In this document: positions 1 through 53,326 of the stretch, in pieces | Layout of the letters: every line of letters begins with the position of its first letter | Numbering within the stretch: position 1 is the stretch's first letter | Origin: Sulfuricurvum sp. PD_MW2 | GTDB lineage: Bacteria > Campylobacterota > Campylobacteria > Campylobacterales > Sulfurimonadaceae | DNA length: 53,326 nt | Direction: 5' to 3' | Assembly (NCBI RefSeq): GCF_002633015.1 | Contig: NZ_NSIU01000013.1 | Location: 1-53,326 of the forward strand | Notes under the pieces: generated by a model | Seen by the model: the letters and a program-made list of their open reading frames with translations, nothing else | Database searches by the model: none | Told to the model about the DNA's origin: nothing | Program-made: the position numbers and the translations under genes

Positions 1-18
1 AAATTTATAAGGCTTTTT

Positions 19-2028
19 TTGAAATTTTCATCGTTTATCGTTCTTTCTTCTCTTCCATTAACTCTTTTTGGAGCTGAAGCACCTATCATCACTACTCTCA
101 ATCAAGATATGAATACAATAGAGCAATTGGCAGCACAAACGAATCAGAACAGTGACTATCAGCCATTTATTTTATCGATCTGGCAACAAAAGGAACTGAT
201 CGCCTTTGGAGCACACACCCTCAAAGACGCCATCATGCTTATCCCCGGTATCGATATGATGGGCGATACCATGAATAATCGTACCCCCGTCATCCGTGGA
301 TCAAACCCGTTAGCATACGGTCAGACCAAACTCGCCCTAGACGGGATCATTGTCAATGACCGAACGTTTGATAGCTATAACGGATATTTAAATTTTCCTA
401 TCGAATTAATCGAACGTATCGAAGTTGTTCGGGGGTCAGGAAGCTTTATAGAAGGGGTCAACGGCTATTCTGGGTCTATCAACGTGATCACTTATGCCAA
501 AGATGAGAACAAACAACAAAACGGCACTCTATTTGGAAGTTTTGGAAGCGATAACTACCGACAGAGCGGCTTTGCATATACCCACCGTGAATCGCAATGG
601 AGACTCTCAGGTGACTTTTTCTACCAAAATGATGATGCAATCTCTCCTATCGCAGTGACCGATAAATATAATAACAGAGGATATGTTCCGCTCAATAACC
701 GTCAGGTCGCTTTCGGTCTTTCGTATCTCTATGAGAATTTTTATCTGAAAGGACGCTTCAACCATTTTACGACCGGAAGTGCATTTGGTAACTTGAATGC
801 ACTTCCAAATATGGAAGGAAAACAAACCTTACCCTCTTGGTTTATAGAGGGCGGTTATCTTATTAACGTATCCGATCATTTTACCCTCCAAACAAAAGTC
901 GGTACCATGGAAGACGGTTGGCATAATGATTCTCGTTCATTACCTGCCGGAACCTATCTAGGAGTGACCTATCCAGATGGATACTGGGCTTATCTCGATT
1001 TTACTACTCGCCTTCGCTATGCCGGAGTATCAGCATCGTTTACCGGAATAAAAAATCATAAAATTTCTACCGGTTATACACAAAAATATGAAGACGTTAT
1101 CAAGATGTCCTCCATCACGACCAATCGTACTACCGGAGGGCCTGATCTGGTCGATTATACACTCACAGCCCCTTTCATAGATGCAGGTTCTGCATGCCGG
1201 CATACCTACGAAGTCTATCTCAACGATACCATAGACATTAACGATGAATTGGCACTCTCCCTCAATCTGGGTGGAACAAAAGCATCCAATATCAGTTTTG
1301 AGCCCTATGCCAGAGCCGCTTTAGTCTATCAACCCTATCGTGAACATATTTTTAAATTCATGGTTGGAAACAGCTATAGGCTACCCTCGTTTCAAGAGCT
1401 CTACACCCTCAACAACCCAGCCCGTATCGGAAATCCTGCATTAGATCCTGAACATGTTGTCTCGTATGAAACACAATATCTGTATAAACCATCCCTTTCA
1501 ACTACCTTTGGACTTAATTTATTTTATCTAACAAATACAGATCAGATTACCCCAAATACGGTAGACAAAGTCTATCAAAATATCGGACAGCGCAATATTC
1601 AAGGATTAGAGAGCGAATTTCGCGGAAACATTAATGACGATGCTATCGCTTATCTCTCCTACAGTTATATCCGAGGCGAAACGATCAAAGGGAGTGCTAC
1701 AACAGATTTTCTCCCTTATGCTTCGACACATTTAATCAAAGGCGGAATATCATACGCCCTAACTGCAGAACTCAATGCAGCGATTATAGGGCGCTATAAC
1801 AGTGAAAAGGAGCGCAGACCAGAAGATAGCCGAAAAAACTCAATGGAATCGTTCGCATCGTATGATCTTATCTTGGGATGGGAGGACAATAGCGGTTTTT
1901 ATATCCAAGGCTCATTAAAAAATGTCAATAATGCTGTTTATCGCTACATATCTCCCCCTTCAACCTATGCGGATGATTATCCGATCGAGGGAAGAACCTT
2001 TTGGATTAGAGCAGGATGGAAGTTTTGA
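19..2028 (+). CDS. TonB-dependent outer-membrane receptor
   Basis: Outer-membrane active-transport receptor that would import a siderophore, vitamin or similar ligand using TonB energy; the substrate cannot be told. Residues 1-18 look like a signal peptide ending near LFGA. A plug domain follows at about 50-160 (DAIMLIPGID, then PVIRGS, then IERIEVVRGSGS), then a long barrel of alternating aromatic/polar strands up to a terminal Phe (IRAGWKF), as expected for BAM-assembled barrels. The length of 669 aa is normal. The start chosen is TTG at 19, preceded by ATAAGG; the window begins 18 bases upstream, so an earlier start cannot be excluded. The stop overlaps the ATG of the next gene (TGATG), so it is co-transcribed with a periplasmic protein and a GGDEF-EAL enzyme. 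This suggests the receptor or its ligand feeds c-di-GMP signalling. Confidence 0.9.
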   Translation: MKFSSFIVLSSLPLTLFGAEAPIITTLNQDMNTIEQLAAQTNQNSDYQPFILSIWQQKELIAFGAHTLKDAIMLIPGIDMMGDTMNNRTPVIRGSNPLAYGQTKLALDGIIVNDRTFDSYNGYLNFPIELIERIEVVRGSGSFIEGVNGYSGSINVITYAKDENKQQNGTLFGSFGSDNYRQSGFAYTHRESQWRLSGDFFYQNDDAISPIAVTDKYNNRGYVPLNNRQVAFGLSYLYENFYLKGRFNHFTTGSAFGNLNALPNMEGKQTLPSWFIEGGYLINVSDHFTLQTKVGTMEDGWHNDSRSLPAGTYLGVTYPDGYWAYLDFTTRLRYAGVSASFTGIKNHKISTGYTQKYEDVIKMSSITTNRTTGGPDLVDYTLTAPFIDAGSACRHTYEVYLNDTIDINDELALSLNLGGTKASNISFEPYARAALVYQPYREHIFKFMVGNSYRLPSFQELYTLNNPARIGNPALDPEHVVSYETQYLYKPSLSTTFGLNLFYLTNTDQITPNTVDKVYQNIGQRNIQGLESEFRGNINDDAIAYLSYSYIRGETIKGSATTDFLPYASTHLIKGGISYALTAELNAAIIGRYNSEKERRPEDSRKNSMESFASYDLILGWEDNSGFYIQGSLKNVNNAVYRYISPPSTYADDYPIEGRTFWIRAGWKF

Positions 2029-2558
2029 TGCGAATTATTGCCATTCTCCTGATCACTGTTTATCTTGCATTTGCCAGCGATCCGTTAGTGATAAACGCAC
2101 ATGTACGGATGTTGCCTAAAATCATGGCTCTAGATACCCGTTTATCATCAAAGACCGATACGTCGAAAAAGATTTTTGCGGTTGTCTATGACGGAAACCA
2201 AAAATCTGAAGCACAGTCGATAGCCGATGCTATCAACAAAACTCATAATGGGAAAGTATCGACACTCTTATTTAACGCGATCTCTCTTTCTGCAAATGAA
2301 CTTGTAGATAGAAGAGATATTGCTTTTGTGTATGTTGTTCAAAAAAGTAATCCAAAATCGCTCAAAAAGATTGCCGCATGGGGAGTTGAAAACTCGATAC
2401 CGACATTTTCGTATGATGTTGCCGATTTGGAATATGGTATTTTAGGATCCATCGCAATTGAGCGTACCAGCATCATTTATATCAACAAAAAAAATCTCAA
2501 AGAGGGAAAATACCATTTTGATGAAGCTTTATACCAAATTGCGAGATTCGTAGAATGA
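2028..2558 (+). CDS. Periplasmic YfiR-like or substrate-binding-like protein
   Basis: A 176-aa exported protein: residues 1-15 (MRIIAILLITVYLAFA) form a signal peptide. The ATG at 2028 overlaps the receptor stop; an in-frame ATG 12 bases upstream would spoil the signal peptide, so 2028 is preferred. The mature part starts a strand with KKIFAVVYDGNQ and alternates strands and helices, compatible with the YfiR/HmsC (DUF4154) fold or a small periplasmic binding domain. Family knowledge: YfiR-type proteins sit in the periplasm and inhibit a partner membrane diguanylate cyclase. Here the next gene, overlapping by 4 bases, is exactly a membrane GGDEF-EAL protein, which supports that reading. Sequence similarity to YfiR is weak by eye and no ligand residues were identified, so the family assignment is tentative while the exported location is firm. 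Confidence 0.6.
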   Translation: MRIIAILLITVYLAFASDPLVINAHVRMLPKIMALDTRLSSKTDTSKKIFAVVYDGNQKSEAQSIADAINKTHNGKVSTLLFNAISLSANELVDRRDIAFVYVVQKSNPKSLKKIAAWGVENSIPTFSYDVADLEYGILGSIAIERTSIIYINKKNLKEGKYHFDEALYQIARFVE

Positions 2559-4474
2559 ATTATTTTAGAAATGCTAGGCTTTCAACAAAACTTTTTCTGT
2601 CGATGTTACTTGTCACATCCGTCATTTTCGTTACGATCACACTGGTCACTTTTTCGATTGTTCGAGATTTAACATTAAATTCTCAAAAAGAAAAAGCTTC
2701 ATTGCTGATCGATACCGTCAATCCTGCCGTCTCTCTCTCCCTTTTTCTAGGGCTTAACGATCTAGGGGAAAAACTCTCTACTATCACCCATCGAGACGAA
2801 GTCGTTGAATTGCAAATTTTGGATATACATGGAAAAATACTGCTAAATTATCGCCAACATTCTCCTTTAAAATCATCCCAGATGATCAATGTTACGGAAA
2901 ATTTAGTGGAACCTTCTTCCCTCAAACCGATCGGTTCGATCACCCTCACCTATTCGGGTGAAGAGTTCACTCAAACGATGAACCGTTTTTATACCCTATA
3001 TGCCTGGATCGGTATCAGTATATTTAGTATTCTTTGGCTGATGATATTGTGGATCAACCGTTTACTCTTACCGATCACATTGATTGCACATAAAGTACGT
3101 AACTATAAGCCCGGTACAAAAATCACGTTCGATTTACCTTATACACAACGCGAATTTACCCATATCAGCCACTCTTTTGAAGTCATGCAAGAGAGCGTTA
3201 TCAAATATTCTCAAGAGATTGAATCCATCAATAAAAATCTTGAAATGAAAATTGCGGAACAAACGCACAAAGCGACACGGCATCTTTACTATGATAATCT
3301 CACCTCTCTTCCAAATCGTATAAAACTGCAAGAAGATTTGCTAGAAAATCCTACCAATACAGTTGCCATTTTAAATATTGATGATTTTAAAGAGATCAAT
3401 GACTTTTTCGGTATTGATGCGGGTGATTGGTTATTAACGCAAATCGCCCATTGGCTTAATGAGATGAAATTTAAACCCTACCGTATTGGAGGAGATGAAT
3501 TTGCATTTCGTCTCAAAGAAGGGCAATCCCATATCGAATTTCAGTACGAAATCGAAAATCTTCTATTATCGCTCAATGAAAGACTATTTATGATCGCCGA
3601 TGAAACGGTTCATGTCCGTGCTACCGTCGGGATCGCCATCGATAGTTCTAAACCTCTCATTCATGCTGATGTGGCACTCAATAAAGCTCGAAGCATGAAA
3701 CGCCCTTATGCCATTTATGACCGTTCAGAGGGGATTGAGCAACAATACCAAACCAATATTGCGATGTCAGCTCAAATCCGACAAGCACTCGTTGAACATC
3801 GAATCGTATGCCAATATCAACCGATCGTATCTTCAAAAAGTGGTGCAATCGAGAAATTTGAAACACTTGTCCGTATTCAAAATGAAGACGGTTCATTGAT
3901 ACCGCCATATGATTTTCTGCCGATTGCGCAAAAAACGAAACTGTACCACCATATTACACAAGAAGTGGTCTATCAGGCATGTAATCTCTTTGCTTCACGG
4001 CAAGAACAGTTTTCCATCAACCTCTCTGGAAGTGATATCTTAGATCATAGAACAGTGATGACAATCGAAAACATTCTCCGCCAAACCGGCACAGCCGATC
4101 GGATTATTTTTGAAATTTTAGAATCCGAAGGTATCGAAAATTTCGAAGAAGTAGCAATATTCATCACACGGATGAAAGCCTTAGGAGCCAAGATAGCGAT
4201 TGATGATTTTGGAACAGGTTATTCCAATTTTGAAAATATCCTCAAACTCAATGTCGATATTCTCAAAATTGACGGTTCATTGATAAAATCGATCGATCTG
4301 AATCCGCGTAATCGCATCGTGGTTGAAGCCATTGTCGATTTCGCCCACAAGATAGGGATTGATACCGTTGCAGAGTTTGTAGCCTCCGAAGAGATTTTAC
4401 AACACGTAAAAGATTTAAATATTACCTATGCACAAGGATTTCATACCGGAAAGCCACAATTTTTAAATCAGTAA
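2555..4474 (+). CDS. Membrane GGDEF-EAL c-di-GMP enzyme
   Basis: A 639-aa bifunctional-type cyclic-di-GMP protein. Transmembrane helices lie near residues 12-32 and 147-168, enclosing a periplasmic domain of about 110 residues. A HAMP-like/coiled-coil linker runs to about 245. The GGDEF domain carries an intact RIGGDEF at about 312-316. The EAL domain begins near 435 with EKFETLVR (ETL in place of EAL) and keeps NLSGSD, FEILESEG, IDDFGTGYSN, LKIDGSLI and a late QGF, so the phosphodiesterase metal and base residues appear present. Its ATG overlaps the preceding periplasmic gene by 4 bases, so it should be one transcript with the receptor. A receptor-periplasmic regulator-membrane enzyme chain like YfiBNR is inferred. 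Its EAL domain resembles that of the FIST protein at 28797-31583 more than the other EAL domains here. Confidence 0.93.
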   Translation: MNYFRNARLSTKLFLSMLLVTSVIFVTITLVTFSIVRDLTLNSQKEKASLLIDTVNPAVSLSLFLGLNDLGEKLSTITHRDEVVELQILDIHGKILLNYRQHSPLKSSQMINVTENLVEPSSLKPIGSITLTYSGEEFTQTMNRFYTLYAWIGISIFSILWLMILWINRLLLPITLIAHKVRNYKPGTKITFDLPYTQREFTHISHSFEVMQESVIKYSQEIESINKNLEMKIAEQTHKATRHLYYDNLTSLPNRIKLQEDLLENPTNTVAILNIDDFKEINDFFGIDAGDWLLTQIAHWLNEMKFKPYRIGGDEFAFRLKEGQSHIEFQYEIENLLLSLNERLFMIADETVHVRATVGIAIDSSKPLIHADVALNKARSMKRPYAIYDRSEGIEQQYQTNIAMSAQIRQALVEHRIVCQYQPIVSSKSGAIEKFETLVRIQNEDGSLIPPYDFLPIAQKTKLYHHITQEVVYQACNLFASRQEQFSINLSGSDILDHRTVMTIENILRQTGTADRIIFEILESEGIENFEEVAIFITRMKALGAKIAIDDFGTGYSNFENILKLNVDILKIDGSLIKSIDLNPRNRIVVEAIVDFAHKIGIDTVAEFVASEEILQHVKDLNITYAQGFHTGKPQFLNQ

Positions 4475-4502
4475 CTGATGTAAAATTTAATCCTTGGCAT
4501 GG

Positions 4503-4508
4503 TATAAT
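4503..4508 (+). promoter_or_regulatory. -10 box of aminotransferase gene
   Basis: A perfect TATAAT, preceded by GG, lies 28 bases before the ATG at 4536. No good -35 box is present at 16-18 bp, which is usual for sigma-70 promoters of Campylobacterota. Confidence 0.65.
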
Positions 4509-4535
4509 TCGCAAAATTTTTACAAGGGCTGATCC

Positions 4536-5702
4536 ATGTTAACCGATCGCGTCAATATACTCTCCGAATCGATTACCATAGCTATCTCTACGTTAGCGCA
4601 AGAACTCAAAGCACAAGGGAAAAACATCCTTAGCTTTTCCGCAGGTGAGCCCGATTTTGATACACCCCAAGTGATCAAAGATGCCGCTATCAAAGCGATT
4701 AATGAAGGTTTCACAAAATACACTGCTGTGGACGGTATCCCCGAACTAAAAGCAGCTATTGCACTTAAACTAAAACGTGACAATGCTCTAGAATACAAAC
4801 CAAATCAAATCATTACCAATAACGGTGCGAAACATTCACTTTACAATCTCTTCGCGTGTACTATTCAAGCAGGTGACGAAGTCATTATCCCTGCTCCGTA
4901 CTGGGTAACCTATCCGGAATTGGTCATGTACTGCGGTGGAAGTGTTGTTGAGATTATGACAGATGATTCAAGCGGATTTAAAATCACTCCGGAACAGCTC
5001 AAAGCAGCATTGACTCCGAAAACAAAAATGTTGATTTTAACCTCTCCTTCAAATCCGACGGGTGCGGTATACTCACGCGAAGAGCTTATCGCATTGGGCA
5101 AAGTTTTAGAAGGTACCAATGTTCTGGTAGCAAGTGATGAGATGTACGAAAAGCTGATTTATGACGGAGAATTTACTTCTGCCGCAGCGGTAAGCGAGGA
5201 TATGTACCAACGCACTATTACCATCAACGGTCTTAGTAAATCGGTTGCAATGACAGGATGGCGTTTTGGGTATATGGCGGCAGCAAAAACTGAAATCATC
5301 CAGGCAACCAAAAAGCTTCAAAGCCAAAGCACATCAAACATTAACTCTATCACTCAAAAAGCGGCTATCGCCGGGTTGAATGGCGATGCGGATGCGGATA
5401 TCGAAGCGATGCGTGTACAATTCAAAGCACGCCGTGATGAAGCCGTCAAATTGTTCAATGAGATTGACGGACTCTCAGTCCTCTCTCCTGCAGGTGCTTT
5501 TTATCTATTCGTCAATATCAAAGAAGTAAGTAACGATTCTATGGAATTTTGTAAACAACTTCTTGAAGAGCAAGGGATAGCCGTTGTACCAGGTGTAGGG
5601 TTTGGTTCAGAGGGGTATTTCCGATTTAGTTTTGCAACCGATATTGAAAGTATTCGTGAAGGTATCAAACGGATTGCTGCTTTCGTAGCAACAAAAAAAT
5701 AA
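4536..5702 (+). CDS. aspC: Class I/II aminotransferase, probable aspartate aminotransferase
   Basis: A PLP-dependent fold-type I transaminase of 388 aa, normal for the aspartate aminotransferase Ib subgroup. It would interconvert aspartate/2-oxoglutarate and oxaloacetate/glutamate in the cytosol. Landmarks are FSAGEPDFDTP near the N-terminus, the NNGAKHSLYNL cofactor-phosphate region, APYWVTYPE, LTSPSNPTG, the PLP-lysine segment NGLSKSVAMTGWR and the C-terminal arginine segment YFRFSFAT. It stands alone, with its own -10 box upstream and a stem-loop terminator just after the stop. Related members can act on aromatic amino acids or prephenate, so the exact substrate is inferred. It is unrelated to the nif genes as far as can be seen. 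Confidence 0.9.
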   Translation: MLTDRVNILSESITIAISTLAQELKAQGKNILSFSAGEPDFDTPQVIKDAAIKAINEGFTKYTAVDGIPELKAAIALKLKRDNALEYKPNQIITNNGAKHSLYNLFACTIQAGDEVIIPAPYWVTYPELVMYCGGSVVEIMTDDSSGFKITPEQLKAALTPKTKMLILTSPSNPTGAVYSREELIALGKVLEGTNVLVASDEMYEKLIYDGEFTSAAAVSEDMYQRTITINGLSKSVAMTGWRFGYMAAAKTEIIQATKKLQSQSTSNINSITQKAAIAGLNGDADADIEAMRVQFKARRDEAVKLFNEIDGLSVLSPAGAFYLFVNIKEVSNDSMEFCKQLLEEQGIAVVPGVGFGSEGYFRFSFATDIESIREGIKRIAAFVATKK

Positions 5703-5716
5703 TCCAATTTGGACTC

Positions 5717-5744
5717 TTTTTCCCTCTATTTACGGAGGGAAAAA
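5717..5744. terminator. Bidirectional stem-loop terminator
   Basis: A 10-bp perfect stem, TTTTTCCCTC at 5717-5726 and GAGGGAAAAA at 5735-5744, with an 8-base loop. It lies between the convergent aminotransferase and 73-aa genes. The A/T-flanked stem can terminate transcription from both sides. Confidence 0.8.
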
Positions 5745-5750
5745 TCTTCG

Positions 5751-5972
5751 TTATTTAACCGCTTTTAGCGCCTCAATAACTGCATCGATATTACCCATCG
5801 GAATATGTACTTTCCACTCAGGATTTTTAGCATCGCCGGATAGCGATATACCAATACTGGCAACACTGTCACTTCCCGCCCCATATGGCTCATCCACTTT
5901 ACTGATAGAAATAACACCTTTTTTTGTCCCTTCCAAAGGAACCTCTTTAATAATAGTAACGCCTGAACTCAT
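5751..5972 (-). CDS. Conserved-looking hypothetical protein, 73 aa
   Basis: A small soluble protein with no signal peptide, membrane segment or Cys pair. It has a basic/hydrophobic N-terminal strand region, a Gly/Ser-rich middle (GISLSGDAKNPEWKVHIP) and an amphipathic C-terminal helix (IDAVIEALKAVK). The strand-rich body plus terminal helix is vaguely like a PC4-type single-strand DNA-binding fold, but I do not recognise the family. The start ATG at 5972 has TTAGGAG about 8 bases upstream, so translation is credible. It lies alone between a terminator and the transglycosylase-like gene. Confidence 0.6.
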   Translation of the reverse strand: MSSGVTIIKEVPLEGTKKGVISISKVDEPYGAGSDSVASIGISLSGDAKNPEWKVHIPMGNIDAVIEALKAVK

Positions 5973-6043
5973 AAAAACTCCTAATAGCTGTAGTTAAAAG
6001 AGTTTAGCCGATTTTCACTAAAGCAAGCTTAAAAAAGAGAGAA

Positions 6044-6589
6044 TTAATTTGAACCTTGATTCGCAGCGTTACCATAAATAAAAGCATACATTTTTCGGTA
6101 ATATCGTTCGTTGCGTGTACGATCTGTAGCGCTAAAGTGGTGATATCGTCCTAATGTCTCCCATGAATAACCAAAACTTTTAACCAATTTCGTCAAAATG
6201 GCATTTGCCTGTTCACGTGCCGTAGAATCTTCAAAATATTCATTGAGCATCGGGTTTGGATGATATTTATAATTAATTTGATAAGGGCCAAGATCAAGAT
6301 TGACGATTCCGCCATCGATTAGGGCTTGTGCTTGTGCCGTACATTGTTCTGTCCCGCCACATTTGATAATATGTCCATTTACCGCAAAACCGGCTGCAGC
6401 TGCACGCTGTGCTTCATCGTCAGCATTGATACGAATCACATGCGGGTTGCATCGTCCCCCTTCTTGGAGACATTCACAGTGCTTTATAGCATCAAGAACA
6501 ATGTCAGGCATCCGAATATCGAAAGAAGAATCACCATCAGCATATAAAAATGCTGTTGCCATGATTAAGCTTACCGCTATTTTTCGCAT
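6044..6589 (-). CDS. Exported SLT-like (lytic transglycosylase-related) protein
   Basis: A 181-aa protein with a signal peptide (residues 1-17, cut near LYADG). The body resembles the soluble lytic transglycosylase/lysozyme fold: an early helix IVLDAIKHCECLQEGG where SLT proteins carry the catalytic Glu, a central NLDLGPYQINYKYHP matching the usual xxGLMQIN segment, and a late LGRYHHFS similar to the Y-N-G-G region. Three Cys pairs in the first half (CEC, C, C, C) suggest disulphides in the periplasm. It would trim or remodel peptidoglycan. AAGGGG lies upstream of the chosen ATG. It is 17 bases downstream of lpxD on the same strand and likely in the same operon, joining two envelope functions. 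Family assignment is by motif order only. Confidence 0.65.
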   Translation of the reverse strand: MRKIAVSLIMATAFLYADGDSSFDIRMPDIVLDAIKHCECLQEGGRCNPHVIRINADDEAQRAAAAGFAVNGHIIKCGGTEQCTAQAQALIDGGIVNLDLGPYQINYKYHPNPMLNEYFEDSTAREQANAILTKLVKSFGYSWETLGRYHHFSATDRTRNERYYRKMYAFIYGNAANQGSN

Positions 6590-6606
6590 TCATTTGCCCC
6601 TTTTGC

Positions 6607-7554
6607 TTAAGATTCTAGTATTTTAGCTAATTTTGCCTGCATTTTCAGCCACAATTTATGTTCCATCAACGGAAAGCCGCTGTAGACCCCTTTTTGTATG
6701 ATACTTTTTGTAACACCAGAGCGTGCTGCCAACGTCGTAAAAGGGGCAATACTCAAATGTCCTGCAGCAGCACTTTGTCCACCCATCACGACATTGCGTC
6801 CCAAGGTTGTAGAACCCGCAAGTCCGGATTGGGAGACCATGATTGAGAATTCGCCGACAACACAGTTATGACCTATTTGGACCAGATTGTCGATTTTTGA
6901 ACCGCGTTTTATCAACGTCGAACCGAACACAGCACAATCGATTGTCGTATTTGCCCCAATCTCAACATCATCTTCCAATACAACATTACCATTTTGATAA
7001 AGCTTTACATGCTCACCCGTTTTTGTATGTGCGTATCCGAACCCATCGCTTCCGATCACACTGCCCGCATGAACCATCACCCGATTACCGATGACACAAT
7101 CACGGTAAATCGTAACATTGGGGTACAAGACAACGTCATCTCCGATTACAGCTTCGGCACCGACATAAACACCGCTCATGATTGTGCAATTTTTGCCGAT
7201 TTTGACCCCGTTTTCAATGTGAGCGGTTGGATATACTTTGCTCCCCTCACCAATGATTGGTTCGACAGTGCTGCTTTGAATCGGCTTGGAGAATTGTTTA
7301 GAAAGAAGAGCTACAGACATATACGGTTCATCCGATATGAGTGCGATGACACCGGATGGCAATAAATGTGCTTTAGCTGCGGGAAGGATCACGGCAGAAG
7401 CTTTTGTATCAGAAAGTTCTTTTTCATATTTGGAATCCGATAAAAAAGAAATTTCTCCCTCAACTGCGTCACGAAGGGTATTCATTCCATGAATTTTTGT
7501 TGTATCGCTGATCTCTCCACACCCTAAGAATAGTGCAATTTCGCTAAGTATCAT
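6607..7554 (-). CDS. lpxD: UDP-3-O-acylglucosamine N-acyltransferase
   Basis: Third step of lipid A synthesis: transfer of a 3-hydroxyacyl chain from acyl-ACP to the 2-amino group of UDP-3-O-acyl-glucosamine, in the cytosol at the inner membrane. The N-terminal uridine-binding domain is residues 1-100. A left-handed beta-helix of hexapeptide repeats follows at about 105-270 ([21 protein letters not shown]). The catalytic His is in SAAAGHLS and a C-terminal helix ends the protein. At 315 aa it is slightly shorter than the E. coli enzyme, normal for Campylobacterota. It starts 5 bases after the ilvH stop, so it is in the ilvB-ilvH operon; coupling of branched-chain amino acid and lipid A genes is a linkage, not a shared pathway. 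Confidence 0.95.
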
Positions 7555-7559
7555 ATCTT

Positions 7560-8036
7560 TTATCTCTCTAATGCAACAGAGCCGCTGCGAACAATCTCTT
7601 TTGGATGAAACCGTTTGATCGCTTCGAGAAAATGGTTGACTCTCGTCGGCTCATCCGCAACCATAGCTATCATCGTATCACTTCCAACATTCACTATACG
7701 GCCATTGTACGCGTGTGTTAATGCTTCGATATCCCCCAGTGACTCACTCATCGGGATTTTGACCAACGCAATTTCTGTTTCAACCAAATCGGCATGTTCA
7801 TAAACTTTGAGTACGGGAATCAATTTATGCAATTGTTTCGTAATCTGTTCAACAACACGAACCGACCCTGCGGTTACAATCGTGATTCGAGAATATTTTG
7901 AATCCGGAATCGGAGCAACAGTCAACGATTCAATATTGTATCCTCGTCCTGAAAATAATCCTACAATTCGTGAGAGTACACTCGCTTCGTTCATGACAAT
8001 AACGGAAATAACGCGACGTTCTGTTTGTTCCATCAT
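7560..8036 (-). CDS. ilvH: Acetolactate synthase small (regulatory) subunit
   Basis: Regulatory subunit that activates the catalytic subunit and gives valine feedback inhibition. It is 158 aa with an N-terminal ACT domain ([31 protein letters not shown], the valine-site signature) at about 8-80, and a C-terminal domain with RVNHFLEAI and [10 protein letters not shown]. Its ATG overlaps the ilvB stop by one base (TAATG), typical of translational coupling. Two adjacent Met codons begin the frame; either could be used. Confidence 0.96.
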
Positions 8037-9730
8037 TATTTCTCCTTGTACTCTAACATCATATTAAAGAGCGATCCGCCTGCCGGTACCATCGGAAGAA
8101 CGTTTTCGAATCGGTTTACGACAACATCGATGATTGCAACGACATTTTTATCGATCGCATCTTTAAGCGCGGCATCGAACTCCTCTTTGGTATTGACACG
8201 ATACCCTACTCCGCCGAATGCTTCGGCGAGTTTAACAAAATCCGGTTGTGTCGAGAGATCGGTTTGTGAGTGTCGTTTATCGTAAAAGAGTGTCTGCCAC
8301 TGACGTACCATCCCCAAGAAATTATTATTCAAAATGACATTGATAACAGGAAGTTTATACTCAACAGCCGTCATCAGCTCTTGAATATTCATCAAAATCG
8401 ATCCATCACCCGTAATATTGATACTGACTCTCTCTGGATCTGCACGCTTCACGCCAAGTGCCGCAGGGAAACCGAATCCCATGGTTCCAAGTCCACCCGA
8501 GCTTACCCATTGACGAGGGCGGGTGAATGGATAAAACTGTGCCGACCACATTTGATGTTGTCCGACATCCGTAGAGATATTGGCATTATCACCCAAAAGT
8601 TGCCCGATACGTTCAATAACCCATTGAGGTTTTAAACGATCACCCTCTTCTTTATACGATAATGGATGCAATTTATTAAAATTAGCAATCGTATTGTGCC
8701 ATGTCTCATAACGCTCAGGTTTGATTTGTTCTTTCGCCAAAGGGATCATCTGTTCTAAAACATTTTTGACATCACCGACAATCGGAAAATGAGCATGAAC
8801 CAATTTAGAAACGCTTGCCGGATCGATATCGACATGAATAATCTGTGCATTTTTTGCAAATTCAGAAAGCTTTCCGGTAACGCGATCATCAAAACGTGCA
8901 CCTAATCCGATCACCAAATCGGTTTCAGACATTGCCATATTCGCCGCATACGATCCATGCATTCCGAGCATTGAAATCAGCAATGGGTCATCGTAACGAA
9001 GCGTACCGCGAGCCATGAAGGTCTCAACCGCAGGGATTTGAGTCATTGTTGAAAATTCACGAACGAGTTCCGCTGCACCGGAACTAATAACACCCCCGCC
9101 CAAATAAAGGAGCGGACGTTTTGAGTGAGCAATCGCATCAATCGCTTTTTTAATCTGGCGTGCGTTCCCTTTTGTCGTCGGTTTATAGGTCTCTAATTCA
9201 ACTTCTTTTGAGTAATCGAATGTCGCAATTTGTGCCGTTACATCTTTTGGGATATCGACATGCACGGGTCCCGGACGTCCAGTTCGAGCGATATAAAACG
9301 CCTCTTTCAAAATACGCGGCAAATCTGCTGCATCGGTCACCAGATAATTGTGTTTTGTACACGAACGGCTGATTCCGACGGCATCAATCTCTTGGAATGC
9401 ATCGGTTCCGATCAATGACATCGGAACCTGACCACTGATAACGACCAACGGAATAGAATCCATATAAGCATCGGCCAAACCGGTGACTCCATTGGTGAAT
9501 CCAGGGCCCGAAGTGATCATCGCAACCCCAACTTTTCCAGTTGCTTTTGCGTATCCTTCTGCGGCATGGACTGCCGCTTGTTCATGACGTGTCAATACAT
9601 GCTGGAACGAATGTTGTTTATAAATCTCATCATAGACGTTCATGATCGCCCCGCCGGGGTAACCGAATACGACTTCGACTTCCTCGGCGATGAGTGCTTC
9701 GATAACCATCTGTGCACCGCTGATTTGCAT
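8036..9730 (-). CDS. ilvB: Acetolactate synthase large (catalytic) subunit
   Basis: ThDP-dependent enzyme that condenses two pyruvates (or pyruvate plus 2-oxobutyrate), the first common step of valine, leucine and isoleucine synthesis. It is 564 aa with three domains: N-terminal PYR domain with FGYPGGAIMNVYDEI and the catalytic Glu in RHEQAAVHAAEGYA, a central FAD-binding domain (LLYLGGGVISSGA, GARFDDRVTGK), and the C-terminal PP domain with ThDP motif GDGSILMNIQEL ending in NN. SD AAGGAG precedes the ATG. It is the first gene of ilvB-ilvH-lpxD-(SLT-like), with a TATAAT at 9808-9813 and a leader of roughly 70 bases carrying a short TTGAC inverted repeat. Confidence 0.97.
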   Translation of the reverse strand: MQISGAQMVIEALIAEEVEVVFGYPGGAIMNVYDEIYKQHSFQHVLTRHEQAAVHAAEGYAKATGKVGVAMITSGPGFTNGVTGLADAYMDSIPLVVISGQVPMSLIGTDAFQEIDAVGISRSCTKHNYLVTDAADLPRILKEAFYIARTGRPGPVHVDIPKDVTAQIATFDYSKEVELETYKPTTKGNARQIKKAIDAIAHSKRPLLYLGGGVISSGAAELVREFSTMTQIPAVETFMARGTLRYDDPLLISMLGMHGSYAANMAMSETDLVIGLGARFDDRVTGKLSEFAKNAQIIHVDIDPASVSKLVHAHFPIVGDVKNVLEQMIPLAKEQIKPERYETWHNTIANFNKLHPLSYKEEGDRLKPQWVIERIGQLLGDNANISTDVGQHQMWSAQFYPFTRPRQWVSSGGLGTMGFGFPAALGVKRADPERVSINITGDGSILMNIQELMTAVEYKLPVINVILNNNFLGMVRQWQTLFYDKRHSQTDLSTQPDFVKLAEAFGGVGYRVNTKEEFDAALKDAIDKNVVAIIDVVVNRFENVLPMVPAGGSLFNMMLEYKEK

Positions 9731-9807
9731 GTCGTCTCCTTATTCAAAAAAATATTTTTTACTGTTCTTCGTGAGTATGGAACTGTAAAATGTCAAAAAA
9801 TTGACGG

Positions 9808-9813
9808 ATTATA
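9808..9813 (-). promoter_or_regulatory. -10 box of ilvB operon
   Basis: TATAAT on the minus strand, about 78 bases before the ilvB ATG. The bases just downstream (9791-9805) read GTCAA-N5-TTGAC on the minus strand, a small inverted repeat at the expected transcript start that could be an operator; no attenuator peptide was seen. Confidence 0.55.
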
Positions 9814-9856
9814 GGAAAAAGAAGCTATAAATTACGTTAAATCGAGGGAATAATCT

Positions 9857-10294
9857 TTATATCTCTTGAAGTTTGATCGGTTCATTCTCCAAAAGGACAA
9901 TCTCTTGTTCGGCAATCACTGTTTCATCGACTAAATCCGGAAATATTTTGCGTAATGAATCACGCAATTTGATAAGATTAACCGGTTTAAGCAAATACCC
10001 GCTTGCACCTGAACGGACAGCGTTTAGAACCATCTCTTCTTGACCATGCGATGTCACCATAATGATTTTTACATCTTTGTCTAGCTTTTTAAGCTCTTTT
10101 ACGGCTGTAATACCATCCATCTCCGGCATCGTAATATCCATCGTTACCAAATCAGGTTTCAAACGCGTATAAAATACGATCGCTTCATTCCCATCTTTAG
10201 CCTCACCTATCACTTTATGCCCTAAGGCTTCAACCATTTTTGTAATATTTCGTCTCATTATCAGAGAATCATCAACTACTAATACTTTAAGCAC
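9857..10294 (-). CDS. CheY-like single-domain response regulator
   Basis: A 145-aa receiver protein: VVDDSLIMRR (acidic pocket), phospho-acceptor Asp in LKPDLVTMDITMPEMDG, the T/S switch in IIMVTSHG and the Lys in YLLKPVNL. A short tail of about 20 residues follows the receiver and there is no output domain. It acts in the cytosol as a phosphorylation-controlled adaptor, for chemotaxis or another stimulus. It overlaps the CheX-like gene by 8 bases, and CheX proteins dephosphorylate CheY, so the pair is a likely signalling unit. No kinase gene is adjacent. Confidence 0.92.
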   Translation of the reverse strand: MLKVLVVDDSLIMRRNITKMVEALGHKVIGEAKDGNEAIVFYTRLKPDLVTMDITMPEMDGITAVKELKKLDKDVKIIMVTSHGQEEMVLNAVRSGASGYLLKPVNLIKLRDSLRKIFPDLVDETVIAEQEIVLLENEPIKLQEI

Positions 10295-10784
10295 AATTTT
10301 CTCCTTTAAACGGTCCTATAATAGTAAATTCTATGTTTCCATACGGGGTAAAAAGTGATGTAGTTATCATTCCGGTACCCTCCGTATTCAGAATCGATTT
10401 TGCATCCTCAATGGTTGAGGGTGGAGTTAATGTAACACCGTATCCTCGATTGGGAAAATCTGTAATCGAATGCCCGATAATTGTATTGGCTATCTCTCCG
10501 GCCGCACTTTCACGCAAAGCTAAAAATTCCTCTTTATCTATCTCGCCAAAGATAAATTTTTGCGTCAATTTATCGAGCAACAACTCATCGTACGTTGTAT
10601 AGAAAAGACAATTAAGTGTTCCGCCGATACCGATAACCGTCGTATATTTTTTCAATTCAATTTTATTCACTGAATGAAATTGACCTTCACACATTGTTTT
10701 AATTTCCATTTCGTCATTTAAGAACAATTCAGCCCGATATGTTATGACAGATAAAAGTTGTTCTAAACATTCATCCTTTTTCAC
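10287..10784 (-). CDS. CheX-like CheY-P phosphatase
   Basis: A 165-aa protein of the CheC/CheX/FliY phosphatase family. The signature helix ESAAGEIANTIIGHS carries the E-x-x-N pair that inserts into the CheY active site. It is followed by the conserved LTPPSTI segment and a C-terminal strand region (GMITTSLFTPYGNIEFTII). It would shut off the response regulator encoded by the overlapping downstream gene. Start: GTG at 10784, with AAGGG 7 bases upstream, is the only codon keeping the full N-terminal helix. Confidence 0.85.
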   Translation of the reverse strand: MKKDECLEQLLSVITYRAELFLNDEMEIKTMCEGQFHSVNKIELKKYTTVIGIGGTLNCLFYTTYDELLLDKLTQKFIFGEIDKEEFLALRESAAGEIANTIIGHSITDFPNRGYGVTLTPPSTIEDAKSILNTEGTGMITTSLFTPYGNIEFTIIGPFKGENCA

Positions 10785-10814
10785 TACTGCCCTTATTTAA
10801 TACCAATTTTTTGA

Positions 10815-10866
10815 GGAAAACACCAAGCAAGATTTGCAGTGATTTACAAATCTTGGTCATGTTTTC
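10815..10866. repeat. Long imperfect inverted repeat
   Basis: The arm GAAAACACCAAGCAAGATTTG pairs imperfectly with the downstream arm ending GTTTTC. The inner perfect stem is CAAGATTTG at 10828-10836 with CAAATCTTG at 10847-10855, loop of 10 bases. It lies between the cheX start and the Cys-rich gene stop. It could end the Cys-rich gene transcript, or fold in the leader of cheX; no clean T-run follows on either strand. Confidence 0.5.
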
Positions 10867-10948
10867 ACCTAAAAAAATTACTATTGTTATATTTTAGTAA
10901 ATTTTGTCTTGGATGAAGCTTGAAGTCTATGCCATAAACTTCTGGCAA

Positions 10949-11170
10949 TTACACTTTGCACCCGCATCCACCAACCATTCCAATAACATAATTATCATTG
11001 ACTTCGACCAGTTGAAATTCATGCTTACCGCAAAAGTGACCCTGCATATACGCTATTTGTGTTTCTGCAGCTTCAAGCGCCCCTTCTTTTGAATCAAACG
11101 TCGTTATTTGAGACATCTCCTCTTTTTTAGCGCAGCTGCATAACTTTTCAATGACAACGTGATGTTCCAT
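10949..11170 (-). CDS. Cys-rich small protein, putative nif-regulon member
   Basis: A 73-aa soluble protein not recognised by family. Cysteines are arranged as CSC near residues 9-11, a single C in HFCGKH near 46-48 and CGC at the very C-terminus (MVGGCGCKV), which suggests metal or Fe-S binding. The middle is an amphipathic helix (SKEGALEAAETQIAYMQ). An ATG further upstream exists at 11224, but ATG 11170 is preferred because AAGAAGGA lies 8 bases upstream. A sigma-54-type element (GAGAAT-N5-ATGCA) at 11207-11222 gives a leader of about 26 bases, almost the same as predicted for nifH. This ties it to the nif genes though it is 4.6 kb beyond nifK and among housekeeping genes. Function is unknown. 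Confidence 0.75.
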   Translation of the reverse strand: MEHHVVIEKLCSCAKKEEMSQITTFDSKEGALEAAETQIAYMQGHFCGKHEFQLVEVNDNYVIGMVGGCGCKV

Positions 11171-11206
11171 GATAAAATCCTTCTTTATTTGAGATAGCAA
11201 ATTTAT

Positions 11207-11222
11207 TGCATATGCTATTCTC
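11207..11222 (-). promoter_or_regulatory. Sigma-54-type element for Cys-rich gene
   Basis: Minus strand GAGAAT-AGCAT-ATGCA. The -24 G and the -12 GC are in the same register as in the nifH and nifB elements. It lies between the trpB stop and the 73-aa gene. Confidence 0.6.
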
Positions 11223-11236
11223 AATTGATTGAAATT

Positions 11237-12454
11237 TTAAAATTTTGCATTCGGAATGGGATAATTTTCAATCACAAAATCAATGTCTTTGTCACCGCGA
11301 CCGCTTAGATTGACTAAGATAGTTTTATCTTTGCCTAGTGTTTTCGCCAATTTCATCGCATACGCTACGGCATGGGCAGATTCAAGAGCCGGAATAATCC
11401 CCTCTAATTGAGAAAGTTTATAAAACGCATCCACTGCTTCTTCATCATTGCATAATCCTACTTTGGTTCGACCGCTCTGTTTTAAATAGGCATGTTCCGG
11501 CCCGACAGAAGGATAATCGATCCCTGAACCAATAGAATAAACCGGGGCGGGTTCGCCATTGGCATCTTTTAGCATGATCGAATTAAAACCATGCATAATC
11601 CCCTCTTCTCCATACGTCAAGGTAGCTGCATGATTACCGAGTTCTTCTCCTCTTCCCAAAGGTTCTACCCCATAAAGATCAACGTCTTTGTCATCGATAA
11701 ATGCAGAAAAAATCCCCATCGCGTTCGATCCGCCTCCGACGCAGGCAACCACGTTATCAGGAAGCTTTCCTTCCATCTCTTCAAATTGCTCTTTTGCTTC
11801 AAATCCTATCACCGACTGAAAATCTCTCACCATCATCGGAAACGGATGAGGACCGACAACCGAACCGATACAATAAATCGAATTGATCGGATCTTTGACG
11901 TACTCTTCAAATGCTGAGTCGACCGCTTCTTTCAGCGTCTTTAATCCATGGGTGGCAGGGACGACACGGGCTCCCAATATTTTCATACGGACAACATTCG
12001 GATGCTCTTTGGCAATATCAACTTCTCCCATATGAATTTCACATTCCAAGCCGAAATATGCAGCCGCAGTGGCAAGTGCAACACCATGTTGCCCTGCTCC
12101 TGTCTCTGCAATCACCTTCTTTTTACCCAAATGTTTCGCAAGAATAACCTCCGCCATACAATGGTTCAGTTTATGGGCACCGGTATGGTTAAGATCTTCG
12201 CGTTTCAAATAGATTTTTGCGCCGCCACAATGTTCTGTTAAGTTTTTTGCGAATGAAACAGGTGTCGGTCGCCCTTGGTAATGTTTACGAACGTATTTCA
12301 ACTCATTGATAAACTCCGGCGAGTTTTTTAATTCGTTATACGCTTTTGCAATTTCTGCAAACGGCTCTTCTAATACTGGAGGGATATAGGAACCTCCAAA
12401 TTTTCCGAAATATCCGTTTTCATCCGGATGAGTTTCTAAATAAGTATTTCCCAT
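11237..12454 (-). CDS. trpB: Tryptophan synthase beta chain (stand-alone)
   Basis: PLP enzyme joining indole and serine to tryptophan. It is 405 aa. Landmarks are [12 protein letters not shown] near the N-terminus, the PLP lysine in HTGAHKLNH (the common form is HKINN), [24 protein letters not shown], the phosphate loop [16 protein letters not shown] and LSGRGDKD. The start at 12454 (MGNTYLE) is chosen over an ATG 18 bases upstream because AAGGGA is 7 bases before it. No trpA, trpF or trpC is adjacent, so this is a lone trpB; it could be a second copy that salvages indole. Confidence 0.93.
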
Positions 12455-12494
12455 ATAATGTCCCTTTTTCAATATTTTTTTAAAATGAGACCTT

Positions 12495-12500
12495 ATTATA
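12495..12500 (-). promoter_or_regulatory. -10 box of trpB
   Basis: TATAAT on the minus strand about 40 bases before the trpB ATG. It is divergent from the plus-strand TATAAT at 12550. Confidence 0.55.
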
Positions 12501-12549
12501 TTTAAAAAAGCGATAAAAAAGCTTTTGATGGTTAAGAAGAAAATGGTGC

Positions 12550-12555
12550 TATAAT
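12550..12555 (+). promoter_or_regulatory. -10 box of PAS-GGDEF-EAL gene
   Basis: TATAAT, preceded by GGTGC, 32 bases before the ATG at 12588; ATAAGG precedes the ATG as SD. Confidence 0.6.
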
Positions 12556-12587
12556 TTTTCGATTAATTACACGGATAAGGTAGATAT

Positions 12588-14939
12588 ATGGAAAAGAAAG
12601 AATCTCAAAGTACTAAGAGTGCTTTGCAAATATCTGCCTTATATCTCGTGTTTGGGATGTTTTGGATCTATTTTTCCGACATGGGAATCTGTTTATTCAC
12701 AAATGATTCGCATCAAATTTTATTGTGGCAAACCTATAAAGGCTTTTTCTTTATCGGAGTGACCGCTTTACTGCTTTATCTTCTTAGTTATCGGATTTTA
12801 CATGATAGATATGTCGAATATACACAACGCCTTGAGCAACATAAAAACTCAGAGTTACGTATCGAAAAACAAGAAGCTCTACTAAAAGGATTAGTAGACA
12901 GTCTTCCGGATTCAATCTATGCAAAAGATCTAGAGGGACGGTATCTGGTATTTAATCATGCAGCAGGTATTACTGTCGGTATTGATGAAAAAAAGGCTAT
13001 CGGAAAAACTGATTATGATCTTTTTCCGCCGGAAACAGCTGCTCTATTCGTTGAAAAAAATCAACCCGTACTTCAGAACGGTCAAATTTATCAGCATGAA
13101 TCCATTATCACTACTGCTGATGGATACCGAAAAAGTATCTTGGCTACAAAAGGGCCCCTTTTCAATGATGAAGGAAAAATGTTTGCTATTTTCGGGATTT
13201 CGCGAGATACGACAAACGATAAAATGATTCAAACCCGCCTAGAACAACAAAATTCTCTGCTAAACTCCCTCATTAACGGTTCTCCCGATGCTATCGTGAT
13301 CAAAGGACTTGATCGACGCTATATTGTCTTCAACAAAGGTGCGTATACCCTTTCAGGGATTGATACCAACGATGCAATCGGAAAAACGGCGGATGAGATT
13401 TTCCCCAAAGAAACTGCTGAAATTATCAAACGAATTGATGATGAGTTACTTGCAAACAACTATTTTGTCGAGCATGAAGAGACCATGCTGATGCCGAATG
13501 GAAAAACGCATGTCTATTGGGTCACAAAAGGGCTCCTCAAAACGCAAGATGGAGAGATTTTTGGTATTTTCGGAATTTATCGTGATATCACTGCTATGAA
13601 ACATAATGAGCAGATGATAATCGATGAAAAAGAGCGATATGACTACATGGCACACCACGACCCACTTACAGGGCTTCCAAACCGCTTAAGTTTAATCGAG
13701 ACACTCCAATTGAAAAGTATCGATACCCTTGATTCTCACTTTGCCTTGATGTTTTTTGATCTAGACGGGTTTAAAGAAATTAACGACTCGTTTGGTCATC
13801 GTTTTGGAGATCAGGTATTAATCCAATTTTCAAAGCTCCTAGAAGAAATTTTTCCAAAAGAAACATTGATTATACGGACAGGAGGCGATGAATTTGTCGT
13901 TCTATTAGAATCAAAATTTGATCATCACTCCATTCAAATGTATATGGGTAATTTACTGCAAATGTTAAATACCCCTTTTATCATCGACCAGATTGAAGTT
14001 TATGTTACGGTCAGTATCGGCATTTCACTCTATCCTGACGATACAATGAATTACGAAGAGCTTCTGCAAAAAGCAGATGCAGCGATGTATAAAGCAAAAA
14101 GTCTTGGACGCAATACCTACAGCTTTTACAACGATGGGTTGACGCAAGAAGTTTTGGAGCGAACCACTCTTGCTTCGAATCTCAAAAAAGCCTTATCAAA
14201 TCGTGATCTTACTTTACACTATCAACCACAAGTCAATCCTTCTTCTGGTAGGATTATCGGTGCAGAAGCACTCGTACGCTGGAAAACAGAGGAAGGGATG
14301 GTTCCACCGTCTCTATTTATCCCGATTGCCGAAGAGCGAAGTTTAATTATTGAACTAGGTGATTTCGTCCTCGAAGAAGGATTCAAAGCCGCTGTGCAAT
14401 GGACTAAAAACGGACTATTCAACGGTAGAGTAGCAATCAATGTATCAGCTAAACAATTGATACACCAAAACTTTTTAACACAAGTTGAAATTCTTTTGCA
14501 TAAAACGGGATGCAACCCTTCATGGATAGAACTTGAAATCACCGAAAGTTCTATTCTTGAATATCCGGAAAAAATGATCACATTGCTCAGTGTTCTCAAA
14601 AGCAAAGGATTCAGAATCTCAATTGATGATTTTGGTACGGGATATTCATCACTCTCGTATCTAAAACATCTTCCGATCGATAAGCTAAAAATTGATATAT
14701 CATTTATACGCAATATTACAATGGAACCTAAAAATCAAACCATTGTTAAAACTATCATTGCATTGGCAAAAGGGTTAGGTATGACCACCATTGCGGAAGG
14801 GGTTGAAACGATTGATGAGATGGAATTTTTACGTTTAAGCGATGTTGACTCTATTCAAGGGTATTATTACTATAAACCGATGGATCAAAATGCTATTGAA
14901 TCACTATTTATGCAACAAAACACAGGTATGAACACATGA
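12588..14939 (+). CDS. Membrane PAS-PAS-GGDEF-EAL c-di-GMP protein
   Basis: A 783-aa protein with two N-terminal transmembrane helices (about 14-36 and 50-68) and almost no periplasmic loop, so the signal is probably cytosolic or in the membrane. Two PAS domains follow at about 100-215 and 225-345 (both with YLVFN or YIVFN motifs and a D-I/T-T after the last strand). The GGDEF domain has intact RTGGDEF near 432-436 and the EAL domain has GAEALVRW near 560 with ELEITESSI, IDDFGTGYSSLSYLK, LKIDISFI, AEGVET and QGYYYY. Both activities may be present. It overlaps the following diguanylate cyclase by 4 bases (ATGA). Its GGDEF-EAL half is clearly paralogous to that of the 1281-aa hybrid kinase at 20396-24241, including the segment RNITMEPKNQTIVK. 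Confidence 0.93.
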   Translation: MEKKESQSTKSALQISALYLVFGMFWIYFSDMGICLFTNDSHQILLWQTYKGFFFIGVTALLLYLLSYRILHDRYVEYTQRLEQHKNSELRIEKQEALLKGLVDSLPDSIYAKDLEGRYLVFNHAAGITVGIDEKKAIGKTDYDLFPPETAALFVEKNQPVLQNGQIYQHESIITTADGYRKSILATKGPLFNDEGKMFAIFGISRDTTNDKMIQTRLEQQNSLLNSLINGSPDAIVIKGLDRRYIVFNKGAYTLSGIDTNDAIGKTADEIFPKETAEIIKRIDDELLANNYFVEHEETMLMPNGKTHVYWVTKGLLKTQDGEIFGIFGIYRDITAMKHNEQMIIDEKERYDYMAHHDPLTGLPNRLSLIETLQLKSIDTLDSHFALMFFDLDGFKEINDSFGHRFGDQVLIQFSKLLEEIFPKETLIIRTGGDEFVVLLESKFDHHSIQMYMGNLLQMLNTPFIIDQIEVYVTVSIGISLYPDDTMNYEELLQKADAAMYKAKSLGRNTYSFYNDGLTQEVLERTTLASNLKKALSNRDLTLHYQPQVNPSSGRIIGAEALVRWKTEEGMVPPSLFIPIAEERSLIIELGDFVLEEGFKAAVQWTKNGLFNGRVAINVSAKQLIHQNFLTQVEILLHKTGCNPSWIELEITESSILEYPEKMITLLSVLKSKGFRISIDDFGTGYSSLSYLKHLPIDKLKIDISFIRNITMEPKNQTIVKTIIALAKGLGMTTIAEGVETIDEMEFLRLSDVDSIQGYYYYKPMDQNAIESLFMQQNTGMNT

Positions 14940-15709
14940 AAGATTTATATAAAGAACATATTGATATTACCAATGAAGTCAAAGAGAGCATTCAAAAATT
15001 AAAAGTGGTATTTCCCGCTGAATATAACCGAATCTATTCTGAAAAAGCCCGTTTGCATCAAATTGAGTTAGAACCCGATCAAGTCATTAGTTCCGAGATG
15101 TTAGATGAAAAAATGGTTCGTCATCTCATTACACTGTCACAATGCACTGATGATGCAATTCACGCCATTGAAACCGAAGATAAACACTTATTGGCAATGG
15201 TTCTTGCCGAAACAAAAGCCCTCCAAGAAGAGATTCATGAACTTCAAAAAATTGTATATGAAGACGGTTTAACCAAAAGCTTTAATCGAAAATGGTTTGA
15301 AGACACCGTATGCAGATCCGATCGAATTTCGATCCGTGACAGTGGTACACTCGTCATGGTTGATCTCAATAAATTCAAACAGATCAATGATCAATTCGGT
15401 CATGTCGTTGGTGATAAAGTACTTATACATATTGCGTTCAAACTCAAAGAGACCGGGGGACGCGTAGTACGGTACGGTGGAGATGAATTTATCATTATTT
15501 TTGATTCTAAAATATCTGAAGATGAAATCCGAGTCAAAATGGAAGCTATTTTATCCTATTGCAATCACGTCCATTTTAAAGTAGACCAAAATGAATTTAA
15601 AATCAATTTTGCGTATGGAATTGCTTCTTTTACTCATGGATCCAATATTGATCAAGTCATTGAAAATGCCGATAAAGCGATGTATTGCAAAAAAGCATGT
15701 ACGCTATAA
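14936..15709 (+). CDS. Soluble diguanylate cyclase
   Basis: A 257-aa cytosolic protein. The N-terminal 120 residues are helical (many Glu, Lys, Leu) with no recognised sensor, and the C-terminal GGDEF domain starts at KIVYEDGLTKSFNRKWFE. The active-site motif VRYGGDEF is intact at about 181-185, preceded by VMVDLNKFKQINDQFGHVVGD. No RxxD inhibitory site is evident five residues before GGDEF. Translation is coupled to the upstream PAS-GGDEF-EAL gene by ATGA overlap, pairing a cyclase with a putative dual-function enzyme. Confidence 0.9.
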   Translation: MKDLYKEHIDITNEVKESIQKLKVVFPAEYNRIYSEKARLHQIELEPDQVISSEMLDEKMVRHLITLSQCTDDAIHAIETEDKHLLAMVLAETKALQEEIHELQKIVYEDGLTKSFNRKWFEDTVCRSDRISIRDSGTLVMVDLNKFKQINDQFGHVVGDKVLIHIAFKLKETGGRVVRYGGDEFIIIFDSKISEDEIRVKMEAILSYCNHVHFKVDQNEFKINFAYGIASFTHGSNIDQVIENADKAMYCKKACTL

Positions 15710-15725
15710 CATAAGGACAAAAAAA

Positions 15726-15741
15726 TCTCCCAAAAGGGAGA
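15726..15741 (-). terminator. Terminator of nifHDK operon
   Basis: On the minus strand TCTCCC-TTTT-GGGAGA followed by a run of seven T: a textbook intrinsic terminator about 50 bases after the nifK stop. It also sits just past the convergent diguanylate cyclase stop. Confidence 0.88.
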
Positions 15742-15765
15742 AGAAGGACGAATCAATGAAATTAA

Positions 15766-15785
15766 CTTTCCCTGTGCAGGGAAAG
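15766..15785 (-). repeat. Stem-loop just after nifK
   Basis: CTTTCCCTG and CAGGGAAAG separated by two bases, six bases beyond the nifK stop. It lies upstream of the intrinsic terminator and could protect the transcript 3' end. Confidence 0.65.
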
Positions 15786-15791
15786 AAGACC

Positions 15792-17336
15792 TTAACGAAC
15801 AAGGTCGAAGAAGTAGTCGGTTGTAGCAATATTTTTGGTATCTTCATCCAATTGGTCAAGAACTTTGTTCGTGATCCAAGTGAGAAGATTTAACGCACCG
15901 TCATATCCGCTGATAGAGTAGCGGTGGAGATGATGACGGTCGAAAATCGGGAATCCGATATAAATCAACGGAGTTCCTGTATCGCGCATCAACTCTTTTC
16001 CGTAGCTGTTACCGATCATGAAATCAACCGGTTCAGTGAAGAGAAGTGAACGCATTGCCCACAAATCTTTACCTGCCCATACATGGAGGCTGTCTTTTGC
16101 CGGAGATGTATCAAGCAATGCTCTCATTTCAGCTTCCCAGCCGTTCGGTGCATTATGGCAAAGAACGTGAGTCGGCTCAGCACCCATCTCTAGCAAGAAT
16201 GAAACAACACCGAGAAGGAAGTCAGGATCACCCCAGATAGCGAATTTTTTACCGTGCATGTACGGATAGCTGTCTTGCATTGCATCAACAAGGCGGCCAC
16301 GCTCAGTTTTAAGTTTTTGCGGAACTTCAGTTCCAGTCAATTCAGCCAATTTCATGACAAACTCATCGGTACCTTTAAGACCGATCGGGTTAGAGCATCC
16401 ACCTGAATGTTTCCAACGTTTTTCTACCATTTTCATGGTTTTAGACGTTGCGTATTTTTGCAATGAGATCGTTGCACTTGAATTGATACAATCTTTTGCG
16501 TCTTCTAGTTTTGTTCCGCCTTGGAACATTTCGTAGTTACCGGCAGGCATATCCCATTGATCAGAGTGGTCACCCAACATGATATAGTCTGTACCAAACG
16601 CTTCTACGATGCTTTTTACGGATCGGAGGCTTCCAATATACGTTTCAAAACCTGGGATGATGTTGATACGTTGTTTTGTCTCACCTTTTTGACCTTCAGT
16701 GAGTTGGCTCATGATACCGTGCATCATGTTGTCATAACCTGTAATATGGCTTCCTACGAATGAAGGAGTGTGCGCATACGGAACCGGATAATCTGTTGGA
16801 AGATACTCTCCTCCGTCTTCTTCTTTCGCTGCAAGGATAAATGCACCGAGGTCATCCCCGATAACTTCTGCCATACACGTCGTTGAAACAGCGATCATTT
16901 TAGGTTTATAGACTGCCGCACAGTTTTTAAGACCCTCTTTCATGTTCACCAATCCACCGAATACCGCAGCATCTTCAGTCATAGAGTCAGATACACATGG
17001 TGTCGGCTCTTTGAAGTGTTTGGTAAAGTAAGATCGGAAATACGCTACACATCCGTGGCTTCCGTGAACGTACGGCATAGTCCCTTCGAATCCGAGAGCA
17101 ACCATGACAGCCCCGAGAGGTTGACATGCTTTTGCCGGATTGACGGTAATCGCTTCACGAGCAAGGTTTTTCTCACGGTAATCCCATGATTTAGTCCACT
17201 CAGCGATTTCATCTACTTTCGCAGGGTTGATTGCGAGCATAGAAGATTCAAATTGTTTTTTGTTTGCGAGTACTTCTTTGTACTCCGGGCGTTTAAACAG
17301 GTCTTTCCCGTTTACGATTTTTTCTACTTCTTGCAT
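15792..17336 (-). CDS. nifK: Nitrogenase MoFe protein beta chain
   Basis: Beta subunit of the alpha2-beta2 dinitrogenase that carries the P-cluster between alpha and beta. It is 514 aa, typical. P-cluster ligand cysteines are visible in NPAKACQPLGA, HGSHGCVAYFRSYF and STTCMAEVIGDD; the Ser next to the third is present as usual. The N-terminal region (EVLANKKQFE, EWTKSWDYREKN) and LGDHSDQWDMPA are typical of NifK. It starts 4 bases after nifD, with GGAAGG upstream, and is the last gene of nifH-119aa-nifD-nifK before a strong terminator. Confidence 0.98.
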   Translation of the reverse strand: MQEVEKIVNGKDLFKRPEYKEVLANKKQFESSMLAINPAKVDEIAEWTKSWDYREKNLAREAITVNPAKACQPLGAVMVALGFEGTMPYVHGSHGCVAYFRSYFTKHFKEPTPCVSDSMTEDAAVFGGLVNMKEGLKNCAAVYKPKMIAVSTTCMAEVIGDDLGAFILAAKEEDGGEYLPTDYPVPYAHTPSFVGSHITGYDNMMHGIMSQLTEGQKGETKQRINIIPGFETYIGSLRSVKSIVEAFGTDYIMLGDHSDQWDMPAGNYEMFQGGTKLEDAKDCINSSATISLQKYATSKTMKMVEKRWKHSGGCSNPIGLKGTDEFVMKLAELTGTEVPQKLKTERGRLVDAMQDSYPYMHGKKFAIWGDPDFLLGVVSFLLEMGAEPTHVLCHNAPNGWEAEMRALLDTSPAKDSLHVWAGKDLWAMRSLLFTEPVDFMIGNSYGKELMRDTGTPLIYIGFPIFDRHHLHRYSISGYDGALNLLTWITNKVLDQLDEDTKNIATTDYFFDLVR

Positions 17337-17340
17337 CGTC

Positions 17341-18810
17341 TCAACCTTCCTTTTCCCATGGTGCTTTACTGTGAGCCCATACAGGTGAATTAATAGCTAA
17401 ATCCATATCTTGTGCGAAAATCGCGAATCCGTCGTATCCGTGGTATGGACCGCTGTAATCCCATGAGTGCATTTGGCGGTATGGGAGACCCATTTTTTGG
17501 AATACATACTTCTCTTTAATCCCTGAAGCTACAAGGTCAGGTTGAAGTTTTTTAACGAATGCTTCAAGCTCATACTCATTGACGTCATCGTAGATAACGG
17601 TTGAGCGGAAAATCTCTTCTTTTGTACGTTTGTAGTCATCATCATGAGCGAACTCATAACCGGTTCCGATTACTTCCATACCCAAATCTTCATAAGCACC
17701 GATAACGTGACGTGGGCGGAGACCACCGACGAACAACATTACTTGTTTCCCTTCAAGACGCGGTTTATATTTCGCGATAACCGCATCGATCATCGGTTGA
17801 TATTTAGCGATAACTTCTTCACATTTCGCTTGGATGCTCTCATCAAAGAACGACGCGATTTTGCGAAGTGATTTAATAGTTTGGCTCGGTCCGAAGAAGT
17901 TATACTCTACCCAAGGAATCCCGAATTCTTTTTCCATGTGACGGCTGATATAGTTCATTGAACGATAACAGTGAAGCAGGTTCAATTTTACTTTTGGTGT
18001 CAATGCCATCTCTTTGAGAGTTGCATCTCCAGACCATTGAGCCACAACACGAAGACCCATTTCTTCAAGAAGAATACGGCTTGACCATGTATCACCACCG
18101 ATGTTATAGTCTCCGATGATCGCTACGTCGTACTCAGTCGGTGTAACGTCGCTTGCATCGATGTGACTAAGATCGCCTTCGAAAACATAGTCACGGATCG
18201 TATCGTTCGCAATGTGGTGACCGAGTGATTGAGAAACCCCACGGAACCCTTCACAGTTTACCGGAACGATCGTTTTACCGATTTCTACCGCTTTTACTTT
18301 TGCAACAGCAGCGATATCGTCACCGATCAAACCGATCGGACACTCTGATTGGACAGAGATACCGTTGTTGAGTGGGAAAAGTGTTTCGATTTCATCGATA
18401 CATTGACCCAATTTTTTATCTCCGCCGAAAACGATGTTGTTTTCTTGGAAATCCGAACAGAAGTTCATCGTAACGAATGTATCAACACCGGTTACACCGA
18501 TGTAATAGTTACGACGACCCGCACGGCTGTATTGACCGCATCCGATAGGACCATGAGAAATATGGATCATGTCTTTGACCGGACCCCATACAACCCCTTT
18601 TGACCCTGCATAAGCACAACCACGTTGGCTCATGACACCCGGAACAGTTTTTTTGTTAGAGCGGACATCACCGCAGGTTTTTTGGTTTTCGTCATTCGGA
18701 GTACCGACACCAATGTGTTTTTCACGGTTTTTTGCCGCTTTCTCCGGATACGCTTTTAAGATCTCTTCAATGGCCGCTTTTTGTTTGGCTTCTAAAGTTT
18801 CTGGACCCAT
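17341..18810 (-). CDS. nifD: Nitrogenase MoFe protein alpha chain
   Basis: Alpha subunit holding FeMo-co. It is 489 aa from ATG 18810, chosen because AGAGGTG lies just before it; the reading frame stays open a further 63 bases upstream into the neighbouring gene. FeMo-co ligands are Cys281 ([10 protein letters not shown]) and His448 ([14 protein letters not shown]). P-cluster cysteines are in [17 protein letters not shown] and [11 protein letters not shown]. No VnfD or AnfD features are seen: the Mo-type [15 protein letters not shown] is intact. It sits between the 119-aa gene and nifK in a tight operon. Confidence 0.98.
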
Positions 18811-18824
18811 AATACACCTCTTCC

Positions 18825-19184
18825 TTACGCAACTTCGATGCGGAATTGTTCCATCGTATCGAGATTTTTGCACAATGCCATTGTTTCATCATCACCTGCA
18901 TCAAGACGTTTTGAAAGCTCTGACATTTGGTAACGGTTCATGTAGATCATGTATTTTTGAGCACGATCCGGGTTCTCTTCTTTGAAATAGTGAACCATAG
19001 CTTTGAACAAGAACGTATTTTTGTTCGTGTAACTCAACCACATTTTATCTTTGTCTTTGGTACCCATCAACAATTTGATTTCGTTAACATCGCTAAGATC
19101 AACATCTGCCAATTTTTCAACTACTTTTTCATCCGGAACTTTATTCCCCATATCAGCTGGGAAGTGAAAACCTAAAATAAACAT
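18825..19184 (-). CDS. Uncharacterised 119-aa protein between nifH and nifD
   Basis: A soluble 119-aa protein of charged helical character, placed between nifH and nifD where other organisms usually have nothing or the PII-like nifI genes. It is not a PII protein: there is no T-loop or TGxxGDGKI motif. Visible segments are [29 protein letters not shown], a helix with [25 protein letters not shown] and a terminal acidic helix ([22 protein letters not shown]). The arrangement (short N-term, NTF...YF segment, then a helical tail with acidic residues) faintly recalls CowN, the CO-protection protein of nitrogenase, but I cannot claim homology. SD AAGGAGA precedes ATG 19184; nifD follows after 14 bases. 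A direct role with nitrogenase is inferred from position only. Confidence 0.8.
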
Positions 19185-19261
19185 CTTGTCTCCTTTTTCT
19201 GTTGTTTTCTTTTCATTATTTAAAGATGTTACAGGTCATAGAACACTATGACGACCATTGA

Positions 19262-19283
19262 AGATCCCTCAAAAGAGGAATCT
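19262..19283 (-). promoter_or_regulatory. Stem-loop between nifH and the 119-aa gene
   Basis: On the minus strand a 9-bp stem (AGATTCCTC with GAGGGATCT, one G-T pair) closes a TTTT loop 14 bases after the nifH stop. It lacks a following T-run, so it more likely stabilises nifH mRNA or attenuates partially, giving nifH more transcript than nifDK. Confidence 0.6.
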
Positions 19284-19297
19284 CCGGGGTTACACTA

Positions 19298-20266
<969 letters not shown>

Positions 20267-20317
20267 TGGTTTTTTACGACAATTAGCGAAACAAAATGAC
20301 AAAATGGCATTTCGGTG

Positions 20318-20327
20318 ACAAATTTGT
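20318..20327. promoter_or_regulatory. Palindrome upstream of nifH
   Basis: Perfect 10-base palindrome ACAAATTTGT, inside GGTGACA-AATT-TGT, about 80 bases upstream of the predicted nifH start. A similar GGTGACA-N4-TGT lies upstream of the SIR2-like gene at 32681-32694. Candidate activator site; weak on its own. Confidence 0.35.
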
Positions 20328-20395
20328 AGGAATGTGAGTTGCAGGGGGGAATATCTAAACTCTATTTGGAATGAAACAATTGATTTTAATGTAGA

Positions 20396-23300
20396 TCAAA
20401 ACTCTTTTAAAATCAATGTTTCAATAGCATCCAGTGATGCAGGCGGGTAATAATAAAAACCTTGTATCGAATCAATACCGCAATCGCGCAAAAATTCCAT
20501 CTCATCTATGGTCTCAACCCCCTCAGCCAACACTTCCAGGCTCAATCCCTTCGATAATGCGATAATCGCTTTTACGATCGTTTGATTTTTCGGCTCTCGT
20601 GTGATATTACGGACAAATGAGATATCGACTTTTAGTTTATTGATCGGTAAGTTTTTGAGATAGGACAAAGAGGAATAACCCGTTCCAAAATCATCGATCG
20701 ATACATGAAACCCTTTGTGGCGCAATTCACTCAATATTTCGATCACTTTTTCCGGATTGAGCAAGATAGAGCGTTCTGTGATTTCAAGCTCAATCCACTG
20801 CGGATCGCAGTGAGTCTCTTCTAAAATTTGATCGAGCATAGCCAAAAAGCCGCTATGATTAAACTGATGCGCAGAGACATTCACCGCAATTCGACCCACC
20901 AATAAATTCATCTCATACCATCGCTTTGCCGTTTTAAAACTCTCGATCAAGACAAATTTACCGATTTCAAGAATCAGCCCGCTCTCCTCGGCAATAGGAA
21001 TAAATTCAGCAGGCGATATCGAACCCTTAGGAGAAAACCATCTTAATAACGCTTCTGTTCCCACAATAGATTCGGTTATTGGATTGATTTGGGGCTGAAA
21101 ATAGAGTTCCAACTCATGATTGGAGAGTGCTTTTTTGAGATTTGTCGTAATATGCATTCGATGGAGGATCTCTTCTGTCAAGGCACTATTGTAAAAACTA
21201 AACGTATTTTTACCTTTGCTCTTAGCATGGTACATAGCGGCATCAGCGCATTTTAGAAGCTCTTCGGTCGTTTTGGCATCATCAGGATAGATAGCGATAC
21301 CGATACTTCCTGTGATATAAACATCTTTTTCCTCAATACATAAAGCTTGATTAAACATATCCATCAGACGATTCAATGTCATATTCACAAGAATCTGATC
21401 ACTTTGCGATGGAATCACAATAACGAATTCATCGCCTCCCGTACGGACGATATAGGCATTTTTTGGAAAGGTATTGATAAGTCTTTTTGAAATTTCTATC
21501 AAAAGCTTATCTCCGAATCCATGACCGTACGAATCGTTAATCTCTTTAAACCCGTCCAAATCCAAATACATAAATGCCGATCGGATCTGTTTGGAAAACT
21601 CTATTTTCATATGTTCATTAAGACTCAGACGATTCGGTAATTCGGTCAGTTCATCGTAATGTGCCAGATGGTCAAAACGCTCTTTGGCTTCTAGAATACT
21701 CCGTTCGTAGTTTTTTCGCTCAGTGATATCACGTACCGTTGCCTGCACAAAAGGCTCTTCATTTTCACTCTCAACACGTGTCAGCAGTACTTCGGCATCA
21801 AATAATTCACCGTTTAACCGTTGATGCGTCCATTCAAAAAAATTACTCCCTTCATGTAGTGCGATCGCTAGCATCTCACGGGCTTTATCTTCTGACAAAC
21901 GACCATCGCTTTGGTACAAAGGTGAAACATTGACAGGACCGATAGCGAGAAACTCTTCTTCCGTGGCGGCACCGAAAAGTTTAAGCGTCGCATTATTCGC
22001 TTTTGTAAATTTTCCTATTGCCGGAGAAAACGTCATAAGGGAATCCAAAGAATTTTCAAACAATTTTTGATATTTCATCATATTTCGTTGAGATTCCAGT
22101 TCAGAAAGTTTCAACTCCGTAATATCTTGCATGACCCCCTGAACCTTGACAATTTTTCCCTCTTCAATGACGGGAGTGCCCACGGTTCTTACCCATTTAT
22201 GAACACCTGAAGCCGTAATAATCTCCAACTGCAGATCGTAGGGTTTGCCCAAATGGATCACATCTTCTATCGCTTTTTCGATAATCGGACGTGAAAGAGG
22301 AGTATAAAAATCAAGACCTTTCTGTACATCGATGGGCGAGTCTTCCGGAAGATCATGGATGCGACTCAGTTCATCCGTCCACTCCCCTTTGAGTGTAGCA
22401 ACATCAAAACTCCATCCCCCGATTTTAGCGATATGATTGGTTTGTGCCAAAAGCTGCTCATGAGCTTGTTTACGATATTTTCCGAGTTTAACGGCACCAT
22501 CTACTCGGGCTATCAACTCACCGCTGTGAAATGGTTTGGACAGATAATCATCCGCACCCGACATCAATCCCTCTGCTTTATCCGCTTCTCCGGCACGGGC
22601 TGAAATCAAAATAATCGGTAAAGAATAGGTATATTCAGCCGATCGGATTTTTTTTAAAAATTCAAATCCATTGAGTTTAGGCATCATGACATCGCTCAAC
22701 ACAAGATCGGGTAAATTTTTTTGACATAACTCCCATGCATTTTCACCATCAACGGCCAAAGTGACATCGTATCCGGCATCTTCTAGCATCCGTTTAATAA
22801 ATTCGCGCATATCAGCATTGTCATCAGCGACTAATATATGTCCTTTTGTGCCTTGTGTTCGGTGCGATGAGGGATTGTTTTTAGTATCATCGCTCCATCG
22901 TTGAGCTTCTGCAATATAGGTTTCAGCGTGTTTCGACAATGGCTTGGGTTGAGGCTCTTTATCTAAAGAGATGTTGTGTTTGACTCCTAAAGGCATATAA
23001 ACACTAAAAGTCGTCCCTTCACCAAGTCTACTCTCAACTTCGATACTCCCTCCTTGAATCTTGACCAGCTCTTTAACCAATGAAAGACCGATTCCGCTCC
23101 CTTCGTAGGAGCGTCCCTGCGAATTTTCAACACGATAAAACCGATCGAATAATTTGGGAAGAGCATCGGCTGAAATACCGATTCCGGTATCTTTTACCCG
23201 TAAAACAGCTTTAGAGTTTTCAACACCTGTCGAAACATGAATCGAACCCTTATGGGTGAATTTAAAAGCATTGGAAAGCAAATTCAAAACGATTTTTTCC

Positions 23301-24241
23301 CACATATCCCGATCCACTTCAACCCATTCGTTCATAGGAGGACAATCAATAATCAGTTTTAAATCAGAAAGTTCCGATGCGGATGAAAAATTACTCGCCA
23401 AATCTGCTGTAAGTGAGGAAAGATCGGTTGCTTCATAGGAGGCTTTTGTACGTCCGGCTTCGATTCGGGAAAAATCAAGCAACGTATTGACCAGTTTCAA
23501 CAATCGCAATGCATTGCGATGGATAATTTCGATATTGGATGCTACTCTTTTTGATTCGAGTGTTTCATACTTTGCCAATAACTCTTCTGCAGGTGCGAGC
23601 ATGAGGGTCAGCGGGGTTCTAAACTCATGCGAAATATTTGAAAAAAATTCGGTTTTTAAACGGTCCATCTCTTTGAGTTTGTCATTGAGTTCTGCCACCT
23701 CTTTTTCTCTGGCTTTGATGAGACGATTGACTTCTTTGACTTCATTGGCTCGTTTGAGAACTTCTGCTTCCAGGCGATTGATATGTGTATTTGACAATGG
23801 TTCACTGCATTGATTGGACTCTTTGAGGAGTATAAAATCGGTCACATCTTCGACGTTATGGACAATATAAATTACCTCTCCGTCTGTATCCAGGATAGGA
23901 GCGTTGATCGGACTCCAATATTTGACTTCAAATCCGTTGCTTCCATCCCGAAGGGGGATATCGTATTTTTGAATCCCCATAATGTCGGTTTTTTTATATC
24001 GGACAACACGATCCAAAGAGATGTGCAAATCACTTACGCCACTGACGGATTGATCTTTCGGATTATCAGGAAATACTTCAAATAAAGGCTTTCCGATGAC
24101 GTTCTCACGGATGATGCCCGTCGCATTAAGATAGTAGTCGTTGACTGCAACTATGGTATACGTTGCATCCGCTTGTAAAATTAAATAGGGATGGGGACTC
24201 GATTCGAAGATATGTTGAAAAAATAGTTTCGAAAACTGCAT
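20396..24241 (-). CDS. Hybrid sensor kinase with receiver, PAS, GGDEF and EAL domains
   Basis: A 1281-aa cytosolic protein, no transmembrane helix. Order: PAS (about 10-130), coiled coil (about 145-190), HisKA with phospho-His205 (FSNISHEFRTPL), HATPase (LNLLSNAFKF, DTGIGIS, GSGIGLSLV), receiver with Asp517 (LSDVMMPKLNG) and KPF, two more PAS domains (about 595-850), GGDEF with intact RTGGDEF at 935-939, EAL with TEALLRW near 1063 and intact IDDFGTGYSS, AEGVET, QGF. It would sense a cytosolic signal (redox or energy is common for PAS), relay phosphate internally and set c-di-GMP. A -10 box (24274-24279) overlaps the stop of the preceding GNAT gene and AGGGAGAAGG precedes the ATG. It ends 180 bases before the nifH start, inserted between two nif units. 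No transcription-factor output domain is present. Confidence 0.94.
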   Translation of the reverse strand: MQFSKLFFQHIFESSPHPYLILQADATYTIVAVNDYYLNATGIIRENVIGKPLFEVFPDNPKDQSVSGVSDLHISLDRVVRYKKTDIMGIQKYDIPLRDGSNGFEVKYWSPINAPILDTDGEVIYIVHNVEDVTDFILLKESNQCSEPLSNTHINRLEAEVLKRANEVKEVNRLIKAREKEVAELNDKLKEMDRLKTEFFSNISHEFRTPLTLMLAPAEELLAKYETLESKRVASNIEIIHRNALRLLKLVNTLLDFSRIEAGRTKASYEATDLSSLTADLASNFSSASELSDLKLIIDCPPMNEWVEVDRDMWEKIVLNLLSNAFKFTHKGSIHVSTGVENSKAVLRVKDTGIGISADALPKLFDRFYRVENSQGRSYEGSGIGLSLVKELVKIQGGSIEVESRLGEGTTFSVYMPLGVKHNISLDKEPQPKPLSKHAETYIAEAQRWSDDTKNNPSSHRTQGTKGHILVADDNADMREFIKRMLEDAGYDVTLAVDGENAWELCQKNLPDLVLSDVMMPKLNGFEFLKKIRSAEYTYSLPIILISARAGEADKAEGLMSGADDYLSKPFHSGELIARVDGAVKLGKYRKQAHEQLLAQTNHIAKIGGWSFDVATLKGEWTDELSRIHDLPEDSPIDVQKGLDFYTPLSRPIIEKAIEDVIHLGKPYDLQLEIITASGVHKWVRTVGTPVIEEGKIVKVQGVMQDITELKLSELESQRNMMKYQKLFENSLDSLMTFSPAIGKFTKANNATLKLFGAATEEEFLAIGPVNVSPLYQSDGRLSEDKAREMLAIALHEGSNFFEWTHQRLNGELFDAEVLLTRVESENEEPFVQATVRDITERKNYERSILEAKERFDHLAHYDELTELPNRLSLNEHMKIEFSKQIRSAFMYLDLDGFKEINDSYGHGFGDKLLIEISKRLINTFPKNAYIVRTGGDEFVIVIPSQSDQILVNMTLNRLMDMFNQALCIEEKDVYITGSIGIAIYPDDAKTTEELLKCADAAMYHAKSKGKNTFSFYNSALTEEILHRMHITTNLKKALSNHELELYFQPQINPITESIVGTEALLRWFSPKGSISPAEFIPIAEESGLILEIGKFVLIESFKTAKRWYEMNLLVGRIAVNVSAHQFNHSGFLAMLDQILEETHCDPQWIELEITERSILLNPEKVIEILSELRHKGFHVSIDDFGTGYSSLSYLKNLPINKLKVDISFVRNITREPKNQTIVKAIIALSKGLSLEVLAEGVETIDEMEFLRDCGIDSIQGFYYYPPASLDAIETLILKEF

Positions 24242-24273
24242 ATCCTTCTCCCTAAATAGAGATGTATGCAGCG

Positions 24274-24279
24274 ATTATA
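24274..24279 (-). promoter_or_regulatory. -10 box of hybrid kinase gene
   Basis: TATAAT on the minus strand 33 bases before ATG 24241, overlapping the stop codon of the GNAT gene. It suggests the kinase can be expressed separately from the nifB-nifV unit. Confidence 0.55.
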
Positions 24280-24745
24280 CTACTGGATAGTAAACACCAT
24301 CTTTAAACATAAAATAATACAAAAAACCCATATTGCTTGGTTTGAATCCGAGCTTTTGATAGAATTCTATAGCACTTTGATTGCGTTGATCCGCACCGAG
24401 TGCTAAACGTTTCATACCCCGCTTATGACACTCATCAATCAAGGCATGAAGCAATTTTTTGCCAATCCCCTGAGCACGGTACGCTTTGGTAACTACAACA
24501 TCTTCAATCAACCCGACATAATCACCCATCGCAGTTGAAACGAATTTTTGAACCGTCGCCATTGCGATGATGTGATTATCGATTTGTACTACAAAAGCTA
24601 CACTATCAGGCATTTCGAGCAAAAGTTTCAGCCCATTCATCTGCTTCATGCTATCAATGACAAAATCATCTTCAATCGCAAAAAGCTCTTCCAGTAATCC
24701 CACCATAGCGGGGATATCACTCTTTTTTGCTTGCCGAATAATCAT
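24275..24745 (-). CDS. GNAT-family N-acetyltransferase
   Basis: A 156-aa single-domain GNAT. The acetyl-CoA pyrophosphate loop is VTKAYRAQGIGKKLL (motif A, Q/RxxGxG/A) and the C-terminal motif B is AIEFYQKLGFKPS. Substrate is unknown; GNATs acetylate amines of metabolites or proteins. It overlaps the 92-aa Cys protein gene by 4 bases (ATGA) at the end of the run nifB-nifV-GNAT-DUF683-like-92aa-GNAT, so it probably serves nitrogen fixation; homocitrate or regulator modification is speculation. Confidence 0.88.
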   Translation of the reverse strand: MIIRQAKKSDIPAMVGLLEELFAIEDDFVIDSMKQMNGLKLLLEMPDSVAFVVQIDNHIIAMATVQKFVSTAMGDYVGLIEDVVVTKAYRAQGIGKKLLHALIDECHKRGMKRLALGADQRNQSAIEFYQKLGFKPSNMGFLYYFMFKDGVYYPVV

Positions 24746-25020
24746 CGTCCGTTTTTCATCCGTTCTAAAATTTCTCCCAGTTTATCATGACGGAGCTGAA
24801 TGAGGCGTTCAATCTCATCGTAATCAAACGTACCGAAGTAAGCCATATCAAAGAGTCTGAGAAGAGCTGCACGACAACAACTCTTATCACACCCAGTGAC
24901 CAGCTTTTTGGCTTTTTTATACGGCAAAGAAGTTTCTTGAAAAATAATAATTGCTTCGGCAACACTCTTACCTCCGCATTCACAAATTTCAAGTGCTAAT
25001 ACCTCTTCTTTGGTTGCCAT
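24742..25020 (-). CDS. Small Cys protein, BFD-like
   Basis: A 92-aa protein with CECGG near residue 14 and CDKSCCR near residues 44-50, separated by a helix of about 28 residues. The CxC...CxxxC layout matches bacterioferritin-associated ferredoxin (BFD)-type 2Fe-2S domains in outline. The C-terminal half is a charged helix (EIERLIQLRHDKLGEILERM). It lies between the DUF683-like gene (11 bases upstream) and a GNAT gene (4-base overlap), so it is likely nif-associated. Fe-S binding is inferred from the Cys spacing only. Confidence 0.75.
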   Translation of the reverse strand: MATKEEVLALEICECGGKSVAEAIIIFQETSLPYKKAKKLVTGCDKSCCRAALLRLFDMAYFGTFDYDEIERLIQLRHDKLGEILERMKNGR

Positions 25021-25031
25021 ACTGCTAATCT

Positions 25032-25223
25032 TTATAAAGAATGCTCTTTTTTATACGTATTTGCCGCTTCAACGGCGTTATACAATTTTTCGGCCAATTC
25101 AGGCATTTTGACATGATTCGTCCAAACCGTATCTTCGACGATATCATGGATTTCTGAAGCAATTTCTACCGCAAAACGTTTGAGTTTTGCCAACTCTTTT
25201 TTATGATCAATCTCTTGTGACAT
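25032..25223 (-). CDS. DUF683 / CCE_0567-like small nif-associated protein
   Basis: A 63-aa helical protein. Its core ELAKLKRFAVEIASEIHDIVEDT, followed by PELAEKLYNAVEAAN, matches the layout of the Rop-like, antiparallel-helix DUF683 proteins found in many nif clusters (family knowledge: small metal-binding helical dimer in Cyanothece). His residues HDIVED and NH could be metal ligands. SD AAGGAG precedes ATG 25223. A variant of the sigma-54-type element lies just upstream (25248-25263), although the gene may also be transcribed with nifB-nifV. Confidence 0.7.
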   Translation of the reverse strand: MSQEIDHKKELAKLKRFAVEIASEIHDIVEDTVWTNHVKMPELAEKLYNAVEAANTYKKEHSL

Positions 25224-25247
25224 TATTAACTCCTTTTTAATGATACA

Positions 25248-25263
25248 TGCATATCATGTTCAT
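25248..25263 (-). promoter_or_regulatory. Variant sigma-54-type element before DUF683-like gene
   Basis: Minus strand ATGAAC-ATGAT-ATGCA, the weakest of the series. The predicted start at about 25237 leaves only about 14 bases to the ATG, just enough for the SD. It overlaps the stop of the preceding GNAT gene. Confidence 0.4.
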
Positions 25264-26087
25264 AATGAAAATGCATAAATATTTTCGAATTTGATATCTC
25301 TCGGTTCACCATAACTCATATGGATAAAACTCCCTTTTTTCTGAAAATGGTATTTCTCAAATAAAGCAACCGCTTTCGTATTCCCCATCGGGATATCGGC
25401 AAAGACTTTTTTGAGCCCTCTAAAATACAGAACCCCTTGCATCATCTTCTCCGCTTCCTCTTCAAATCCCTCGCGACATTGCCACGGGCCCAGATAAACG
25501 CCACGTGCATTTATAACACTAGAGTGTTGAAAAGAATTAGCCAACGCAAATTTGAGCGAGCTGTTGCGTTCCATCTCGCCTTCCATAAAGCTCATCCGAT
25601 TTTCGCTGAACGTTTCATAATCGATACGACGAATAATCGCATCAAAATTACCACTGTCAAGTTCTTTTGCCTGGGCGTTGGTAAAACTAAACGGCGGTAC
25701 TTTTCCTACGTTGAGATAACGCCCTACCTCCATGACTGAAGTAAACCCATACCCTTTGAAAAAAGGTTCCAATGCTGGATTGGCGTGGAGATATAAGGAT
25801 GGATGGTCTGCATTTAAAACACCAAATAGAGTGTCAAAAAGACGTTTACCAAGCCCCTGATTTTGATGTGATGGTTTGACCATAAAATATTTGATCATTG
25901 CGGAGGTTTCAAACTCTATTGCCATCACTGCACCCACCAATGCACCCTCCTCATACACACCGTAGCACAAATGAGGAGAATGCATCATCATGAGTTTGAC
26001 ATGGTACCCATCCAATAACCAACCTACTTCTTCGGCAATTTTGGTAAGTTCCGCCACATCGGCGTATTTGAGCCAACCTATAAACAC
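25260..26087 (-). CDS. Two-part GNAT acetyltransferase
   Basis: A 275-aa protein. The N-terminal GNAT domain (about 1-125) has the acetyl-CoA loop VKPSHQNQGLGKRLF and FFKGYGFTS. The C-terminal half (about 140-275) resembles the second GNAT-like domain found in YitH-type proteins (GVYLGPW, then IPMGNTKAVALFEKYHFQKKG), probably without its own catalytic loop. It overlaps the nifV 3' end by 10 bases, so it is translationally coupled to homocitrate synthase. Its substrate is unknown; the coupling suggests a nif-related metabolite or protein. Confidence 0.85.
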   Translation of the reverse strand: MFIGWLKYADVAELTKIAEEVGWLLDGYHVKLMMMHSPHLCYGVYEEGALVGAVMAIEFETSAMIKYFMVKPSHQNQGLGKRLFDTLFGVLNADHPSLYLHANPALEPFFKGYGFTSVMEVGRYLNVGKVPPFSFTNAQAKELDSGNFDAIIRRIDYETFSENRMSFMEGEMERNSSLKFALANSFQHSSVINARGVYLGPWQCREGFEEEAEKMMQGVLYFRGLKKVFADIPMGNTKAVALFEKYHFQKKGSFIHMSYGEPRDIKFENIYAFSL

Positions 26088-27193
26088 GCTGCATCCTGAT
26101 AAAGAGATTTGAGTTCATACGTCTCTAATACCCGCTTACGAGAGGTGACGATTTCACGTATTTTAGGGAGAAGATCGCCAAGAATCGAATTATCCGCACG
26201 GATTCCCATCCGTGCCAAATGGTAGCGGATTGTTGCACTTCCCGAATGCTTTCCGATAGGGAAAGAGCTTTGCAATCCCACCTCACTTGGTTCATAAGGT
26301 TCATACGCATGAGAATCCTTCATCATTCCGCTCGCATGAATACCGCTCTCATGAGCAAAAAGACGCTCACCCACGATAGGGGCATTCGGCATGAGAGGCA
26401 TATTAGCAGCATAAGAGACGCTCAGGACCAGTTCGCGAATTGCCATCGGATCAATCGTTCTATGCTCACCGTATAGATGTTTGAGTGCCATCAAAATTTG
26501 CTCAAACGAGGCATTACCCGCCCGTTCACCCAACCCGATCACCGTCGTATTCATCGAAACGGCTCCCGCATCGATCCCACTTAGGGCATTGGCATTGGCC
26601 AAACCAAAATCGTTATGCGTATGCATCTCGATAGGTAGCAGATCCAAATCACACAACGCTTTGATCACATCATACGTCTGTGTCGGTGTCATAATTCCTA
26701 CCGTATCACAATAACGGAAACGATCCGCACCGCATTCACGTGAAAGGCTCATAACATCACGAATAAAGTCTAAGGAGCCGCGCGAACTGTCTTCTCCTCC
26801 GATACAGACAAAAAGACTTTCCCGCTTAGCTGCTCTGACAACCCTCTCTACTTCACGGAGCATAGAGGATTTGTTCCCTCCAAATTTAACATCGATCAGT
26901 AAATCAGAAATCGGTATTGAGAGATCAACTGCCTGCACTCCACATGAAAGAGAAGAGTCCAAATCCTCCATTTTCATCCGGTTCCACGTCATCATACGTG
27001 CGTTCAGTCCAAGTCCCAGCAACTCTTTTATATCCTCACGCTCTTTGACACCCATCGCCGCGATACCGATTTCGAGTTCATCCGCACCACACACATCGAG
27101 CAAAGTCGCTATCCGGACTTTTTCGGCGGTATTAAAAGCTACGTAGGGAGCCTGTTCCCCGTCGCGTAAAGTAGTATCATTGATGAGCGCCAT
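26078..27193 (-). CDS. nifV: Homocitrate synthase
   Basis: Condenses acetyl-CoA and 2-oxoglutarate to R-homocitrate, the organic ligand of FeMo-co. It is 371 aa. The TIM-barrel N-terminus INDTTLRDGEQAPYVAF, the metal-binding HTHNDFGLANANAL, VNTTVIGLGERAGNAS-like segment (here MNTTVIGLGERAGNAS) and HESGIHASGMM are intact. It is close in length to NifV and shorter than isopropylmalate synthases, and lacks their regulatory domain. SD AGGAG precedes the ATG, 10 bases after the nifB stop. A downstream GNAT overlaps. Confidence 0.96.
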   Translation of the reverse strand: MALINDTTLRDGEQAPYVAFNTAEKVRIATLLDVCGADELEIGIAAMGVKEREDIKELLGLGLNARMMTWNRMKMEDLDSSLSCGVQAVDLSIPISDLLIDVKFGGNKSSMLREVERVVRAAKRESLFVCIGGEDSSRGSLDFIRDVMSLSRECGADRFRYCDTVGIMTPTQTYDVIKALCDLDLLPIEMHTHNDFGLANANALSGIDAGAVSMNTTVIGLGERAGNASFEQILMALKHLYGEHRTIDPMAIRELVLSVSYAANMPLMPNAPIVGERLFAHESGIHASGMMKDSHAYEPYEPSEVGLQSSFPIGKHSGSATIRYHLARMGIRADNSILGDLLPKIREIVTSRKRVLETYELKSLYQDAACL

Positions 27194-27203
27194 GATAGGC
27201 TCC

Positions 27204-28619
27204 TTAGTTTGCTTCTAACTCTTCCGGCAAATTGAAATATTTGCGTGTCGCTTTGAGTACCGATGCTTCGATCGGTTGATACGCATAATCTTGATCAGCA
27301 ACAATGCCGGCTGCAGCCAGATCCCCCTGAGGACATCCGCCGATTTTTGCCGTGAGGATCAATTTTACATCTTTGAGACGATCCAAAATCGGTTGCAACG
27401 GATTAGTTCCATCGGGTCCGGCGCAGTATTCGGCTTCCACTTTGCGATGGTGGATAAAGCGTATTCCCTTATCCCCCGCTTCGTAAATCAAAAACTCTCT
27501 TACACTTCCGAAGTGTTGGTTAATCATCCCCTCGCCTGCCGTCGTCACAGCTACGAGAATTGTATGACCGTCACTGCTAAGCTCGGCTTTTTCTTTGCGG
27601 ACACGCTCATTGGCTTGATCGAGGAAAAATCGGAACTCTTCGATTTTTGCCTGAGCCTCTTGACGCGCTTCAAGATCGTATTTGATTTGCAGTTCATCAA
27701 AACTAAGCCCAGAAAACGTATCTTTGGTAAATTCGGCTCCGCGATCTTCACCGATCAATCCTACCGCATCGGCGCGGCATTGACGGCAGTGCTGCATTAG
27801 TTTCATATCCATACCGCACGCTTCTTGCACTTCCATTTGCTGTTGATCGGTTGCGCTTGGAATACCGTCAAGAGCGAATTTGGTTCCGAACTCCGGTTCG
27901 GAGAGGATCGGCATAATGTTATGCAAAAATACCCCGATCTCTTTGAGCTTTTTGGAGACTTCAGGGAGATGTTTATCGTTGATCCCCGGAATCAAAACCG
28001 AGTTTGCTTTTATCAAAATCCCTTTTTCTGCACATAGACGCATCCCCTCTATTTGGCGTTCCAAAAGGATTTGCGCCGCTTCACGTCCGTAATAGCGTTT
28101 GTTGTTATAAAAAATCCAAGGATAAATCTGGCTTCCTATCTCACCGCTCTCATCAACGCTATTAATGGTCACGGTAACATGATCAATATTGTATTTGACT
28201 AATTCATCGATATAGCTTGCGAGTTCCAATCCGTTTGTCGAAAGGCATAGCTTCAGATCGGGAGCAAATTTACGTACCAAGGCAAACGTCTCAAATGTTT
28301 TGAGCGGATTAGCTAACGCATCTCCCGGACCAGCAATCCCCAAGACACTCATCCGCTGTACTTCACCGCCGACGAACATCACTTTTTTCGCCGCTTCTTC
28401 GGGAGTGAGACGCTCCGAGGTAACCCCGGGACGGCTTTCGTTGGAACAATCGTATTTTCGGTTGCAGTAGTTACACTGAATGTTACATGCGGGTGCTACC
28501 GCAACATGGATGCGGGCATAGTGGTGATGTGCCCCTTCTGAATAACATGGATGATTATGAATCTTATCTTTGATATCATCGGGCATAAAAGCTTCGCTAT
28601 GGCTTGACGAACAGCTCAT
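27204..28619 (-). CDS. nifB: FeMo-co biosynthesis radical SAM protein
   Basis: Builds the NifB-co 8Fe-9S-C cluster, precursor of FeMo-co. It is 471 aa from ATG 28619, with AAGGAGATAC before it; the frame is open 48 bases further upstream but that start lacks an SD and would begin outside the leader. Radical SAM motif CNIQCNYC is at Cys45, Cys49, Cys52, with SPGVTSERLTPEEA-like and GIAGPGDAL downstream, CxxC-type residues (MQHCRQCRADAVG) and a C-terminal NifX-like domain from about 355 (VAVTTAGEGMINQHFG). The fused NifX domain is the classical long NifB. A sigma-54-type element is at 28693-28708. First gene of nifB-nifV-GNAT. Confidence 0.97.
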   Translation of the reverse strand: MSCSSSHSEAFMPDDIKDKIHNHPCYSEGAHHHYARIHVAVAPACNIQCNYCNRKYDCSNESRPGVTSERLTPEEAAKKVMFVGGEVQRMSVLGIAGPGDALANPLKTFETFALVRKFAPDLKLCLSTNGLELASYIDELVKYNIDHVTVTINSVDESGEIGSQIYPWIFYNNKRYYGREAAQILLERQIEGMRLCAEKGILIKANSVLIPGINDKHLPEVSKKLKEIGVFLHNIMPILSEPEFGTKFALDGIPSATDQQQMEVQEACGMDMKLMQHCRQCRADAVGLIGEDRGAEFTKDTFSGLSFDELQIKYDLEARQEAQAKIEEFRFFLDQANERVRKEKAELSSDGHTILVAVTTAGEGMINQHFGSVREFLIYEAGDKGIRFIHHRKVEAEYCAGPDGTNPLQPILDRLKDVKLILTAKIGGCPQGDLAAAGIVADQDYAYQPIEASVLKATRKYFNLPEELEAN

Positions 28620-28692
28620 TGTATCTCCTTGAGAATAGATCAAATGATTCTTGGCCTCATCCAGCACGTAATCATTTTCTTAACAAGACAGA

Positions 28693-28708
28693 TGCAACTG
28701 ATGTTCTA
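28693..28708 (-). promoter_or_regulatory. Sigma-54-type promoter of nifB
   Basis: Minus strand TAGAAC-ATCAG-TTGCA, the same core and spacing as at nifH. Predicted start about 28682, giving a 63-base leader before the nifB ATG. Confidence 0.75.
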
Positions 28709-28734
28709 ACGGATTAAGAGAAACTGTCGTACTC

Positions 28735-28768
28735 AAAACAGACAAAGTAAAACGTTTTTGTCTGTTTT
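28735..28768 (-). terminator. Terminator of FIST-GGDEF-EAL gene, or operator
   Basis: A perfect 12-bp stem AAAACAGACAAA / TTTGTCTGTTTT with a 10-base loop, 28 bases past the stop of the FIST gene. On the minus strand a short T-run follows. It lies about 70 bases upstream of the predicted nifB start, so a regulator-binding role is also possible. Confidence 0.7.
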
Positions 28769-28796
28769 TGAAAGGATCCGAGAAGCGATGTAGTTT

Positions 28797-31583
28797 TTAG
28801 AGAATATCAGGAGAAGGGATGGAGAAAAGATAACCCTGCGAATAATCAACACCCAATTCCAAAAGGGTATTAAAGATTGGATCGTCTTCGACGAATTCCG
28901 CAATGGTTTTAATCCCTTTCTTCTGGGCAAAAAAGAGGATACTTTGCACTGTAAAGAGATGATCGCTGTCACGATTGACATTTTTGATCAATGAACCGTC
29001 AATTTTGATGTAATCGACATCGAGTTTACTCAAATAGCTAAAGTTCGAATACCCCGTTCCAAAATCATCAATCGCGATCTTACACCCAAACGGTTTGACC
29101 GTTTTGATAAATTCGATCACCTCTTCATAATTGACAATACCCTCGGATTCAACGATCTCAAAAACGACACGGGAAGCCGCTTTTGAGCTTTCGAGCATTT
29201 GATAAACATACAGACGGGTCTCTTCCGAAACGATATCGGACATAGTCAGATTTAACGAGAATTCAAATTCAAGATTTTCAAACATTGCAAACGTTTTTGC
29301 AATCATAATTCGGGTCAATTTATCATAAAGCTTTGCTTTTTTAGCATGTTCCAAAAACCAAAACGGGGTCAATACTTTTCCATCCGGCTCTATCAGACGA
29401 ATCAATGACTCGTATTTGACGATTTTACGTGTTTGATTATCGATTATTCCCTGAAAATATGGGACGATGCGATCCTCTTCGATTGCCGATTTTATTTTAT
29501 CAAACATCCAGATATTATTACGGGCTTTTTCGGCCAAAGCGGTATTGTCATTGAAGAATATGAGTTTTGAGCGCTTCTCTTTGGCCTCTTTGAGCGCCAT
29601 GTGAGCTAGATTGTATACATCCGTATAGGTAGCGTGCGCAATTCCAGCAGAAACACTGATCGAAATATCATGCCCCGCAATCTGATATTTATAATTTTCA
29701 AGTTTATTGATATGCTCAATCAAATGGCCTCTCAATAACTCATCAAACTCTCTTTTCCCACATATAATCGCGAATTCATCTCCGCTGATACGGTAAAGAT
29801 AGTCATGTTCGACCGTCTCTTCGAGCCGACGCGCAAATGCTTTAAGCAACTGATCGCCGATCGAATATCCGAAATAATCGTTGATCGTAGAAAATCGGTC
29901 GATATTGAGAAGCACCAATGTCGTCTCCTCTTTACCGTTCTCCAAATCCCCCAACAAAGCGGTACGGTTTTTTAACCCGCTGAGATTATCGATCAACTGA
30001 CGACGGATAATCATATCTTTAGCCACGAGTTCCGATACATCCACACGAGATGCGATGAACTCTACTACATTTCCCCTATCGTCAAATATCGGAGCGATTA
30101 CCGATTTAACATAATATTCTTGACCGCTTTTTGAAAGATTTTTAAAGGTCTCTTTCCAAACATGCCCCTCTTTGATCGTTGACCAGAGCTCTTTAAAGAG
30201 CTCCTTCGGGGTATCCGGATGACGAACCAAATTGTGGTTTTTCCCGATTAACTCTTCTCGCGAATATCCAGAATTTTTGCAAAATGCATCATTAACGTAC
30301 GTAATAATACCGCTTGCATCGGTTTTGGAGACAATGGAGCTTTCGTCCAAAACCATTTTGTATTGATCGAGGATTTTAATACTGTCATCCAGTTCCCCCT
30401 GCGTCGTATTGACCAAATGGGTCAACGATTTGAGCATCGTATGATTGTGCTGATGCGTTGATTCTTGAAGTTTATTTTGATTTATCTCTTTCGATTCGCT
30501 CAAAGAGAGGGTTGTCGTCGTGATATTAAGCAGCTGATTACCGGATGGAGAGTGAAAAAATTCGCCATACGTGAACATACCGGCTGTCGGTGCGATTTCG
30601 TTGATTAATCCGAATTCGTAGTTCAACTGATCTTTTAAAAACAGTTTGCGCACCGAACACGAATAGATATAGGTCGCTTCTACAGGTGTAGAAGCGATAT
30701 CTTGTCGCAAACTATTAGCCTGATCGAGTATCTCTTCGATATTTCCGATCGCAAAACGGACTTCTTCTCCATCATGAAAGTGCCCGGCATAGACAAATCC
30801 GCCATCTTCGCTCTGCGCAATCATGGATCGGGCAATATGAACTCCGTCTTCCACTTTGATCAAAGGAAATTCGATCGCACTGGCAGGAATCTTTGCGATT
30901 GTCTCTTCTCCGAGATAGTGAGTATAGAGCTCTTTTACCGATCGACCGTCAATTTCGTAGATAATATTTTTCAGAGCACGGGTGATTGTCATCGATTTAC
31001 CGATCATTGTCCAGTTGAGCGAATAGGTAGGATGAACTTCAAGCACTTCACTTTGTAATACCGCGATAACTACACCGTCTTCATAAAGAGTCCCCTCTTT
31101 ACAAATATAGGTGCGGCTAAATGTCAAATCATCCCCTGCATTTCCACCGGCAATGACAATATCGTTTCGAACAGAAGTAAACCCGTTCAAAAAGGATTCA
31201 GAATCACTTTTAAGCCCTTCACTAAGAACAATACACGCCTTTGTATCTGGCGTAAGAATCTCTTGTGCGGCACGTACACCGTGGTCATAATCGGATCGAG
31301 GAAAATAGAACGTTTTAACAACCGTAGAATCAAATAATGACGCAGAGATGATAATCTGTCCTGTTGTCATCATACCATCAATCACCTCGCCGGCTGTCGT
31401 AGCTCCGATAAGCAGGGCATGAGGAAGTTTGGAGGTGATCAGTTGAAGAATGGGTTCTATCTGTTTTCTATCGATCACACCGCTAAAAAGCTGTATAAAG
31501 ACCGATCCTCGGTGAGAGAGAATATGGTCGAGAAATATCTGGAGGTCTTCGACCGTATCATAGCGATGATTGATCAATCGCAT
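28797..31583 (-). CDS. FIST sensor, PAS, GGDEF, EAL protein
   Basis: A 928-aa cytosolic protein. The FIST_N and FIST_C sensory domains (about 1-365) contain LLIGATTAGEVIDG, FLNGFTSVRNDIVIAGGNAGDD and ATYIYSCSVRKLFL; family knowledge says FIST binds small ligands such as amino acids. A PAS domain follows (about 415-530: VNDAFCKNSGYSREELIGKNHNLVRHPDTP, the typical Aer/methyl-accepting PAS). The GGDEF motif reads SGDEF at 600-604, so cyclase activity is uncertain. EAL motif is ESL (near 725) with IDDFGTGYSN and KIDGSLI intact. Start 31583 is chosen over 24 bases upstream because AAGGGG is 7 bases before it. It is bounded by nifB (minus) and the NifX-like unit (plus). Confidence 0.92.
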   Translation of the reverse strand: MRLINHRYDTVEDLQIFLDHILSHRGSVFIQLFSGVIDRKQIEPILQLITSKLPHALLIGATTAGEVIDGMMTTGQIIISASLFDSTVVKTFYFPRSDYDHGVRAAQEILTPDTKACIVLSEGLKSDSESFLNGFTSVRNDIVIAGGNAGDDLTFSRTYICKEGTLYEDGVVIAVLQSEVLEVHPTYSLNWTMIGKSMTITRALKNIIYEIDGRSVKELYTHYLGEETIAKIPASAIEFPLIKVEDGVHIARSMIAQSEDGGFVYAGHFHDGEEVRFAIGNIEEILDQANSLRQDIASTPVEATYIYSCSVRKLFLKDQLNYEFGLINEIAPTAGMFTYGEFFHSPSGNQLLNITTTTLSLSESKEINQNKLQESTHQHNHTMLKSLTHLVNTTQGELDDSIKILDQYKMVLDESSIVSKTDASGIITYVNDAFCKNSGYSREELIGKNHNLVRHPDTPKELFKELWSTIKEGHVWKETFKNLSKSGQEYYVKSVIAPIFDDRGNVVEFIASRVDVSELVAKDMIIRRQLIDNLSGLKNRTALLGDLENGKEETTLVLLNIDRFSTINDYFGYSIGDQLLKAFARRLEETVEHDYLYRISGDEFAIICGKREFDELLRGHLIEHINKLENYKYQIAGHDISISVSAGIAHATYTDVYNLAHMALKEAKEKRSKLIFFNDNTALAEKARNNIWMFDKIKSAIEEDRIVPYFQGIIDNQTRKIVKYESLIRLIEPDGKVLTPFWFLEHAKKAKLYDKLTRIMIAKTFAMFENLEFEFSLNLTMSDIVSEETRLYVYQMLESSKAASRVVFEIVESEGIVNYEEVIEFIKTVKPFGCKIAIDDFGTGYSNFSYLSKLDVDYIKIDGSLIKNVNRDSDHLFTVQSILFFAQKKGIKTIAEFVEDDPIFNTLLELGVDYSQGYLFSIPSPDIL

Positions 31584-31668
31584 ATAAATTCCCCTTTTTT
31601 TCACCATTTAGTTATATTGTATACAAGAATAACTGAATTTAATTAAGTACTATCACAAAAGTTAGTTC

Positions 31669-31684
31669 AAGAATAAAAATTGCA
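31669..31684 (+). promoter_or_regulatory. Sigma-54-type element of NifX-like unit
   Basis: AAGAAT-AAAAA-TTGCA. Predicted start about 31695, 22 bases before the ATG. Confidence 0.65.
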
Positions 31685-31716
31685 TTTCCTATTCGAGAGT
31701 AAAAGGAGTTTCGATC

Positions 31717-32157
31717 ATGATCGTTGCCATACCGCTGGATGCAAAAGAGAGAGTCTATCATAACAATCCGTGTGCGTGTACGATGTTCTCTTTGTACGAA
31801 GTGATCGGAAATCGCAAAGACATTCGGTATCGTCACATCGAAACACGTCTCAATCCATGGGAAAAGTATGCCGGTGATATGGTCAAAGATCCAAAAATGA
31901 TGGCGTGCGAATGCGAAAGTACATTGGCTCAAAATCCCCACCATATCAGCGAACACTACACACTGCTACAGGCAATCGGCAAATGCAATACTCTCATCGT
32001 AGATCAATATTGTCTCAATACCCTCTATGCGATGAAAAATGTCGGAATCAAACTCCATAAAATTCCCCCTTTTATCAAAACAGCTACTGCAGCGATCGAG
32101 CATTTCGTGATCGGAACGGAGATTGCCGAGCATCTGCGTTACATCCATCCGGCATAA
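31717..32157 (+). CDS. NifX/NafY-type FeMo-cofactor-binding-like protein
   Basis: A 146-aa protein with the Di-Nase_FeMo-co (PF02579) outline: it opens MIVAIPLDAKE, has a Cys pair in NNPCACTMFSLYEV, then KYAGDMVKDPKMMACECES and a C-terminal half AIGKCNTLIVDQYCLNTLYAMKNVGIKLHKI equal to the family's cofactor-cradle region. Six Cys are scattered, more than is usual in NifX. It would carry or store NifB-co/FeMo-co intermediates. SD AAAGGAG precedes the ATG. It heads a unit with the Tpx-like gene (11-base gap). Its promoter element shares register with nifH. Confidence 0.82.
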   Translation: MIVAIPLDAKERVYHNNPCACTMFSLYEVIGNRKDIRYRHIETRLNPWEKYAGDMVKDPKMMACECESTLAQNPHHISEHYTLLQAIGKCNTLIVDQYCLNTLYAMKNVGIKLHKIPPFIKTATAAIEHFVIGTEIAEHLRYIHPA

Positions 32158-32168
32158 AGGAGCCATCC

Positions 32169-32675
32169 ATGCGCATTATCCATCAATCGAGTGTTTTAGA
32201 ACTGTGTGATTTGCCCCTCGACATCGGCTACGCATCTGAAAAAGTAAACCTCAAGGATTACACGGGAACCATTGTCACAATCGGCGGTCAAAACGGGACA
32301 ACGCAACTCCTCATCAGCGCACCCTTTATCGATGACGCGCTCCTTGCTCAGGTTAGCGAGATCGATACGCTCCTCTCTCTCAATGCTCTGGATTCGATCA
32401 CAAAAGGGATCATCGTTGCTTCCGATACCCATCATCTGCCACATATAAACGGCTGGCTGTGCGGATACGATGTTGACGAAGCATTCGGAGACTATTACGG
32501 TGTACGGATGAATAATGATACACTCGCAAAAACTCTCTTTATCCTCTCTAAAGACGGAGCGGTGTTTTACCATGAAATCCTCAAGGATCTTGATGCACCC
32601 TTCAGCATCGAAAAAGCTCTTGCCAAAATCGTTGCGGCACAAAGCTGCTATACCGGCAAAGGGTGCCACGGATAA
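32169..32675 (+). CDS. Thiol-peroxidase-like protein lacking peroxidatic Cys
   Basis: A 168-aa protein with the thioredoxin-fold layout of atypical 2-Cys peroxiredoxin Tpx: TGTIVTIGG, LLISAPFIDDALL, TKGIIVASDTHHL, NGWLCGYDV, FGDYYGVRM, LAKTLFILSKDGAVFYHEIL and a C-terminal helix. In Tpx the peroxidatic Cys follows the segment here read APFIDDALL, so it is replaced; the resolving Cys (WLCG) is kept. A C-terminal SCYTGKGC adds two Cys. It is therefore unlikely to be a normal peroxidase; a redox sensor, chaperone or cofactor-handling role is inferred. It follows the NifX-like gene by 11 bases and shares its promoter. Confidence 0.7.
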   Translation: MRIIHQSSVLELCDLPLDIGYASEKVNLKDYTGTIVTIGGQNGTTQLLISAPFIDDALLAQVSEIDTLLSLNALDSITKGIIVASDTHHLPHINGWLCGYDVDEAFGDYYGVRMNNDTLAKTLFILSKDGAVFYHEILKDLDAPFSIEKALAKIVAAQSCYTGKGCHG

Positions 32676-32706
32676 ACGAAGGTGACATTTTTGTCCCTTC
32701 TGTGTT

Positions 32707-32722
32707 AAGAATGCAAAATGCA
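32707..32722 (+). promoter_or_regulatory. Sigma-54-type element of SIR2-clpP-clpX unit
   Basis: AAGAAT-GCAAA-ATGCA. Predicted start about 32733, 22 bases before the ATG. It is almost identical to the element at 48604-48619. Confidence 0.65.
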
Positions 32723-32754
32723 ATCCTCTTTCCAAAGTTCCCAAAGGGGTCACG

Positions 32755-33585
32755 ATGGACACCATGATAGAGACAATCAAAAAAGAGTTGCGTAACCAAA
32801 GCACCATCCCCTACTTCGGTTTGGGTGTGTTTGAGGGAATAACGACAAAAGAGGGAGAAAGCGTTCCACATGACAGCGATTCCCTCATATTGGCGATGAA
32901 CGCTGGCAGAGCTATGGCACCGCGTCTGATGTATGAATACTCACGTGCCGCAATGCATTTGGAACAGCGTCGTGGGGTTGAGTATATGACCCAGCTTATC
33001 AACCACATCTATACCAAACCTTTTGAGCCGACCCCCCTTCACAAGGCGATCATCGATATGTCCCCGCGCTATATCATCGATACCAACCGCGATACTTCAT
33101 TCCAAGAACTTCTCGCCTATACACCGCATTGTCTCATCATCGGGAAATCGCGCATCATGGGCAACGATTACCGCTATGAGGTGTATGAATACGACGTCGA
33201 AAACCAAAAATACTTTTTGGTAGACGAAGAGGTATTGGAGACTGCCCAAAAAATCCTCTTTAAACCGATGGGTTCCCCGCTCCCTAATCCCAGCTTTGTT
33301 ATTAGCGATGCCGACTATGTCGACTGGCTCACCGAAGCGATGGGGGGATTTGCGGTGCCCAAAGTGCTCAAAACCTACCGAAAAGCAAAAAAATACCTCT
33401 TTTTAGGGACATTTTTCGATCGTGATACCGACCGTATGGTGGCAAACGAACTCTCCCTTGATTTGGAGGGGGGATACGTCATTACTGACAAAGAACTCGG
33501 AAAAAAAGAGAAAAAGTTCATCGACAAACACCATCTCGAGGTGATTCAGATGTCATTACCCGAATTTATCAAAGCATTCATCTAA
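32755..33585 (+). CDS. SIR2-like nif-cluster protein
   Basis: A 276-aa protein resembling the SIR2-like family found beside nif genes in other diazotrophs: IPYFGLGVFEG (the family has YxGPGV), a segment of paired prolines and Arg/Ser (APRLMYEYSRAAMHLEQRRG), EPTPLHKAI and RYIIDTNRDTSFQELL. The Rossmann fold would bind NAD or a nucleotide. The normal sirtuin catalytic His/zinc site is not evident, so enzymatic deacylation is not claimed. Function in nitrogen fixation is unknown. AAAGGGG precedes the ATG; clpP follows after 12 bases and clpX after that, with one upstream sigma-54-type element. Confidence 0.75.
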   Translation: MDTMIETIKKELRNQSTIPYFGLGVFEGITTKEGESVPHDSDSLILAMNAGRAMAPRLMYEYSRAAMHLEQRRGVEYMTQLINHIYTKPFEPTPLHKAIIDMSPRYIIDTNRDTSFQELLAYTPHCLIIGKSRIMGNDYRYEVYEYDVENQKYFLVDEEVLETAQKILFKPMGSPLPNPSFVISDADYVDWLTEAMGGFAVPKVLKTYRKAKKYLFLGTFFDRDTDRMVANELSLDLEGGYVITDKELGKKEKKFIDKHHLEVIQMSLPEFIKAFI

Positions 33586-33597
33586 AAGGAGATTTTT

Positions 33598-34191
33598 ATG
33601 CCGTACATCCCTACCGTCAAAGATGTTTCCCCGCGTGGAGAGCGTTATTTCGATCTCTTCTCCAAACTTCTCGGAGACCGTGTCATCGTCATCACCGAAG
33701 CGATCGACGATCACATGATGGGCGTTATCGTCTCTCAGCTACTCTATCTGGAGGCGATGGATTCCGAAGAGCCGATCCACATGTACATCAGCTCCCCCGG
33801 AGGTTCGGTCATGGCAGGGCTTGCCATCCTCGATACGATGAATCTCATCAATGCTCCTGTGCATACCTACGCCATGGGTCTCGTTGCGTCAATGGCGGCG
33901 GTTCTGTTTACCTGCGGAGAAAAAGGGCATCGCTACATGCTCCCCAACGCTGAAGTGATGATCCATCAGCCGCTCGGAGGCTATTCAGGTCAGGCGAGCG
34001 ACATCGAGATCCACACCAAACATATTCTCAACCTCAAACGCCGTTTGTATCTCATCCTCTCCGAAGCGACAGGTCAGAGCACCAAGGTGATCGAAAAAGA
34101 GTCCGATCGTGATAACTATATGGAAGCCGAAGCCGCCATCAAATTCGGTCTCGCCGATGAGATCATCACTAAATTCAGTGCCAAGGAGTAA
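33598..34191 (+). CDS. clpP: ATP-dependent Clp protease proteolytic subunit, divergent paralogue
   Basis: A 197-aa serine peptidase subunit that forms tetradecamers degrading unfolded proteins fed by ClpX. The catalytic triad is Ser98 (LVASMAAVLF), His123 (MIHQPLGG) and Asp172 (DRDNY), all present, and there is no long propeptide. Compared with what I know of Campylobacter housekeeping ClpP, the motifs differ (SPGGSV versus SPGGVI; VASMAA versus AASMGA), suggesting a second dedicated paralogue. It starts 12 bases after the SIR2-like gene, with SD AAGGAG, and ends 3 bases before clpX, so all three form one operon. Confidence 0.93.
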   Translation: MPYIPTVKDVSPRGERYFDLFSKLLGDRVIVITEAIDDHMMGVIVSQLLYLEAMDSEEPIHMYISSPGGSVMAGLAILDTMNLINAPVHTYAMGLVASMAAVLFTCGEKGHRYMLPNAEVMIHQPLGGYSGQASDIEIHTKHILNLKRRLYLILSEATGQSTKVIEKESDRDNYMEAEAAIKFGLADEIITKFSAKE

Positions 34192-34194
34192 AGG

Positions 34195-35412
34195 ATGAGT
34201 ACCAGTGAGAAAACCTGTTCGTTTTGCGGACGCCCTCAGAGCGAAGTGAAAAAAATGTTCTCCTCCGAGACAACCCACATCTGCAACGAATGTGTCACCA
34301 CCTGCTCCGCGATCCTCCAAAAAGAGGTGCGCTACGAGCAACGCTCCGCAATGCAGCAGCAGCTCCCCGTCCCTGAGAAGATTGTCGAGTTTTTGGACAA
34401 ATATATCATCGGTCAGGAGGATGCGAAAAAAGTGCTCGCAGTTGCACTCTACAACCACTACAAACGGATCGAAAATCCTATCTACAACAACGTGGAACTC
34501 GAAAAGTCCAACATTATGCTCGTAGGTCCGACGGGAAGCGGTAAGACGCTTTTGGCAAAATCGCTCTCTAAAATCATGCAAGTGCCGTTCGCTGTCGCCG
34601 ATGCGACCGCATTGACCGAAGCAGGTTATGTCGGTGAAGACGTCGAGAGTATCCTCAGCCGCCTCCTCGCCGCCGCCAACTACGACATCGACCTGGCACA
34701 GCGCGGTATCATCTACATCGACGAAGTGGATAAAATTGCCCGTAAGGGTGAGAGTTCGACGATGGGGCGTGACGTATCGGGTGAGGGGGTACAGCAAGGG
34801 CTATTGAAGATTTTAGAGGGTGCGGAAGTGTATGTTCCGATCAAAGGGAGCCGCAAAAACTCCACCACTGAGACGGTACTTTTTAACACCTCACACGTCC
34901 TGTTTGTCTGCGGCGGTGCGTTTGTAGGACTCGTCCCCGATACCCACACCAAAAAATCCAACAAAGTGGGATTTGCGAAAAGTACAACGGATAAAACCGC
35001 CAAACCTAAAAAGATCGATGCCAAAGCGCTTGTCCATTACGGGATGATCCCCGAGTTCATCGGTCGTATACCCGTAGTAGCACAGCTGGGAGAACTCACC
35101 AAAGATCAGATGATCCAAATCCTCACCGAGCCGGACAACGCCCTCATCAAACAGTTTCAGGCGTTTTTCGACATGGACGGTATCGAGCTGAACTTTGACA
35201 ATAAAGCCCTCGAAGCAGTAGCTCAAAAAGCGATTGATCGAGGAGTCGGAGCACGTGGATTACGGGGAATTATAGAGGAAGCGATGTTACCGTTGCAGTA
35301 CAGCTGCCCATCGAAGAAAGATTTGCAAAGTGTCACAATCACCGATGCGGTTATCGAAGACCCGAGCAAAGAGCCGATCTACACCTACAAATCAGATAAA
35401 GAGCAAGAATAA
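34195..35412 (+). CDS. clpX: ATP-dependent Clp protease ATPase subunit
   Basis: A 405-aa AAA+ unfoldase. Parts: N-terminal C4 zinc finger (CSFCGR and CNECV), Walker [14 protein letters not shown], pore loop GYVGED, Walker [12 protein letters not shown], a VGF ClpP-contact loop (the usual is IGF) and sensor-2 [11 protein letters not shown]. It recognises substrates, unfolds them and passes them to ClpP. It follows clpP by 3 bases. Family knowledge: Azotobacter vinelandii carries a nif-linked ClpX2 that lowers NifB and NifEN levels. Placement under the nif-type promoter suggests a similar role here. It converges with glnS, 7 bases away. Confidence 0.95.
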
Positions 35413-35419
35413 CTGCTCT

Positions 35420-37681
35420 TTATTGTAACTTCTGCATTACCAGATCATTGACAACTTGAGGATTTGCTTTTCCTCCGCTCACTTTGAGTACCTGCCCGAC
35501 AAAGAATCCGAACAGTTTTGTATTACCCGCTTTGTATTTTTCGACATTGTCGGGGTTTTTTGCCATGACATCATCAATGATCGGCAAGATGATCGCAGGA
35601 TCACTGATTTGCACCAGTCCCTGTGCTTCGACGATTTGAGCCGGGTTATCACCGCTTTGCACCATCGCTTCAAATACCTGTTTGGCGATTTTGTTGGAGA
35701 TGATCTCCTCATCGATCATTTTCACCAACTCAGCAATCTGCGCAGGGGTGAATTTCAGCTCATTAGCCTCTTTTTCTTTGAGTTCACGCGCCACTTCGTT
35801 GGCGACGATATTCGCGATGGTAATCGGGCTGTTATGGATAGAAAGAGCCGCTTCGTAAAAGGATGAGAGTTTCTCATCGCGTGCAAGAGTATTCGCCACT
35901 TCACTATTGAGTTTCAGTTCATTTGTGTATTTGTCAAATCGAGCCTGTTCTGCTTCGCTCATCGGGGCTACTTCACCCTCGATATGGACTTTTTTCTCCG
36001 GTGCTTTGCGCTCTGTTTTGGCTGCACCCTCGTCCGCTTTGTTCTTTTTGTTCCATGAGTCTTTGAGTCCGACAATTTTGTTGAATACCGGATGTTCGTC
36101 CGTGTAATCGATCGGATCGGCATAAAAATACCCCTGACGCTCAAACTGGAAACGGACGTCCGGTTTCTCGGCGATGAGAGCCGGCTCAACCAGAGCATTT
36201 TTGATGATTTTGAGCGACTCAGGATTGAGATCTTCGATCCCTTCCGGTGCTTCGCAGGTATAGAGACGATCATAAAGTCTGACCTCGACCGTTTTAGCGG
36301 TAGTTGCTTCGACCCATTGGATTGCACTTTTGACCTTGATACCGCTCGTATCGGAACCGCTTTTGGAGTCGGGATGGTACATCGCGATGATCTCGGTGAT
36401 ATTTCCCTGTTCGTCTTTGATCACCTCTTTGCAGGTGATGATATAGGCGTGTTTGAGTCTTACTGGCTGTTCCGGTGTGAGGCGGTAAAAGCCTGCTGGC
36501 GGATTCTCGCTGAAATCGTCGCGCTCGATGTAGATCTCACGGGAGAACGGAAGTTTTCGTGAACCCTCTTTCGGTACGTCTTCAGGGTAGTACGAAGCGT
36601 CTAGTTCTTCGTTCCCCTCGTAATTTTCAATCGTCACTTTGAGCGGGTCGAGGACACACATGACGCGCGGTACTTTGGTGTTCAGATCATCGCGGATGCA
36701 GAATTCGAGCTGTGCGACATCGACCATCGAGTTGGCTTTCGCGATACCGATTTGATGACAGAAATTGAGGATCGATTCGGGGGTATACCCGCGTCGGCGC
36801 AATCCCGCGATGGTCGGCATTCGTGGGTCATCCCATCCACTGACGTAGTTTTCGTTGACCAGTTCGAGGAGCTTTCGTTTACTCATGACGGTATAGTTGA
36901 TCCCCAAACGTGCAAACTCATGCTGATACGGGCGCGGTGATGTCAGCCCCAGCGTATCGAGTACCCAGTCGTAGATGTCGCGATTGTTTTCAAATTCGAG
37001 GGTACAGATCGAGTGAGAAACCCCCTCGATGTAGTCGGAGAGGCAGTGTCCGTAATCGTACATCGGATAGATATGCCATGCATCCCCCGTGCGGTAGTGA
37101 TGGGCGTGACGGATGCGGTAGAGGAGCGGATCGCGCATCTTCATGTTCGCCGCACTCATATCGATCTTGGCACGCAGGACGTGCTCTCCATCTTTGAATT
37201 CACCGTTTTTCATCCGCTCCAGCAGATCGAGATTTTCTTCGACGCTCCGCTCGGCATAGACACTGCGGCGACCGGGTTCGGTCACCGTTCCGCGATATTC
37301 ACGGATCTCCTCTTCGCTCAAGCTGTCGACGTAGGCTTTGCCCATTTTGATGAGCTGTTTTGCGTATTCGTAGAGTTCAGGGAAATAATCGGAGGTGTAG
37401 CGAACATTCCCCTCCCATTTGAAGCCAAGCCATTCGACGGCGTCTTTGAGTGCTTCGACGTAGCGGGTATCTTCGGTCGTCGGGTTGGTATCGTCCATCC
37501 GCAAGTTACAGTGACCGTTGTAGTCGCGTGCGATACCGAAGTTGATCGCGATCGATTTGGCGTGTCCGATGTGGGGGAAGCCGTTTGGCTCAGGGGGGAA
37601 GCGTGTCACGACCTCGTTATATTTGTGTGCTTTTATATCTTCTTCGACGATGGTGCGTAAAAAATCTTTGCTCTCGTTCAT
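35420..37681 (-). CDS. glnS: Glutaminyl-tRNA synthetase fused to YqeY domain
   Basis: A 753-aa class I synthetase. Rossmann catalytic core has the HIGH motif PEPNGFPHIGHAKSI and the KMSKS-like MSKRKL. Anticodon-binding beta-barrels follow to about 550. The C-terminal ~190 residues form a GatB/YqeY domain (helices ending KVSGGKANPQVVNDLVMQKL) that aids tRNA binding. Most Campylobacterota, to my knowledge, make Gln-tRNA through GatCAB, so a GlnRS-YqeY fusion is unusual for the lineage. TATAAT is at 37734-37739. It is placed between clpX and the accessory patch. Confidence 0.95.
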   Translation of the reverse strand: MNESKDFLRTIVEEDIKAHKYNEVVTRFPPEPNGFPHIGHAKSIAINFGIARDYNGHCNLRMDDTNPTTEDTRYVEALKDAVEWLGFKWEGNVRYTSDYFPELYEYAKQLIKMGKAYVDSLSEEEIREYRGTVTEPGRRSVYAERSVEENLDLLERMKNGEFKDGEHVLRAKIDMSAANMKMRDPLLYRIRHAHHYRTGDAWHIYPMYDYGHCLSDYIEGVSHSICTLEFENNRDIYDWVLDTLGLTSPRPYQHEFARLGINYTVMSKRKLLELVNENYVSGWDDPRMPTIAGLRRRGYTPESILNFCHQIGIAKANSMVDVAQLEFCIRDDLNTKVPRVMCVLDPLKVTIENYEGNEELDASYYPEDVPKEGSRKLPFSREIYIERDDFSENPPAGFYRLTPEQPVRLKHAYIITCKEVIKDEQGNITEIIAMYHPDSKSGSDTSGIKVKSAIQWVEATTAKTVEVRLYDRLYTCEAPEGIEDLNPESLKIIKNALVEPALIAEKPDVRFQFERQGYFYADPIDYTDEHPVFNKIVGLKDSWNKKNKADEGAAKTERKAPEKKVHIEGEVAPMSEAEQARFDKYTNELKLNSEVANTLARDEKLSSFYEAALSIHNSPITIANIVANEVARELKEKEANELKFTPAQIAELVKMIDEEIISNKIAKQVFEAMVQSGDNPAQIVEAQGLVQISDPAIILPIIDDVMAKNPDNVEKYKAGNTKLFGFFVGQVLKVSGGKANPQVVNDLVMQKLQ

Positions 37682-37733
37682 TGCTCTAAAACCTTCTGAA
37701 TCGTTTAAAATCGTATTTTATCAAATAAGTCCA

Positions 37734-37739
37734 ATTATA
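37734..37739 (-). promoter_or_regulatory. -10 box of glnS
   Basis: TATAAT on the minus strand 53 bases before ATG 37681. A hairpin ATCACGC-AAAC-GCGTGAT (37831-37848) lies further upstream with no T-run; its role is unclear. Confidence 0.5.
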
Positions 37740-37830
37740 ACGATACTATGCACTCAATTCACGAAAGATAGTGGTGAAAAAGTCAGCAATAATGTTAAAA
37801 GGATATTCTCTATTCTCTTCACTGACGAAG

Positions 37831-37848
37831 ATCACGCAAACGCGTGAT
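37831..37848. repeat. Hairpin in the 195-bp gap upstream of glnS
   Basis: ATCACGC and GCGTGAT with a 4-base loop, 28 bases beyond the stop of the zinc-ribbon gene. No T-run follows on either strand, so it could be an operator or a mobile-element scar; nothing else is seen in this gap. Confidence 0.4.
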
Positions 37849-37876
37849 ACGACTTAATTTCACTTAGAATTTTATT

Positions 37877-38185
37877 TTATTTAGTACCAGGTAATTTTCT
37901 ATTTTTAGTAAAATAACCAGACAAAGCAGCAGCAATAATCAAGTATGGAAGAGCCATCATCTCTCCAGTTGATTGGGCACTATCTGCATATCCCGATAAT
38001 CCCATAACAAAACCTGTAATCATAAGAGATAAGAACCAAAAAACAAAAGTCCAAAAAATACCAAAGAAAACAAGAGCCATCGTAGATTTTTTGGTCACTA
38101 AATGCTGTGGAGCACCGCAATGAGGACACATTGGTGCTTCTTCATGAATTTCTTTTCCACATCCTCGACAAAATACCATGTTCAT
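37877..38185 (-). CDS. Zinc-ribbon membrane protein
   Basis: A 102-aa protein with an N-terminal C4 zinc ribbon (CRGCGKEIHEEAPMCPHCG) and two hydrophobic helices at about 37-62 and 78-94 (ALVFFGIFWTFVFWFLSLMITGFVMG). It is a member of the broad zinc-ribbon membrane proteins of unknown role. It is AT-rich, with no close operon partner and weak SD, in the patch between glnS and the MntA/HepT genes. Confidence 0.7.
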   Translation of the reverse strand: MNMVFCRGCGKEIHEEAPMCPHCGAPQHLVTKKSTMALVFFGIFWTFVFWFLSLMITGFVMGLSGYADSAQSTGEMMALPYLIIAAALSGYFTKNRKLPGTK

Positions 38186-38343
38186 AGCAGACCTTTAAAA
38201 ATATTTCTTAACAATAATAACCGCTAAATTCTTAAAAGCATTTGTATTCTACATTCCCCGTTATAACTACTAACAGATTGCTATAATACGCTTCAAACCC
38301 ACAGAAAATAAAAGTATCATTGAAATACATCCTACAGATAGGT

Positions 38344-38349
38344 TATAAT
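38344..38349 (+). promoter_or_regulatory. -10 box giving a leaderless mntA transcript
   Basis: TATAAT ends 6 bases before ATG 38356, so the predicted transcript start is at or next to the start codon. A second TATAAT lies at 38282-38287 and could drive a longer transcript. Confidence 0.5.
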
Positions 38350-38355
38350 CATTGC

Positions 38356-38646
38356 ATGAAACGACAAGACGTACTTAAAGTATTAGAATCGTACAAGCAA
38401 CATCATGCCGATGAGTTCGGGATCGTCCGAATTGGTGTATTCGGCTCTGTTGCACGCGATCAAGCAACGGAGCAAAGCGATGTTGATGTCGTGATCGAAA
38501 CCAAACAACCCAATCTTTTCAGACTTTCCCGCATCCGTCTCGACCTCGAAGAGCTTATGCACACCCATGTCGACCTTATCAGCTACCGTGAAAGCATGAA
38601 TACGTTTTTAAAAGAACGAATCCAAAAAGAAGCGATCTATGCCTGA
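38356..38646 (+). CDS. mntA: MntA-type nucleotidyltransferase antitoxin
   Basis: A 96-aa minimal nucleotidyltransferase. It carries the full GS-x10-D-x-D motif (GSVARDQATEQSDVD) and a late third acidic strand (HVDLIS). Family knowledge: MntA antitoxins AMPylate their HEPN toxin partner and silence it. The frame opens earlier with TTG at 38320, but ATG 38356 gives the normal length and sits just after a -10 box. Its last 8 bases overlap the HepT gene. Confidence 0.88.
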   Translation: MKRQDVLKVLESYKQHHADEFGIVRIGVFGSVARDQATEQSDVDVVIETKQPNLFRLSRIRLDLEELMHTHVDLISYRESMNTFLKERIQKEAIYA

Positions 38647-39010
38647 AAAGGCTCTGCTGATCGAAACCCTCACTCAGATTCACGGCGCTACTGAGCGCAT
38701 CCTCAAACGCTTCGAGCCTATCCGATCTCCCGATGATTTTTTAGAAGATGAAGCGGGTCATGAAAAACTTGATGCGATCTGTATGCAGTTGATCGCTATC
38801 GGCGAGAGCCTCAAAAATGTCGATAAAATCACCGATAAAAAACTGCTACCGAACTATCCTGCAGTTGATTGGAAATCGGTCAAGGGGATGCGCGACATTA
38901 TCAGCCATCACTATTTCGATCTTAATGCCGAAGCGGTATTTGATGTATGCAAAAATGATATTCAAACATTAAAAAAGACTATCGAACAGATACTTAGCGA
39001 TATTAAGTAA
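38639..39010 (+). CDS. hepT: HepT-type HEPN RNase toxin
   Basis: A 123-aa HEPN (DUF86) protein. The RNase and AMPylation motif R-x4-H-x-Y is seen exactly in RDIISHHY near residues 85-92, preceded by the usual IGESL helix and VDWKSVKGM. It is a predicted ribonuclease kept inactive by MntA (type VII toxin-antitoxin). Overlap with mntA by 8 bases supports coupled translation. The system sits in an AT-rich accessory patch. Confidence 0.9.
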   Translation: MPEKALLIETLTQIHGATERILKRFEPIRSPDDFLEDEAGHEKLDAICMQLIAIGESLKNVDKITDKKLLPNYPAVDWKSVKGMRDIISHHYFDLNAEAVFDVCKNDIQTLKKTIEQILSDIK

Positions 39011-39045
39011 CCTGTCCTTTTTCCAGTTAATTATTAGGTTGCTAA

Positions 39046-41252
<2,207 letters not shown>

Positions 41253-41255
41253 TCG

Positions 41256-41570
41256 ATGAGACGCTATCGCAATATCAGCGACCAAGAGCTCAAATCACTG
41301 GGTGCCCTGATCGAATGGGACACGCAAAAGGTATTATCCGCATCCGTCCCCTTCGAAGTTTTGTGGGTACATACCACACGCGAAAAATTTCACCGCCTCG
41401 ATCCTCTCGATACCCGTCTCATCAAACGGCTCACCGTCACACGAATACAAGGGGAGGTTCTCAAAACCAATTTCGGCAGTTATGCCCTCAGTACGGGGAA
41501 AAATATCTTCCAAGCATGCGGGTGTAAACGGTTCTGCGACTGTTACGGACAGCTCTATTTACTCACATAA
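41256..41570 (+). CDS. NifS-adjacent small Cys protein
   Basis: A 104-aa protein of unknown family, 3 bases after nifS. The N-terminal half is a charged alpha/beta region (DTQKVLSASVPFEVLWVHT). The C-terminus carries ACGCKRFCDCYGQLYLL, a CxC and CxC pair that could bind an iron-sulfur cluster, zinc or accept sulfur. It may act as a NifS partner (sulfur acceptor or scaffold). No homologue is recognised. Confidence 0.75.
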   Translation: MRRYRNISDQELKSLGALIEWDTQKVLSASVPFEVLWVHTTREKFHRLDPLDTRLIKRLTVTRIQGEVLKTNFGSYALSTGKNIFQACGCKRFCDCYGQLYLLT

Positions 41571-41577
41571 TCAAATC

Positions 41578-41604
41578 AAAAATAGCTATTGAACGCTATT
41601 TTTT
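41578..41604 (+). terminator. Terminator of nifS unit
   Basis: A 9-bp stem AAAAATAGC (41578-41586) and GCTATTTTT (41595-41603) with an 8-base loop, ending in a T-run. Confidence 0.8.
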
Positions 41605-41653
41605 GTTTCACCTATGTTATTATTATCTAATTAAATTTATTGAATGAGTGCTG

Positions 41654-42478
41654 ATGTCTGTATCAAACAATCAATCTTTTATCTCCGACGAAAACGATAT
41701 TTGTCATAAACTCTTTCAAGCCGCGATCGATGCCCAGTCGAATTTGATCGTTTTGATGTACGATCATGCTCCGATCCTTTTTAACAAAGCGTTTCAAGAG
41801 TTTACAGGAATGCCCAATGTCAAAATGTTTTTACGTGAGTTCGGCTCACTCCCTAACCGTTTTGTTCCACACGATGCCTATTTTCATGCCGGAAAAGCCT
41901 CCGATCTCGATCAGTGGACCTCTTCGTTGATGGAACTCCCTGAGAGTGAGCGTATCGTGAGCATGATCAACTATCGTGCGGAACCGTTTGCGTTTTCGGT
42001 TACGGCCGAAACACCTGCAGAGGGGTATAGCATTGTCTCGTTTGTTGACATTTCTCAAGATCTGATCAAACGGATCATGATCGAAAACGATGTCAGTATC
42101 GACAAAGAGAGCGGCGCATTTAATAAAGACTATTTCGTCCATACGGCAAAAAGTTTCCAAAATGCCGCCCTCTTCAACGAAAAAGCGATCGGTATTACTA
42201 TGATTCAACCGACCAATGTTGATAACAATGCCTCTTTGCATGATTTTGTCTCCACGATCAAAAATCATATCCGCCAAAGTGATATGCTTGTTCGTTGGGA
42301 AAAAAATATATTTTTACTCGCCTATCTCGTCGATTCATCGGAAAATGCAATGAAATGCAGCCAAAAGCTATGTAGTGTTGCTACAAATGTACGGATCGGT
42401 ACTGCCGTTCAGCTCGAGCATGAGAGTATGAGCACTATCATCCAGCGTGCTCATGATTCACTATCCGCTCCTCTGTAA
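41654..42478 (+). CDS. PAS domain protein with degenerate GGDEF
   Basis: A 274-aa protein. Residues about 10-145 form a PAS domain (LIVLMYDHAPILFNKAFQEFTG). Residues about 160-270 align with the GGDEF fold (DKESGAFNKDYFVHTAK, then VRWEKNIFLLAYL), where the GGDEF loop is replaced by EKNIF, so no cyclase activity is expected. It may bind GTP or c-di-GMP or act as a scaffold. ATG 41654 is chosen over the GTG 6 bases upstream. It follows nifS but after a terminator, so it has its own transcript. Confidence 0.75.
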   Translation: MSVSNNQSFISDENDICHKLFQAAIDAQSNLIVLMYDHAPILFNKAFQEFTGMPNVKMFLREFGSLPNRFVPHDAYFHAGKASDLDQWTSSLMELPESERIVSMINYRAEPFAFSVTAETPAEGYSIVSFVDISQDLIKRIMIENDVSIDKESGAFNKDYFVHTAKSFQNAALFNEKAIGITMIQPTNVDNNASLHDFVSTIKNHIRQSDMLVRWEKNIFLLAYLVDSSENAMKCSQKLCSVATNVRIGTAVQLEHESMSTIIQRAHDSLSAPL

Positions 42479-44674
42479 TTAGACGTCGTATTCCTCTCCC
42501 AATTCCGAACGGGTAAGACGTAAACGTTCTGCCAAGACGGCCGCGAGACTCTGCATAAAATGGAGCGCCGTTTTTTTATGATGAAGTGAAAACTGTTCAA
42601 ACGCATCACGGCTGATACTGTATAACTCCGTATCACTCGCAGCAACCGTATCGGTATAATGAGGCGCCCCCTCCAAAAAGGAGAACTCACCGAAAAAATT
42701 GTTTCTTCCGATGGTATTGAGATGGACGCTTTTACGTCCTGCATACGGGAGCATAACCCGCACCGATCCTCGTCGGATCAGGAAAATCTCTCCGTTTCCT
42801 TCCCCTTCTGAGTAGATGGTCTCCCCTTTTTTATAGCTTTTTACCTCTACCAGAGTGCGTAGTTCCTCGATGGTTTGTTCTTTTCGACCTTCGAAAAGAT
42901 CAAACTCACTCAGATCCAAAATCTCTTCGCTATTTGTTACAACCATCCCCTCTTTGATGATTTTGTTTTCTGCCCATTCAATCGCATCGTCCAAATCATC
43001 GAAGACTTTGATCGGGCTCAAGTGTTTAAGCAATCCGACATGATTGAAATAACTCTCCATATCGTCCCCTGTCGGGAGTTTATGCGGAAGCCGACAAAGC
43101 AGAAGATATCCGTCACGTTCATGGAGTATGTCTTTGATCTGTAACAATATATGCGCTGCCGTGAGATCGACGTTCTGAACCCGTTTCATATCCATGATGA
43201 TGTATTTTTTGTGTTGCAGATCTTCTTGAAGCATCGTATAGAGCTGATTGGCCGTACCGAAAAAAAGGCTTCCGTGAAGCTCGTAGACCGAGAAGATTTC
43301 CCCTTTGTCGCATAACAGCATCTCCTCTTCTTTGCCGCGAACTATTTTGCTGCGTGCTTCGGTTCCGTCTTGATAACGATAGACAACGGATGCTCCGATT
43401 TGCTGAATGATATATAACACTACCGCAAGCACAAGCCCTACTCCCGCAGCCGCGATCAAACTAACCGAGAGTGCGGTGATCGCTACCGAGACAATAATAA
43501 AAAAGTCCAACATCGTTTGTCGTGAACGGAGCAGTTTTACGCTGTGTTTATCAATCATCCGAAACCCGATAACGATCAAAATACCCGCAAGCGAAGCAAC
43601 CGGAATCCATGCGATAAAACCGGCTAAAACGACAAAGGCGACTACCGCCATGATCCCCTCGATCAATCCCGAAAGTCGGGTTTTAGCACCGCTGGAGATA
43701 TTGACCATTGTCGCTCCCATCGTCCCGGAACCCGGCATACCGCCGATCAAAGCCGAAACCACATTCCCCGATCCTTGGGCAATCAATTCACGATTTGAGT
43801 TATGAAACGAATGGGTCATAGAATCGAGGATAACACAGGTTTTCAACGTATCGATCGAGAGCAATGCCGCCAACGTCAATGCCGGAAAAAGCAACAAAGT
43901 GATATCATCGATATTGAGATAAATAATCGTTTTGAACCGTCCGATAAACGAGTCGATAAAATTGATCCCGCCCGTTCCTCCGAGTTCTCCGATGACAAAA
44001 GGGTTGTTGGCATGAAACAAAAGCGGATCTACCAACCCCAAAGCACCATAAGCTATCATCCCAACGATCAATGCGGTGATAACGGCAGGGATTGAGCGCA
44101 TGATTTTATTGGCATAGATCATGGTGATGATCGTGATAGCTCCGACCACAATACTCTCCCATTTCCATCCGGATACGAGTTCAAATGCGTCCCAAAAATG
44201 GGTCCCTTGCGGAAGTCCTAGAAAAATCGGCGATTGGGCGGCGATGATATAGAGACCTACTCCGCTAAGATACCCACTGACCACGGGAAAAGGCATGTAT
44301 TTGATCAGTCTTCCCAATCCGATGACCCCAAAGAGGACCTGAAAAACGCCCGCCAACAATGCGACGATCATCAACATGGAAAAGACTAAATCCGCACCGA
44401 TATCCTGAGCAATATAGTGCATGGCGAACGCAGACAATACTGCTGCTGCAGGAGCACTCGGTGCTGAAATAAGCCGATCGGTTCCGCCCATAAGAGAAGC
44501 GACGACTCCCATCGCCGCAACCCCCAGAATACCCGCAATTGCCCCATACGCACCGTAGTGCCCACCGATATTGGCATAGATGGTGACTCCAAATGCGATA
44601 GCTGCCGGGAGTGCCACCAGCATTGCTGCCGTTCCACCCCAAAAATCTCCTGAAAGATTGTCTGTTTTAAACAT
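42479..44674 (-). CDS. SulP-family anion transporter with STAS and cNMP domains
   Basis: A 731-aa inner-membrane protein. About 11-14 helices (residues about 10-390) carry the SulP core (QGSGNVVSALIGGMPGSGTMGATMVNISSGAKT). A STAS domain follows (about 440-545: FFGTANQL, MDMKRVQNVDLTAAHIL). The C-terminus is a cyclic-nucleotide-binding domain (about 585-715: FLIRRGSVRVMLP, GEFSFLEGAPH). It imports sulfate, bicarbonate or a related anion, with possible nucleotide control. The gene ends 1 base past the preceding gene and its divergent neighbour is the EamA exporter. Confidence 0.92.
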   Translation of the reverse strand: MFKTDNLSGDFWGGTAAMLVALPAAIAFGVTIYANIGGHYGAYGAIAGILGVAAMGVVASLMGGTDRLISAPSAPAAAVLSAFAMHYIAQDIGADLVFSMLMIVALLAGVFQVLFGVIGLGRLIKYMPFPVVSGYLSGVGLYIIAAQSPIFLGLPQGTHFWDAFELVSGWKWESIVVGAITIITMIYANKIMRSIPAVITALIVGMIAYGALGLVDPLLFHANNPFVIGELGGTGGINFIDSFIGRFKTIIYLNIDDITLLLFPALTLAALLSIDTLKTCVILDSMTHSFHNSNRELIAQGSGNVVSALIGGMPGSGTMGATMVNISSGAKTRLSGLIEGIMAVVAFVVLAGFIAWIPVASLAGILIVIGFRMIDKHSVKLLRSRQTMLDFFIIVSVAITALSVSLIAAAGVGLVLAVVLYIIQQIGASVVYRYQDGTEARSKIVRGKEEEMLLCDKGEIFSVYELHGSLFFGTANQLYTMLQEDLQHKKYIIMDMKRVQNVDLTAAHILLQIKDILHERDGYLLLCRLPHKLPTGDDMESYFNHVGLLKHLSPIKVFDDLDDAIEWAENKIIKEGMVVTNSEEILDLSEFDLFEGRKEQTIEELRTLVEVKSYKKGETIYSEGEGNGEIFLIRRGSVRVMLPYAGRKSVHLNTIGRNNFFGEFSFLEGAPHYTDTVAASDTELYSISRDAFEQFSLHHKKTALHFMQSLAAVLAERLRLTRSELGEEYDV

Positions 44675-44763
44675 TCACTATAATCCAATACATCTTTGAA
44701 ACTGTTAGTATGTTTATTGTATCCAAAATAGGTTTGTGTTGCACACGATTGTGTTTTACATGA

Positions 44764-44769
44764 TACAAT
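44764..44769 (+). promoter_or_regulatory. -10 box of EamA gene, possibly leaderless
   Basis: TACAAT ends 6 bases before ATG 44776 and no SD is visible, so the mRNA may start at the ATG. Confidence 0.4.
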
Positions 44770-44775
44770 CACGCC

Positions 44776-45657
44776 ATGATTTCATCCTCTGCCAATACCC
44801 GTCGCGGCATACTTTATATGCTTTTCGCTTCGTTTTTATTTGCCCTTACTATGGTATTTGCCAAACTGCTTTCAGCTTCTATGGGCTCGGTTGAGGTCAC
44901 TTTTTGGCGCAATGCGATCGGATTGATACTCATCGGAGTGTTTATCCTCAAAAAACCTATCCAAAATACCGGAGGTAAACCGCTAACGCTTGTTTTTCGA
45001 GGCGTTATCGGAACCATCGCTTTGCTCGCATTTTTCTATACGGTTGGGGCTACCTCCCTTTCAAATGCTATTGTATATGCCAAAACAGAACCTATTTTCA
45101 CCGCTATTCTCGCCTTTTTCGTATTGGGAGAAAAACTCAAATCGAACGCTATGATTGCGGTTTTGATAGGATTTATCGGGGTTGCTATGCTCAGTGGTAT
45201 GGAGATGGGGTATCTGCATGTCATGGGGATACTGTGCGGTTTTCTCTCCGCACTTGCCTATACGAGTGTCCGAAGCCTCAAAGCCTATTACGATGAACGC
45301 ACAGTCGTCCTATCATTTATGCTATCTGGAGTAATTATCCCTGCGATCTTGATGGTTGTTGCCAACTATGTTACATCAGATATTTTCGCATTTGCCTTGA
45401 GCCCGTTTGTTATCCCGGCGGGAACCGATTGGGTATGGATTGTTCTCATGGGTGTTGCTGCCGCATACGGACAGATCTATATGACCCGCGCATATTTCTA
45501 TGCCAAAGCCGGCATCGTGAGTACCATCAGTTATTCGGTTGTTTTATTTGCGACACTTTTTGGGATTTTACTCGGAGATGTACTTCCGACACCGATGGTA
45601 ATCGGAGGTGGAGTGATGATTATTCTCAGCGGAATCTTACTCTCACGAACCAAATAA
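44776..45657 (+). CDS. EamA/DMT-family transporter
   Basis: A 293-aa inner-membrane protein with ten predicted transmembrane helices, formed by two EamA repeats (GILYMLFASFLFALTMVFAKLL and LHVMGILCGFLSALAYTSVRSL start the halves). DMT exporters move amino acids or metabolites; substrate unknown. It converges with a small membrane-anchored protein gene 1 base away. Confidence 0.9.
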   Translation: MISSSANTRRGILYMLFASFLFALTMVFAKLLSASMGSVEVTFWRNAIGLILIGVFILKKPIQNTGGKPLTLVFRGVIGTIALLAFFYTVGATSLSNAIVYAKTEPIFTAILAFFVLGEKLKSNAMIAVLIGFIGVAMLSGMEMGYLHVMGILCGFLSALAYTSVRSLKAYYDERTVVLSFMLSGVIIPAILMVVANYVTSDIFAFALSPFVIPAGTDWVWIVLMGVAAAYGQIYMTRAYFYAKAGIVSTISYSVVLFATLFGILLGDVLPTPMVIGGGVMIILSGILLSRTK

Positions 45658-45658
45658 A

Positions 45659-45949
45659 TTAGAGCTTTATATATTTGCTGATCGTGTCACCTAAACGTTC
45701 CAAAGGCATTTTCTTATCTTCGGAAGTCTCTTGTTGTTGAGATTCAGAAACACTAATATTATTCTCCTGCCGTATTGGTTCTGTTTTTGGTTCAGGTTGT
45801 ACCGGCGCAGGAGATGAGATATTGTTCTCTCCTGAGATGTTATTCTCTATATTCTTAGTGTAATGTTGAGCGATATAATCATCAAAAAAAAGTGCTTTAA
45901 ACACTAAAAAAACAATAGCAAAAATAAAAGCATACTTGATTACTTGCAT
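45659..45949 (-). CDS. Membrane-anchored low-complexity protein
   Basis: A 96-aa protein with one N-terminal helix (residues 4-22) and a Pro/Glu/Asn/Ser-rich tail repeating NNIS (NNISGENNIS, ENNISVSES). The tail ends in an amphipathic helix (LERLGDTISKYIKL). It is probably a periplasm-facing linker. Its family is not recognised. Confidence 0.6.
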   Translation of the reverse strand: MQVIKYAFIFAIVFLVFKALFFDDYIAQHYTKNIENNISGENNISSPAPVQPEPKTEPIRQENNISVSESQQQETSEDKKMPLERLGDTISKYIKL

Positions 45950-46026
45950 TGTGCTTTTGCCTTTGAGCAGTATAGTTATGATGTATTTTATCGTATTTTG
46001 TTAATCATACCTATACAAACAGTTTC

Positions 46027-46425
46027 TCACCCTACTTCTTGCAATGCATCAGGCTCTTCTTGAACCAGTTTGCCTACCCCTCGATCACAAAGGGCGATAT
46101 CTTCCCGATAGCTTTTTTCTTTGTATATCGGTGATTTAAGTGTTCCCTCTTTGCTAACACCGAGTTTGTAGATGGTTTCGTTACGAAAATGTTCATCAAA
46201 AGATGCTATGAAAGGCATATCCCACGTAATACATCCGATACTCGGACAAATCGCAGCACACTGAGGATCATCGTAAATGCCGACACACTCAACACATTTT
46301 TCTGGTTGAACGTAATATTGTTTTTTCCCGATCGGATTTGCGAAATCATCTACAATAGCATTGACAGGGCATTGCTGCAAACACGCATCACACGTAATAC
46401 AAGTATCGTTGATAATAACAGCCAT
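46027..46425 (-). CDS. 2[4Fe-4S] ferredoxin, nif type
   Basis: A 132-aa ferredoxin with CITCDACLQQCP (first cluster) and KCVECVGIYDDPQCAAICP (second cluster with the insert typical of FdxB/FdxN). A C-terminal extension of about 65 residues contains YREDI. It would supply electrons to NifH or to NifB maturation. It follows the NifX gene by 3 bases and is the last gene of the minus-strand unit from 48551. It is paralogous to the ferredoxin at 46819. Confidence 0.9.
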   Translation of the reverse strand: MAVIINDTCITCDACLQQCPVNAIVDDFANPIGKKQYYVQPEKCVECVGIYDDPQCAAICPSIGCITWDMPFIASFDEHFRNETIYKLGVSKEGTLKSPIYKEKSYREDIALCDRGVGKLVQEEPDALQEVG

Positions 46426-46428
46426 GAG

Positions 46429-46806
46429 TTACTCCTTATCTTTGGAAGTGTGAACAATACGCAACAGCCACGGCGGCGGATTGCCCAATAATAGTTCTTG
46501 GAGCTTTGTGACCGTTTCATCGATTCGATCATTGTCTCCCGAACGCATCGGATGTATTTTAGATGCCAAGACCATTTTTGAAGCGGTCGGTCCGATTTGT
46601 GAACAGTACAGTATGTCCGCTTCTTTGATCGTATCGATCTTGTAGGCAAGTTTCTCATGCTCATCGGCGATATCATCTGCTGAACTGTCTAATGTTTTGA
46701 TATATTCAGCACACTCGGCCGTGATTCGATATAACTCAAAACTCTTGGACCAGCCGAAATGCTGATTGATATGAGAGCCATCACTTGATGCGAATGCGAT
46801 AAGCAC
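46429..46806 (-). CDS. nifX: NifX-family FeMo-co-handling protein
   Basis: A 125-aa Di-Nase_FeMo-co domain. It opens IAFASSDGSHINQHFGWSKSFELY (the NQHFG motif of NifX/NifB C-domains), with ADILYCSQIGPTASKMVLASKIHPM. It binds NifB-co or VK-cluster and passes it on. Between two ferredoxins; spaced 3 and 12 bases from them. The C-terminal 30 residues are an extra helix. Confidence 0.88.
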   Translation of the reverse strand: MLIAFASSDGSHINQHFGWSKSFELYRITAECAEYIKTLDSSADDIADEHEKLAYKIDTIKEADILYCSQIGPTASKMVLASKIHPMRSGDNDRIDETVTKLQELLLGNPPPWLLRIVHTSKDKE

Positions 46807-46818
46807 GATACAATCCTT

Positions 46819-47193
46819 TTAGACAACTATTGCTTCGCGTGCTTCACGTGCCGCAATCGAGATATCTTCACGAAACGTCTGCGGAGCTACTTCCGGAGTC
46901 AATACACCCCGTTTTTTCGATTCTCCGATAACATATTCTGAACTGTTGACATAATAGTCATTGAACTCTGCCGTATACGGCATATCCCAAACAATACACC
47001 CCTCTGTTGGACATTCTGCAGCACAGGCCGGAGTCTCTGCATGACCCACACACTCAATACATTTTTCCGGTTTGACATAGGTATATTCCCAATCTCCGCG
47101 CGGTGAATCCCCTTCGCTCACGATAGCACCTACAGGACACACTTCGATACAAGCATCACAGTTAATACATAAATCCGTAATCATTACAGCCAT
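46819..47193 (-). CDS. 2[4Fe-4S] ferredoxin, nif type
   Basis: A 124-aa ferredoxin: CINCDACIEVCPVGAI (first cluster) and KCIECVGHAETPACAAECP (second cluster with insertion). C-terminal extension with TFREDISIAAREAREAI. It differs from the one at 46027 in its insertion and tail but shares the same plan, so a tandem duplication with a NifX in between. SD AAGGAG precedes the ATG. Confidence 0.9.
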   Translation of the reverse strand: MAVMITDLCINCDACIEVCPVGAIVSEGDSPRGDWEYTYVKPEKCIECVGHAETPACAAECPTEGCIVWDMPYTAEFNDYYVNSSEYVIGESKKRGVLTPEVAPQTFREDISIAAREAREAIVV

Positions 47194-47203
47194 TTTTTAC
47201 TCC

Positions 47204-47650
47204 TTACGTGGCTTTGTATAATCTCTCTGTGCATTTTTCGTACGAGGCAGTATCCAAAAGCGGGGTAAGCTTGATATCGACCGCTCTGAGCAACAACGTC
47301 ACATTGCATCCCTCGCACAGCTCCATCCGCTCGAATGCATCGGTCGTAATCAGCGAGTTGAGTTTCCCGCAAGGGGTTTCAACACTCACTTCACTCAGCA
47401 CACTACCCTTACGAAAATGTTGCAATTCTCCGCTGATGTGATTTTCGATCGAAACACTCCCCTCTTTGGTTCCGGTACAAATCGCAATGGCCGCTTCTTG
47501 GATACTGCATTCGACCTCATCGCCTACACGAAGCCATTTAGGCGATTTAGTCTTGAGAAGTTTTAAATCCATATTATTTGCCCGAACGGTAATACAGCTG
47601 AAAAACTCATCGCTTTTGATCGCTTCGACTTTTGCACTAAACGTATTCAT
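47204..47650 (-). CDS. Tandem TOBE (molybdate-binding) protein
   Basis: A 148-aa protein made of two TOBE/Mop-like domains (MNTFSAKVEAI to AAIAICTG and NHISGELQHFRKG to LLRAVDIKL). Family knowledge: di-Mop proteins store or sense molybdate. It would feed molybdenum to FeMo-co or regulate Mo uptake. No DNA-binding domain is attached. It lies 10 bases upstream of the ferredoxin gene in the minus unit, so molybdenum handling is tied to nif expression. Confidence 0.8.
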   Translation of the reverse strand: MNTFSAKVEAIKSDEFFSCITVRANNMDLKLLKTKSPKWLRVGDEVECSIQEAAIAICTGTKEGSVSIENHISGELQHFRKGSVLSEVSVETPCGKLNSLITTDAFERMELCEGCNVTLLLRAVDIKLTPLLDTASYEKCTERLYKAT

Positions 47651-47660
47651 GAAAGACTCC

Positions 47661-48551
47661 TTACCAGAGATAAATCACAATTTTTTTATCTATAACACTC
47701 TCAAATTGCTCTAAAATCATCCCAGCCGTCGAGGTGGGTCCCAAATGACATCCCGAACATGCACCCAAATAACGAAGCCAAATCTCAGGGGTATCACCAC
47801 CGATATAGTGCACCAATTCTACCCCTCCGCCGTCACTGGCAAGAATAGGTGCGAGATTTTCAGTAATGATCGATTCGATCTTGGCACGTTGAGATGATTC
47901 ATCCATCATTCGAAATGCGACATTTATGTCGTTCGCCGTCGATTGATTGCTCACATAGGTCAAAAGCGAATGCGCTTGGGACTCTCCTGCATGCGCAGCA
48001 CGGATCATCCATTTCATCGATTCATACACATCATCGTTTCGGAGTAAAATTCCCAATTTGAGCTGAGCGGTTGGCATATTCGCCTCAGCGGCAACAGTGT
48101 AATAGCGGATCGATTCTGATTTGGAAGCATTGACCCCAATAGCGTTTTCATACATCCCGCCCAGATAGAACGATGCTACTTCATGCCCTTGTTCAGCAGC
48201 ACGGTTAAATAGCGCAAATGCCGTTTCTATGTTTTTCGCTACACCGAAACCTTTGACGTACATCGTCCCCAGATTGACCATCGCATCGGTATCGGTACTA
48301 CTCAGCCTCTCCCAAATAGCTTTGGCTTTTGGATAATCTTTTGCATCGTAAGCGAGAATCGCCGTCTCCATCAATGATTGTGCTTCCATCTTCTTCTCCT
48401 GATACCGTTTTAAATTGTTTCGCAAATCGGCCATAGCTTCATCATAAGTTTCTCCGAACCCCTTTACTTCAGGGATATCGCAGCTGTATATCTCATAGCC
48501 GTCTCCCTCTTCATTACTGAAATAGTGATAATGCGTTCGTAATTCATCCAT
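47661..48551 (-). CDS. HicB-like / Sel1-repeat / NifU C-domain fusion
   Basis: A 296-aa protein of unusual build. Residues 1-55 resemble a HicB-type partial RNase-H fold (HYHYFSNEEGDGYEIYSCDIPEVKGFGETYDEAMADL). Residues about 60-210 hold Sel1-like repeats (YPKAKAIWERLSS, AFALFNRAAEQGHEVASFYLGGMY, SIRYYTVAAEANMPTAQLKLG). Residues about 225-296 form a NifU C-terminal domain with CSGC at Cys265 and Cys268 (LGACSGCHLGPTSTAGM). It could deliver an Fe-S cluster to a partner bound by the repeats. First gene of the minus unit; sigma-54-type element at 48583-48598. Confidence 0.85.
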   Translation of the reverse strand: MDELRTHYHYFSNEEGDGYEIYSCDIPEVKGFGETYDEAMADLRNNLKRYQEKKMEAQSLMETAILAYDAKDYPKAKAIWERLSSTDTDAMVNLGTMYVKGFGVAKNIETAFALFNRAAEQGHEVASFYLGGMYENAIGVNASKSESIRYYTVAAEANMPTAQLKLGILLRNDDVYESMKWMIRAAHAGESQAHSLLTYVSNQSTANDINVAFRMMDESSQRAKIESIITENLAPILASDGGGVELVHYIGGDTPEIWLRYLGACSGCHLGPTSTAGMILEQFESVIDKKIVIYLW

Positions 48552-48582
48552 GGGTATTCGCTTTCAATTTATTTCAAAAGAG

Positions 48583-48598
48583 TGCAAAGAGCGTTCTA
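48583..48598 (-). promoter_or_regulatory. Sigma-54-type promoter of NifU-fusion unit
   Basis: Minus strand TAGAAC-GCTCT-TTGCA, identical at both conserved blocks to nifH and nifB. Predicted start about 48572, 21 bases before ATG 48551. Confidence 0.75.
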
Positions 48599-48603
48599 AG
48601 GGT

Positions 48604-48619
48604 AAGAATGGAAAATGCA
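48604..48619 (+). promoter_or_regulatory. Sigma-54-type element of NifX-like plus-strand unit
   Basis: AAGAAT-GGAAA-ATGCA, 5 bases from and divergent to the element at 48583-48598. Predicted start about 48630, 25 bases before ATG 48655. Confidence 0.65.
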
Positions 48620-48654
48620 TTCAGAGGATACTTTGTCTGCATAAAGGAGCAATA

Positions 48655-49050
48655 ATGATTGCTATTCCGATCGAAAAAGGGACACACGATTCGATGAGTA
48701 CAAAACTCTTCGGTAATGCACCGTTTTTTGCACTGATCGATCCGCATACCAAAATACCGAAAATCGTCTCCAACGAAGGATGCGGGAACGGTATCAAAAC
48801 AGCAAATTTTCTTGTACAGCTTGGAGCAACCTCAGCACTTTATGGCTATTTGGGCGATGGCCCCTTTTATGTCATGGTACGTGAGGGGATGCGCGTCTAT
48901 TGGCTGGGAAAAGAGCCTATGCCTCTAGAGCAAGCGATCACCATAGCACTAGAGGGTAATTTGATTCAGGTAACTCCCGACAACGCGTCTGCCTATCTCG
49001 ATCCCGGAACCAGTTCCGGCGAATGCGAATGCGGATGTTCCCATGCGTGA
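48655..49050 (+). CDS. NifX/NafY-like protein with Cys tail
   Basis: A 131-aa Di-Nase_FeMo-co-type protein. It opens MIAIPIEKGTHDSMSTKLFG, with VSNEGCGNGIKTANFLVQLGATSALYGYLGDGPF, and ends in a Cys-rich tail GECECGCSHA. The body matches the NifX fold; the CxCxC tail may bind a cluster. Start 48655 is chosen because AAAGGAGC lies 4 bases upstream; the frame opens 105 bases earlier without SD. It is divergent to the NifU fusion. Its last 8 bases overlap the next gene. Confidence 0.82.
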   Translation: MIAIPIEKGTHDSMSTKLFGNAPFFALIDPHTKIPKIVSNEGCGNGIKTANFLVQLGATSALYGYLGDGPFYVMVREGMRVYWLGKEPMPLEQAITIALEGNLIQVTPDNASAYLDPGTSSGECECGCSHA

Positions 49051-49267
49051 AATCATCACCGGCGAAATGGAAGAGATTCGCAGATTGATCCTTGAAACCG
49101 TAGCCAAGCGTAATGCGTTGAAAACTGAAATGGCATATTGGTATGAGACCAATGCGACACGTTTCAATCGGAGTAACGAACTCATTACGCTGGATTCAAC
49201 CCTCAGTGAGCTCGACAGCCATTATAAACGGCTCTGGGACTACCACAACACAACCAAAGCATCTTAG
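49043..49267 (+). CDS. Short coiled-coil protein in nif unit
   Basis: A 74-aa all-helical, charged protein (EEIRRLILETVAKRNALKTEMAYWYE and STLSELDSHYKRLWDYHN). It overlaps the NifX-like gene by 8 bases. No known nif family (not NifT, NifW or NifZ by motif) is recognised. Likely a small partner or assembly factor. Confidence 0.7.
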   Translation: MREIITGEMEEIRRLILETVAKRNALKTEMAYWYETNATRFNRSNELITLDSTLSELDSHYKRLWDYHNTTKAS

Positions 49268-49276
49268 GAGCAACTC

Positions 49277-49759
49277 ATGAATGAAAACATCCGAAACGAT
49301 ATTTTAAAACAGGCAAAATCGGCATTTGAACGGGCATGCACATTACGCGAAAATGAACGGCTCGAAGTCTATCTCTATGACGGTGTCGTCAAAACGAGCG
49401 ATGTATTGAGCGAAGATGAAAAAATGCTCTACAGCCCCAACCGCATTCTTTGCTATCAAGTGTGGGGACATGATTACCTAGAAGAGGAGATCCGCGCATG
49501 GATAGATCAAGCCCGTCTGGAGATGAATCCAAAACCGCTCGAAGAGAGTATTGTTGAAACCGCTGCCAAAGTGGCTGTGGCAAAAGGACTAACCCCCGAA
49601 GAGATCAGCTCATATGAAGTGTTTGCAAATTTAACGATGGATCAGTTAGAACAGATCGAGCATGCAATCATCGAATACTGGTGGGACAACAAAGAGATAG
49701 AAAATGCCAAATCATTGGCACTCCATCAAATCAACGAAGCACTTCAATCGTTGAATTAA
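49277..49759 (+). CDS. Unknown helical protein in nif unit
   Basis: A 160-aa soluble protein with helical N-terminus (ILKQAKSAFERACTL), a tight beta segment (RLEVYLYDGVVKTSD) and helices to the end (TPEEISSYEVF, MDQLEQIEHAIIEYWWDNKE). One Cys only. SD GGAGC precedes ATG, 9 bases after the previous gene. No recognised family. It is the last gene of the plus-strand unit, converging by 4 bases with a two-helix membrane gene. Confidence 0.7.
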   Translation: MNENIRNDILKQAKSAFERACTLRENERLEVYLYDGVVKTSDVLSEDEKMLYSPNRILCYQVWGHDYLEEEIRAWIDQARLEMNPKPLEESIVETAAKVAVAKGLTPEEISSYEVFANLTMDQLEQIEHAIIEYWWDNKEIENAKSLALHQINEALQSLN

Positions 49760-50055
49760 AAGAACAGCCAGATCAGCAAGGCTGTTCCCAAAACGAGATT
49801 GAACCAACTCCCTCCATCTTCAAACAGCATCACCAACAAATCGCAATAGGATTTCTCCAATGATGATGAGGCATGCAATAGAGTCTCTTTGGCATACGCC
49901 GTAATCTGGGCACCCCAAATAAAAGCGATGATCTCGGGAACAATGAAAAAAAGGATCACACCGAAAAAACCCCATAGCGATTTTTCGGGTTTTAACGATA
50001 CTAAGGCTTTTTTCGTAGCAGGATTTTGGGCAATTTGACGTATTTTATGTTTCAT
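49756..50055 (-). CDS. Two-helix membrane protein
   Basis: A 99-aa protein with hydrophobic helices at about 28-50 (WGFFGVILFFIVPEIIAFIWG) and 82-99 (FNLVLGTALLIWLFF), and a basic N-terminus. The last helix ends at the C-terminus. No family recognised. It overlaps the preceding gene at its 3' end and is divergent from the lipoprotein gene. Confidence 0.65.
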   Translation of the reverse strand: MKHKIRQIAQNPATKKALVSLKPEKSLWGFFGVILFFIVPEIIAFIWGAQITAYAKETLLHASSSLEKSYCDLLVMLFEDGGSWFNLVLGTALLIWLFF

Positions 50056-50146
50056 AGGCTTTATATCGGGTTTAAATAATTATCTCTATTATACAAACCC
50101 TTCGTTTAAAACGAAAAGACAAGGTCTCTTTTCGTACCGATAGTGA

Positions 50147-50152
50147 TATAAT
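50147..50152 (+). promoter_or_regulatory. -10 box of lipoprotein gene
   Basis: TATAAT, 32 bases before ATG 50185; TAGGAG precedes the ATG. Confidence 0.6.
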
Positions 50153-50184
50153 TCAAAGCAAAGCGTATTATTAGGAGTTTTTTT

Positions 50185-51309
50185 ATGTTTTTAAAACATC
50201 CCCTCTCTTTGAGTCTGATATTTTTTACTCTCTTTTTGGGAGGGTGCACTACAGTTGTTCCAAAACCGGAGGCATCGCTAAAACATGCTCTGAAAAAAAG
50301 TTTTGACTCAAACGGATACAACTACACCTCGACAACCCGGATCACGAAACTGACACTCCCAAAATCCGATATAAACGACACCAATCCCTATGCAGTACGC
50401 GATTCGATCTATTTGCAAAAGGGGATTGATGTGATCCGAGGTTTTTCACTCGCGATTGATGGAGCGGTCGATTATTCTCAAGCCGTCAAATCCGAATCAA
50501 CCTACGATTTTCACTACAATCGCGACAATGTGGAAGTCTCCGTAAAACTTCCCTTTTTGTTCGAATACTCTTCCAAAACCCTCTATATGGGTAAAACATT
50601 TCTCAATACGATCTTTCCGATGAAAGAATCGGATGAGGGGAAATTGATTCGGTTTAATTTAAACGACTCCCTCCTTAGCACCGTTTTGGGAGAAGAATCC
50701 CTCGCACAGTTTGATGAGAAAAAAGTACGAAGCATCAATAAAGCGATGAAAGAGGGAGTTTTCAAAGCATTTAGCGATCTCAATGGATCACAATACAGCT
50801 ACATTCCGCTAACTCCAAAAGAAAAATTCTCCGGTACAGTCCAAAAAGTCCATCTGTCACTGGATAAAAATCAATCGATAACGTTTCTCTTGAGTATCAC
50901 CGATGCAATCGTCCAAAAAATGTATACCGAAGCAATGCTCGCCAAAGAATCGTACGGAGCCTATATGCTCTTGAGCGATCCTAAACAACTCGGGGCCCTT
51001 ATGGAAAATATGAATCTACATCTCGATTTTGATTTCGGTATCGATCATGAGGGATATATCGGATTGATTCACACCACAATTCATGCTTCGGATACAGAGG
51101 ATACATTTGCACTAGGGGTCGAAAACACCACTCTCCTCAACAGTTTCAATGCTCCTCAATTTACCATCGATCCGAAAGCATCAGGAAGCATTGATTATAT
51201 GGAAGTCTTTCAAAATTGGACAGAGGTTTTCCCTTCAAATGCGCCTACCGAGCCGATGGATGAGGACACTATCGATTTAAATGGGAACAATGAGAACCGA
51301 GTAAGCTAA
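50185..51309 (+). CDS. Outer-membrane or periplasmic lipoprotein, unknown
   Basis: A 374-aa protein with a lipoprotein signal peptide: hydrophobic core and lipobox LGGC (Cys21). The mature part is soluble, with regularly spaced strands (DSIYLQKGIDVIRGFSLAIDGAVDY, MLADPK-like MLLSDPKQLGAL) and a C-terminal acidic tail. No catalytic motif is evident. A own -10 box and SD mark an independent transcript. Confidence 0.8.
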   Translation: MFLKHPLSLSLIFFTLFLGGCTTVVPKPEASLKHALKKSFDSNGYNYTSTTRITKLTLPKSDINDTNPYAVRDSIYLQKGIDVIRGFSLAIDGAVDYSQAVKSESTYDFHYNRDNVEVSVKLPFLFEYSSKTLYMGKTFLNTIFPMKESDEGKLIRFNLNDSLLSTVLGEESLAQFDEKKVRSINKAMKEGVFKAFSDLNGSQYSYIPLTPKEKFSGTVQKVHLSLDKNQSITFLLSITDAIVQKMYTEAMLAKESYGAYMLLSDPKQLGALMENMNLHLDFDFGIDHEGYIGLIHTTIHASDTEDTFALGVENTTLLNSFNAPQFTIDPKASGSIDYMEVFQNWTEVFPSNAPTEPMDEDTIDLNGNNENRVS

Positions 51310-51368
51310 CTTCCATGTTAGAGTGAATAATGATAGTATATAAAGTAATTTTTTAACCGTTATGCGCT

Positions 51369-51374
51369 TATAAT
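51369..51374 (+). promoter_or_regulatory. -10 box of GAF-HD-GYP gene
   Basis: TATAAT, 30 bases before ATG 51405; GAGAGGAGAAGG is the SD. Confidence 0.6.
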
Positions 51375-51404
51375 TTATAAAGTATCTCGAGAGGAGAAGG
51401 TTCA

Positions 51405-52520
51405 ATGATCAATTATCATGAAATAGGTCAACAAGTGATAAATCTCCATAACCAACTGCGTATTGAATGGCCACAGCTTAGACGCATAGCGCTTGCTCTT
51501 TATGATAAACAAACTGATGAACTCTATACCTTTGTGAATGCTACTATAGGACAAAAAATACTACCGCATTACACGAAAAGACTTGCCGATGTTCCCAGTT
51601 TAGAACAACTTGCAAAAACTGGTGAAACGCGTATTATCGATGATTTAAATATTTTTGCTTCAAACGCGACACCGCATTCTGAAGCGATATTGCAATCAGG
51701 TTTTCGATCGAGTTTTACCGTACCGATGATTGCAGCGGACAATACCCTGCAGGGATTTATTTTTTACGATGCTGACGAATCTTCTTTTTTTACCCCCTCA
51801 ATGCAAGAGCATTTAGAGCTTTATTCGGAATTGATTCATTCACTCGTTATTGCCGATCTATTACCTGTAACAATGCTGCAAGCAGCTGTCAAGATTTCTC
51901 AGACCGTTACCCATTACCGTGATGAAGAGACGGGCGAACATATCGCCAGAATGTCCCATTACGCACGCTTGATTGCTCTTTCTATGGCCGATAAATGGAA
52001 GCTAAGCGATGCATTTTTAAACTATATTCTCCTTTATGCACCTCTGCATGATATTGGAAAAATTGCTATTCCGGATACCGTTTTACTGAAGCCGGGTCCA
52101 TTGGACGAATCAGAAATGGTGATCATGAAAACACATGTTATGAAAGGTACCGAAATTATCGACAAACTGATCCATGAATTTGGATTAGGCGACGCTTTTC
52201 ATACGTCTATTCTAAAAAACATTGTTGCCTATCATCATGAAAAAATAGATGGCAGCGGTTATCCCTATGGTTTAAGGGGAGATGCTATCCCTTATGAAAG
52301 CAGAATTGCCGCCGTTGCGGATGTTTTTGATGCCCTCACATCGGACCGAAGCTACCGTCAAGCATGGACGATTGAAGAAGCTTTTCATTATCTTTCATCC
52401 AATAAAGGTACTCTTTTCGATGCTGATTGTGTTGATGCATTAATTTCTCGTCGATCAGAAGTCTTAACTATCAAAAATCTATTTTGTAAGAAGTCTTACT
52501 GCCCTAAAGAATCAAATTAA
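51405..52520 (+). CDS. GAF-HD-GYP c-di-GMP phosphodiesterase-like protein
   Basis: A 371-aa cytosolic protein. The N-terminal GAF-like domain (about 10-150: YEFDKQT-like YDKQTDELYTF, LQGFIFYDAD) senses a small ligand. The C-terminal HD-GYP domain (about 165-350) has EETGEHIARM, LHDIGKIAIPD, HHEKIDGSGYPYGLRGD and AVADVFDALTSDRSYR, all metal and GYP residues visible. It would hydrolyse c-di-GMP to GMP. Confidence 0.93.
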   Translation: MINYHEIGQQVINLHNQLRIEWPQLRRIALALYDKQTDELYTFVNATIGQKILPHYTKRLADVPSLEQLAKTGETRIIDDLNIFASNATPHSEAILQSGFRSSFTVPMIAADNTLQGFIFYDADESSFFTPSMQEHLELYSELIHSLVIADLLPVTMLQAAVKISQTVTHYRDEETGEHIARMSHYARLIALSMADKWKLSDAFLNYILLYAPLHDIGKIAIPDTVLLKPGPLDESEMVIMKTHVMKGTEIIDKLIHEFGLGDAFHTSILKNIVAYHHEKIDGSGYPYGLRGDAIPYESRIAAVADVFDALTSDRSYRQAWTIEEAFHYLSSNKGTLFDADCVDALISRRSEVLTIKNLFCKKSYCPKESN

Positions 52521-52572
52521 TCATTGATTGCTTTTATGGGGTTTTAAAGCGTCTCTCAACTCTTGATTAAGT

Positions 52573-53301
52573 TCAAACCAATGTGACAAAAACAGCATCT
52601 ATATCTTTAACAATATTTAGATCAATTTCATTTTTATATGCCATCTCATGCATTATACTCATCGCTTTATTATGATTCATTCCATCTCTATAAGGTCTGT
52701 TTTCACGTAATGCTTGATAGATATCTATACATGTCAATAAACGTTGTTCAAAACTAAGGTCATCACTTTTCAATCCAAGAGGATAACCGCTTCCATTGAG
52801 TTTTTCATGATGTGTGTATATCCATTGTTTGATCTCCTCGTCAAATCCCAGTATCCCGCGTAACATAAAATATGCAAGATACGGATGAGTTTTAATTTGT
52901 TCATACTCTTCATCAGTTAGTTTTCCAGGTTTGTCGATAATTGCATTTGATACAGCTAATTTTCCAAGATCATGAAGGGAAGCAGCGATTTTCATTTTAG
53001 AAATTTTTTCTTGATAGTATTTATAATAATTTCCCATAATCTCAGATTTTTCTATGATTCCATGGGTGTGGAGTGCAGTTGATTTGGATTTTGCATCAAT
53101 AATTTTTGAAAAGATATTTGTAATTTCAAAGATATCACTGTATTCTAAATCCAAAGAAATATCAGGCAATAAATCCGTTAATGCATGATCTATATAGGGC
53201 TCTTGCAGATCAAGCCAAAAACTTGTTTGTTCCATGAGTTCTAAAAAAACATGGGCTATTTCTGGATCATGAGTTTTCCCTGCAATTTCTTTTGTAGCCA
53301 T
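52573..53301 (-). CDS. HD-GYP domain protein
   Basis: A 242-aa protein of HD-GYP type: DAKSKSTALHTHG, SLHDLGKLAVSN, HHEKLNGSGYPLGLKSDDL and CIDIYQALRENRPYR. GAAGGAGGAAAC precedes ATG 53301, so the start is inside the window. The first 55 residues are helical with no recognised sensor. It converges with the GAF-HD-GYP gene; the two are adjacent on opposite strands, so not one transcript. Confidence 0.9.
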   Translation of the reverse strand: MATKEIAGKTHDPEIAHVFLELMEQTSFWLDLQEPYIDHALTDLLPDISLDLEYSDIFEITNIFSKIIDAKSKSTALHTHGIIEKSEIMGNYYKYYQEKISKMKIAASLHDLGKLAVSNAIIDKPGKLTDEEYEQIKTHPYLAYFMLRGILGFDEEIKQWIYTHHEKLNGSGYPLGLKSDDLSFEQRLLTCIDIYQALRENRPYRDGMNHNKAMSIMHEMAYKNEIDLNIVKDIDAVFVTLV

Positions 53302-53326
53302 GTTTCCTCCTTCATAAAAAATCGTT

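Follow-up and report, generated by a model that had tools for sequence, protein, structure and literature searches.

Background

The cellular control and clean-up of the FeMo-co assembly line are, to our knowledge, poorly known, and the engineering of nitrogenase is limited by the instability of NifB. In Azotobacter vinelandii, a clpX2 gene stands at the end of the array nifUSV-cysE1-nifWZM-clpX2. The title of a paper cited in PMC5715403 has this ClpX2 acting on NifB and NifEN under nitrogen-fixing conditions, and PMC3916325 reports 76% identity between it and an Azoarcus ClpX; the same paper places both clpX (azo2070) and clpP (azo2071) of Azoarcus BH72 under the control of NifA. E. coli ClpX is described as depending on six residues to recognise ssrA tags, T199 and H230 among them; with H230A or T199A/V, GFP-ssrA is degraded far less well, at a raised KM, and human ClpX, which carries Leu at both positions, does not degrade ssrA-tagged proteins (PMC7652416). 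ClpX is joined to its peptidase by a docking loop that packs into clefts of ClpP, and conservative changes of this loop impair binding (PMC7112951). Finally, the SIR2 family protein Rcc03262 of Rhodobacter capsulatus, whose gene neighbours that of NifT, was seen in the wild type but not found in a nifA double mutant (PMC6925177).

Here we study a locus of Sulfuricurvum sp. PD_MW2 (Campylobacterales), whose genome comprises 2.26 Mb in 76 contigs and is 99.99% complete. The window, i.e. the whole stretch of DNA analysed, is 53,326 nt long. An earlier note on it had suggested that a divergent clpP-clpX pair behind a SIR2-like gene encodes a complete nif-dedicated protease, which turns over cofactor-assembly proteins when fixation stops.

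Results and discussion

Gene content of the locus

The three genes lie on the forward strand as first described: the SIR2-like gene (276 aa, 32755-33585) is followed after 12 bases by clpP2 (33598-34191), and this after 3 bases by clpX2 (34195-35412). Upstream, on the same strand, are orf1 (146 aa, 31717-32157) and orf2 (168 aa, 32169-32675). The nif genes of the window are nifHDK, nifV, nifB, nifS and one NifX-type gene. On the reverse strand we find nifK, nifD and nifH (15792-20215; PF00148 twice, PF00142, with nifH above the TIGR01287 cut-off), nifV (26078-27193; TIGR02660, 465 bits, above cut-off) and nifB (27204-28667; TIGR01290, 576 bits), and on the forward strand nifS (40068-41252; TIGR03403, 621 bits), which directly follows clpX2 in many relatives. 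NifA is encoded on a different contig.

Several other genes lie in between. An ORF whose translation reads as glnS (35420-37681, reverse strand) is convergent with clpX2 and separates it from nifS in the window, and a nucleotidyltransferase and HepT-like (PF01934) pair at 38320-39010, also between clpX2 and nifS, resembles an MntA/HepT toxin-antitoxin module. Beside nifB and divergent from orf1, a FIST-PAS-GGDEF-EAL protein is encoded at 28797-31607, in the same place as in several Sulfuricurvum relatives. In the Sulfuricurvum STA_65 MAG, two contigs (L106, L107) show an identical nif-region gene layout with equal scores throughout.

Second copies of clpP and clpX

Had the pair been the only clpP and clpX of the genome, the idea of a dedicated protease would have fallen. 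The same genome, however, has more standard, housekeeping copies of clpP (C71:24736) and clpX (C75:25361) on other contigs, so that the genes of the nif region are divergent second copies.

ClpP2 contains the CLP_protease domain (PF00574, 235 bits) and an intact triad Ser98-His123-Asp172, which is invariant in 57 of 57 distinct ClpP2 sequences. Its divergence, noted before from motif wording, is borne out: it is 48% identical to the housekeeping ClpP of its own genome, falls with its relatives into one separate, long-branched clade (support 100/100), and scores 240.7 bits against a curated cut-off of 308.6 with the ClpP equivalog TIGR00493, passing only the subfamily model NF001368. Compared with housekeeping ClpP, the docking face carries Y60H, F49Y, I90Y and S16Y in 57/57 sequences and F82L in 56/57, at positions which, going by E. 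coli ClpP, we take to belong to the docking pocket or its close surroundings.

ClpX2 likewise retains the elements of a ClpX, namely the C4 zinc domain, Walker A and B, the GYVG pore loop, the sensor motifs and an equivalog match (TIGR00382, 508.6 bits), but is only 45% identical to the housekeeping ClpX of its genome and 50% to that of Klebsiella. In the tree, ClpX2 proteins are united in a single clade (100/100, with a warning of long branches) that excludes the ClpX of housekeeping type and of the outgroup, and within which those linked to clpP2 form one clade (98/99). The degron gate is altered throughout: the pore-2 residue T199 is replaced by G (G191 in the window) and the RKH-loop residue H230 by N or S (N222 in the window) in all 106 ClpX2, while standard ClpX has T and H in 31/31. 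Since these replacements are universal, and in view of the E. coli mutant and human ClpX data (PMC7652416), we specifically predict that ClpX2 has lost ssrA recognition.

The docking tripeptide of ClpX2 differs as well. Its first residue is V in all 58 clpP2-linked sequences (55 VGF, 3 VGL); elsewhere it reads MGF in 39 of 47 ClpX2 without clpP2, and LGF in 22 of 24 housekeeping ClpX. The remodelled ClpP2 pocket and the VGF loop would fit a co-adapted pair. The match could also be a signal of lineage, since the clpP2-linked ClpX2 form one clade and its sole member that has lost clpP2 (clade-A genome L034/L061) keeps VGF.

Co-occurrence with nif and gene order

Among 399 genomes drawn from Campylobacterales, nifH occurs in 89 and ClpX2 in 68, the latter spread over 29 genera. 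Both are found in 63 genomes, ClpX2 alone in 5, nifH alone in 26 and neither in 305 (compared by a Fisher test that ignores relatedness). Three of the five genomes with ClpX2 only are MAGs of 82-90% completeness, and one of the five (G396) has nifB and nifV beside clpX2. Linkage to nif is close: wherever clpX2 and nifH share a contig, they lie within 31 kb of each other (45/45). Agreement with nif is closer still for the SIR2-like gene than for ClpX2 (83 genomes with both, 10 with the SIR2-like gene only, 6 with nifH only) and is present in 67 of the 68 ClpX2 genomes. Conversely, 21 nif-containing genomes have the SIR2-like gene without ClpX2, so the ClpX2 protease would be dispensable for fixation there.

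Upstream of clpX2, the SIR2-like gene adjoins clpX2 or clpP2 in 57 of 60 loci, with clpP2 lying in between in 22/60; among 80 named loci retrieved via the SIR2-like gene, clpX2 adjoins in 70 and clpP2 in 49. Two main arrangements recur. The first, to which the window belongs, is orf1-orf2-SIR2-clpP2-clpX2, often followed by nifS and divergent from nifB; the second, found for example in Arcobacter sp. CECT 8985, is nifA-orf2-SIR2-clpX2-ferredoxin, without clpP2. In Sulfurospirillum-type loci, nifA is followed by the SIR2-like gene without orf2 or clpX2, and in a few Sulfurimonas-type loci the SIR2-like gene directly adjoins nifS. The conserved unit across loci is thus the SIR2-like gene with clpX2, usually together with orf2. 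The association of the SIR2-like gene with nif is the most widespread, followed by that of clpX2 and then of clpP2, and this may also be the order in which they were acquired.

Because clpX2 occurs without clpP2 in other lineages, at about half of the nif-linked clpX2 loci, the predicted complete ClpX2P2 protease is a lineage-specific add-on. The proposal of a complete nif-dedicated protease is partly supported. The window has both subunits with intact cores, nif linkage and a nif-type promoter element (see below), but the complete state does not extend to the family at large. At the many loci with ClpX2 but no ClpP2, the protein may work with housekeeping ClpP or alone as an unfoldase.

This distribution bears on an alternative that we consider unlikely, i.e. 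that ClpX2 mainly helps to assemble nitrogenase or FeMo-co as an ATP-dependent unfoldase or remodelling chaperone, which opens scaffolds or releases cofactor, with proteolysis secondary and ClpP2 added in one lineage. The lack of clpP2 at most deep-branching nif clpX2 loci would agree with such a role, as would the presence of assembly factors (the NifX-fold orf1, nifS and nifB) among the neighbours. However, nearly all ClpX2 keep an [IVML]GF ClpP-docking loop even where ClpP2 is missing, the ClpP2 triad has stayed intact over a long period of conservation, and Azotobacter ClpX2 affects the levels of Nif proteins, as far as the title cited in PMC5715403 tells.

Other duplications of clpP were observed in the survey. 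The Sulfurimonas-type genome G318 contains a nifS-nifU-clpP array (L203, 1465-2058) whose clpP is a recent duplicate of housekeeping clpP; this is an independent recruitment of clpP to nif, which we count in favour of a nif-dedicated protease. G248 also carries two ClpP, and a second ClpP occurs in one non-nif genus (f11 g17; G268, G280, G286, G298, G376 and G394). No ClpP match was obtained in two 99%-complete genomes, G137 and G183.

Promoter elements

The textbook sigma-54 consensus was discarded as a search tool, as its 187 matches in the window are not above chance. The sigma-54 element that had been proposed at 32707-32722 (AAGAATGCAAAATGCA) is not among the window matches to TGGCACN5TTGCW at up to three mismatches; five mismatches are counted by eye. 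Given this poor performance of the consensus, we used a matrix built from local nif promoters. The motif GAAC-N5-WTGC is common to the upstream regions of the relatives' nifH (16/21) and nifB (43/61), and 59 nifH/nifB promoter sites of relatives, picked by regular expression, entered the matrix; mononucleotide shuffles served as null, and the scores are approximate. With this matrix, the element GTTAAGAATGCAAAATGCAAT (32704-32724, forward strand), which spans the site proposed earlier, scores 14.1 bits before the SIR2-like gene, where shuffled sequence reaches 9.0 at its 99th percentile, and a second element, TTCAAGAATAAAAATTGCATT (31666-31686, forward strand), scores 14.3 before orf1 (shuffled 99th percentile 8.8).

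Across relatives, sites above threshold are found upstream of orf1 in 40 of 46 cases, of the SIR2-like gene in 30/113, of clpX2 in 2/104 and of clpP2 in none of 57. Where the SIR2-like upstream regions of relatives hold a clean element (AGAACRCAAAATGCA or GGAAYN5TTGCA), it mostly lies some 45 nt upstream of the start codon. The proposed element is thus a poor sigma-54 site by textbook standards but a good one by those of the local nif promoters, at a position conserved in relatives, and we infer that the SIR2-like gene, clpP2 and clpX2 are expressed under NifA. This has a consequence for timing. A promoter of the sigma-54/NifA type would yield the protease during fixation, and the Azotobacter title (cited in PMC5715403) names nitrogen-fixing conditions; action of the protease "when fixation stops", as originally envisaged, is therefore unsupported.

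orf1 and orf2

The orf1 product is likely a chaperone of FeMo-co precursors. Its AlphaFold model (pLDDT 89.9) has as top Foldseek matches the NifX of NifEN-NifX (9ian) and NafY (1p90), and 12 of 32 family members give a weak PF02579 match. The orf2 product, judged by a profile match to 2yzh (E 1.9e-13), has the fold of thiol peroxidases, but the peroxidatic Cys is missing. It carries a C-terminal YTGxGCH-type motif that is invariant in all relatives aligned; as a ClpX2 degron this motif is not favoured, since loci devoid of clpX2 (L148, L149, L151, L152) still have orf2.

The fold of orf2, together with the life of Sulfuricurvum-type hosts at oxic-anoxic interfaces, could suggest a general stress or oxygen-damage protease, which is expressed with nif and whose task, after exposure to oxygen, is to clear oxidised Fe-S proteins, nitrogenase among them, and not to set the levels of assembly proteins. 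The lost peroxidatic Cys speaks against this, and we hold it to be somewhat less probable still than a chaperone role of ClpX2.

The SIR2-like protein

By Pfam, the SIR2 match of the window protein is weak (19.9 bits, cut-off 24.5), although relatives of the same gene exceed the cut-off, and a sequence-profile search of the PDB gave no relevant match. The designation as SIR2-like is nevertheless justified by structure prediction: the AlphaFold model (pLDDT 83.5, pTM 0.86) matches over its whole length ThsA (VIA Z 17.7), KomC and DSR2, with Z ranging from 15 to 17.7. The active site is altered. The motif GAGxS has become G[LM]GVF, with an invariant Phe in place of Ser, and TTNxD has become DTNxD, whose Asn is kept in 44 of 45 Campylobacterota and lost in 7 of 7 proteobacterial relatives (DSWYD, DVWYD, DAWYD, DGWYD). 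Where genuine SIR2_2 neighbours have HG, no catalytic His is conserved, and Tyr146/Asp147 are found instead (placed by sequence spacing and strand order).

Relatives at 24-27% identity are encoded on 72 plasmids, all from genera with known diazotrophs. In the seven loci read (L276-L282, from Sinorhizobium, three Rhizobium, Mesorhizobium, Bradyrhizobium and Methylococcus), the gene lies in a nif cluster, mostly directly after nifT. These nif-cluster relatives in rhizobia, Bradyrhizobium and Methylococcus also lack the catalytic His, and in addition the Asn, and look catalytically dead. We found no described function for this nif-associated family. The SIR2-fold protein of the window is predicted to be catalytically dead as well, and would be a non-enzymatic nif accessory.

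These features also argue against an anti-phage NADase, with clpP2 and clpX2 belonging to a defence island that lies in the nif region by chance. Such a reading draws on the nearest solved folds (ThsA, KomC and DSR2), but it conflicts with the absent catalytic His, the replacement of the GAGxS Ser by an invariant Phe, the strict association with nif across several bacterial groups and the dependence of Rcc03262, beside NifT, on NifA (PMC6925177). PADLOC returned for the SIR2-like protein only a marginal PDC-M30A match (E 0.0055) and for ClpX2 only generic AAA matches, and the SIR2-like profile had no match in the phage collection. On the lost catalytic residues and the nif association we rejected the defence-system reading, which we regard as very improbable.

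Proposed role of ClpX2P2

The window pair is best read as a real, nif-dedicated second ClpXP, a variant of the Azotobacter ClpX2 theme. We think it fairly probable that the SIR2-like gene, clpP2 and clpX2 form a nif-regulon operon for a dedicated ClpX2P2, which is active during nitrogen fixation and whose substrates are separate from those of housekeeping ClpXP. In this scheme, ClpX2P2 would be made under NifA via the sigma-54-type elements while nitrogen is fixed, and ClpX2 would dock preferentially on ClpP2, ignore ssrA-tagged proteins and read another degron or rely on an adaptor. The substrates would be proteins of Nif cofactor assembly or of nitrogenase maturation (NifB, NifEN or further Fe-S proteins), with NifB and NifEN suggested by analogy to Azotobacter, and their removal would serve quality control or the setting of levels. 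Most speculatively, and guessed from adjacency, the non-catalytic SIR2-fold protein could in this lineage be an adaptor of ClpX2 or a partner that senses nucleotides for it; where a lineage has no ClpX2, the protein must then act otherwise or use housekeeping ClpX.

A broader proposal seems to us possible rather than probable: the widespread dead SIR2-fold family of nif clusters may be an adaptor or nucleotide sensor for the turnover of nitrogenase-assembly proteins, which in Campylobacterota was coupled to a ClpX2 with a rewritten degron gate and in one lineage to an orthogonal ClpX2P2 beside housekeeping ClpXP. A cell that carries, besides the housekeeping pair, a natural ClpXP with degron and docking residues of its own offers a direct route to a degron specific to nif and to an orthogonal protease, and the SIR2-like family represents a nif accessory gene common to rhizobia and sulfur-oxidising Campylobacterota.

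Comparison with known systems

As in Azotobacter vinelandii, a second ClpX is encoded among the nif genes of a diazotroph. However, Azotobacter ClpX2 is reported to share 76% identity with an Azoarcus ClpX (PMC3916325), while Campylobacterota ClpX2 are about 45-51% identical to the standard ClpX compared, with no proteobacterial ClpX compared exceeding ~51%; judged by these identities, which are an indirect measure, the two were probably recruited in parallel and may not be orthologues. Unlike Azotobacter ClpX2, moreover, that of Campylobacterota has a gene of SIR2 fold as companion and, in a single lineage, also a ClpP of its own. In Azoarcus BH72 both subunits are reportedly tied to NifA, and the passages of PMC3916325 on them name no SIR2-like partner. 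Compared with housekeeping ClpXP, ClpX2P2 keeps all motor and triad elements but differs in the degron-gate residues, the docking tripeptide and the ClpP docking pocket.

The SIR2-fold protein shares its fold over the full length with the NADases ThsA, KomC and DSR2 (Z 15-17.7), but differs from them in lacking the catalytic His, in having Phe for the GAGxS Ser and in being linked to nif instead of defence. Its full-length homologues in nif clusters are the nifT-linked SIR2 family proteins of rhizobia, Methylococcus and Bradyrhizobium (24-27% identity), to which the NifA-dependent Rhodobacter capsulatus protein (PMC6925177) can be likened by family name and NifT neighbour. Unlike the Campylobacterota loci, the nifT-linked loci read have no clpX or clpP beside the SIR2 gene.

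Follow-up and report, generated by a model that had tools for sequence, protein, structure and literature searches.

We identified in Sulfuricurvum sp. PD_MW2 a gene whose 296-amino-acid product fuses a HicB-type N-terminal domain to Sel1 repeats and the C-terminal (Nfu) domain of NifU. We lean towards a function as an Nfu-type iron-sulfur carrier dedicated to nitrogenase assembly, with the Sel1 repeats as a docking module. This reading draws on an invariant CxxC motif, the occurrence of the gene, among the genomes searched, only in those with nifB, its location in a block of NifX, ferredoxin and FeMo-co-type genes, and a sigma54-type promoter element. The HicB-Sel1-NifU architecture is real and recurrent and, as far as the papers show, undescribed: no paper combining Sel1, NifU and HicB was found in the literature searched, where one paper brings together NifU, Sel1 and nitrogen fixation, and the available portions of PMC4674564, PMC3847290 and PMC12316311 do not describe the fusion. 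The gene lies in a 53,326-nucleotide stretch of DNA, here called the window, where its parts map as follows:

47661..48551, minus strand: whole HicB-Sel1-NifU gene, 296 aa (open reading frame, Pfam and homologue searches)
48390..48551, minus strand: HicB-type N-domain, aa 1–54, without the ribbon-helix-helix half (profile, fold, dN/dS 0.05)
47982..48374, minus strand: Sel1/TPR-like helical repeats, aa about 60–190 (Pfam Sel1, AlphaFold helices, Foldseek/VIA)
47697..47879, minus strand: NifU C-terminal (Nfu) domain, aa 225–285 (Pfam PF01106)
47748..47759, minus strand: CSGC (C265, C268), predicted cluster ligands (both cysteines invariant in 27/27 aligned members)

Domain architecture of the fusion protein

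A first-pass annotation of the letters alone had proposed the order HicB, Sel1 and NifU C-domain with CSGC, and our searches confirmed it. Two of the families exceeded their Pfam cut-offs in the full-length scan: Sel1 (PF08238; 55.6 bits, cut-off 30.7) matched in two stretches, the best at residues 89–123, and the NifU domain (PF01106; 38.1 bits, cut-off 27) at residues 225–285, with a score of 41.2 bits in the genome-wide NifU-domain search. No HicB family emerged from that scan, and the N-domain was placed by profile and fold instead. Matches to TPR and RIP were sub-threshold in Pfam. The AlphaFold model (mean pLDDT 87.4, 20 related sequences) runs from three strands and a long helix through helix pairs up to residue 187 (helices at residues 36–187) to a mixed C-terminal domain, and its middle part matches Sel1-repeat structures in Foldseek and VIA-align. 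In the NifU part, D240 and G242 are invariant in the 27 aligned members, as are the two cysteines of the CSGC motif (residues 265–268). The dN/dS ratios of 10 distinct Sulfuricurvum copies were 0.05 for the HicB, 0.10 for the Sel1 and 0.04 for the NifU part (dS near saturation), which argues that the architecture is more than chance and makes the NifU part the most constrained of the three.

In Nfu domains, a [4Fe-4S] cluster is carried between two CxxC motifs for delivery, and Sel1 repeats bind protein partners. The fusion has in common with NifU of the Azotobacter type (IscU, [2Fe-2S] and Nfu domains) the C-terminal Nfu domain with its CxxC and, probably, service to nitrogenase. However, it lacks the IscU scaffold and the ferredoxin-like middle domain, neither of which was found among the Pfam domains of the 296-aa protein, and carries Sel1 repeats and an optional HicB domain instead. 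Consistent with this, the model of NifU proper (TIGR02000) scored 22.7 bits against a cut-off of 273.3 and matched residues 206–280 only. NfuA and other Nfu carriers, including the chloroplast and mitochondrial proteins, also join the Nfu domain to another module. In NfuA this module is a degenerate A-type carrier domain, whereas in the fusion it is Sel1; the score against the NfuA model (TIGR03341) was 24 bits, below its cut-off of 269.35.

The HicB-type domain and a predicted internal start

Direct searches left the N-domain below the cut-offs. No HicB family was returned by full-length Pfam or NCBIfam scans of the 296-aa protein, and none was listed for 10 full-length homologues at E values up to 10. 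PF15919 gave an E value of 0.24, below cut-off, on residues 1–58 alone and was sub-threshold in 4 of 12 N-domains tested, and the HicB structure 6g1c matched the protein with an E value of 0.53. A 12-row profile of the N-domains run on 397 genomes retrieved 26 fused genes and, after these, only short free-standing genes whose open frames span 67–179 residues (best E 4.7e-13). Seven such places were fetched and six HicB candidates scanned; all six passed the PF15919 cut-off, and both upstream neighbours scanned were HicA toxins. Another profile, built from six N-domains of other lineages only and run on 14,478 frames, gave its next-best matches to N-domains from a second genus (best E 8.8e-5) and from Sulfuricurvum (best E 0.06), with noise starting at E 4.5. 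Modelled alone, residues 1–62 reached a pLDDT of 88.9, and HicB antitoxins took Foldseek ranks 1–6 (best E 0.06, TM 0.64; none under 0.001), followed at lower rank by dsRNA-binding folds. The profile route and the fold thus indirectly secure a predicted descent of the N-domain from HicB antitoxins.

The N-domain shares its fold and sequence line with the HicB antitoxins of HicAB modules (PF15919). The fusion differs from them in that the ribbon-helix-helix half is absent from the 296-aa protein, with Sel1 in its place, and in the lack of a HicA partner: PF07927 matched nothing anywhere in the genome, whereas it did find a match in 7 of 14 control genomes. The first-pass annotation had counted HicB as part of the design. 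The domain is indeed there, translated and constrained (dN/dS 0.05, at a near-saturated dS of 1.6), but it is not essential, since 27 of the 53 homologue-bearing genomes described below lack it and 26 have it. A 59-row tree, made by a quick method with long branches flagged and not read for the direction of each change, gave 10 changes in HicB presence by parsimony, at least 5 of them forced by starred branches. The HicB part has been gained or lost repeatedly within the family. No split HicB gene was found beside the HicB-less copies among 82 sequences (a set of 83 with one duplicate left out).

The junction between the HicB and Sel1 parts also contains the signals of a predicted second translation start:

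48396..48400, minus strand: AGGAG, predicted internal Shine-Dalgarno in the HicB/Sel1 junction (10/10 Sulfuricurvum HicB-bearing copies)
48387..48389, minus strand: codon of Met55, predicted second start (the Met with which HicB-less relatives begin)

AGGAG stands 6 bases before Met55 in all 10 distinct HicB-bearing Sulfuricurvum copies, with a predicted pairing to the 16S tail of -7.4 to -8.7 kcal/mol. At the first ATG the predicted pairing was -2.1 to -2.9 kcal/mol in nine of the copies and -8.2 in the tenth. Of 20 HicB-bearing genes drawn from three lineages, 19 had their best predicted site for an in-frame ATG at the junction Met, in a scoring that left out ATGs in the first seven residues. 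Glutamate codons in the 10 Sulfuricurvum genes are GAA (161) or GAG (81) outside the junction and all GAG inside it. A strong ribosome-binding site at the Met where HicB-less relatives begin suggests that the gene makes two isoforms, from Met1 and Met55. Such starts could yield a HicB-capped and an uncapped form, and the HicB domain, no longer tied to toxin or DNA, might serve as an optional cap for protein contacts or dimerisation. Tentatively, the two conserved starts would give uncapped Sel1-Nfu and HicB-capped carriers specific to nitrogenase, with the cap tuning the timing or the recipient of the clusters. If true, a conserved internal start would explain repeated HicB loss without breaking the gene.

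HicB antitoxins are regulators, and the fusion might likewise be a sensor or regulator in which Sel1 and HicB relay whether the Nfu domain holds a cluster, and so tune translation or a nif regulator. The resemblance of the N-domain model to dsRNA-binding folds and the two predicted starts fit this idea, which we nonetheless consider improbable: HicB here lacks its DNA-binding half, no HicA was found in the genome and half of the homologues do without HicB altogether.

Distribution of the family and linkage to nif genes

The carrier reading is favored by where the gene occurs. Among 397 Campylobacteria genomes, 53 have a homologue over the NifU-plus-repeat region, and a single-sequence search and a 27-row profile agreed on which 53. 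The weakest of them scored 172.7 bits with the profile and the next match, to Sel1 only, 114.1. The 397 genomes are of the same order, and no restriction of the family to Campylobacterota is claimed from them. Full-length nifB (490 bits or more, a line chosen after the list was seen) was present in 74 of the 397; a further 12 genomes over the curated nifB cut-off, mostly with 282-residue relatives matching the first ~280 positions, were not counted. All 53 homologue-bearing genomes were among the 74, and none of the 323 others had the gene (Fisher p about 5e-49, relatedness ignored). The gene was missing from 21 of the 74, mostly of one genus, so nitrogenase can do without it. Among plasmid relatives, 326 records matched, in no case over 80% of the query; the best, from Azospirillum, carries the plain annotation of a SEL1-like repeat protein. 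Two loci of the contig scan described below, a Sel1-only Desulfovibrionaceae sequence (L057) and a 22-residue fragment (L058), were dropped from all counts.

The genes around the fusion point in the same functional direction:

48655..49050, plus strand: divergent Nitro_FeMo-Co (NifX/NafY-type) protein, 131 aa (PF02579, 31.3 bits)
47204..47650, minus strand: next gene, molybdate-binding TOBE/Mop-type protein, 148 aa (Pfam, NCBIfam)
46819..47193, minus strand: 2x[4Fe-4S]-type ferredoxin (Pfam, NCBIfam)
46429..46806, minus strand: NifX (TIGR02663, 111.1 bits, cut-off 112)
46027..46425, minus strand: second 2x[4Fe-4S]-type ferredoxin (Pfam, NCBIfam)

All 42 loci had an open frame with the window NifX as its best match, in most cases at a distance of a few genes. 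These loci comprise 20 fetched regions and 22 from a contig scan of close relatives (24 loci, of which 22 are labelled Sulfuricurvum, Campylobacterales or Arcobacter); some come from near-identical genomes, and each neighbour is labelled by its best match within a set of just 20 window proteins. Sulfuricurvum relatives repeatedly show the order gene, Mop, ferredoxin, NifX, ferredoxin. In other families the gene adjoins NifD/NifK-like genes (about 25% identical), which are presumably NifE/NifN. Two small open frames (74 and 160 aa; 49043–49759) that follow the divergent FeMo-co-type gene matched neither a Pfam nor an NCBIfam family above cut-off and recur in most Sulfuricurvum-like loci.

Neighbours such as NifX and FeMo-co-binding-type proteins would also suit a cofactor chaperone or stabiliser of apo-nitrogenase, in the style of NafY or a NifX partner, in which Sel1 holds the partners, the Nfu domain is structural or a dimer interface and cluster binding is unimportant. 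Five short homologues (L024–L027, L034) that have little Sel1 and retain the NifU part are counted on the same side. We regard this alternative as rather unlikely, however, given the invariance of both CxxC cysteines in 27/27 members and the strongest constraint falling on the NifU part.

Promoter element and predicted regulation

Two sigma54-type -24/-12 elements lie back to back between the fusion and the divergent gene:

48583..48599, minus strand: element TTAGAACGCTCTTTGCA of the fusion gene (13.4 bits)
48603..48619, plus strand: element TAAGAATGGAAAATGCA of the divergent gene (20.1 bits)

The sigma54 sites of C. jejuni read GGaa-N6-tTGCTt (PMC3847290), and the DNA upstream of the fusion gene holds TTAGAACGNNNNTTGCA, which fits except for an A at the first G. 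A loose pattern picked up an element upstream of the homologue at 44 of the 50 loci, most of the misses having the gene within an operon; the mirror element of the divergent gene turned up at 42 of the 50. L020 and L031, both among the 44, are doubtful and did not enter the promoter matrix, for which 55 distinct sites were used and the window was excluded. The matrix replaced a search with TTAGAACGNNNNTTGCA allowing 3 mismatches (24 matches, 18.9 expected) and was also used instead of the pattern GRAYRNNNNNTTGCA, discarded as a motif.

Seven window sites scored 15 bits or more, against 0.6 expected in simulated sequence: 31668, 48603 (the divergent FeMo-co-type gene), 28693 (nifB), 11207, 31681, 32706 and 40010 (nifS). 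The element of the fusion gene scored 13.4 bits and that of nifH 11.0, both modest when taken alone; 1.6 sites of 13 bits or more are expected by chance, and the former is credited because of its position and conservation. Genome-wide, the promoter pattern had 20 matches (6 for the reversed control), 7 of them in the window, which is 2.4% of the genome. The genome encodes a NifA over cut-off and two RpoN proteins. TGT-N10-ACA, which we take to be the NifA-binding motif, was not enriched in the window (10 sites, 11.6 by chance). The conserved element, together with NifA and RpoN, agrees with the nif promoter that the first-pass annotation had assumed, and nif regulation of the fusion gene is well supported, though only predicted.

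Other nif-type elements accompany genes away from the fusion. Those at 31668–31684 (plus strand) and 31681–31697 (minus strand) overlap between a 936-aa open frame and a 146-aa open frame at 31717; they are face to face, unlike the back-to-back pair at 48583–48619. The element at 32706–32722 stands 32 bases before a 276-aa open frame (32755–33585), which may thus belong to the nif regulon without having been recognised as a member. A 17.9-bit element at 11207–11223, just after trpB, precedes a short open frame (83 aa from a TTG, shorter from an ATG that follows within a few codons). The second RpoN (L112; G000:C3, open frame 36400–37710) is downstream of NifE/NifN-looking open frames and a NifX-type protein, and a nif-type -24/-12 element (36388–36404, contig C3) lies just ahead of its likely start. 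This RpoN may be a nif-dedicated sigma54 that prefers AGAA over GGAA.

NifU genes elsewhere in the genome

The window contains nifS and no full nifU, as the first-pass annotation had noted, but the genome has two full NifU genes elsewhere. With a 98-residue Nfu, they make three further NifU-domain genes. One full NifU (contig C71) adjoins a NifS-like gene and is probably the housekeeping protein. The second (L003, contig C72) adjoins a PII-like gene and is probably the nif NifU; a nif-type element (L111; G000:C72:41486–41502) lies just upstream of its likely start, MARDTLIGG. With full NifUs elsewhere, one of them with a nif-type element, the job is not vacant, and the idea that the fusion replaces a missing NifU is abandoned.

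The same inventory raises the question of redundancy. A general stress-type Nfu placed among nif genes by chance, and redundant with NifU and the small Nfu, would be in keeping with the three further NifU-domain genes and with the 21 nifB genomes that manage without the fusion. We find this quite improbable in view of the absence of the gene from all 323 genomes lacking full-length nifB and of the conserved nif-type promoter element.

Proposed function

For the nitrogenase-dedicated carrier that we favor, NifA with a sigma54 factor would switch on the fusion gene, and one [4Fe-4S] cluster would be shared by the CxxC motifs of two copies of the protein. The Sel1 superhelix would dock on a nif partner, with NifX, the FeMo-co-type protein, NifEN, NifB and the neighbouring ferredoxins as candidates; which of them it binds is a guess. 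Docking would allow clusters made by NifU and NifS to reach that partner. Presentation of clients by the Sel1 repeats and predicted Fe-S binding by the NifU part are both plausible, and the targeted cluster delivery first proposed for this gene is reasonable. COA7 (7mqz), a Sel1-repeat assembly factor, likewise places a Sel1 superhelix in the setting of metalloenzyme assembly. It differs from the fusion in having no Nfu domain, and a fold common to both proves no common function.

The nif accessory genes of diazotrophic Campylobacterota have been little studied. The HicB domain of this one clearly illustrates the reuse of an antitoxin part in another setting, and the two-isoform design is directly testable through the conserved internal start. 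If true, an Fe-S carrier restricted to nif and equipped with a docking module would provide a handle on how nitrogenase assembly is supplied with clusters, which is of practical concern when nitrogenase is to be moved into new hosts.
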